NCBI GenBank assembly: GCA_913020765.1
Contig: CAJWAO010000016.1
Coordinates: 1 to 35,551, forward strand
Direction of reading: 5' to 3'
Length of the DNA stretch: 35,551 nt
From: an uncultured Flavobacteriales bacterium
Lineage (GTDB): Bacteria > Bacteroidota > Bacteroidia > Flavobacteriales_D > Crocinitomicaceae
Under the pieces are notes generated by a model, which was not told the DNA's origin, ran no database searches, and worked only from the letters and a program-made list of their open reading frames with translations. The translations under genes and the position numbers were made by a program. Below are positions 1-35,551 of the stretch, one piece after another (positions within the stretch are counted from its first letter, which is position 1; each line of letters opens with the position of its first letter).

Positions 1-1
1 G

Positions 2-1969
2 CATATTATAGAAACTGAAAACATTAAGAAGCAAGACCAAGAGGTTTCCATAAGATTCGCTCCATTTGTCTTTATCTTTAGCACCCTGGCATTGGGAATG
101 ACCATAGGCTATGCCCAAGTCAGCTTAAAACTTTGGGCAATTTTCTCCTTCGGTATTCTAATTACAGCAGTCCTCTGGCAAAAAATAAAGCCAGAAGGAA
201 ATGTAAAATATCTCCTTTTTTTTCTTTTTCTTTTTCTTCAGCTTGGTTTTTTTAGTACAAAAACACAACAAAAAATACCACAGGATTTTATTATAAAAGA
301 TATATACCAGTTCCAGTGTGAAATCGTTGAGCTTGACAGAGGAGATAAAAATTGGAATAAAGGCATTGCGGAAATACAACAAATATTTACGCAGGATCAA
401 AACTCAATAATTTTAAAAGAAAAGCTACTTATTTACACGGATAAAAAAACAAGTGGCAAACTTGGCCCCGGAGATATTGTGCTTATTGAAAGTCAAATTC
501 AAAAAATACAAAACAAAGGAAATCCTGGCGAATTTGATGCTTCATATTATTGGAAGTCCAAAAGCGTCAACTATATGACATTTTTCACTGAATCAGATTA
601 TGTGCAAATAAAAGATGCAAAAATTAAAATCAAAAATGCTCTCAAAAGTGGCATCATAAAAAGTTTAAAAAAAAATGTCGCACCTGAACATCTTGGGATC
701 GTTAAAGCTTTATTTCTTGGTGATAAATCATCTCTGGAGCAAGAAATGAGGCAGTCGTTTAGTGCTGCAGGCGCTATGCATCTATTGGCTATATCAGGAT
801 TACATATCGGTCTATTCATTTGGATTATCTATGGTGTTTTTAGATTCTTTTCAAGATTAATCCGGAGAAACACAGCCCTCCTGTTTGCTTTCATATTTAT
901 TTGGCTTTATGCATATCTCATTGACTTTCCTCCAAGTGTTCTAAGATCCGTACTGATGTTTTCAATTCTCAGTCTAGGTTATTTTACCCGAGGGATTAAA
1001 AACCAGCTAAACATTCTGTTTTTCTCAGCCACTGTATTACTTTTATTACATCCCGCATATCTTCTTGACATCGGTTACCAGCTATCTTACGCGGCAATGC
1101 TTGGTATTATACTATGCTACAATGCTCTTTCAAGCAACATAAGGTTTAAAAAAAAGCCCCTCACTTTCTTATGGAATGCGACAGCACTTTGTCTTTCGGC
1201 GCAGTTGTTTACATTTCCCATATGCCTATATTATTTTCATCAATTTCCGAATTACTTTATATTGTCAAATCTTGGAATTGTAACTCTTGCTGGAATAATT
1301 GTAGGTTTAGGAGGGGCTGTAATTATCTTTTCACAGCTCGCATTTCTAGCTGAAAAAATCGCCTTTTTACTCTCAGTATTGCTCTCTTTACTTATTACAT
1401 TTATTCAGTGGATTGAAAACCTTCCAGGTTCTATCGCACAAGGATTTATATTTCACGAAATTGAACTAATATTACTATTCACATGCTGTGCTCTGGTTTA
1501 TTGGAGCCTTATCAATAAAAAACATAGATTAATTTCAGGCATATTCGGAATATGCGCCTGTGTAATCATTGCAAGTAACCACTACAGACAACTCTCAAGC
1601 AAACATCTTGTTTTGTTTAATACAAATAGATTTTCATGCGCACTTCATATGAGTAATATCACCTACTTTTTACATGATAATTTAGCACCAAAAAATTATA
1701 AACAATTACTTTCTAACTATAATAAGTGCTATCCCGGTGAGACAGAGGTCATAAATTTAAAAAATCAAATCATTACGATTAGCTCACCTTTTTGTAAACT
1801 GAATTTTTCATGGAAAGAAAATAATTTAATCATGTGCCTGAATGATACGAACTATAATATTTGCTATTCTCAAAAAGGAATTTTGAAATTCGAAAATAAA
1901 AAAATAGGCTTGGCTTGGATTGAAGGCACAAAAATTAGACTAAATAAAGCTTATTTTTTCCATTTTTAA
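2..1969 (+). CDS. comEC: ComEC/Rec2-family DNA uptake channel protein (5' end outside window)
   Basis: Polytopic inner-membrane protein of the ComEC/Rec2 family, which carries single-stranded DNA across the cytoplasmic membrane during natural transformation. The reading frame is open to the window edge and has no in-frame ATG near its left end, so the true start probably lies just upstream; the TTG at 92 would cut into the first membrane helix. The order fits the family: N-terminal helices, a soluble DUF4131-like region (roughly nt 290-600), then the Competence domain. Its hallmark is at about nt 704-815, where ALFLGDK is followed by ISGLHIGLF. Many hydrophobic helices follow up to about nt 1550. 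As in other Bacteroidota there is no C-terminal metallo-beta-lactamase domain; the last ~130 residues are soluble and unassigned. The family call is secure; competence in this organism is inferred. Confidence 0.9.
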   Translation, partial: HIIETENIKKQDQEVSIRFAPFVFIFSTLALGMTIGYAQVSLKLWAIFSFGILITAVLWQKIKPEGNVKYLLFFLFLFLQLGFFSTKTQQKIPQDFIIKDIYQFQCEIVELDRGDKNWNKGIAEIQQIFTQDQNSIILKEKLLIYTDKKTSGKLGPGDIVLIESQIQKIQNKGNPGEFDASYYWKSKSVNYMTFFTESDYVQIKDAKIKIKNALKSGIIKSLKKNVAPEHLGIVKALFLGDKSSLEQEMRQSFSAAGAMHLLAISGLHIGLFIWIIYGVFRFFSRLIRRNTALLFAFIFIWLYAYLIDFPPSVLRSVLMFSILSLGYFTRGIKNQLNILFFSATVLLLLHPAYLLDIGYQLSYAAMLGIILCYNALSSNIRFKKKPLTFLWNATALCLSAQLFTFPICLYYFHQFPNYFILSNLGIVTLAGIIVGLGGAVIIFSQLAFLAEKIAFLLSVLLSLLITFIQWIENLPGSIAQGFIFHEIELILLFTCCALVYWSLINKKHRLISGIFGICACVIIASNHYRQLSSKHLVLFNTNRFSCALHMSNITYFLHDNLAPKNYKQLLSNYNKCYPGETEVINLKNQIITISSPFCKLNFSWKENNLIMCLNDTNYNICYSQKGILKFENKKIGLAWIEGTKIRLNKAYFFHF

Positions 1970-2013
1970 AGTCTATTGATAGCATAGTTTTATCTTTACA
2001 AAAAAATGAGTGC

Positions 2014-2331
2014 ATGAAGACAATCTGCCCTGAAGAATGTAAGCGAAAAATGCAGGATGACCCCTCTATTAAGGTAATTGATATTCGTGAAGCATTTGAA
2101 TATGAATTTTGCAACCTCGGTAACGATCACATTCCTATGCAGGATTTCTTAGATAATGCAGATAGCCTAGATGAAACCCAAACCTATGTTTTAATGTGTA
2201 AGTCAGGCAACCGAGCTTTGGCACTTGCCAATCTACTAACATGCGAGAAAGGGCTTAACAATATCCTTGTTATGGAAGGTGGTATCATGGGTTGGAGAGA
2301 GAAAAACGATCCGAGTCTAAATATAGAATAG
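2014..2331 (+). CDS. Single-domain rhodanese-like sulfurtransferase
   Basis: A 105-residue cytoplasmic protein consisting of one rhodanese domain. The start is typical of the family (IKVIDIREAFEYEF, with the conserved D-x-R-E). The active-site loop is CKSGNRA, with the presumed persulfide-carrying cysteine at residue 62 and the conserved arginine at 67. The C-terminal MEGGIMGWRE matches the usual GG-x-x-x-W ending. Such proteins move sulfane sulfur between small molecules or proteins; the partner here is unknown. An ATG at 2006 runs straight into a stop, so 2014 is the start. The stop codon is directly followed by the ATG of the DedA gene (TAGATG), implying translational coupling. A TATCTTTA sequence at 1991-1998 resembles a Bacteroidota -7 box and could start this two-gene unit. 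Confidence 0.88.
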   Translation: MKTICPEECKRKMQDDPSIKVIDIREAFEYEFCNLGNDHIPMQDFLDNADSLDETQTYVLMCKSGNRALALANLLTCEKGLNNILVMEGGIMGWREKNDPSLNIE

Positions 2332-3003
2332 ATGAACATTATTCAGCAGCTCATTGACTTTATCCTTCATTTGGACGCCCACCTTTTTTCATTAATCACA
2401 GATTATGGCAACTGGATTTACCTCATTCTTTTTATGATTGTTTTCGTAGAAACCGGACTGGTTGTTATGCCATTATTGCCCGGAGACTCCCTGTTGTTTG
2501 CGGCGGGTACTTTTTGTGCTGGCGTTGTGCAGCATGGTCAAACAGCTGAGCTCAATCTTTGGATTATAATCCCGCTCCTTTGTACAGCCGCTTTTATTGG
2601 TGACAATCTGAATTACTACATCGGTAAAAATATTGGTCTCAAGGTCATGCAGTGGAAAATAAAAGAACGGCAAATTGTTAAGCAATCCTACATCGATAAA
2701 ACGCAAGCTTTCTATGACAAGCACGGACCCAAAACGATAATTCTTGCCCGCTATGTTCCCATTGTCCGAACCTTTGCTCCATTTGTAGCGGGCGTGGGAG
2801 AAATGAAATACTTCAAATTCATAAAATACAGCGTTATTGGCGGTATTACGTGGGTCTTTGCTTTAACTTTATTGGGTTACTTCTTTGGCAATCTGCCAAT
2901 CGTGCAACGCAACTTTGAAACTGTGATATTCGGTATCATTGGCCTCTCCCTCCTACCCATGCTCATCGAATTTATCAAAGCCAAAGTAGGCAATCGCAAA
3001 TAA
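2332..3003 (+). CDS. DedA/VTT family integral membrane protein
   Basis: A 223-residue inner-membrane protein of the DedA (SNARE-associated/VTT) family, several members of which flip or recycle undecaprenyl phosphate or phosphatidylethanolamine. The family's conserved acidic residues are in place (E40, D52 in LLPGDSLL, D91 in IGDNLNYYIGK), as is the arginine motif ARYVPIVRTFAPFVAG at 139-154 (R140, R146). Re-entrant helices flank these motifs and two further helices close the protein. It is joined head-to-tail with the rhodanese gene with no spacer. Which lipid it handles cannot be read from the sequence. A perfect palindrome followed by a T-run lies just after the stop. Confidence 0.9.
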   Translation: MNIIQQLIDFILHLDAHLFSLITDYGNWIYLILFMIVFVETGLVVMPLLPGDSLLFAAGTFCAGVVQHGQTAELNLWIIIPLLCTAAFIGDNLNYYIGKNIGLKVMQWKIKERQIVKQSYIDKTQAFYDKHGPKTIILARYVPIVRTFAPFVAGVGEMKYFKFIKYSVIGGITWVFALTLLGYFFGNLPIVQRNFETVIFGIIGLSLLPMLIEFIKAKVGNRK

Positions 3004-3016
3004 ATTTATCCTAAAA

Positions 3017-3032
3017 ATTATGCATGCATAAT
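3017..3032. promoter_or_regulatory. Perfect 16-bp palindrome between dedA-like and thiolase genes
   Basis: ATTATGCATGCATAAT is fully self-complementary and is followed by a run of T from 3035. It could fold as a 6-bp stem with a 4-base loop and act as a weak terminator for the DedA gene, or it could be a repressor site for the thiolase gene starting at 3074. The sequence alone does not decide between these. Confidence 0.35.
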
Positions 3033-3073
3033 ACTTTTTTTAGTACATTTATCTCCCATAAAATGATTACATA

Positions 3074-4258
3074 ATGAGCAACACAGCATACATAGTAGCA
3101 GCCTCTCGTTCGGCAGTAGGAAAATCAAAAAAAGGCGGATTCCGATTTACGCGGCCTGATGACATAGCAAAGGGAGTCATCCATCACATGCTCAATGATC
3201 TTCCAGAATTTGACCATGAAAAAATAAGTGATGTAATTGTTGGAAATGCTGATCCTGAAGCAGAACATGGCTTAAACATGGCCAGAATGATTTCACTGAT
3301 GTCTTTGAACTCAGTAAAAGTTCCTGGGGTTACCGTAAACAGGTATTGCGCATCAGGTATTGAAACCATCGCCATGGCCGCAGCTAAAATTCAAAGTGGC
3401 ATGGCAGAATGTATTATTGCCGGCGGAGCGCAATCCATGTCATTTGTTCCAATGGGAGGATGGCGTATTGTTCCCCATGCAAAAGTAGGTAAGTCAAATC
3501 CGAATTGGTATTGGGGAATGGGATTGACTGCTGAGGAGGTTGCCAAAAAGTATAACATAAAGAGAGAAGATCAAGATTTGTTTTCTGTATCGTCACATAC
3601 AAAGGCGCTAGCAGCACTCAAAAACAATACGTTTAAAGGGGAAATAGCACCCATTGAAGTTGAACATGTTTACCTTGATCAAGACGAAAAAAGACAGGTT
3701 AAAAAATATACTGTAGATACTGATGAAGGTCCGAGACCGGGTACAAATATCAAGGCCTTATCCAGACTCAAACCTGTTTTTGCGCAAGGAGGTTCTGTCA
3801 CAGCTGGTAATTCGTCACAAACTTCTGATGGTGCTGCGTTTGTGATGGTAATGTCTGAAAATATGGTGAAAGAGCTGAATGTTGAGCCCATCGCAAGGTT
3901 GGTATCATACCAAGTGGTTGGTGTCGAACCTAAAATTATGGGAATCGGACCTGTAGATGCCATTCCTCGCGCCATATCTAAAGCAGGGCTCAAGCTCAAT
4001 GATATCGGCTTAATTGAATTAAATGAAGCCTTCGCATCTCAAGCCGTGGCTGTAATCAAGGAAGCAAAACTAAATCCAGAAATCGTCAATGTCAACGGAG
4101 GCGCAATCGCATTGGGACACCCTCTAGGGTGCACTGGAGCAAAGTTAACCGTTCAGTTGATCAACGAAATGAGAAGGCGGAATCAAAAATACGGAATGGT
4201 TACAATGTGTGTCGGTGCTGGACAAGGTGCCGCTGGCGTAATAGAACTTCTAAAATAA
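3074..4258 (+). CDS. Acetyl-CoA C-acyltransferase (thiolase)
   Basis: A 394-residue thiolase that cleaves 3-ketoacyl-CoA (beta-oxidation) or condenses acyl-CoAs. All catalytic elements are visible: the acyl-accepting cysteine C92 in NRYCASGIE, the NEAFASQA motif, the histidine at about 349 in GHPLGCTGA, and the second cysteine at about 379 in MCVGAGQGAAG. Full length for the family. It is monocistronic: preceded by a palindrome-containing gap and ending convergently with, and overlapping by 9 bp, the gene on the opposite strand. No fadB-like partner is adjacent, so its role in fatty-acid degradation (the FadA/FadI type is most likely) is inferred from family rather than context. Confidence 0.93.
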   Translation: MSNTAYIVAASRSAVGKSKKGGFRFTRPDDIAKGVIHHMLNDLPEFDHEKISDVIVGNADPEAEHGLNMARMISLMSLNSVKVPGVTVNRYCASGIETIAMAAAKIQSGMAECIIAGGAQSMSFVPMGGWRIVPHAKVGKSNPNWYWGMGLTAEEVAKKYNIKREDQDLFSVSSHTKALAALKNNTFKGEIAPIEVEHVYLDQDEKRQVKKYTVDTDEGPRPGTNIKALSRLKPVFAQGGSVTAGNSSQTSDGAAFVMVMSENMVKELNVEPIARLVSYQVVGVEPKIMGIGPVDAIPRAISKAGLKLNDIGLIELNEAFASQAVAVIKEAKLNPEIVNVNGGAIALGHPLGCTGAKLTVQLINEMRRRNQKYGMVTMCVGAGQGAAGVIELLK

Positions 4259-4771
4259 TTCCTGAAATTCTTTTTTGACTATTTTGACTGCTATGCTTGT
4301 TGGAAACTCTTCAAGCTGGGCAATGATTTCAAATATTTTTTCTGAAAGATCCGTGCTTGTGGACTTTTCATTCATCTGACTACCTGCCATATGAATAAGT
4401 TTAATGACTTCATCTTTAGAATTTCTGATAATCTCCCAAGTGCCTGCAGTGATAAAAATCTGTTGGGCAAGATTATGCTCAAACTCGCTACGGACAGTCT
4501 TGACAAGTTCAGCTTGAAAAAGTGTAGCGTTCAATTTTGGGTTATGAGCCCGCATAATTAAACTATTGGGGTGAATTCGCTCCAAAAGCAAAACCGATCT
4601 CTGATAAGCATCTAACCTACTCGGCAAAAAGAATTCTTGTCTTTGCTTATGTAACTCGGATCGAAGTTTTATGACCTCCTTATCTGTCTGCTTTTTCAGA
4701 AAACGAAATACGATTAGAACAAGTGCGCCAAAGCTAACAAGCGTAATAAAAAGAAAAATCCAAACTTCCAT
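4250..4771 (-). CDS. Conserved Bacteroidota membrane-anchored protein of unknown function
   Basis: A 173-residue protein with one N-terminal transmembrane helix (residues ~3-24) followed by a basic, coiled-coil-prone stretch and a soluble mostly helical domain. The patterns LDAYQRSVLLLERIHPNSL and RSEFEHNLAQQIFI look like a family I recall from many Bacteroidota, annotated only as hypothetical or with a DUF number. No catalytic motif is visible. It has its own upstream region facing the symporter gene, containing an exact Bacteroidota -7 box, and overlaps the thiolase gene tail-to-tail by 9 bp. Function unknown. Confidence 0.75.
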   Translation of the reverse strand: MEVWIFLFITLVSFGALVLIVFRFLKKQTDKEVIKLRSELHKQRQEFFLPSRLDAYQRSVLLLERIHPNSLIMRAHNPKLNATLFQAELVKTVRSEFEHNLAQQIFITAGTWEIIRNSKDEVIKLIHMAGSQMNEKSTSTDLSEKIFEIIAQLEEFPTSIAVKIVKKEFQELF

Positions 4772-4783
4772 ATTCTATGTTTA

Positions 4784-4791
4784 CAAATATA
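4784..4791 (-). promoter_or_regulatory. Candidate -7 box (TATATTTG) for the unknown membrane protein gene
   Basis: On the - strand this is an exact match to the Bacteroidota -7 consensus TAnnTTTG. It lies 12 bp before the ATG at 4771, so the transcript would have a very short leader. No convincing -33 TTTG stands at the expected distance, so it remains a candidate. Confidence 0.4.
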
Positions 4792-4805
4792 CTTACCTTT
4801 TCACA

Positions 4806-4815
4806 TTAACGTTAA
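4806..4815. promoter_or_regulatory. Palindrome TTAACGTTAA in the divergent promoter region
   Basis: A 10-bp perfect palindrome midway between the divergent starts at 4771 and 4866. It sits between two candidate -7 boxes and so could bind a shared regulator. It is short and could be chance in AT-rich DNA. Confidence 0.2.
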
Positions 4816-4829
4816 AAGACAAATAAAGA

Positions 4830-4837
4830 TACATTTG
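4830..4837 (+). promoter_or_regulatory. Candidate -7 box (TACATTTG) for the symporter operon
   Basis: Exact match to TAnnTTTG, 28 bp before the ATG at 4866, which would give a leader of about 20 nt. No clear -33 element was found upstream. Confidence 0.4.
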
Positions 4838-4865
4838 TAATCATCTTATTTAATATGTCTAAAAT

Positions 4866-6362
4866 ATGACACCTGCGCTAATTGTTACCATTTTGGTTCT
4901 TTATTTTGGACTCCTCGTAGCGATTTCTTTTTTTACATCGCAAGCCAAAGGAAATGATGGCTTTTTTGTAGGAGAACGTCAATCTCCATGGTATCTTGTC
5001 GCGTTTGGGATGATCGGTGCATCTTTAAGTGGCGTTACTTTCTTGTCCGTTCCTGGATGGGTTGGAAATTCAAGCAACCAATTCAGCTATATGCAGGCAG
5101 TATTAGGCTATTTTATAGGTTATCTCATCATTACTTATATTCTTATGCCTCTTTACTACAAAATGAACGTAGTTTCCATTTACGAATATCTGAAGGAACG
5201 ATTTGGATTTTTAAGCCATAAAACTGGTGCTGTTCTTTTTATATTGTCAAGAGTCATAGGGGCCTCCGTGAGACTCATGCTCGTTGCTGAAGTTTTACAG
5301 AGTATTTTATTTGACGATTGGGGTATTCCATTTGAGCTAACGGTTACGATATGTATATTGCTGATTTGGTTATATACGAATCGTGGTGGCATTAAAACAA
5401 TCGTTTGGACAGATACCTTACAGACCGCATTCATGCTTTTTTCAGTTGGGCTTACCGTTTATTTCATCGCCAATGCACTTCCTAATACAGAAGACATTGG
5501 AATAATAGAGCAAGTCACAAATGGTCCTTATGGACAGATTTTTTTCTTTGAAGACTTTTATGGTTCTAATCACTTCTTAAAACACTTCTTCGGGGGCGTA
5601 TTCATTGCTATTGGAATGACCGGACTAGACCAAGACATGATGCAGAAGAACTTGAGCTGTAAAAGCTTAAATGATGCCCAAAAAAATATGATGAGTATGG
5701 CAAGTGTTTTAATTGTTGTCAATCTTGTTTTTTTATTCTTAGGTGCTTTGTTGTATATGTATGCATCAGTCTATTCAATTCCCTTTGAAAAACCTGACAT
5801 GCTTTTCTCTGCAATTGCAATGGATAATAACACACCGGTATTCATAGGGATATTGTTCCTTCTTGGGCTAATTGCTGCTGCTTATTCAAGTGCAGACTCG
5901 GCGCTAACATCGTTGACCACATCTATTTTTGTCGACCTAATTCCAGAAAAAAGAAAAACAGATGACAATAAAGTTCATTTACGCAAACGAATTCATGTTG
6001 CCGTGTCGTTGTTAATAATTATTGTTGTTCTGATCCTACATCATTTCACCGATGATTCTGCCATTGGATTACTGATGAAATTTGCTGGTTTTACCTACGG
6101 CCCTCTGATTGGTGTGTTTTTCTTTGGTATCCTCACTAAACAAGCTTTAAACGACAGAGCTATTCCATTAACGAGTATGATATCGATAAGCTTTACATTT
6201 CTTCTTTGGTACTATTCAAAAGGAGCTCCTGGAGTTGAAAAGGGAGCACCCGGAATATTGGGTGAATACGCATTTGGTTTTGAACTAATCATTTTAAATG
6301 CCTTTCTTACCTTTATATTATTATTTATTGCATCAAAAGCGCAATCAATTCTAAAAAAATGA
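4866..6362 (+). CDS. Sodium:solute symporter (SSS family)
   Basis: A 498-residue polytopic membrane protein of the sodium:solute symporter family (SGLT/PutP type), importing a solute with sodium ions. About 13 hydrophobic helices are visible. Family signatures include FFVGERQSPWY early on, the glycine/serine-rich GMIGASLSGVTFLSVPG of the first core helices, and the LGLIAAAYSSADSALTSL stretch that contributes to sodium binding. The substrate cannot be read from sequence; sugars, sialic acid and similar organic solutes are usual in Bacteroidota. Its stop overlaps the start of the GlmU-like gene by 4 bp (ATGA), so the two are probably translated together. Confidence 0.92.
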   Translation: MTPALIVTILVLYFGLLVAISFFTSQAKGNDGFFVGERQSPWYLVAFGMIGASLSGVTFLSVPGWVGNSSNQFSYMQAVLGYFIGYLIITYILMPLYYKMNVVSIYEYLKERFGFLSHKTGAVLFILSRVIGASVRLMLVAEVLQSILFDDWGIPFELTVTICILLIWLYTNRGGIKTIVWTDTLQTAFMLFSVGLTVYFIANALPNTEDIGIIEQVTNGPYGQIFFFEDFYGSNHFLKHFFGGVFIAIGMTGLDQDMMQKNLSCKSLNDAQKNMMSMASVLIVVNLVFLFLGALLYMYASVYSIPFEKPDMLFSAIAMDNNTPVFIGILFLLGLIAAAYSSADSALTSLTTSIFVDLIPEKRKTDDNKVHLRKRIHVAVSLLIIIVVLILHHFTDDSAIGLLMKFAGFTYGPLIGVFFFGILTKQALNDRAIPLTSMISISFTFLLWYYSKGAPGVEKGAPGILGEYAFGFELIILNAFLTFILLFIASKAQSILKK

Positions 6363-7495
6363 AATTTAACTTAAGTGATTTTGGGAAACATAAAAACTTT
6401 GCACCGCTCAGTTTAACCAAGCCTATTGGATGCATTCGTATGGGGATCTTCACAAATGTTGAAAGATACCTGTCCTATTTACCCGAGGCGCATATCGGCT
6501 ATGAGACTGAAGATTATCTTACTCATAAATACCCAAGGTTAGACTGTGATTTAACTGTAAACGCTTGCGTTATACCAAATCCTGAGTTTATAGCTGCTCT
6601 TTTGCACCTCGAAGAAAACCAAAGTTTATATGATGAAGATAGATTGCTTGCTCAGAAAGGAAATGGAGCTGAGCCGATTAAATTCATAGGAACTAAATTA
6701 ATTATCCTCGAAGAACGATGGGATATATTTCAAAAAAATGCTGCCGCACTCGACTTGGATTTTAATCAGGTGACTGATGGTCGAAAAACCCAAGCACTTT
6801 CTCCCTCAAACCTTTTGATAGGGCCGAAAAGCAAACTATTTATTGAGCAAGGAGCGATGATTGAAGGATGCACACTTAATACAAATGATGGTCCGATATA
6901 CATCGGAAAAGGTGCGGAAATCATGGAAGGAAGTCTTGTTCGGGGCGGTCTTGCCCTGTGTAACGAGGCAACGATTAAAATGGGTACCAAAATATATGGC
7001 GCAACAACCATAGGCCCTCATTGTAAAGTCGGTGGCGAAGTAAATAATGTCATTTTTCAAGCATACTCCAACAAAGGACACGATGGTTTTTTAGGAAACT
7101 CCTTAATTGGTGAGTGGTGTAATCTTGGGGCAGACACCAATACCTCTAATCTAAAAAACAATTATTCCAATGTGAGAACCTACTCCTACTCGATGGCTGA
7201 AGAAGTTCAAACAGATTTACAATTTATCGGTTTGAGCATGGGAGACTATTCTAAATGCGCGATCAATACAATGTTCAATACTGCGAGTGTTGTCGGTGTT
7301 TCCTGCAATATTTTCACACACAGCTTTCCTCATAAATATATTCCAAGTTTTTCGTGGGTTCAAGGAGAAACATATACTTTAAATAAATTAGACAAAGCAC
7401 TGCTTTCCGCAAACAACATGATGCATAGAAGACAGCTATCACTAAGTAAAGAAGATGAAGCCATTCTTCAACATATAGCGAATGAACGGTATTAA
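6359..7495 (+). CDS. GlmU-like putative sugar-1-phosphate nucleotidylyl/acyltransferase (alternative Bacteroidota type)
   Basis: A 378-residue protein matching the alternative Bacteroidota GlmU family. The N-terminal half carries the family-like FAPLSLTKPIGCIRMGI and ETEDYLTHKYP in place of the usual nucleotidyltransferase glycine-rich loop, so the uridylyl activity is assumed by family only. The C-terminal half is a left-handed beta helix made of hexapeptide repeats (roughly residues 150-262), ending in the acyltransferase-like GHDGFLGNSLIGEWCNLGA with a candidate catalytic histidine at 241, then SNLKNNYS. True GlmU makes UDP-N-acetylglucosamine for peptidoglycan and surface sugars; whether this protein performs both steps is not certain. 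It is 4-bp overlapped with the upstream symporter. Confidence 0.82.
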   Translation: MKFNLSDFGKHKNFAPLSLTKPIGCIRMGIFTNVERYLSYLPEAHIGYETEDYLTHKYPRLDCDLTVNACVIPNPEFIAALLHLEENQSLYDEDRLLAQKGNGAEPIKFIGTKLIILEERWDIFQKNAAALDLDFNQVTDGRKTQALSPSNLLIGPKSKLFIEQGAMIEGCTLNTNDGPIYIGKGAEIMEGSLVRGGLALCNEATIKMGTKIYGATTIGPHCKVGGEVNNVIFQAYSNKGHDGFLGNSLIGEWCNLGADTNTSNLKNNYSNVRTYSYSMAEEVQTDLQFIGLSMGDYSKCAINTMFNTASVVGVSCNIFTHSFPHKYIPSFSWVQGETYTLNKLDKALLSANNMMHRRQLSLSKEDEAILQHIANERY

Positions 7496-7524
7496 ATCCG
7501 ACATTTTTTCCTAATCATATATTT

Positions 7525-7540
7525 TGGCACGCAGATTGAA
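7525..7540 (+). promoter_or_regulatory. Sigma-54-like promoter upstream of lon
   Basis: TGGCACG at 7525-7531 is a perfect -24 element. Four bases later TTGAA at 7536-7540 stands where the -12 element TTGCA/T is expected, with correct spacing but with A in place of the conserved C. Predicted transcription start is near 7551, leaving a leader of about 60 nt before lon. Spacing and the -24 box support RpoN use; the -12 mismatch lowers confidence. Confidence 0.5.
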
Positions 7541-7594
7541 CCTAAAGAAACGCAGACCTGTTTTAATTAAATCTGCAACATTTGACAAGAATCA

Positions 7595-7609
7595 ATGACA
7601 TTATGTCAT
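7595..7609. promoter_or_regulatory. Inverted repeat ATGACAT-T-ATGTCAT just before lon
   Basis: A perfect 7+1+7 inverted repeat ending five bases before the lon start codon. It could be an operator of a heat-shock or stress repressor, or a small hairpin masking the ribosome entry region. It does not look like a terminator because no T-run follows. Confidence 0.4.
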
Positions 7610-7614
7610 AAAGA

Positions 7615-10041
7615 ATGTATATGAACGACTTATTTGACCCCTCCTTACTAAACTTATCTGACTTAGAATCTGACGCCGAATTCATTCCATTAACGACGGC
7701 CGAAGAGGAAGAGACTGTCAACAATCAAGACTTTCCGGATAATTTAGCCATCCTACCCTTACGGAATAATGTTTTATTTCCGGGCGTTGTCATTCCCATT
7801 ACCGTAGGCAGAGACAAATCGATAAAACTTATTCAAGAGGCAAATAAGGGAAATAAAATCATTGGTGTTGTTTCGCAGAAGGCACAAGAGGAGGAATCTC
7901 CCGGATTTGACGACTTGCATATGGTCGGAACTGTTGCTCAAATTGTAAGGTTGCTAAAAATGCCAGATGGTAGCTCGACAGTAATCATTCAGGGAAAGCG
8001 TCGGTTCAGGATGATTGAGATGACACAAATAGATCCTTTCATGCGCGCATCCGTGGAAATATTAAATGAACAAAAATTTGATACTGCAAATAAAGAATTA
8101 AATATGATGTTTAAAAACATCAAGGACCTCGCACTTCAAATTATCAAAGATAGCCCCAATATTCCGTCTGAGGCACAGTTTGCAATCAAGAATATTGACA
8201 GCCCGACATTTCTTGTGAATTTCATATCCTCGAATATGAATGCTGATGTTTCTAAAAAGCAAGAAATGTTAGAAGAAATGGATATTAAAAGCAGGGTAAT
8301 GAAAGTATTAGAACACTTGTCTATGGAGTCTCAAATGCTTGAAATGCGCAATGAAATCCACAATAAGGTCCGCAAAGACCTTGACAAACAGCAACGTGAA
8401 TACTTTCTCCATCAGCAAATGAGAACCATTCAAGACGAGTTAGGGGACAACCCGCAAGAACAAGATATACGTGACTTTAAAGAACGTGCAAAAACTAAAA
8501 AATGGTCAAAGGAGGTTGGTAGTTTGTTCAAAAAAGAGCTGGATAAGCTCCAAAGAATGAATCCACAAGGTGCCGAATATACTGTGCAATTGAATTACAT
8601 TGACACTATGATTGAGCTGCCGTGGAATGAGTATTCTAAGGATAACCTCGATCTCAAGCGTTCGAGACGAATATTAGAAAGAGATCATTTTGGACTAGAG
8701 AAAGTAAAAGAAAGAATTATGGAGTACCTAGCGGTACTAAAAATAAAGGGGAACATGAAATCACCGATACTCTGCTTTTATGGTCCTCCGGGAGTTGGGA
8801 AAACTTCTCTTGGAAAATCAATCGCTGAGGCATTGGGTAGAAAATATGTTCGAATGTCACTCGGTGGATTACATGATGAGTCAGAAATTAGAGGACATCG
8901 AAAAACTTACATCGGAGCAATGCCTGGAAGAATCATTCAAAACTTAAAAAAAGCAGAAACTGCAAATCCTGTTTTTGTACTTGATGAGATTGATAAACTA
9001 GGACGAAGTAACCATGGCGACCCTTCCTCTGCCCTTCTTGAGGTTCTTGACCCTGAGCAAAACAATGCTTTTTACGACAATTATATAGAGACAGAATTCG
9101 ACCTATCAAAAGTTCTTTTTATTGCGACTTCAAATTCACTGTCCACGATACAGGGACCACTGAGGGACAGAATGGAAATTATAGAGGTCAATGGGTATAC
9201 CCTAGAGGAAAAAGTGGAAATTGCAGCAAGGCACCTAATTCCTAAACAGATAAAGGAGCACGGAATCGAAAAAGTAAATATTGGCTTTAGCAAACAAATC
9301 CTCCGAAAAATCATTGAAGAATACACGAATGAATCCGGTGTCCGAGGTCTAGATAAGGTCATTGCCAAACTTGTAAGAAACAGAACGAGACAAATTGCAA
9401 TGGAAGAAAGTTTTGAGGCAAAACTGAGTGATGAGGATTTGTTTACAATATTAGGTTCCGGTCGTTCAAAAGTGAAATCAATTGACCACAATACATATGG
9501 AGTGGTCACGGGGTTGGCGTGGACAAGTATTGGTGGAGATGTTTTGTTTATTGAATCCTCAATCACAAAAGGAAAAGGCAAGCTGACCCTCACAGGTAAT
9601 CTTGGGGACGTCATGAAAGAATCTGCAATTATTGCTCTAGAATATTTAAAAGCCCACGCAGAGATGATTGATGCAAAGCAGGAGGCATTCGACGCTCACA
9701 ATGTTCACATCCACGTACCAGAGGGGGCAACACCCAAAGATGGTCCGAGTGCAGGAATCACGATGCTCACGTCACTAGCTTCGATTTTTAGTAAGCGAAA
9801 GGTGAAAAAAAATCTTGCCATGACAGGAGAGATAACGCTCCGCGGTGACGTACTTCCCGTTGGGGGAATTAAAGAAAAGATTCTTGCTGCAAAAAGAAGT
9901 GGTGTCAAAGAAATCATTCTGTGCTCAAGAAACAAACAGGATGTCGATGAAATAAAAGAGAGCTACCTCAAAGGACTCACTTTCCATTATGTAGATAAAA
10001 TGCATGAGGTCATTCAGCTCGCCTTGATGAAAAAGCGATAA
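7615..10041 (+). CDS. lon: ATP-dependent Lon protease
   Basis: An 808-residue LonA-type cytoplasmic protease that unfolds and degrades damaged or regulatory proteins. Domains in order: N-terminal LON substrate-binding domain (residues ~40-240, beginning [20 protein letters not shown]), coiled-coil region with [20 protein letters not shown]+ module with Walker A GPPGVGKT at 390-397 and Walker B FVLDEIDK, and a C-terminal S16 protease domain. The catalytic dyad is Ser712 in DGPSAG and Lys755 in [12 protein letters not shown], 43 residues apart as in E. coli Lon. ATGs at 7615 and 7621 are both possible starts. It is a single-gene unit facing a convergent sugar-transferase gene 10 bp beyond its stop, with a sigma-54-like promoter and an inverted repeat upstream. 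Confidence 0.98.
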
Positions 10042-10051
10042 TCATAGGCGC

Positions 10052-11446
10052 CTACTTCCCTTCTGCTCTGATAACTATGAGGAGCGTATGAAGCATAATT
10101 TTAAGGTCCAGAGAAATACTACGGTTTTTCAAATACAACAGATCAAATTTCATTCGCTGTAACATCTGGTCAACGTTTTCTGCGTAACCGAACTTGACCT
10201 GGCCCCAAGATGTAATTCCCGGTCGAACCTTTGTAAGCTGATTATATTGTGGTTCAATTTTAGCAATTTGATCTATATAAAACTTCCGCTCAGGGCGTGG
10301 ACCAACAATGGACATGTGCCCCAATAAAACGTTAAAAAATTGTGGAAATTCATCGAGTCGTGTCTTTCGCATGAAGCTACCGATTCTAGTAATCCTCGGG
10401 TCATTCTCTGAAGAAAGCTGAGGTCCATTTTTTTCGGAATTCACATACATTGTCCGAAATTTAAATATTTTAAAAACACGTCCGTCTTTTCCAATTCTTT
10501 CTTGCAAAAATAAAATTGGTCCCGGAGAAGAAATCTTCACGGCGATGGCAGAAAACAAATAAAAGGGTATCAAGAAAATAACGGCAGTAAAGCTCATGGA
10601 AAAGTCAATTATTCTTTTCAATACTTTTTGCCAAAATGGCATGGCGTCTGATTGCACATCTAAAAGTAAAGCTCCGTATATGTTGGTCATTTTTACACTT
10701 CCTGAGAGTATGACGTAGGTATCAGGAAGTGTTTTTATACGAGCTACACCATTATCGATTTTTAGCAAAATATGCATGAGCTTATTATGCTCTGAGCTTT
10801 CCACAGCGATGATATACTCATCTATCTCTATGCCTTTTGAAATCTCTTCTAAATCATCAAAATGACCCAAATAAGGAAGCTTTCCATCGAGCTGACGATC
10901 ATTTCCGTTCATATTTACATAGCCTAAAAAAGTGTTGACATTTTTCTCATTTTTATTGATCTCATTTAGAATGTCAACTGCTTTTTCTGTACCACCAATA
11001 ATGACCGTTTTAAAGCCGTTATTTGGCTTTCTAATCGTATGAACTAGCCATGTATTTATAAGTAATCTCGGTGTAAAAGTAGTTACAAAATGTACCACAA
11101 ATAGAATAAGTAAATTCCAGTAATAGCCCTCATATGAACGAACCTGGTCATCAAGTATAATCGAAAAGAAAATAATAAGCGAACCAATCACACTTATACT
11201 AAAGGTAAGATTTAGAAGCTTTAACCGGAACATTCTTCTTATCTCAATATAGGTGCCTTGTACAAAATAAAGAGCCATCCAGAACAAGGGAATCAATCCA
11301 ATTCCTAGCCAAAAGTTGATGTCCATATCAAAGGCTTGATCTTCAATTAAGGTTTTTCTAAAAAAGAAAAAAAGAGCCCAAGAGAAAAGGGCCGATAGAT
11401 AATCAGAAATCAGAAAAAGACTCAGCCAAGGACTATTTTTATTCAT
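10052..11446 (-). CDS. Polyprenyl-phosphate sugar-1-phosphate transferase (exopolysaccharide initiation, WbaP/WcaJ type)
   Basis: Inner-membrane enzyme that loads the first sugar phosphate from a nucleotide sugar onto undecaprenyl phosphate, starting a surface polysaccharide. About 464 residues: four N-terminal helices (within ~8-130), a Rossmann-like region beginning FKTVIIGGTEKAVDIL, a fifth membrane helix (~285-305), and the C-terminal catalytic bacterial sugar transferase domain. The latter shows SSPGPILFLQERIGKDG, FKFRTM, RKTRLDEFPQFFNVLLG with the Asp-Glu pair, and SIVGPRPERKFY. I prefer the ATG at 11446: it overlaps the TAA of the upstream lipoprotein gene (TAATG, translational coupling), whereas the nearest upstream alternative is a TTG at 11455. 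Third gene of the Gfo-lipoprotein-transferase operon; the sugar is unknown. Confidence 0.92.
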   Translation of the reverse strand: MNKNSPWLSLFLISDYLSALFSWALFFFFRKTLIEDQAFDMDINFWLGIGLIPLFWMALYFVQGTYIEIRRMFRLKLLNLTFSISVIGSLIIFFSIILDDQVRSYEGYYWNLLILFVVHFVTTFTPRLLINTWLVHTIRKPNNGFKTVIIGGTEKAVDILNEINKNEKNVNTFLGYVNMNGNDRQLDGKLPYLGHFDDLEEISKGIEIDEYIIAVESSEHNKLMHILLKIDNGVARIKTLPDTYVILSGSVKMTNIYGALLLDVQSDAMPFWQKVLKRIIDFSMSFTAVIFLIPFYLFSAIAVKISSPGPILFLQERIGKDGRVFKIFKFRTMYVNSEKNGPQLSSENDPRITRIGSFMRKTRLDEFPQFFNVLLGHMSIVGPRPERKFYIDQIAKIEPQYNQLTKVRPGITSWGQVKFGYAENVDQMLQRMKFDLLYLKNRSISLDLKIMLHTLLIVIRAEGK

Positions 11447-12345
11447 TAAAACCAAATGACTTTTATGTTATCCAAGCAAATCACACCCTCTGTATCATCA
11501 GCATCCAAATTTGCTTGGAAGGATTGAAGAAAAGTAGATTGATTGGGAGATGCTGTTACTAATTCTCTTAGCTCAATGTATATCTTTTTCCAAATTACAC
11601 TCTCTGGCGACTGCGCATTCATACGGATATTTACATTGTTGGCCTCTCCTGACGGAGACAAGGAAAATAAACCTTGATACACATCGTTGGTATTGTAGTA
11701 GTCAATTTCCAGGTAGCTGTCTACACCCTTCGGAATCAACAATTGGTCAAGCGTATAGGCAACCCATGTCGAGTCGCTTTCAGTCAGTGCTACTTTACCG
11801 TAGTAATTGCCATTAAAAGAATTTAAAGCCTCATTTGAAAGGACAATATTTGCTAGAGACGTATTTGGGTCATTTTCAATAGATATATTAATATCTTCAA
11901 AATCCTCTATCCAAAAATTTGCATTTGATTTATAGCTTGTAACTGGAGAAATCACAACAGTATCATTTTGTATAAGATTCACGGTCTCTATGTAATAATT
12001 TGTAAAGGGATATACTTTTTTAGTGGCAGAAATACCATTATTGATAACAACTGGATCCAATCTAACCACGCTTTCCCCTGAGGTGAGTATAGGAATGCGA
12101 AAAGGCGTCTCAAAAATACCTATGAGCTCATCATTCACATACACCTTGGCATTCGTGATTTTTTCGGTAAGCTCTCCCTCCTCCCCGGAAAGTGCAACAT
12201 TTGCAAGCAAATCCCAATCATTGACCCGCAACCATGCAGGATCAGGATTATTTTTCACACAAGAAAATAAAAGGGATGAACCAATAAAGACTAAAACTAT
12301 AAAACGCACTAAATTCACAACGATTGGATTAGAATAATATTGCAA
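11446..12345 (-). CDS. Lipoprotein of unknown function in a polysaccharide operon
   Basis: A protein of up to 299 residues with a lipoprotein signal: hydrophobic FIVLVFIGSSLLFSC with the candidate lipidated cysteine at 29. The mature part reads as beta-rich: a PEGA-like start (KVYVNDELIGIFETPFRIPI), followed by a region resembling a carbohydrate-binding or jelly-roll fold (NFWIEDFEDI near its beginning, CLDNIKVIWF at the end), which is inference only. The start is uncertain. TTG at 12345 directly follows the in-frame TAA of the upstream oxidoreductase; GTG at 12318 or 12309 would give a more typical short lipoprotein signal. There is no in-frame ATG before the cysteine. It overlaps the sugar transferase start by one base. 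Function not recognised. Confidence 0.75.
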   Translation of the reverse strand: MQYYSNPIVVNLVRFIVLVFIGSSLLFSCVKNNPDPAWLRVNDWDLLANVALSGEEGELTEKITNAKVYVNDELIGIFETPFRIPILTSGESVVRLDPVVINNGISATKKVYPFTNYYIETVNLIQNDTVVISPVTSYKSNANFWIEDFEDINISIENDPNTSLANIVLSNEALNSFNGNYYGKVALTESDSTWVAYTLDQLLIPKGVDSYLEIDYYNTNDVYQGLFSLSPSGEANNVNIRMNAQSPESVIWKKIYIELRELVTASPNQSTFLQSFQANLDADDTEGVICLDNIKVIWF

Positions 12346-13329
12346 TTATTTTAAGTAAACTTTTGACATTTCCTCTAAAATTCGATGTGCTAATTCCATC
12401 GCTGTAACCCCATCATCAATAGATACTGGCGGCTGATTATGGTCTAAAATACAATTGTGAAAACAAATTAGCTCCTCTTGAATTGCATTTGTAGGTACTA
12501 TTTCTGGTTTATCGATTAAAATTTTCTTCTTTGGTTTGTTTTCTCCTAAATCTAAAATTAGGTCAAAAGGGTCGGTTTCGCCTTTGACATCTTCCATTTC
12601 AAAAACTTCTGCATCCTTATTTAGAAAATCAACACTGATATAGGCATCTCGCTGAAAAAATCGCGTTTTGCGCATATTTTTCAAAGAAATCCGGGATGCT
12701 GTAATATTTGCAACACATCCATTATCAAACTCAACTCGTGCATTGGCAATGTCATGTGAGTCACTAATCACTGAAACACCAGAGGCAGAAACCTTTTTCA
12801 CATTGGAATTTACGACACTTAAAATGATGTCTAAATCGTGTATCATCAAATCCAATACAACAGGTACATCAGTCCCTCGCGGGTTAAATTGAGCCAAACG
12901 ATGGGTTTCAATAAACATAGGATGGTCTATATAATTTCTTGCAGCAATAAAACCAGGGTTAAAGCGTTCAACATGCCCTACTTGTGCAATCACATCTGCC
13001 TCTTGAACTAGTTTTTGTAGCTTCTTTGCCTCATCAATAGTCTCGGTCAGTGGCTTTTCAATAAAAACATGTTTTCTAGCTTGAATTGCAATTTTAGCAA
13101 CCTCAAAATGAGACAAAGTGGCCGTTATCACCGCCAAACAATCTACCTTATCGATTAAGCTTTGTACCGTTTCAAATGATGTTACCCCAAAAGCGGCCTC
13201 TACCTCCTTTGTTAAGGTCTCATTAGGATCATAAAAACCAACCAATTCATATATTGATGAAAGTTCTTTTAATATTTTAATATGAATCTTCCCTAGATGT
13301 CCTGCTCCAGCTACTCCTATTTTTAACAT
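12346..13329 (-). CDS. Gfo/Idh/MocA family NAD(P)-dependent oxidoreductase
   Basis: A 327-residue sugar dehydrogenase-type oxidoreductase. The N-terminal Rossmann fold shows the dinucleotide loop GAGHLG (residues 8-13). The family motif EKPL is at 91-94 with the conserved lysine K92, and VGHVERFNP at 117-125 plus LDLMIHDLDI with H164 resemble members acting on UDP-sugars, such as WlbA-type 3-dehydrogenases. The C-terminal alpha/beta domain is complete. It heads the operon that continues with a lipoprotein and a polysaccharide-initiating sugar transferase, so oxidation of a nucleotide sugar for surface glycan synthesis is a reasonable inference; the substrate is not determined. Confidence 0.88.
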   Translation of the reverse strand: MLKIGVAGAGHLGKIHIKILKELSSIYELVGFYDPNETLTKEVEAAFGVTSFETVQSLIDKVDCLAVITATLSHFEVAKIAIQARKHVFIEKPLTETIDEAKKLQKLVQEADVIAQVGHVERFNPGFIAARNYIDHPMFIETHRLAQFNPRGTDVPVVLDLMIHDLDIILSVVNSNVKKVSASGVSVISDSHDIANARVEFDNGCVANITASRISLKNMRKTRFFQRDAYISVDFLNKDAEVFEMEDVKGETDPFDLILDLGENKPKKKILIDKPEIVPTNAIQEELICFHNCILDHNQPPVSIDDGVTAMELAHRILEEMSKVYLK

Positions 13330-13383
13330 ACTTAACTTTTATACATTTCGCTACGATTCGAAACCAATGAACTGAGGATAGAA

Positions 13384-13414
13384 TAAAAAAAGCCATTAGG
13401 AATCTAATGGCTTT
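13384..13414 (-). terminator. Intrinsic terminator of the thrS-infC-rpmI-rplT operon
   Basis: Perfect 11-bp stem (AAAGCCATTAG at 13389-13399 paired with CTAATGGCTTT at 13404-13414) with a 4-base loop. Read on the - strand, the stem is followed by a run of seven T. It lies 19 bp beyond the rplT stop and insulates the ribosomal operon from the oxidoreductase operon downstream. Confidence 0.9.
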
Positions 13415-13432
13415 ACTGATATAGTCTTTAAT

Positions 13433-13780
13433 TTATTTTTTCACTGAATCGACTACAGCTTTGAAAGCATCAGGATGGTTCATAGCTAAATCGGCTAGAA
13501 CCTTTCGATTCAACTCAATTCCACTTTTATTCACTGCACCCATGAACTGAGAGTAACTCATCCCATGAAGTCTTGCACCAGCGTTAATACGCGTAATCCA
13601 TAGTGAACGGAAATTTCTTTTCTTTTGCTTACGACCTGTGTAAGCATACAACATCCCTTTTTCAATGGCGTTTTTTGCTACGGTCCATACATTTTTACGT
13701 CTCCCAAAGTATCCTTTGGAAAGCTTCATCATGTTTTTTCTCTTTGCTCTTGAAGCTACGTGATTTACTGATCTTGGCAT
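13433..13780 (-). CDS. rplT: 50S ribosomal protein L20
   Basis: A 115-residue basic ribosomal protein of the large subunit. It begins [20 protein letters not shown] and contains [16 protein letters not shown] and [19 protein letters not shown], all diagnostic for L20, with the expected length. L20 binds 23S rRNA early in assembly and in some bacteria represses its own operon; no obvious regulatory structure is visible in the 82-bp gap from rpmI. Last gene of the thrS-infC-rpmI-rplT operon, followed by a strong terminator. Confidence 0.98.
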
Positions 13781-13862
13781 ATTTTCTATTTTTTTAATAA
13801 AGAGTGCAACATTGTTTCAGTTGACTTAGTTACTCGTTACTTGGTTTATAATAAAGAACCTT

Positions 13863-14060
13863 TTATTTCATACACAATTGCAATTTGACATTCGAAAGAT
13901 CGGCATCGTGTACCAGTCCCGAATGCGTCAAATTACGCTTACGCTTTTTGGCCTTTTTCGTTAAAATGTGGCTTTTGAAAGCGTGCTTACGCTTAATCTT
14001 GCCACTACCAGTGATTGTGAATCTCTTCTTCGCACTGGATTTTGTCTTCATTTTAGGCAT
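13863..14060 (-). CDS. rpmI: 50S ribosomal protein L35
   Basis: A 65-residue, very basic protein starting [20 protein letters not shown], with [20 protein letters not shown], the L35 signature. Length is normal. It lies between infC and rplT as in most bacteria. L35 is a late-assembling protein of the large subunit. Confidence 0.97.
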
Positions 14061-14098
14061 TTTTCTGTTTTTTAAAGATGAACACTATATCAGTTTTT

Positions 14099-14647
14099 TT
14101 ATTTCTTTTTTGGGTTGATCATTAAAATCATCTTCTTCCCTTCTAATTTTGGAAGCTGCTCAACCACTCCATAATCTTCTAATTCTTGTGCAAAACGAAG
14201 AAGTAAAATCTCACCTCTGTCTTTAAACACTATCGTTCTTCCCCTAAAGAAAACAAAGGCCTTTACTTTGCTTCCGTCCGTTAAGAACTTTTTGGCATGT
14301 GCTAACTTGAAATTAAAATCATGGTCATCCGTATTGGGACCAAATCTAATTTCTTTCACAACTACCTTGCTCTGTTTGGCTTTTAACTCTTTTTGCTTTC
14401 TCTTTTGATTGTAAAGGAACTTCTTATAGTCCATAATTTTACAAACCGGAGGAACTGCTTTGGGTGAAATCTCCACCAAGTCCAAACCTTCTGCTTCTGC
14501 CATTTCAATGGCCTTAGACGTCGAAACAACAATAGGAGCGCTGCCTTCAACAACCAACCTCACTTCTGTAGCAAGGATTTTTTGGTTTATTTTGTGTTGT
14601 GCTGTCTCTTCTCTTCTAACATAAGGACGCCTCGGAGTTCTTCTCAT
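14099..14647 (-). CDS. infC: Translation initiation factor IF-3
   Basis: A 182-residue initiation factor that binds the 30S subunit, keeps it free of 50S and checks the initiator tRNA. The N-terminal domain includes the [19 protein letters not shown] stretch and [17 protein letters not shown]; the C-terminal domain includes [20 protein letters not shown] and [14 protein letters not shown]. The start is an ordinary ATG preceded by an Arg/Pro-rich extension, unlike the AUU start famous in E. coli, so AUU-based autoregulation is not indicated. Seven bases separate it from the thrS stop. Confidence 0.97.
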
Positions 14648-14654
14648 TCAAATA

Positions 14655-16598
14655 TTAATCGTTTATTGCCAATTCTTTTTTTACTAATTCTTGTACAAAT
14701 TCTGCAAATTTATCCACACCCATAGAACCTAAATCACCTCGTCCCCGTTGACGAACAGCGACTGTATTAGCCTCATATTCTTTCTCACCTATTACAAGCA
14801 TAAATGGTCTTTTTGCCAATTCTGCATCTCTTATTTTCTTACCTATTTTCTCATTTCGGTCGTCAATAAGACCGCGAATATCGTAATTATTTAGCAAATC
14901 TGAAACTTTTTGAGCATACTCGTTAAATTTCTCAGATATCGGAAGAAGAACAAATTGATGGGTTGTGAGCCACAATGGAAAGTCTCCACCACAATGCTCA
15001 ATAAGCACGGCAACAAATCTTTCCATAGAACCAAATGGCGCCCTATGGATCATCACAGGTCGATGCTTTAAATTGTCACTACCAACATATTCTAGCTCAA
15101 AACGCTCTGGGAGGTTGTAATCGACTTGTATTGTACCTAGCTGCCATTCTCTTCCAAGCGCATCTTTAACCATGAAGTCCAACTTAGGTCCATAAAAGGC
15201 AGCCTCACCATATTCAACAACAGTATTCAAGTCCTTTTCGGACGCAGCCTCTATAATTGCCTGCTCGGCCCTTGCCCAATTTTCATCCGAACCGATGTAT
15301 TTTGTTTTATTCTTGGGGTCACGCAATGAAATCTGCGCCTTAAAATTGGTAAAATCTAATGTCTTAAGTACATACAACACGATATCAATAACATCTTTGA
15401 ACTCCTGCTTAACCTGCTCTTGAGTACAAAATATATGGGCATCATCTTGCGTAAAACCTCGAACACGTGTCAATCCATGTAACTCACCGGACTGCTCATA
15501 CCTATATACGGTTCCAAATTCAGCATATCTTGTTGGTAAATCTTTATACGATTTTGGACTTGACTTGAAAATTTCACAATGATGAGGGCAATTCATTGGT
15601 TTTAAATAAAATTCCTCATTGGGATCAGGTGTACGAATCGGCTGAAAAGAATCTTCACCGTACTTTTCATAATGCCCTGAACAAACATATAAATCTTTAT
15701 TTCCTATATGAGGCGTAATTACCTGCTCATAACCCGCTCTTTTCTGAGCATGCTTTAAAAAATTTTCCAATCGCTCTCTTAATGCCGTACCGTTTGGAAG
15801 CCAAAGGGGCAGACCTTGACCTACCTTCTGGGAAAAAGTAAACAATCCAAGCTCTTTACCTAGTTTTCTATGGTCTCGCTTCTTTGCCTCTTCGAGCATC
15901 TCCATGTACTGGTTGAGCTCGGCGTTCTTCGGAAATGTAATACCGTAAATACGTGTCAGCTGTTTGTTTTTTTCATCTCCTCTCCAGTATGCTCCGGCAA
16001 CTGCTGTAAGTTTTACTGCCTTTATAAATCCGGTATTAGGAATATGAGGACCTCTACATAAATCAGTAAACTCACCTTGCGTATAGAAAGTGATGGCCCC
16101 GTCTTCTAAACCTTCCAAAAGTTCCAGTTTGTAAGGGTCCTCCTTCGTTTTAAAATATGCTACAGCATCCTGTTTTGAAACCTCTTTTCGGATATATTTA
16201 TTCTTTGCCTTGGCAAGCGCTTTCATTTTCGATTCAATCTTTTGTAAATCATTTTCAGAGAATGATTCGCCCATAAAGTCAATATCATAATAAAAGCCTT
16301 TTTCAATAGGAGGGCCTATTGCAAACTTGGCATTGGGATAATAAAACTGTATTGCTTCTGCCATCAAGTGAGCAGAAGAGTGCCACATCGTTGATTTTCC
16401 ATCTTCATCATTCCAAGTCAATAACTTCACAGATGCTGATGTCTCAATAGGTAAATACGCATCCACAATAGATCCATCCACCTCCGCTGCAAGAACATTT
16501 CTTGCTAGACCCTCAGATATCGAAAGGGCGAGATCCATGGCGGTACTGCTTTTTTGAACTTGCTTTATTGTTCCGTCTGGAAGCGTTATGTCAATCAT
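14655..16598 (-). CDS. thrS: Threonyl-tRNA synthetase
   Basis: Class II synthetase charging tRNA-Thr, about 647 residues. Domains: N-terminal TGS ([13 protein letters not shown]), second editing domain with [11 protein letters not shown] and [10 protein letters not shown], catalytic core with [24 protein letters not shown] and the final [11 protein letters not shown], then the anticodon-binding domain. I place the start at 16598 (MIDITLPD) rather than the in-frame ATG six codons upstream at 16616: an exact -7 promoter box occupies 16614-16621 on this strand, so the upstream ATG would not be transcribed, and the family begins at the TGS beta strand. First gene of the thrS-infC-rpmI-rplT operon. 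Confidence 0.96.
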
Positions 16599-16613
16599 TA
16601 GTGGAAATTTGAG

Positions 16614-16621
16614 CAAAGATA
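16614..16621 (-). promoter_or_regulatory. Candidate -7 box (TATCTTTG) for thrS operon
   Basis: On the - strand this reads TATCTTTGC, an exact TAnnTTTG match, 15 bp before the ATG at 16598. Transcription would begin near 16607. This decides the start of thrS. No good -33 TTTG was found at 19-21 bp upstream. Confidence 0.55.
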
Positions 16622-16652
16622 AACAAACAGTAGGTAATCTAAGAATAGAATT

Positions 16653-17444
16653 CTAACTTTTGTTCTCGATTCGATATAGACTCTTTTGAATGGCCAAAAG
16701 AGAATCGGAAATTTGACCTTCCCCAAAAGCCAAAGACGGTAAATCCATAGAAATATAACAGCGGAATCTCCATATTTCCAATACCTCATTTATGGACACT
16801 TCGTAAGGTTCATAAAAAGCATTGGTAGATGACAATAGAAACGCTTTATTTTTTTTAAGGTTATTTTCAAGGATTTTGAAAACAATGCCATTGTCTTTTG
16901 TGACTACAATACATGGTGTATCATTAGGTATGGCCGTCCAATCTTCGATGAATTCCGCAACAACATAAGAACCATCAGCGACAGGTGGCATCGAATCTCC
17001 TGAAATAGCAAAAGTGCGGTGCTTTCTGTTTTTAGAAAGAAAAGGTAAACGAATAGTAGGTAGCTCTTTAATAAATTCAGGGTCAGCATAACCGGCAGCG
17101 TAACCTGCCTCTGCTTTGGCTGGAACCATCTCAATCAGTTCTTCATTGTCATCGGTAACCTGAGAGGTTAAAATACGCAGTCCTGAGCCCTTTGCTGTTT
17201 GTTTCCAAGCCCCATGAATATCGTTCCATTGCTTTTCAGTGTATGTAGAAAAATCATTTCTCAAAAGAACATCCGTAGCTATATTGTAATAATCGCAGAT
17301 TTTTGTAATAATATCTATACTTGGCTGGGCAACAGCATTTTCATAACCACTATACGTTGACCTATTTAAATCTAGCGCTTTTGACACTTCATCTTGTGAC
17401 TTTACAAATTGTTTTCGTAAAAGCTTTAGGTTTTTGCCAATCAT
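16653..17444 (-). CDS. XRE-family regulator with S24 (LexA/CI-like) self-cleavage domain
   Basis: A 263-residue DNA-binding repressor type. N-terminal helix-turn-helix (residues ~3-62, with SQDEVSKALDLNRSTYSGYE), a linker, then an S24 peptidase domain with the Ser of GDSMPP at 151 and the Lys of VFKIL at 190 forming the expected Ser-Lys dyad. An Ala-Gly pair at 113-114 (a second at 117-118) stands at the right place for autocleavage. LexA/CI relatives cleave themselves when DNA damage activates RecA; whether this one responds to damage is not shown. A ~30-residue C-terminal tail is extra. It lies immediately upstream of thrS on the same strand, with its own promoter-like region at 17445-17514. 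Confidence 0.88.
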   Translation of the reverse strand: MIGKNLKLLRKQFVKSQDEVSKALDLNRSTYSGYENAVAQPSIDIITKICDYYNIATDVLLRNDFSTYTEKQWNDIHGAWKQTAKGSGLRILTSQVTDDNEELIEMVPAKAEAGYAAGYADPEFIKELPTIRLPFLSKNRKHRTFAISGDSMPPVADGSYVVAEFIEDWTAIPNDTPCIVVTKDNGIVFKILENNLKKNKAFLLSSTNAFYEPYEVSINEVLEIWRFRCYISMDLPSLAFGEGQISDSLLAIQKSLYRIENKS

Positions 17445-17461
17445 GATATTTTTTTTTAATG

Positions 17462-17469
17462 TAAAGGTA
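17462..17469 (-). promoter_or_regulatory. Candidate -7 box (TACCTTTA) for the XRE/S24 regulator
   Basis: One mismatch to TAnnTTTG on the - strand, 17 bp before the ATG at 17444, giving a short leader. It is flanked upstream by a symmetric ATTAAT pair that could be an operator. Confidence 0.35.
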
Positions 17470-17476
17470 TAAAATA

Positions 17477-17496
17477 ATTAATAACTACGCATTAAT
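17477..17496. promoter_or_regulatory. Candidate operator ATTAAT-N8-ATTAAT
   Basis: Two ATTAAT half-sites, 14 bp apart start to start, lie just upstream of the putative -7 box of the XRE/S24 gene. The layout would suit autorepression by a dimeric HTH protein. A second inverted repeat (GATTA-N5-TAATC, 17500-17514) lies next to it. AT-rich context makes chance possible. Confidence 0.3.
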
Positions 17497-17514
17497 ATTG
17501 ATTAGAATTTAATC

Positions 17515-18273
17515 TTATTGGGCTACGAATCTATATTTAATGATACCTGATTGGGTATGAGTTGCAACAGAGGAATAATTAAATCGTGATTTCTTGGCAT
17601 ATTCTACCGCTTTTTTTAGCATACAATCCGACGCTCCATTTGACAATGTGGCATTTACTTGAGCATGCACCACATTTCCATTCCTATTCACTTTTATTTG
17701 AACCACAACTAGACCATTCGAGTTTTTACCACAGGTGTATCCCGGATTCCTAACATACCAATTATCGTTCTTAAAAGCTTTTCTGCCCGACAATTCAAAC
17801 TCTACCATAACATTACCCGAAAACTGATTCTGTGATACATCTTTCATACTAGATTTTGACTCAGCTTCTCTTGCCAACTGCTCAAGACGAGCATTATGTT
17901 CATCTTGAAGTTGATTACGCCGCTCTTGCTCACCTGTGCTCTCGAAAAGTTGGCGTTCTATTTCTTTGGCATTTTGCTCAGGATCCCCTTCATAGACACT
18001 CTCAGACCAATCATCCGATGAAGAAGACCTTTGATCGTTTGTATTTCGAGAGACAGAAGAAACCTCACCACCGGAAAAATTTTCGCTCTCAATATTATTT
18101 GCGGTCAATTCAATATCCTCTTGGACTATTTCAGAGTAAGTATCAAAGGACTTTATCTGCCTGTAATCGGGAAATGAAGAAATTTGCAGGTACATAAAAA
18201 CGAACAAATAAACACCGAGACATGCGAGCAATGCCAATAAAACGTGTTCAGGTTTGTCCTTATTTAAAAACAT
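17515..18273 (-). CDS. TonB-like energy transducer/periplasmic protein
   Basis: A 252-residue protein anchored by one N-terminal inner-membrane helix (residues ~9-30), followed by a long acidic, serine-rich and then coiled-coil-prone periplasmic stretch (~50-145, rich in Glu, Gln and Arg) and a compact C-terminal domain. The end resembles the TonB C-terminal fold: NGLVVVQIKVNRNGNVVHAQV, then CMLKKAVEYAKKSRFNYS. TonB proteins pass inner-membrane energy to outer-membrane transporters, but the Pro-rich linker of classical TonB is replaced here by coiled coil, and no ExbB/ExbD genes are adjacent. It starts 2 bp after the WG-repeat gene stop, so the two are co-transcribed. Confidence 0.72.
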   Translation of the reverse strand: MFLNKDKPEHVLLALLACLGVYLFVFMYLQISSFPDYRQIKSFDTYSEIVQEDIELTANNIESENFSGGEVSSVSRNTNDQRSSSSDDWSESVYEGDPEQNAKEIERQLFESTGEQERRNQLQDEHNARLEQLAREAESKSSMKDVSQNQFSGNVMVEFELSGRKAFKNDNWYVRNPGYTCGKNSNGLVVVQIKVNRNGNVVHAQVNATLSNGASDCMLKKAVEYAKKSRFNYSSVATHTQSGIIKYRFVAQ

Positions 18274-18275
18274 GA

Positions 18276-20402
18276 TTACTGCATGATTAATTTACCATCT
18301 GAAAGTCTAAAATACCCTATTTTATTTTTAATTTTTACCAATAAATGGTTCTTTGATAAACGTTTAACACTGGTAAAGCCCTTTGTTGACACTAGCGCAC
18401 CAGCACTATTCATGATATAATGCAAATCTTCTCCACAACCAACAGTCACAAAATAGTTTTTAAACTTTTTTATTGACCTATATACGGGAGGAAATAATGA
18501 ATTCAGCTGGGCATCCATCATGCCATACTTTCCATTTTCATTATACAAGACAAAACCATCACCCATAGCATCAATAGAGGTGAATACTGAGGGGGTGATA
18601 CTATCTAAATCGCGACTCATAACAGACCAAGTATTACCTGACCTTACTCCATATGGCCCCTCTAAATAAATGAGCTGCTCGAAGTTCGGAGGAGATTTGT
18701 AATTGCCAAGTGTATCAATCACTCCGAAAAGACCATCAGATTTTACAATTGCATATCCTCTATGAAATAAACCAGAATGTATCATGCCTACGAAAGGCTC
18801 GAAATTAAAATCGATAACCTCCTGACCTTTACTATTTAAATAACCAACACCAGATTCTTTTTGAGCTAGGGAGTATCCGTCATGTACTGAAGAAATAAAT
18901 CCATAAATCGAATCAGTCATTATTGTATTCGAATCGCTTATTATCTTTAGCTCATTCTTCAGTTCTGCTACAAATGAATCATCACCGAATTTATAAATTT
19001 CTCCATATGAAATAGACATCACCTCTTTTAGCTCACAATTGGAATCGGGTTTGTATAATCCTACTTTCATCCCATCAGCAGCATAGGTAAGGTAATAATT
19101 TGAATGCAATAGCTCAAGTTCAGAAGACTCAAAAAACATGGGAGCTGAAGAGTTAATACAATACAATTCTGATTGCTCACCCTGATACAATGAATAATAA
19201 AGTGAATCGATATCAATAATCTGCGTATAATTTACGGCGTGACGAATGGAGCCATCTCTATTTAAAAGCCCGAACAATCCATTTGAAGAAACAAGAATCA
19301 ATGAATTTTCAAGCAATTCAATCTCATCATAAATAAATGGAACAATTTCAACTCCTCTTTTATCGATAACGCCGTATTGCCCATCGATGCCTACCACCGC
19401 ATAACCTTGACTGAAAAACGTCGGTTCCTCAAACTCATTCCTTGGGGGGATAACCCATTCCCCTACTTCATTTGCATAACCAAATGTGCTTTCAAAAACG
19501 GAAGAATCTTGAAAAGGATAAAGCCGCAAATTAGATAGACGAATATCCTCTGCCAATTCCTCCTTATAAGGGTATTCAGGATAACTTCTTGCGAACACAT
19601 TTAGCAAAGCAGGATGGTAGTAATTTGTTTCCAACTTATAGATGCTTTCCCATGCTCGCCGAATATTTCTATTAGACGGATATTTTTGAATAAAGGAAAG
19701 GTATAAGTCTACATCACTTTTATTGAAAAACTGATATAAAGAGTCCTGCATTGGTCCTATAAAACGGTTGTCTGGATGGGCGTCGATAAATGCAGCTAAC
19801 TCCGCCTCTGTATTTGTCTTGACACCGTTACGTAACTCAAGGCTGTCACGTAATGCATTGAGCTTTGACTTAAATAATGTCTGTGGGTATTTATTCAGAA
19901 GCGCTTGTATATCTTCTGTTGATGCGCTTATTTGCGCATTAATGTAAAATAAAGAGTCTCTTTTGTGTATTATTCGAGAAAGGTTTTTGTTCCATGGCTG
20001 TGTATGCAGCAGCAAATCAAAACATTGAGGTTCATTTACTAAGTTACAACGTTCATAAAATAGATCACCAAGTATCTCTTTTTGCCGCTCAAGTGATTTT
20101 TTAACAATGCCATAGGATGCCAATTTAGAAAGTGATTTCTCAGAAACATCAGCCCATGTATCTTCAGCTATGAGAAGATATTTAAGAGAGGAGTCAATAT
20201 TCAAATATGATGGCTCAGTGTAACATAAGGATAAACCGAGCGCAGACTGAGCTGGATATCTTTTTATTTTTTTATCAAAGCCCTTTTGAGCAGAGTACAG
20301 ATCCTTCTTGACCAATTTTGAATAAGATTTATAAACGCTCTGAGATTTCGCACTAAAAAGTACAGTAAACAAAATGAAGTGTAGACAAATAACTTTAACC
20401 AC
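18276..20402 (-). CDS. Secreted WG-repeat protein of unknown function
   Basis: A 708-residue exported protein with a short signal peptide (ending near AKSQS). The N-terminal ~270 residues are helical and repetitive (for example FIDAHPDNRFIGPMQDSLY followed by FIQKYPSNRNIRRAWESIY), reminiscent of TPR-like repeats. The rest consists of WG (KWG) repeats such as GYAVVGIDGQYGVIDKRG, NGLFGLLNRDG, GYAIVKSDGLFGVIDTLG and ENGKYGMMDAQ. WG repeats form beta-propeller-like or solenoid surfaces often seen in exported bacterial proteins. The start codon is GTG; no in-frame ATG precedes the signal. It is 33 bp downstream of nadE and 2 bp upstream of the TonB-like gene. Confidence 0.82.
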   Translation of the reverse strand: MVKVICLHFILFTVLFSAKSQSVYKSYSKLVKKDLYSAQKGFDKKIKRYPAQSALGLSLCYTEPSYLNIDSSLKYLLIAEDTWADVSEKSLSKLASYGIVKKSLERQKEILGDLFYERCNLVNEPQCFDLLLHTQPWNKNLSRIIHKRDSLFYINAQISASTEDIQALLNKYPQTLFKSKLNALRDSLELRNGVKTNTEAELAAFIDAHPDNRFIGPMQDSLYQFFNKSDVDLYLSFIQKYPSNRNIRRAWESIYKLETNYYHPALLNVFARSYPEYPYKEELAEDIRLSNLRLYPFQDSSVFESTFGYANEVGEWVIPPRNEFEEPTFFSQGYAVVGIDGQYGVIDKRGVEIVPFIYDEIELLENSLILVSSNGLFGLLNRDGSIRHAVNYTQIIDIDSLYYSLYQGEQSELYCINSSAPMFFESSELELLHSNYYLTYAADGMKVGLYKPDSNCELKEVMSISYGEIYKFGDDSFVAELKNELKIISDSNTIMTDSIYGFISSVHDGYSLAQKESGVGYLNSKGQEVIDFNFEPFVGMIHSGLFHRGYAIVKSDGLFGVIDTLGNYKSPPNFEQLIYLEGPYGVRSGNTWSVMSRDLDSITPSVFTSIDAMGDGFVLYNENGKYGMMDAQLNSLFPPVYRSIKKFKNYFVTVGCGEDLHYIMNSAGALVSTKGFTSVKRLSKNHLLVKIKNKIGYFRLSDGKLIMQ

Positions 20403-20435
20403 AAACAGAAATTATCAAATATTATACCTTAATCA

Positions 20436-21206
20436 CTAAGCTTTTAAATCTTCAGGTATTTGACAGACAGGTATAGGTTCCATCTTATGCTTATTCGAAG
20501 CGTTAAATCCTCTGTAAATAGACAATACCTCTTGTTTTCTGGTACTTAAATCAGCTTCATTACCATCGAAACCCATTGCCCATTCAAGTTCTTTATACGT
20601 TGCGCCTATTTGATCTTCATCTCTACGACCATCTCCCCACAAACCATCAGTTGGAGCAGCATTTTGAATTCCCTCGATAACGTTTAAGCATTTGCCTAAG
20701 GCAAAAACTTCTGTCTTATTCAAATCTGCAATCGGGCTGAGATCAACCCCTCCATCACCATATTTGGTATAAAATCCGATACCAAAATCTTCCACCTTAT
20801 TTCCTGTTCCCGCAACGAGAAGACCATTTGCCTGAGCAACCGCATACAGGGTCATCATTCGGAGTCTAGCTCGGCTATTAGCCAATGAAAGGCCGTTGGA
20901 TTCAATATCAAAAGGCATGACGTTCTCAAAAGATTCAAAAACAGAAGATAAATTTAATTCATGGCTTGAAACATTTGAATATCTCTTTTTCAAATTATCG
21001 ATATGCGCTTCAGCTCGAGCATACTCTTTTTCACTTTGTCTGATAGGCATGTTCAAGACAAGCACTTTCTTGTGTGTTTCTGCGCAAAGAATAGATGTAA
21101 CAGCAGAGTCTATGCCACCTGAGACACCAATTACGAAACCCTCTGTATTGCTTACATCAGAGTAGGCCTTCAGCCAAGAAACGATATGTGCTTTAACTTT
21201 TTCCAA
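20436..21206 (-). CDS. nadE: Ammonia-dependent NAD+ synthetase
   Basis: A 256-residue cytoplasmic enzyme that amidates deamido-NAD+ using ATP and ammonia. The N-type ATP pyrophosphatase loop is SGGIDS at 29-34; GTGNKVEDFGIGFYTKYGDGG and DLSPIADLNKTEVFALG are the adenylation-site motifs. It lacks a glutaminase domain, so this is the short ammonia-dependent form. The only start that keeps the usual N-terminus is TTG at 21206; the upstream frame closes at the stop codon of the preceding barrel gene. It is 12 bp from that gene. nadE next to gldB-gldC is an arrangement I recall from flavobacterial genomes. Confidence 0.95.
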   Translation of the reverse strand: MEKVKAHIVSWLKAYSDVSNTEGFVIGVSGGIDSAVTSILCAETHKKVLVLNMPIRQSEKEYARAEAHIDNLKKRYSNVSSHELNLSSVFESFENVMPFDIESNGLSLANSRARLRMMTLYAVAQANGLLVAGTGNKVEDFGIGFYTKYGDGGVDLSPIADLNKTEVFALGKCLNVIEGIQNAAPTDGLWGDGRRDEDQIGATYKELEWAMGFDGNEADLSTRKQEVLSIYRGFNASNKHKMEPIPVCQIPEDLKA

Positions 21207-21218
21207 TGAACAAAACTT

Positions 21219-22058
21219 TTAGAATAAAATAGATAGCTTAAAAATCAATTGATTTTGACGTGCAGACGCAGAGTAATAATTGCGCGTTGGAGGCATAACG
21301 AATTCGGTACCAATATTGTACATGGTTTTATTGGTATCTTTTCTATTCAGGAAAAAGGGTGTAATACCATAAAAATAGCCTGCCTCAAGCACTAAGCAAG
21401 TTGATCCAACAAAATTCCATTCAGCACCTGCACTTAAGCCAATACTACCGTTATAAAGAAACATTTCACCTGGAGATCGCATTAAAGAGGTTGAAAGATT
21501 GGTACCGTTTGGAATGCCAAGTGTAGTAGCAAAGCCATCATCAGTAATGTTGTGGGACAACAAGAACGAATTTCGAATACCAAACTTGCCAAAATACCTA
21601 AAATCCCCTATGAAATTTGTTCTGAACAACAACATCAAAGGAATCGTTAATTTCGTTGTGGAAACTTTCCTCGAAACAAGTTGCATCGTCTCATAATCAT
21701 CCTCATTGGCGGCCTCTGCATTCGTTAAAATAACGTCGTCTTGCAAGTAATCAATATAAGTATAAGTTGCTGCTCCAGAGGAATTAGGCTTGTATGAGTT
21801 GTTTCCGAAATCAAACTCGATACCAGTTGCAACAGCTAGGTTCTGCGAAGATTTCAGCGCAGAATGTAAATTGAGACCTATACTCAAAATCGAGCCGCCT
21901 CCATCTGTTTCAATTTTATTTGAGCTTGGAGATAAAAAATTTGCACCAGCGTTGAAGGTCAAACCGGCCTGTACCGTTTTGTCTTCAGCAGATTGACTAA
22001 AAATAAATATTGGTAAAAATAAAACTCCCGAAACAAGTATTGGTAGAATGTTTTTCAT
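21219..22058 (-). CDS. Outer-membrane beta-barrel protein (PorT-like)
   Basis: A 279-residue exported protein: signal peptide MKNILPILVSGVLFLPIFIFS, then alternating amphipathic strands (for example LTFNAGANFLSP, LTIPLMLLFRTNF, FRYFGKFGIRNSFLLSHN, GLSAGAEWNFVG) and a terminal strand NQLIFKLSILF ending in Phe, the usual outer-membrane insertion signal. This fits the PorT-like/OMP_b-brl proteins of Bacteroidota. Role unknown. It heads the - strand run with nadE, and its upstream region is shared with divergent gldB. Confidence 0.8.
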   Translation of the reverse strand: MKNILPILVSGVLFLPIFIFSQSAEDKTVQAGLTFNAGANFLSPSSNKIETDGGGSILSIGLNLHSALKSSQNLAVATGIEFDFGNNSYKPNSSGAATYTYIDYLQDDVILTNAEAANEDDYETMQLVSRKVSTTKLTIPLMLLFRTNFIGDFRYFGKFGIRNSFLLSHNITDDGFATTLGIPNGTNLSTSLMRSPGEMFLYNGSIGLSAGAEWNFVGSTCLVLEAGYFYGITPFFLNRKDTNKTMYNIGTEFVMPPTRNYYSASARQNQLIFKLSILF

Positions 22059-22127
22059 GATAGAAACAGTATGATAAATGAGTATTGGTTACTTTTAACA
22101 AAAATAAAAATTCTCCCGAGGTAAATA

Positions 22128-23156
22128 ATGAAAAAAAAGATATTTTATTCCTCACTTATCGGCTTAGGATTAATGCTCTTGTGGTTTACTATTAGCCCCT
22201 TGAACAAAGCAAAACCCTTGGATGCAAGTGAAGCCAGAATAAAAATGAATTTTGAGCGCATCACCCCCACTGCACTTATACATGCAAAGGTGAATCGCAA
22301 CCGTCTGTTTAATGAATTTCCTGAAGTAAGCCCCTACCTACTAGAGTTTTGCTACGGTGTAAATTTAAAAACCGATAGCAGTTTATCGAAATCACTAATT
22401 GCATTTTGCGAGCAAGATTATATTTCAAAAACCGAAACCGAGCTGGATACGCGATTTTCAGATTTAAAGAACCACAAAAAAAGAATTAGAGGTGGCTTTT
22501 CCCGTTTAAAAAATATTTTCGACACCCTACAGACACCGAAAGAAATTGTATTTGCAAACACAAACTTCAACTACAATGCGACCTGCTACTATGAATCAAT
22601 TCTAGTTGGTCTCGAGAGATATCTTGGCGGTGAGCACAAGCTTATTCTTGAATCGTTAAATCCATCAGACTTCCCTGAATGGATTCGAAATGGCATGAAC
22701 GAAAAGTTCATGGACAGAGATGTTTTATCGGCTTGGATTTCGACAAGGCTATTTAAAGAAAGTCATGGATACCATATTGAAGAAATGATTCGCTGGGGAA
22801 AAATCCACGTTGTCACAGAAATGTGTTTAAGATTGAACAATGAGAATATTCCATCAAGTGAGGTATTGAGATGGTCAAATGAACAATACAAATGGGCTAC
22901 GAGTAATGAATTGAAATTTTGGAAATACTTAATGGATGAAAATCTATTGTTTGATAGTAATGAAAAAAATAGAGCTTACCTTCTAAACAATGGACCTTAC
23001 ACAATCGGTTTACCAGAGGAAAGTCCAGATAGGATGGGCCAATTTTTAGGGTATAAAATAGTATTGAATTACCTTCAAAACAATGACATCAAGCTTAAAA
23101 AACTTTTAGAAATCGACTACAAAACAATGTTAAAAGCATACAATCCACAAGAATAA
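22128..23156 (+). CDS. gldB: Gliding motility protein GldB, without lipobox cysteine
   Basis: A 342-residue homolog of GldB, a protein required for flavobacterial gliding and linked to T9SS function. Supporting features are the family-like FANTNFNYNATCYYESILVGLERYLG (split here: FANTNFNY at 142-149, GLERYLG at 161-167), the NEKFM/ISTRLFKE region and direct linkage to gldC. The typical GldB is a lipoprotein. This one begins with a hydrophobic segment (residues ~5-21) but has no cysteine before residue 75, so it would be anchored by an uncleaved helix or exported by a non-lipoprotein signal. A GAGG sequence precedes the ATG. The stop is 2 bp from gldC. Confidence 0.82.
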   Translation: MKKKIFYSSLIGLGLMLLWFTISPLNKAKPLDASEARIKMNFERITPTALIHAKVNRNRLFNEFPEVSPYLLEFCYGVNLKTDSSLSKSLIAFCEQDYISKTETELDTRFSDLKNHKKRIRGGFSRLKNIFDTLQTPKEIVFANTNFNYNATCYYESILVGLERYLGGEHKLILESLNPSDFPEWIRNGMNEKFMDRDVLSAWISTRLFKESHGYHIEEMIRWGKIHVVTEMCLRLNNENIPSSEVLRWSNEQYKWATSNELKFWKYLMDENLLFDSNEKNRAYLLNNGPYTIGLPEESPDRMGQFLGYKIVLNYLQNNDIKLKKLLEIDYKTMLKAYNPQE

Positions 23157-23158
23157 CT

Positions 23159-23488
23159 ATGAAATCATCTGAAATTAAGATCAATGTTGATTTAAACGAA
23201 AACAACCTACCGACCAAAATAAAATGGAGTGCCGAAGATGGAAGTGTAAACAATAAAGATGCTGCGGCTTTCCTCCTTTCTATATGGGACGCCAATGCAA
23301 AAAACACCATGAAAATTGACCTATGGACAAAAGATATGACAATTGAAGAAATGAAACAGTTCTTTCACCAATCTCTTTTATCTATGGCTGACACTTTTGA
23401 GAAAGCTACGGGTGAGAATCTAATTTGTGAAGACTTAAGAGATTATTGCTATCATTTTGCTGAAAAAATGGAAATACTGCCCGAATGA
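23159..23488 (+). CDS. gldC: Gliding motility protein GldC
   Basis: A 109-residue cytoplasmic-looking protein with the GldC pattern: an N-terminal strand SEIKINVDLNENNLPTKIKW, then IDLWTKDMTIEEMKQFFHQ and LLSMADTFEKATG, ending in a DYCYHFAEKM helix. Length is standard. GldC accompanies GldB in gliding Bacteroidota and improves gliding efficiency; its biochemical role is not known. It overlaps the downstream DUF2797 gene by 4 bp (ATGA). Confidence 0.93.
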   Translation: MKSSEIKINVDLNENNLPTKIKWSAEDGSVNNKDAAAFLLSIWDANAKNTMKIDLWTKDMTIEEMKQFFHQSLLSMADTFEKATGENLICEDLRDYCYHFAEKMEILPE

Positions 23489-24282
23489 AAATTACACTTT
23501 CGAAAATGAATACCAAACATGAAGCACCTATTGCATATGAGCTGGGCTTTGATGAATCCAAGATAAATTTAAATTCTCTGATACACAAGGAAATTAGCAT
23601 TTGCTGGGATGGTGTAATCATATGTAGAAAATGTGCAAAAAAAACAAAAAAAAGTTTTGGAGAAGGATTTTGCTATCCATGCTTCATGAGTGCGCCAGAG
23701 GCAAGCCCGTGCATACTAAAGCCCGAACTTTGTCAAGCGCACCTTGGAATGGGAAGGGACTTAGAATATGAAGAAAAAAATCACAACAAACCCCATGCTG
23801 TTTATCTTGCCGCAACTGATAAAGTCAAAGTCGGTGTTACAAGAACTACACAAATACCAACACGCTGGATTGATCAAGGTGCAAATAAAGCAATTGTCTT
23901 GGCGATCGTACCATACAGGCATCTTGCCGGGGTACTTGAAGTGGCTTTAAAATCAATTTATTCAGACAAAACCAATTGGCGAAATATGCTAAAAAACGAA
24001 ATAGACGATACCATAGATTTGGAAGAGGAAAAGTGGTCCTGCTATGAAATGTTGCCAAGCGACCTTCAACAATACTTCATCGAAGATGATAGGATTTATA
24101 ATTTCCTTTATCCAGCGGAAAATTATCCTTTGAAAATAAGCTCAATAAACCTTCAAAAAACACCATCAATTCAAGGAATATTGACAGCTATTAAGGGCCA
24201 ATACCTTATTTTTGACAACGAAAATGTTTTTAATGTCAGGAGGCATACAAGCTATGAAATAGAATTGAATGTAAATGAGTAA
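23485..24282 (+). CDS. DUF2797 family protein with zinc ribbon
   Basis: A 265-residue protein matching the uncharacterised DUF2797 family. A zinc-ribbon-like CxxC-x12-CxxC is formed by C47, C50, C63 and C66, with additional C76, C83 and H86. Residues ~104-170 (HAVYLAATDKVKVGVTR, then TRWIDQGA and LEVALKSIYSDKTNW) read like a GIY-YIG-type or T5orf172-type module: two short strands, an arginine (R127) and a later glutamate (E152). Nuclease activity is inference only. It overlaps gldC by 4 bp and the GtrA-like gene by 8 bp, so it belongs to the gld operon. Confidence 0.82.
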   Translation: MKITLSKMNTKHEAPIAYELGFDESKINLNSLIHKEISICWDGVIICRKCAKKTKKSFGEGFCYPCFMSAPEASPCILKPELCQAHLGMGRDLEYEEKNHNKPHAVYLAATDKVKVGVTRTTQIPTRWIDQGANKAIVLAIVPYRHLAGVLEVALKSIYSDKTNWRNMLKNEIDDTIDLEEEKWSCYEMLPSDLQQYFIEDDRIYNFLYPAENYPLKISSINLQKTPSIQGILTAIKGQYLIFDNENVFNVRRHTSYEIELNVNE

Positions 24283-24745
24283 TCTGATCAGAAAATTTCT
24301 TGACCTGTTCTACCCTATCGTCTCTAAAATATTTGACAAAACAACCTATTATTATGCCGCCTGTGGTACGGGAAATCTAGTACTTAGCTGGATACTTTTC
24401 TTCTTATTTTATCAATTTGTTTTCGAGAAAAAACTTTGGCATATTTCATTTATAAATTTCACGTTTACACCGTATACGCTCAGTGCTTTCTCTTGCTTTA
24501 TCATTTCATTCACACTAGGTTTTTTAATGATGAAATATGTTGTTTTTACCCAAAGTGAGCTCAAAGGTAGAATTCAACTATTTCGTTATGGCATAAGCGC
24601 AATCATCACAAGTAGCGCAAATTTGGTCTTGTTGAAAACATTTGTAGAAATTTTTTATTTCTTTCCCTCTTTAGCAAATGTGCTATCCACATGCATCGTA
24701 GTGGTCATAAGCTATTTAATACAAAGGAACTTTACTTTTAAATAA
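24275..24745 (+). CDS. GtrA-like membrane protein
   Basis: A 156-residue protein with four transmembrane helices and the closing ISYLIQRNFTFK typical of GtrA-like proteins, which are thought to help move lipid-linked sugars across the inner membrane. Its ATG lies inside the end of the DUF2797 gene. Its stop directly abuts the stop of a convergent GT4 glycosyltransferase gene, which makes a glycan-related role plausible although the genes are on opposite strands. Confidence 0.85.
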   Translation: MSNLIRKFLDLFYPIVSKIFDKTTYYYAACGTGNLVLSWILFFLFYQFVFEKKLWHISFINFTFTPYTLSAFSCFIISFTLGFLMMKYVVFTQSELKGRIQLFRYGISAIITSSANLVLLKTFVEIFYFFPSLANVLSTCIVVVISYLIQRNFTFK

Positions 24746-25912
24746 CTAGACGATTGACCGGTAAATATTCGTGAATTTTTCTCCTACCTCTCCATAACTG
24801 AAATGATCCATTGCATACGACCGTATTTGCTTCGCGTCAAATTTAATTTCTCCGTTCATAAATGATACTATCGCATTGCCTAGCTCCTTCTCATCCTTAG
24901 GATTAACAAGAATACCATTCTCCTTTTTCACATGTTCCGGTATGCCATTAACATTCGATGAAATCACCGGCTTTCCAGACATCATTGACTCTGCAATTAC
25001 ACAAGGGAAATTCTCATAATTACTAAACATCAACAATGCATCATTTGAGGCAATCATATGTGCAATTTCTGTGGTTGTTTTAGTGGAATGGAAATCTATA
25101 CATTCAGCATTGCCTAATTCCCCGTGCAATTGCTTTGCATATTCTATATCTCCATCTGAAACTATATCAAGATGAATATTCTGATAGGTTAAGTATAGTG
25201 CATTGATTACCCGAATCATACCGGATAGGTTTTTAATACTATCTACACCTGTAGAAATGTGAATAAATCGGGATTTAGAGCGGGTTTCTTTTGCTGGTAA
25301 TTTAAATAGATTTTCGTCGACAACGTTACAAATAATTTGAAATGAATTATTTCCTGAAAGATTATAGAGACTCGTTTTAAGGTTTTTGCTCACAGGCATT
25401 AAAACTGAAGCTCCTTTTAAAACTATGCGACAAAGCCTTAAAATAGATTTGGGATATGCATGCTCAGTACCTACATGAAAACCACTTGAATTCTCTGTTA
25501 TAACATATGGAATTTTAAATCTCCATTTTAACCACAGTGCCCATATTCCGAGAGGGTAAACAATATTTAAATGTACAATATCTGGCTTTCCCATTATTTC
25601 AAGAACTTTACGATAACCCGACTTGAAGGCCTGACGATTTGAAAAAAAGTTCTTCAACCTACGAAAAAGTATAAAACCGCCCACCTGCTTGGGATAATAT
25701 ACAACAAGCTCGTCCAGCTCACTACGCTTTGTATGCACCAACCTGACAGAAGTATCAATGGTTGAAGGAAATATTGCTAGCGCTACGGCTCTATTCTGCA
25801 GCGCTATTGTATCGGCATGCTTTTGAACAAAATTACCTAGGGTTGGATTATAATCATTTGGATACCAAGAGCACAGGGTTAAAACTTTCAGTTTCTTTTC
25901 TTTATCTGCCAC
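24746..25912 (-). CDS. Family 4 glycosyltransferase
   Basis: A 388-residue GT-B glycosyltransferase. The N-terminal fold begins LKVLTLCSWYPNDYNPTLGN, and the donor-binding C-terminal half has NYENFPCVIAESMMSGKPVI with the conserved E-x7-E region and NVNGIPEHV. It transfers a sugar from a nucleotide sugar to a glycan or lipid acceptor in the cytoplasm; the acceptor is unknown. The start is GTG, sharing one base with the TAG of the cysteine desulfurase gene, so the two are coupled. Confidence 0.9.
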   Translation of the reverse strand: MADKEKKLKVLTLCSWYPNDYNPTLGNFVQKHADTIALQNRAVALAIFPSTIDTSVRLVHTKRSELDELVVYYPKQVGGFILFRRLKNFFSNRQAFKSGYRKVLEIMGKPDIVHLNIVYPLGIWALWLKWRFKIPYVITENSSGFHVGTEHAYPKSILRLCRIVLKGASVLMPVSKNLKTSLYNLSGNNSFQIICNVVDENLFKLPAKETRSKSRFIHISTGVDSIKNLSGMIRVINALYLTYQNIHLDIVSDGDIEYAKQLHGELGNAECIDFHSTKTTTEIAHMIASNDALLMFSNYENFPCVIAESMMSGKPVISSNVNGIPEHVKKENGILVNPKDEKELGNAIVSFMNGEIKFDAKQIRSYAMDHFSYGEVGEKFTNIYRSIV

Positions 25913-27054
25913 TAAACAACCTTATTTTTAAAAATATCCACAACCTGATCGACGGTGTAGTCAATTTCCTTTAACGTTGTGTAACGAGAAAAAGAAAATC
26001 TGGCATTCGGTCTATTTGGGTCAGCATTTATGCCCTGTAAAACATGAGAACCTTGTGAAGAACCCGAAGAACAAGCACTTCCACCACTAGCAGCAATCCC
26101 CTTTAGATCTAAAGTAAACAAAAGCATGGAGGCCTTATCTGTTTGAGGGAAACATACATTTAAGACAGTATACAAGGATTTTTCATAGGATGTCTCACCA
26201 TGAAAAGAAATCTCAGGGAATTGATTTCGTAATGAATTCATCATATGGCTTTTGAGGGCAAATACGTGTTTCTGGTGGGCTTCTAAATTCATATAAGCTA
26301 AATCCATGGCCTTGGATAAACCCACAATACCATGCAGATTTTCAGTACCCCCTCTTAGGCCGCGTTCTTGAGCACCACCGTGTATGAATGCATTTGAATG
26401 AACCTTATTATTAATGTATAAGAAACCAATACCTTTTGGACCATGGAACTTATGGGCTGCACAGGTAAGGAAATCAATATCCAATTCTTGAAGGTTAAAA
26501 TGGTAATGTCCCATCGTCTGAACAGTATCAGAATGAAAATACGCCCCAAATCTTCTGCAAATTTTAGAAACCTCCACAATAGGTAGCAATGTGCCTATTT
26601 CATTATTGGCATGCATTAAGGAAACAAGGGTTTTTTGTGATGTAGCACCTAAAATATTTTCAAGATGTTCAAGGTCAACATTACCTGCATCATCAATATC
26701 AACGTACACTAGTTCAACCGAATATTTTTCTTGTATATGACAGGCTGTATGCCCAACAGCATGATGCTCTATTCTTGAGGTAACAATTCTCTTCACACCC
26801 AATTCTGTCACAGAGGTAAACATTGCCATATTATCGGCCTCGGTACCTCCGGATGTAAAAACAATCTCAGAGGGTTGGCAATTTATATGTTTAGCAATTC
26901 CGCGCCTGGAATGTTCAATAATTGCCTTTGAGCTTCTACCAAAAAGATGTGTGCTTGAAGGATTCCCAAAATCATTTTTTAATATGGGTGCCATGGCTTC
27001 AAATACCTCAGGTGCAACGGGTGTTGTTGCAGCATTATCAAGATAAACCTTCAT
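25912..27054 (-). CDS. Cysteine desulfurase (NifS/IscS-like)
   Basis: A 380-residue PLP enzyme releasing sulfur from cysteine for iron-sulfur clusters, tRNA thiolation and other thio-cofactors. It starts with MKVYLDNAATTPVAPEV; PLP lysine K202 lies in CAAHKFHGPKG; and the persulfide-forming cysteine C328 in GGSACSSGSSQGS identifies the group I (IscS/NifS) type rather than SufS. No iscU or suf genes are adjacent. It shares one base with the downstream glycosyltransferase gene. Confidence 0.95.
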   Translation of the reverse strand: MKVYLDNAATTPVAPEVFEAMAPILKNDFGNPSSTHLFGRSSKAIIEHSRRGIAKHINCQPSEIVFTSGGTEADNMAMFTSVTELGVKRIVTSRIEHHAVGHTACHIQEKYSVELVYVDIDDAGNVDLEHLENILGATSQKTLVSLMHANNEIGTLLPIVEVSKICRRFGAYFHSDTVQTMGHYHFNLQELDIDFLTCAAHKFHGPKGIGFLYINNKVHSNAFIHGGAQERGLRGGTENLHGIVGLSKAMDLAYMNLEAHQKHVFALKSHMMNSLRNQFPEISFHGETSYEKSLYTVLNVCFPQTDKASMLLFTLDLKGIAASGGSACSSGSSQGSHVLQGINADPNRPNARFSFSRYTTLKEIDYTVDQVVDIFKNKVV

Positions 27055-27154
27055 CTATAAACTTTGCACGAAGGTAATAAATTTAACGTAAATATCTCCC
27101 TTAAAATTGAATGGTGAGCTCAATCCAAAAGAAAAAAATTTGTACCTTCAGTTT

Positions 27155-27889
27155 ATGGGAAATAAGTTTACATATGTTCTATTTTTCTATGCTCTTTCTT
27201 CTTTTTACAGCACCTGTTTTGGCCAAGTTTGGTTTGATATCGCAGTTGGCGGATCGGCAGGAACGGGAATCTCTAGTGATTTTGAATTATATGATGATGC
27301 AAGAATAGATTTTTCTCCCAGAATTTCATCAAATACTTTTTTTAAAATAGGCCTAAACATTACTGAAAGTGAGTCCATTCTTTTTGACTTTGGAGTTTCA
27401 ACTCGAAACTTTCTCTTTATTCAAAAAAACCTACCCAATTCAGAGGGTATGTCAAAAAATATTTCTCTTGGATACACAGGTTTTAGAATTCTGCCAATGT
27501 ATAGACACACCAAGGAAGGTTCTTACATCGAAATTGGGCCAGAGTTTGGTTCAACTCAAAACGAATATTATTCTGACGAGGGAAATGGTTCTATTCCAAA
27601 CTACTCCTTTTTCCGTGAAAGAAGCTTTCGTGGAGCTATTGGTTTTGGAGGCTATATTCTGGGAAGTGAAAGAATCACATTAGTCTCTGGCCTCCGGGTT
27701 CTTTATGATTTTGCGGATTTAAGATCTGATAATGCGGTCAATGCTCAATTCCCCTATCAAAACTATAACGATAAAAGAGATACGCCATTCAAAGCATTTG
27801 ATATTCAATTCAGCCTTGAGCTAAATATCTCATTAGGCTTTCTGGTGCGCAGTTCCTGCGGAAGAAGAAAACTATTGATTCAATGGTAG
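27155..27889 (+). CDS. Outer-membrane beta-barrel protein of unknown function
   Basis: A 244-residue protein. The ATG at 27155 is preferred over the in-frame ATG at 27107 because it places a signal peptide (GNKFTYVLFFYALSSFYSTC up to FGQ) at the N-terminus. The mature protein alternates amphipathic strands (FFKIGLNITESESILFDFGV, SYIEIGPEFGS, FRGAIGFGGYI, RITLVSGLRVLYDF) and ends SLGFLVRSSCGRRKLLIQW, a Cys-Gly-Arg-Arg ending with an aromatic terminus that resembles other Bacteroidota barrels. No function recognised. It lies upstream of two lipoproteins on the same strand. Confidence 0.7.
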   Translation: MGNKFTYVLFFYALSSFYSTCFGQVWFDIAVGGSAGTGISSDFELYDDARIDFSPRISSNTFFKIGLNITESESILFDFGVSTRNFLFIQKNLPNSEGMSKNISLGYTGFRILPMYRHTKEGSYIEIGPEFGSTQNEYYSDEGNGSIPNYSFFRERSFRGAIGFGGYILGSERITLVSGLRVLYDFADLRSDNAVNAQFPYQNYNDKRDTPFKAFDIQFSLELNISLGFLVRSSCGRRKLLIQW

Positions 27890-27929
27890 CGCCCTGTCAC
27901 AAAAAACGGAGCATAAGCTGTAGCATGTA

Positions 27930-28391
27930 ATGAATCCTAAAATTAAATTTCTATCGGCCATCCTTTTTCTTGCACTGTCCTGTTCAAAAAACACGGTTAT
28001 TGATCCTTATTTTTTCGGAAACGGAATGGAAGAGGTTCATATCAACGCTGAAGTAAAAAGCACTTTTCCTACATCTAAGTCCTACAGGATTTTAAATGCA
28101 TATATAGATGCAAATTTGCTATATATTTTATTGGAATATCGAGAAGGATGCTCAGGTTTAGATGACTTTCAGTTTATTGGGGGTCCATTAACTTATGACG
28201 AGGTAGGGTATGCACATAGAGAAGCAAGATTAATCATTAACAAAAAGAGTGAAAGCTGCGCGATTATAAAAGAAACTAAGATTATAGATTTAAGAGAACT
28301 TACAAGTCTTCACCAAAGGGATGCAGAAGTTATTTTACACATTGGAGGATGGCGAACAGAAATGACCTATGTCTACATACCTCATAAATAA
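27930..28391 (+). CDS. Lipoprotein of unknown function (paralogue of next gene)
   Basis: A 153-residue protein with a clear lipoprotein signal, lipobox LALSC with cysteine 18. The mature domain has YREGCSGLDDFQFIGGP and later ESCAIIKE, with two cysteines that could pair. The same layout (G-C-x4-F-x-x-I-G-x-P, then a second cysteine and a short IIDLREL strand) recurs in the following gene, so the two are diverged tandem duplicates. Function unknown. Confidence 0.75.
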   Translation: MNPKIKFLSAILFLALSCSKNTVIDPYFFGNGMEEVHINAEVKSTFPTSKSYRILNAYIDANLLYILLEYREGCSGLDDFQFIGGPLTYDEVGYAHREARLIINKKSESCAIIKETKIIDLRELTSLHQRDAEVILHIGGWRTEMTYVYIPHK

Positions 28392-28455
28392 GACTAAAAT
28401 CACTGTAAATCATACTTTGGTATTATATTTGAACCAACAACTCAAAATCATCATA

Positions 28456-28947
28456 ATGAAATATATATTCATTCTAGCACTTGTAATATTTGCCTCATGT
28501 AAAACTGTAGATAATGTAAAATCTGAAAACGGTAAAACCAATAATGAACAAACAAATTCAGAGGGAGGCATAGTAGAACGCAAATATGAGCCTATCGAAA
28601 TTAAAGCAGAAATTGGCAGAATTGAACGCGAACAAACAACGAGCGTTCAAATTATAAAATCACGAATCGAAGGAAATACGCTTTTTTTAAAAATTGGATA
28701 CTCAGGAGGTTGTGAAAAGCATAATTTCAAAGTTATTGGTAATCCAATGATTTCCAAATCATTACCTCCAATTCGTAGCATTGAACTTGTTCATCTAAAT
28801 AGCGGAGATACGTGTAGGGAGTATATTGAGCAACAACTGATTATTGATATTAGTGACTTGGCTTATGAAAAGGAGAATGGCAGTAAAATAAAGCTTCAAT
28901 TTTCTGGAATAGAAGAAATGCTAATGTTCACTTATACTTCAGAGTAA
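28456..28947 (+). CDS. Lipoprotein of unknown function (tandem paralogue)
   Basis: A 163-residue protein whose start at 28456 gives a clean lipoprotein signal, MKYIFILALVIFASC. An in-frame ATG at 28369 would lie inside the previous gene and hide this signal. A low-complexity Asn/Glu/Lys linker is followed by the shared domain: GYSGGCEKHNFKVIGNPM, then DTCREYIEQQLIIDISDL. It is related to the preceding lipoprotein. It ends 7 bp before bioD, so it is likely in the same transcript. Confidence 0.78.
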   Translation: MKYIFILALVIFASCKTVDNVKSENGKTNNEQTNSEGGIVERKYEPIEIKAEIGRIEREQTTSVQIIKSRIEGNTLFLKIGYSGGCEKHNFKVIGNPMISKSLPPIRSIELVHLNSGDTCREYIEQQLIIDISDLAYEKENGSKIKLQFSGIEEMLMFTYTSE

Positions 28948-28954
28948 ACTCCAT

Positions 28955-29596
28955 ATGTCAAAAAAAGATACGCTTAATTTATCTACCCCGATATTTGTGA
29001 CTGGCATTGGAACGGATGTCGGAAAGACAATTGTTTCTGCTATCCTTTGCGAGTGGCTCAATGCCAACTATTGGAAGCCGGTACAATCGGGAGATCCTGA
29101 TGGAGGAGATTCGAAAACATTAAAAAAATTAGTGAGCCATTCCTCATTTGAAATTTATACAGAAGCATACAGGTTTGATGCACCATTATCTCCTCACGCC
29201 GCCGCACAACTGGAAGGTAAAGAAATTGTAGCTGACTCACTTGTCATTCCTGAATCTAGAAAGCCTCTTGTAATTGAAGGTGCCGGTGGTCTACTTGTGC
29301 CTTTAAATTATCGCAATGAAACCATCTGTGACCTTATCATAAATTTAAAAACTCAGGTGATTGTCGTGGTTAAAGAATACCTGGGAAACATAAACCATAC
29401 ACTACTTACCGTTGCTCATTTGAAAAACAATAATATAAAAATAGCAGGTTTGGTTTTTGTTGGAGAAGAGTTACCGCATACTTGGGAAATTATAGAAAAA
29501 ATGACTGGGCTTACACTACTCTTTAGGGTGCCAATGTTCAAAGAATTAAATAGAAAAGCAATCCTTAGCTTTGTGAAACAAATTGACAACAAATAG
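28955..29596 (+). CDS. bioD: Dethiobiotin synthetase
   Basis: A 213-residue ATP-dependent carboxylase that closes the ureido ring of dethiobiotin from diaminopelargonic acid and CO2. The P-loop GIGTDVGKT is at 17-25; KPVQSGDPDGGDS binds substrate, and VIEGAGGLLVPLN is the second active-site signature. It is directly followed (9 bp) by bioA, the preceding enzyme of the pathway. bioB and bioF are not in the window. Confidence 0.95.
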   Translation: MSKKDTLNLSTPIFVTGIGTDVGKTIVSAILCEWLNANYWKPVQSGDPDGGDSKTLKKLVSHSSFEIYTEAYRFDAPLSPHAAAQLEGKEIVADSLVIPESRKPLVIEGAGGLLVPLNYRNETICDLIINLKTQVIVVVKEYLGNINHTLLTVAHLKNNNIKIAGLVFVGEELPHTWEIIEKMTGLTLLFRVPMFKELNRKAILSFVKQIDNK

Positions 29597-29605
29597 TTAA
29601 ACACT

Positions 29606-30868
29606 ATGAGTCTTAAATATGATAAAAAATATCTTTGGCATCCGTTGACACAGCACCAGCTGCATCCCGAAAATCTATTCATAAAAAAAGCAAAAGGCGC
29701 ACTAATATTCGATGAAAAAGACAATGCGTATATTGACGGAATTGCCTCATGGTATACCTGTATGTATGGTCACTGCAATCCTTATATTACTAACAAGGTA
29801 GCTGCTCAAATGCAGAATCTTGACCACGTTGTTTTTACTGGCTTCACACATGAACCAGCAATACGTCTAGCTAAAGAGTTGATTTCTATTCTACCTAAAA
29901 ACCAACATAAATTATTTTTTTCTGACAACGGTTCAACCGCTGTTGATATAGCCATAAAAATGGCATTGCAGTATCACTTTAATAAGGGTGAAAAAAGAAA
30001 AAAGCTCATTGCATTTGAGGATGGTTTTCATGGCGATACCTTTGGGGCAATGTCTGTATCTGGTCTATCGATTTACAATGGACCTTTTAAAGATTTCTTT
30101 TTGGATGTTGAAAGAATTCCTGTACCAAATCAAGACAACATTCACGAACTTGCCTCTCGTTTTGAGGAGATGACTCAAAGCGTCGATGTTGCTGCGTTTT
30201 TATATGAGCCATTAGTTCAAGGAGCAGCTGCCATGAAAATGCATGAACCAGAGCACCTTAACATACTTATTGGCATTGCGAAGAATAATGGAGTGATTAC
30301 CATCGCAGATGAGGTAATGACTGGTTTTGGAAAAACTGGAAAAAATTTCGCCTCAGAATTTATGCAGCACCTGCCTGATATCATATGCTTATCAAAATCC
30401 CTGACAGGCGGCTTAGTCCCAATGGCCATTACCAGCTGTGATGAAAAAATCTACAATGCTTTTCTGAGTAATAAAATGGAAAAAGGATTTTTTCATGGCC
30501 ACACCTACTCCGCCAACCCAACCTCATGCACGGCAGCAATTGCTAGCATTGAACTTTTAAAGTCCGAGGAGATTCAGAGGAACATCAAAGTGATATGCGC
30601 ATCACATGAAAAATTCAATGCTAGAATAAAAAATCATCCCAAAATTAAAAGTACGAGACAGCGGGGTATTATTTTCGCACTGGATTTAAATGTTGAAACA
30701 GAACGCTATGGAGACCTTAGATATAAGCTCTTCGATTTTTACATGAATAAAGGCATTTATTTAAGACCTTTGGGCAATACAGTCTATATTCTAGCACCGT
30801 TTATTATTTCAAAAAACCAACTAGAAAAAATATATATTGCTATTGAAGAGGGACTTAGTATACTATAG
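29606..30868 (+). CDS. bioA: Adenosylmethionine-8-amino-7-oxononanoate aminotransferase
   Basis: A 420-residue class III aminotransferase that makes 7,8-diaminopelargonic acid from KAPA using S-adenosylmethionine as amino donor. The beginning WHPLTQHQLHPENL is characteristic of BioA; GIASWYTCMYGH, FSDNGSTAVDIAIKMA, FEDGFHGDTFGAMS and the DEVMTGFGKTG aspartate motif follow. The PLP lysine is K264 in LSKSLTGGLVPMA. Full length. It sits between bioD and a methyltransferase gene. Confidence 0.96.
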   Translation: MSLKYDKKYLWHPLTQHQLHPENLFIKKAKGALIFDEKDNAYIDGIASWYTCMYGHCNPYITNKVAAQMQNLDHVVFTGFTHEPAIRLAKELISILPKNQHKLFFSDNGSTAVDIAIKMALQYHFNKGEKRKKLIAFEDGFHGDTFGAMSVSGLSIYNGPFKDFFLDVERIPVPNQDNIHELASRFEEMTQSVDVAAFLYEPLVQGAAAMKMHEPEHLNILIGIAKNNGVITIADEVMTGFGKTGKNFASEFMQHLPDIICLSKSLTGGLVPMAITSCDEKIYNAFLSNKMEKGFFHGHTYSANPTSCTAAIASIELLKSEEIQRNIKVICASHEKFNARIKNHPKIKSTRQRGIIFALDLNVETERYGDLRYKLFDFYMNKGIYLRPLGNTVYILAPFIISKNQLEKIYIAIEEGLSIL

Positions 30869-30894
30869 TTGTTAAAAAATTATGCGTTGATCAT

Positions 30895-31461
30895 ATGGAT
30901 GCAAGTTATTGGAGTCAAAGATACCAGAACCAACGAACAGGATGGGACTTAGGAGAAGTCTCCCCACCTTTAGTTGAGATTTTCAAGGAAATTGAAAAAG
31001 ACTCAGAAATATTAATACCGGGTTGCGGAAATGCCTACGAGGCCGAATACCTTTTCAATTCTGGATACAAAAATGTATACATCATTGATGTCGCAAAAGA
31101 ACCACTTGAAGCTTTTAAAAAACGAAATCTTAGCTTTCCTGATCATCAAATTATCCAAGGAGATTTTTTTGAACATATGGGTACTTATGACTTTATCGTC
31201 GAACAAACCTTTTTTTGTGCAATAGAACCATCACTTCGTACTAAATATGTAAAAAAGATGCATCAGCTTCTCAAACAGGAGGGTAAACTATTGGGGGTGT
31301 TGTTCAATCGAGAATTTGATGGAGGGCCGCCATACGGAGGGAGAAAAGAGGATTATAAAACTTTATTTAGTGCGGTATTTAGAAAGGTTAAAATTCAGGA
31401 CAGTCTAAAATCAATTCAACCTAGGTTGGGAGCGGAAGTTACAATTAGATGCTTCAAATAA
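30895..31461 (+). CDS. TPMT-family SAM-dependent methyltransferase
   Basis: A 188-residue methyltransferase of the thiopurine S-methyltransferase family. It opens with YWSQRYQNQRTGWDLGEVSP; the SAM-binding loop is PGCGNAYEAEYL, followed by the acidic IIDVAKEPLEAF; then VEQTFFCAIEP and FDGGPPYGGRKEDY, typical of the family. Substrates in bacteria are generally unknown (thiols, selenium or tellurium compounds, halides). It follows bioA by 26 bp, so it is probably co-transcribed. It is not a typical BioC, which acts on malonyl-ACP. Confidence 0.9.
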   Translation: MDASYWSQRYQNQRTGWDLGEVSPPLVEIFKEIEKDSEILIPGCGNAYEAEYLFNSGYKNVYIIDVAKEPLEAFKKRNLSFPDHQIIQGDFFEHMGTYDFIVEQTFFCAIEPSLRTKYVKKMHQLLKQEGKLLGVLFNREFDGGPPYGGRKEDYKTLFSAVFRKVKIQDSLKSIQPRLGAEVTIRCFK

Positions 31462-31477
31462 AATAATACCAAGAAAC

Positions 31478-32341
31478 CTAAGCCATCTCGTTCTTCAATA
31501 TATATTTGAGGTGGTAATCTACAAGGTTTTGAATGGGTTTCGCAGTAACAGAACGTATTTCTATTCCTAAGTTATCCGCAGCAATGCGCAACTCATCCTC
31601 AAGAAGGACAGATAGTGAGCCTACAAAGTGAACTGGAGTGTCGAGATAATCTTTATAACAACATACATGAACCTCCATGAAATGCTGCAGCCCTTTTACC
31701 AAAACGTTGTTGAAAAATTTATGCTTCTTGTGCTTAACAACGAATGGCATAAATGAGGCGATAAATACATTGGGACTTTCCTTTTGATAAACGCCAGAGA
31801 CAATATCAGCTTCAGTTAAAGCATAAGTTTCTTGGAAATCTTTCAAAAGATCGGACGGTAACTTATGATATAAAAAACTTGAAAGTAAAAACTTACCAAA
31901 ATAGCTTCCACTTCCTTCGTCCCCTAATACATAGCCCAGTGCAGGAACCTCCTCGTTTAGGTTAACACCGTCAAAATGGCAAGAATTAGATCCTGTACCT
32001 ATAATACAAGAAATTCCTGGCTCACCCTCGTAAGTGGCAAATGCGCATGCAAGCAAATCATGCTCCACAAAAATTTCAGCATCTTTAAATACAGATTGAA
32101 TACCCCTTTCAATTTTATTATTCATCTTTTCGCTAGAACAACCCGCACCGTAGAAAAAAATCTTTTTGACACTTGATACATGACCAATAATTTCTTTATT
32201 TTTTTTGATCTCCGAAGACACAAACTCGGCGGAGTGGAAATATGGATTAAAGCCGATGGTATTGTAAAAAGTTTGTTTAGATTTGTCGTCAACCAAGACC
32301 CAGTCACTTTTGGTTGAACCACTTTCAATGATAAAGATCAT
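31478..32341 (-). CDS. BadF/BadG-family N-acetylglucosamine kinase-like sugar kinase
   Basis: A ~287-residue ASKHA-fold kinase beginning MIFIIESGSTKSDWVLVDD, where the phosphate-1 loop (SGSTKSDW) is standard for this family. The start at 32341 is chosen because upstream in-frame starts only add a non-conserved leader. CIIGTGSNSCHFDG and YVLGDEGSGSYFGKFLL form the second phosphate and sugar-binding regions. The family phosphorylates N-acetylglucosamine or related amino sugars salvaged from the wall or environment. It is convergent with the TPMT gene and divergent from a NUDIX-type regulator that may control it. Confidence 0.88.
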   Translation of the reverse strand: MIFIIESGSTKSDWVLVDDKSKQTFYNTIGFNPYFHSAEFVSSEIKKNKEIIGHVSSVKKIFFYGAGCSSEKMNNKIERGIQSVFKDAEIFVEHDLLACAFATYEGEPGISCIIGTGSNSCHFDGVNLNEEVPALGYVLGDEGSGSYFGKFLLSSFLYHKLPSDLLKDFQETYALTEADIVSGVYQKESPNVFIASFMPFVVKHKKHKFFNNVLVKGLQHFMEVHVCCYKDYLDTPVHFVGSLSVLLEDELRIAADNLGIEIRSVTAKPIQNLVDYHLKYILKNEMA

Positions 32342-32384
32342 GATTAATATTGTTTTATTGAGCAATGTGTCTTCACAACACTAC

Positions 32385-32392
32385 CAAATATA
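32385..32392 (-). promoter_or_regulatory. Candidate -7 box (TATATTTG) for the sugar kinase
   Basis: Exact TAnnTTTG on the - strand, 43 bp before the kinase ATG. A TTG lies about 22 bp further upstream, slightly beyond the usual spacing for a -33 element. It overlaps the AT-rich centre of the divergent intergenic region. Confidence 0.4.
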
Positions 32393-32431
32393 GTATAATA
32401 TAACGCGAAGTCATCAATTTCAAATAAAAAA

Positions 32432-33172
32432 ATGAACAAAAAAGAGCTTAACCCATATGTATCTGTAGACTGCGTGATATTTGGTTTTGATCTAGAACAG
32501 TTATATGTATTGCTCATCGATAGCGGAAGCATGGAAGGATATAAGCAATCTAGAATGGCTGTTCCAGGAGATTTAATTTATGACACAGAAAACCTAGATA
32601 CAGCTGCTCGACGGGTGCTTAAAGAGCTCACGGGAATTGAAAACATATATCTTGAACAAATCGGTGCATTTGGGGATCCCGATAGAATCGGAAAAAAAGC
32701 ATCGGATCGAAAATGGCTAGAATCCATAAGAGCAATGCCCGAGGCGAGAGTAATTACCGTTGCCTATTATTCACTTGTTCGGATGCCAAACTTTAATCCA
32801 AAAGCAAGCTCCTTTGCAAAAAGTGCAGGATGGGCTCCTGTGAGCGAGGTACATGACCTAGCATTTGACCATTATGAAATTTTACAATCGGGACTTGAAC
32901 AGTTAAAGAGAAAAATAAAAATTCAACCGATTGGCTTCAATTTACTTCCAGAAAAATTTACGCTAAGCCAGCTTCACAAGCTTTATGAATGCATCTATGA
33001 CAAAGCCCTAGATAAAAGAAATTTCAGAAGAAAAATATTAAACCTAAATATCCTCACCAATCTTGACGAAAAACAGATTGGAGTTCCACACAAACCCTCA
33101 CAACTCTTCAAGTTTAATGAAGAGAATTATAAAAAATTATCTGAAGAAGGTTTTGATAATTTTGGGTTTTAA
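32432..33172 (+). CDS. NrtR-like NUDIX-derived transcriptional regulator
   Basis: A 246-residue protein with an N-terminal NUDIX fold (residues ~8-150, starting VSVDCVIFGFDLEQLYVLLI) and a C-terminal winged-helix-like part (~165-230, with FTLSQLHKLYECIYDKALD and KRNFRRKILNLNIL). The NUDIX box is degenerate. In GDLIYDTENLDTAARRVLKE followed by LTGI, the RE and EE pairs are replaced by RV and EL, and the glycine-glutamate spacing is off by one. This argues for ligand sensing, not hydrolysis, as in the NrtR/AraR-type regulators of Bacteroidota. Divergent from a sugar kinase gene, its likely target. Ligand unknown. Confidence 0.82.
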   Translation: MNKKELNPYVSVDCVIFGFDLEQLYVLLIDSGSMEGYKQSRMAVPGDLIYDTENLDTAARRVLKELTGIENIYLEQIGAFGDPDRIGKKASDRKWLESIRAMPEARVITVAYYSLVRMPNFNPKASSFAKSAGWAPVSEVHDLAFDHYEILQSGLEQLKRKIKIQPIGFNLLPEKFTLSQLHKLYECIYDKALDKRNFRRKILNLNILTNLDEKQIGVPHKPSQLFKFNEENYKKLSEEGFDNFGF

Positions 33173-33190
33173 AACCTAAAATAGTTTGCC

Positions 33191-33198
33191 TATATTTG
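33191..33198 (+). promoter_or_regulatory. Candidate -7 box (TATATTTG) for the ECF sigma operon
   Basis: Exact TAnnTTTG upstream of the ECF sigma gene, 64 bp before its start. The nearest TTTG upstream (33161-33164) is 26 bp away, longer than the usual 19-21, so the -33 element is doubtful. Confidence 0.35.
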
Positions 33199-33204
33199 TT
33201 TGAC

Positions 33205-33223
33205 AAGTTACTACCTGTAACTT
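33205..33223. promoter_or_regulatory. Inverted repeat AAGTTAC-N5-GTAACTT before the ECF sigma gene
   Basis: A perfect 7-bp inverted repeat with a 5-base spacer, placed just downstream of a candidate -7 box and 39 bp before the sigma gene start. It may be an operator or a hairpin in the leader. The GTAAC half resembles -35 boxes used by several ECF sigma factors, so autoregulation is also possible. No T-run follows, so a terminator for the NUDIX gene is unlikely. Confidence 0.4.
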
Positions 33224-33262
33224 TTAGACTATTCAATTTGTATTAACTGTAAATGCACCAAT

Positions 33263-33751
33263 TTGAAAAAGCATGAATATAACGCGGTAATTGATGAGCT
33301 AAGTGCTCCACTTTATCGTTATGCCTTTCATTTCCTTAGAAATAAAGAAGATGCAAAGGATATTATTCAAGATGTTTTTGAAAAGTTGTGGATAAACAGA
33401 AAAATGATTGATTTGGACAGAGTAAAATCTTGGTTGTATCGATGTACTCACAATGCAATGGTGAATTTTTTATCTAAAAAATCCCGCACGCAATACATGA
33501 ATAGCCAAGAATTGCCTTTATCCTCTACCCCATTTAATTCAACTTTTGAATCGATGCAAGTAGTGGAAAGAATGGTAAATATTTTACCACCTACCCAAAA
33601 AAGCATTATTCTGTTGCGCGACATTGAGGGTTATTCTTACAAGGATATCGGACATATCCTTGATTTGTCCGCATCTCAGGTAAAAGTTTATCTCTTCCGT
33701 GCAAGAATGAAAATTAAAAAACAGTTATTAGGATTGAATAAGCTCGCATGA
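33263..33751 (+). CDS. ECF (extracytoplasmic function) RNA polymerase sigma factor
   Basis: A 162-residue sigma-70 family protein with only regions 2 and 4. Region 2 spans ~13-77 (LYRYAFHFLRNKEDAKDIIQ, VFEKLWINR, then VKSWLYRCTHNAMVNFL). Region 4 spans ~103-155 (LPPTQKSIILLRDIEGYSYK, DIGHILDLSASQVKVYLFRA), ending in the DNA-recognition helix. The start is TTG at 33263; the ATG at 33253 is out of frame and stops at once. Its stop overlaps the start of the next gene (ATGA), the usual sign of a sigma/anti-sigma pair. ECF sigmas of this type wait in complex with a membrane anti-sigma until an envelope signal releases them. Confidence 0.93.
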   Translation: MKKHEYNAVIDELSAPLYRYAFHFLRNKEDAKDIIQDVFEKLWINRKMIDLDRVKSWLYRCTHNAMVNFLSKKSRTQYMNSQELPLSSTPFNSTFESMQVVERMVNILPPTQKSIILLRDIEGYSYKDIGHILDLSASQVKVYLFRARMKIKKQLLGLNKLA

Positions 33752-35436
33752 CGTCACCAAACTTCGAAAATATCGATTTATGGCTCTTTGATTACACAGA
33801 GGGTAATTTGAGCGTATATCAAAAAGAGCTTTTAGAAAATTATATTCTGAACCACCCCGAACTTGAGATTGACCTTGACATGTGGAATATGGCTAAAGTA
33901 CCAGTCGCAGACACCATAGATCATAGCATTGAAATTAAGAAGAAAAGAGAATATCGTTTTGCCTATTACGCTACGAGTCTCATTGGTGCTGTAATTATTC
34001 TTTTGATTGGTAAAACCCATGAGCAATACAATTTAAATAATAATTTAAATAATACGCCTCAAATATCTCAAATAGAGAATACTAGTGGTGTTAATAAGAG
34101 AATTATTAATAAATCAAAATTACAGAACAAAAACCCTAAAGAAGCATCGGAAAATTCAAAAAATACGCCTTCCGAGATACAAATATCTACAGCTCGAGCA
34201 AATGCAAGTATCATGTCAACATCCGTGAACATTACCAGAAAGCAGCGAGGTTATGAATCTGTAAACCATCCCACTAAATCGTATTCTGAAATTTTACTTA
34301 CTGGGTCATCAAAAAAAGAATGGCAAGACCAAGAAGAACACGTATCTTCCTTGATCCCTTTTGCTTTGCCTTTGCAGCCGAAAGGCGTTCTCAATAATAT
34401 TAGATATTCCAATGCTGAATTAATCGAAACCGCCGACGCATCGAAAAGTAAATCATTAGGATTAAGTGGAATTCGACTAAATACGAAAACCTTATTCAAC
34501 AAAATTGATAGAGTATTATCAAAAAGCATTGCCTTCAGTAACTATCGTGACCACTTTTACATTATTCCAGGAATTGCATCAAACAATATAAACCTCAGTG
34601 CAACGGGGTCGACCTCGCAGACAAGATTCATATCCACTTCTCGCACGCGTTGGCTGGGCACGAACAAGGAAAAAATTTCGCAAGAGCTGAGTCTTGATGG
34701 TTATGCGCGTTCTATAAGATCAGGTGTTGGTGCACAAATGAGTTATGATAGTTACGCAGACGGGACGATTAAAGATTGGAATGCATCATTTATTTTCTCA
34801 CCTAAAATTGCGCTTTCTAAAAACATTTCCTTCGAACCAGCTACAAAACTGAGAATTGGTAATAAGATTTTAGATGCTGACAAAGTTGAGAACAATACTG
34901 TTTCATTGTATAACAGTAATAATCCACAGGTTTTTGATTACGATACAAGTCAGAATATAGGAAGAAAGCTGTGGTATCGAGATTTAGATGCCGGTTTTAC
35001 AATCAATACAAAAGTGCTATACATTGGATTTCAAGCCGAAAACATTTTAAACCATGTCGAAAATCTATATCAAAACCAGCAAAATTCGGAAAATTCAATA
35101 CCAACAACCTACTCCGTTCTTGCGGGTACTCAATATTTATCTCGAAACGAAAAAATAAGTTTTCATCCATACTTGTACATGCGTTCAAATGTAAATCGTA
35201 CATCCTACTACGGTGGTTTTTCACTTGACTTGGATAAACTATTTATTGGTGCCTCATTCGGTTCAAATGATGAATATTCTGGTGCTCTTGGTCTTTCGCT
35301 TGATCGTTTTGCTCTGCTTATTCAAACCACAAGGGCACACCAAGAACAATTGAATCAAAATCTCTTTACACATCAACTTACCTTGCGCGTCAATTCTCTG
35401 ATGAGCAAGAAAACTAGAAGATACATTACACTATAA
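33748..35436 (+). CDS. Putative dual-membrane anti-sigma factor with PorP/SprF-like C-terminal barrel
   Basis: A 562-residue protein with four parts. (1) Residues 1-65: an anti-sigma-like cytoplasmic domain, with IDLWLFDYTEGNLSVYQKEL and NHPELEIDL, as in many Bacteroidota anti-sigma N-termini. (2) One transmembrane helix at ~71-88, preceded by KKKREYR (positive inside), with no signal peptide. (3) Residues ~90-265: a polar Asn/Ser/Lys/Thr-rich linker of about 175 residues, long enough to cross the periplasm. (4) Residues ~266-562: a beta-strand-rich domain like PorP/SprF (SGVGAQMSYDSYADGTIKDW, then KIALSKNISFEP, IGNKILDADKV, YTVLAGTQY-like YSVLAGTQY). The start overlaps the ECF sigma stop by 4 bp. 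The next gene, a PorP/SprF, begins 3 bp later. The sigma-inhibiting role is inferred from domain order and context. Confidence 0.78.
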   Translation: MTSPNFENIDLWLFDYTEGNLSVYQKELLENYILNHPELEIDLDMWNMAKVPVADTIDHSIEIKKKREYRFAYYATSLIGAVIILLIGKTHEQYNLNNNLNNTPQISQIENTSGVNKRIINKSKLQNKNPKEASENSKNTPSEIQISTARANASIMSTSVNITRKQRGYESVNHPTKSYSEILLTGSSKKEWQDQEEHVSSLIPFALPLQPKGVLNNIRYSNAELIETADASKSKSLGLSGIRLNTKTLFNKIDRVLSKSIAFSNYRDHFYIIPGIASNNINLSATGSTSQTRFISTSRTRWLGTNKEKISQELSLDGYARSIRSGVGAQMSYDSYADGTIKDWNASFIFSPKIALSKNISFEPATKLRIGNKILDADKVENNTVSLYNSNNPQVFDYDTSQNIGRKLWYRDLDAGFTINTKVLYIGFQAENILNHVENLYQNQQNSENSIPTTYSVLAGTQYLSRNEKISFHPYLYMRSNVNRTSYYGGFSLDLDKLFIGASFGSNDEYSGALGLSLDRFALLIQTTRAHQEQLNQNLFTHQLTLRVNSLMSKKTRRYITL

Positions 35437-35439
35437 TCC

Positions 35440-35551
35440 ATGAAAAAACTCCTCACTCTACTTGTCCTAACCCTTATTACCTTTGCATCAAATGCACAAG
35501 ATCCTACGTTCACGCAGTTTTTCTCAAACCCTATCTACCTAAACCCGGCAC
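35440..35551 (+). CDS. PorP/SprF family T9SS membrane protein (3' end outside window)
   Basis: The first 37 codons are visible: a signal peptide (MKKLLTLLVLTLITFASNA) followed by QDPTFTQFFSNPIYLNPA, the hallmark N-terminus of mature PorP/SprF outer-membrane proteins. These assist type IX secretion, and SprF-type members help export specific large adhesins. It starts 3 bp after the anti-sigma-like gene, so it is co-transcribed with the ECF sigma pair. The rest of the gene lies beyond the window. Confidence 0.88.
   Translation, partial: MKKLLTLLVLTLITFASNAQDPTFTQFFSNPIYLNPA

What the first reader, a model, noticed from the sequence alone, without database searches (positions are those of the whole stretch)
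33263..35551. ECF sigma factor wired to a PorP/SprF-like outer-membrane barrel by a single trans-envelope anti-sigma polypeptide
Seen: three tightly packed genes (4-bp overlap, then a 3-bp gap) encode an ECF sigma factor, a 562-aa protein with anti-sigma-like N-terminus, one inner-membrane helix, ~175-residue polar linker and a PorP/SprF-like C-terminal domain, and then a true PorP/SprF protein. Known: PorP/SprF proteins serve type IX secretion and gliding, and anti-sigma factors spanning both membranes (Dma type) have been reported in Bacteroides thetaiotaomicron. Inference: this is a T9SS-linked variant in which the state of an outer-membrane PorP-like barrel (cargo occupancy, assembly or damage) is passed through the linker directly to a sigma factor, with no separate TonB-dependent receptor or regulated protease chain. 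The neighbouring PorP could be the regulated output or a barrel partner.
Basis: partly seen in the sequence, partly recalled or inferred. Interest (0 to 1): 0.92.

Follow-up and report, generated by a model that had tools for sequence, protein, structure and literature searches.

The report
Sigma switch tethered to secretion barrel

Summary
An ECF sigma gene (33263-33751), a 562-aa anti-sigma-like protein with one membrane helix, a polar linker and a complete PorP/SprF domain (33748-35436), and the start of a stand-alone PorP form a cassette. It recurs in 68 distinct sigma/fusion pairs from one order plus one further family, in the same gene order.

New findings:
(1) The sigma gene has a near-invariant ECF-type promoter, TGTAACTTTt-N12-TTGTtTTA. 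Exact copies elsewhere are never inside genes. They precede outer-membrane barrels (including PorP/SprF), small lipoproteins and other exported proteins, and are enriched in cassette-carrying genomes.
(2) The third gene is a near-duplicate of a PorP beside gldJ/porU/porV, sometimes homogenised with it.
(3) The fused barrel lacks all three cysteines and the SCPSF tail of that PorP.

It works like a Dma-type trans-envelope anti-sigma factor, with a type IX carrier barrel as presumed sensor and an envelope regulon as presumed output. Signal, absence of proteolysis, sigma binding and outer-membrane location are unproven. AlphaFold failed (pLDDT 28, three sequences). No held paper describes the fusion. 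I file it as a new variant of a known kind.

The parts
33216..33251 (+). Promoter-like element TGTAACTTTTAGACTATTCAATTTGTATTAACTGTA, ECF-type spacing, about 12 nt before the sigma start codon
   Evidence: TGTAAC element with 11-12 nt spacing in 63 of 65 cassette upstream regions; exact genome-wide matches 86 against 6 control
33263..33751 (+). ECF sigma factor, 162 aa, TTG start
   Evidence: Pfam Sigma70_r2 and r4_2; NCBIfam NF058625 136 bits, cut-off 130; TTG start in 64 of 68 cassettes
33748..35436 (+). 562-aa predicted trans-envelope anti-sigma / PorP-SprF fusion protein
   Evidence: 67 distinct full-length homologues
33748..33945 (+). Predicted anti-sigma N-terminal domain (residues 1-66), ENIDrWlFdy.EGNLS motif
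   Evidence: Most conserved block of the N-terminal half; weak profile match to other Bacteroidota anti-sigmas, prob. 56%, E 1e-4
33961..34017 (+). Single inner-membrane helix (about residues 72-90), preceded by KKKREYR
   Evidence: Hydropathy; positive-inside in 60 of 67 homologues
34018..34539 (+). Polar N/S/K-rich, poorly conserved periplasmic linker (about residues 91-264)
   Evidence: Median 178 residues, range 135-250, in 66 homologues; no conserved columns
34540..35433 (+). PorP/SprF-like barrel domain (residues 265-562), without cysteines and without the SCPSF tail
   Evidence: PF11751 E 6.6e-20; hhalign to PorP 99.6%, E 1.3e-23; no Cys in the window protein
35440..35551 (+). 5' end of the stand-alone PorP (signal peptide plus QDPTFTQFFSNPIYLNPA), cut by the contig end
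   Evidence: TIGR03519 E 1e-8 on 37 aa; complete 318-333 aa homologues end in ..RxISCPSF

Best explanation
The three genes are one self-regulating surface-signalling unit. The 562-aa protein holds the ECF sigma through its cytoplasmic N-terminus (inferred), crosses the inner membrane once, spans the periplasm with a flexible linker and ends in a PorP/SprF carrier-type barrel in the outer membrane (inferred from homology). A change in the state of that barrel (binding of a type IX type B cargo or of the co-encoded PorP, translocon docking, or failed assembly) releases the sigma. The sigma then switches on its own operon, including the extra PorP, and a set of outer-membrane barrels, small lipoproteins and other exported proteins through the TGTAACTTTt-N12-TTGTtTTA promoter. 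Shown here: domain order, conservation, promoter, its other target genes, duplicate origin of the third gene, loss of the cysteine tail. Inferred: sigma binding, outer-membrane insertion, the signal, and that this sigma reads this promoter.
For: Fusion and gene order conserved in 68 distinct cassettes. The C-terminus is a whole PorP and forms its own clade (support 0.996) whose nearest relatives are the gldJ-type PorPs (median 101 bits to the fused-barrel profile; the best other complete PorP 42). ECF-type promoter before the sigma in 63/65. Of 41 exact matches elsewhere, 0 lie inside ORFs, 39 lie within 250 nt upstream of a same-strand ORF and 35 of those ORFs start with a signal-like peptide, against 34% of neighbouring ORFs; 36 non-cassette sites in 75 cassette-positive genomes against 4 in 45 negative ones, p = 1e-4. 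Targets recur: tandem ~125-aa lipoproteins, PorP/SprF barrels, OM barrels. PorP/SprF proteins are known OM carriers of type B cargo (PMC9143113, PMC12618676).
Against: Anti-sigma identity of the N-terminus rests on position and a weak profile match. Type B cargo proteins occur in cassette-positive and -negative genomes alike, so cargo sensing is not singled out. T9SS core genes (gldJ, porU, porV) do not carry the promoter element in the loci held. Sigma-to-promoter assignment is by co-occurrence only; two negative genomes of the same genus also have an exact site. In the window's own genome only the cassette has an exact site and one barrel gene a one-mismatch site.
Confidence: 0.66

Rival explanations
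1. Assembly sensor with proteolysis: the barrel domain is a captive client of the outer-membrane assembly machinery. When insertion fails or envelope stress rises, the linker is cut, an intramembrane protease frees the N-terminus and the sigma raises outer-membrane proteins. PorP homology then only supplies a typical client barrel.
For: The predicted regulon is outer-membrane proteins and lipoproteins, not T9SS core genes. The barrel is much less conserved than the partner PorP. A long exposed linker is a natural protease substrate.
Against: The sensor barrel belongs specifically to the PorP/SprF class in all 67 fusions and is nearest to the gldJ-type PorP, and that same PorP is co-encoded in the cassettes where the downstream sequence is available, which a generic client would not need.
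Confidence: 0.22
2. The barrel is a PorP/SprF carrier anchored to the inner membrane: a structural tether or a subunit of the partner PorP complex, and the N-terminus does not regulate the sigma.
For: Direct sigma binding is untested and the N-terminal profile match is weak.
Against: Sigma and fusion genes overlap by 1 or 4 nt in 66 of 68 cassettes, the N-terminal block is the best conserved part of the N-terminal half, and the layout matches Dma1/Dma2, whose loss frees the cognate sigma (PMC13088901).
Confidence: 0.08
3. The fusion reading frame is an assembly or frameshift artefact.
For: The window contig ends 112 nt into the PorP gene, and several relatives' contigs break at the same place.
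Against: 67 distinct uninterrupted full-length fusions from many assemblies. The contig break is explained by the near-identical second porP copy.
Confidence: 0.01

Closest known systems
[quoted passage not shown] Pardue et al. 2024)
   Same: N-terminal anti-sigma domain, one inner-membrane helix, long disordered tether, C-terminal barrel, adjacent ECF sigma, three-gene operon
   Different: Here the barrel is a PorP/SprF type IX carrier and the third gene is a PorP. The Dma2 paper does not mention PorP or T9SS in its text. Dma sequences were not held, so barrel homology was not tested
PorP/SprF carrier barrels of the type IX secretion system (PMC9143113, PMC12618676, PMC12635249)
   Same: Whole PorP/SprF domain, Pfam PF11751 above its gathering score
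   Different: Fused to a cytoplasmic/inner-membrane module; no cysteines; no SCPSF tail, whereas SprF uses a C-terminal CxC tail to bind GldK on the gliding track
FecR/FecA-type cell-surface signalling
   Same: ECF sigma, inner-membrane anti-sigma and outer-membrane barrel in one pathway
   Different: Barrel and anti-sigma are one polypeptide; the barrel is not a TonB-dependent receptor
PorXY-SigP regulation of T9SS in Porphyromonas gingivalis (PMC7712824)
   Same: ECF sigma controlling type IX-related genes in response to surface state
   Different: SigP is activated by a two-component system; no anti-sigma or barrel fusion; its targets are T9SS core genes

Membership tests
Dma (dual membrane-spanning anti-sigma) | N-terminal sigma-binding domain | tested here: inconclusive
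   Conserved block at residues 1-66; hhalign to other Bacteroidota anti-sigmas 56%, E 1e-4; no binding data
Dma (dual membrane-spanning anti-sigma) | Single inner-membrane helix with cytoplasmic N-terminus | tested here: met
   Helix start at residue 63-84 in 67 homologues, positive-inside in 60
Dma (dual membrane-spanning anti-sigma) | Long disordered tether | tested here: met
   135-250 residues, N/S/K rich, no conserved columns; disorder itself not measured
Dma (dual membrane-spanning anti-sigma) | C-terminal outer-membrane barrel | tested here: inconclusive
   PorP/SprF homology over the whole domain; AlphaFold uninformative
Dma (dual membrane-spanning anti-sigma) | Adjacent ECF21-group sigma | tested here: inconclusive
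   ECF sigma adjacent in every cassette; ECF21 membership could not be tested
Dma (dual membrane-spanning anti-sigma) | Sequence homology to Dma1/Dma2 | not tested
PorP/SprF family | Match to Pfam PF11751 above gathering score | tested here: met
   72.2 bits against 22.3
PorP/SprF family | Match to TIGR03519 above curated cut-off | tested here: not met
   85.3 bits against 90.55
PorP/SprF family | Stand-alone barrel with its own signal peptide | tested here: not met
   All 67 fusions carry the cytoplasmic/TM module instead; met by the third gene
SprF-like track-linked carriers | C-terminal cysteine tail | tested here: not met
   No conserved cysteine in fusions; three invariant cysteines in the partner PorP
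NF058625 GFO_1088/PG0214 ECF sigma family | Score above curated cut-off and its usual neighbours | tested here: inconclusive
   136 bits against 130; typical members at 160-240 bits are followed by anti-sigmas of roughly 140-280 aa, not by fusions

The most novel reading that the evidence does not exclude
The fused barrel is a captive type IX carrier without its track-anchoring tail. It reports, from the outer membrane straight to a sigma factor, whether type B cargo or the paired gldJ-type PorP is engaged, and so tunes the supply of carriers and surface proteins. A mirror-image system in some of the same genomes, an anti-sigma ending in the type B cargo signal itself (L217, L229), would use the ligand half of the same lock and key.
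Probability: 0.3. Interest if true: 0.92.

Novelty: new variant of a known kind. Interest (0 to 1): 0.76.

Why it matters
How the type IX secretion and gliding surface reports its state to gene expression is open; in P. gingivalis the link from surface protein PorA to PorXY-SigP is unexplained (PMC7712824). Here one polypeptide appears to join a carrier barrel to a sigma factor, with a defined promoter and a list of candidate target genes, so the question becomes directly testable. It would also extend the trans-envelope anti-sigma idea from gut Bacteroides to T9SS-bearing Flavobacteriales and show that the barrel half can be swapped.

Tried and rejected
No solved-structure homologue by sequence. 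NF058625 as a lead to function: those loci have a different, short anti-sigma. Presence of type B cargo as a correlate: universal, so uninformative. Promoter element at the gldJ/porU locus: none found in the held loci. Viral contigs: no usable homologues. Literature: no held paper describes a PorP-fused anti-sigma; the 2024 Dma paper and the ECF classification papers tried are not held. Frameshift/assembly artefact: rejected.

Full report
Observation. The window's last 2.3 kb hold an ECF sigma gene (33263-33751), a 562-codon gene overlapping it by 4 nt (33748-35436) and, after 3 nt, the first 112 nt of a PorP gene cut by the contig end. Pfam finds sigma regions 2 and 4 in the first (E 1e-13, 1e-15) and PorP_SprF in residues 284-547 of the second (E 6.6e-20, 72 bits, gathering score 22). 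The PorP fragment matches TIGR03519.

Conservation. The full-length fusion is present in most genomes of the window's family, in some genomes of three other families of the order (f39, f41, f43) and in one further family of the class (f54). In a sample of 296 genomes across the phylum only the window itself matched. Twenty neighbourhoods of 15-20 kb and fifteen shorter ones from the other families show one order: sigma, fusion, PorP; where the downstream sequence ends early the PorP is cut or missing. Over 68 distinct cassettes the sigma starts with TTG in 64, the sigma/fusion overlap is 4 nt in 57 and 1 nt in 9, and the PorP mostly follows within 17 nt. Over 67 distinct full-length fusions the helix starts at residue 63-84, positive charge precedes it in 60, and the linker is 135-250 residues.

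The barrel. A profile of the fusions aligns with a profile of the partner PorPs over the whole mature PorP (probability 99.6%, E 1.3e-23; window residues 265-562). The fused barrels form one clade (support 0.996) and their nearest relatives are the partner-type PorPs (median 101 bits against the fused-barrel profile; the best other complete PorP scores 42). Partner PorPs carry three invariant cysteines and end in SCPSF in the 13 aligned; the most distant family has a variant tail in places. The fusions have no conserved cysteine, and the window protein has none. In F. johnsoniae the SprF C-tail cysteines make the disulfide to GldK that attaches the carrier to the moving track, without being needed for cargo export (PMC12635249). 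My inference is that the sensor barrel is a carrier freed from the track.

The third gene. Nearly every genome searched, including cassette-negative ones, has one further PorP of the same type. In the loci examined it is divergent from porU and porV and directly upstream of gldJ (HMM identities for one locus). In seven of sixteen genomes with both copies the two are clearly closer to each other than to any orthologue, up to 99.7% identical in protein and 95% in DNA, which fits gene conversion. The same repeat would explain why the window contig and several relatives' contigs break inside this gene. So the cassette PorP is a copy of a gene of the gliding/T9SS core locus. This is the firmest type IX link.

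The promoter. TGTAACTTTt-N12-TTGTtTTAactg lies upstream of the sigma gene in 63 of 65 cassettes; in the window it is at 33216-33251. The exact pattern occurs 86 times in 120 family genomes against 6 for the control; 46 are cassette promoters. The other 40 in that set are in cassette-positive genomes (36 in 75) rather than negative ones (4 in 45; p = 1e-4). Of 41 exact non-cassette sites read from the two searches, none is inside an ORF, 39 are within 250 nt upstream of a same-strand ORF, and 35 of the first ORFs begin with a signal-like peptide, against 34% of neighbouring ORFs. Recurrent targets are tandem lipoproteins of about 125-130 aa in many genomes, PorP/SprF barrels (L195, L224, L225, L237), other outer-membrane barrels (one with a one-mismatch site in the window's own genome, L243) and large OM receptors. 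The gldJ/porU locus has no such site in the held loci. That the cassette sigma reads this element is inference from position and co-occurrence.

Mechanism. The best reading is a self-regulating trans-envelope switch: barrel state, linker, anti-sigma, sigma, envelope genes plus more PorP. Anatomy, promoter and targets are shown. Sigma binding, outer-membrane insertion and the signal are inferred. Direct transmission and regulated proteolysis cannot be separated by sequence. T9SS cargo sensing is attractive because PorP/SprF proteins bind type B cargo (PMC9143113, PMC12618676), but cargo genes are universal in these genomes.

Comparison. The layout equals that of Dma proteins (PMC13088901). What differs is the barrel class and the third gene. 

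Noticed in passing
L217:536-2436 and L229:523-2533 (genomes G003, G042): A different ECF sigma followed by an anti-sigma-like protein with one helix, PKD domains and a T9SS type B sorting domain (PF13585 E 8e-15 and 5e-9; TIGR04131 above cut-off only in L217), in effect an anti-sigma ending in the cargo signal that PorP/SprF barrels bind. Full-length in about 16 genomes of 100, not found in the window's own. Both loci carry the cassette's promoter element.
   Followed up: partly
L142-L171, cassette and gldJ-linked porP copies: Within-genome copies evolve together in 7 of 16 genomes (gene conversion), and contigs break in them.
   Followed up: yes
L176, L186, L187, L191, L208, L209, L214, L216, L230, L236, L239, L242: A family of tandem 120-130 aa lipoproteins sits behind the promoter element in many genomes; no Pfam family found for the two tested.
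   Followed up: partly
L233:306-728, L234:340-825: Two small exported proteins behind the element end in GCPSF, the same tail as the partner PorP. Type-B-linked PorPs L129 and L137 end in CPLF. CPxF may be a shared C-terminal signal.
   Followed up: no
L127:5893-8636 (G022, same genus, no fusion): Related sigma, a 354-aa anti-sigma without barrel and a separate 376-aa exported protein that may be a barrel: possibly a split version. Its promoter looks like TGTAACTTTT-N12-CGTCTTA.
   Followed up: partly
L195, L200, L193: An exported barrel-like gene (PorP/SprF by Pfam in L195) carries a one-mismatch copy of the element; in L200 and L193 it is followed by an exported Kelch-repeat protein, a possible carrier/cargo pair.
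   Followed up: partly
window 33263: The sigma gene starts with TTG in 64 of 68 cassettes, perhaps a brake on translation.
   Followed up: no
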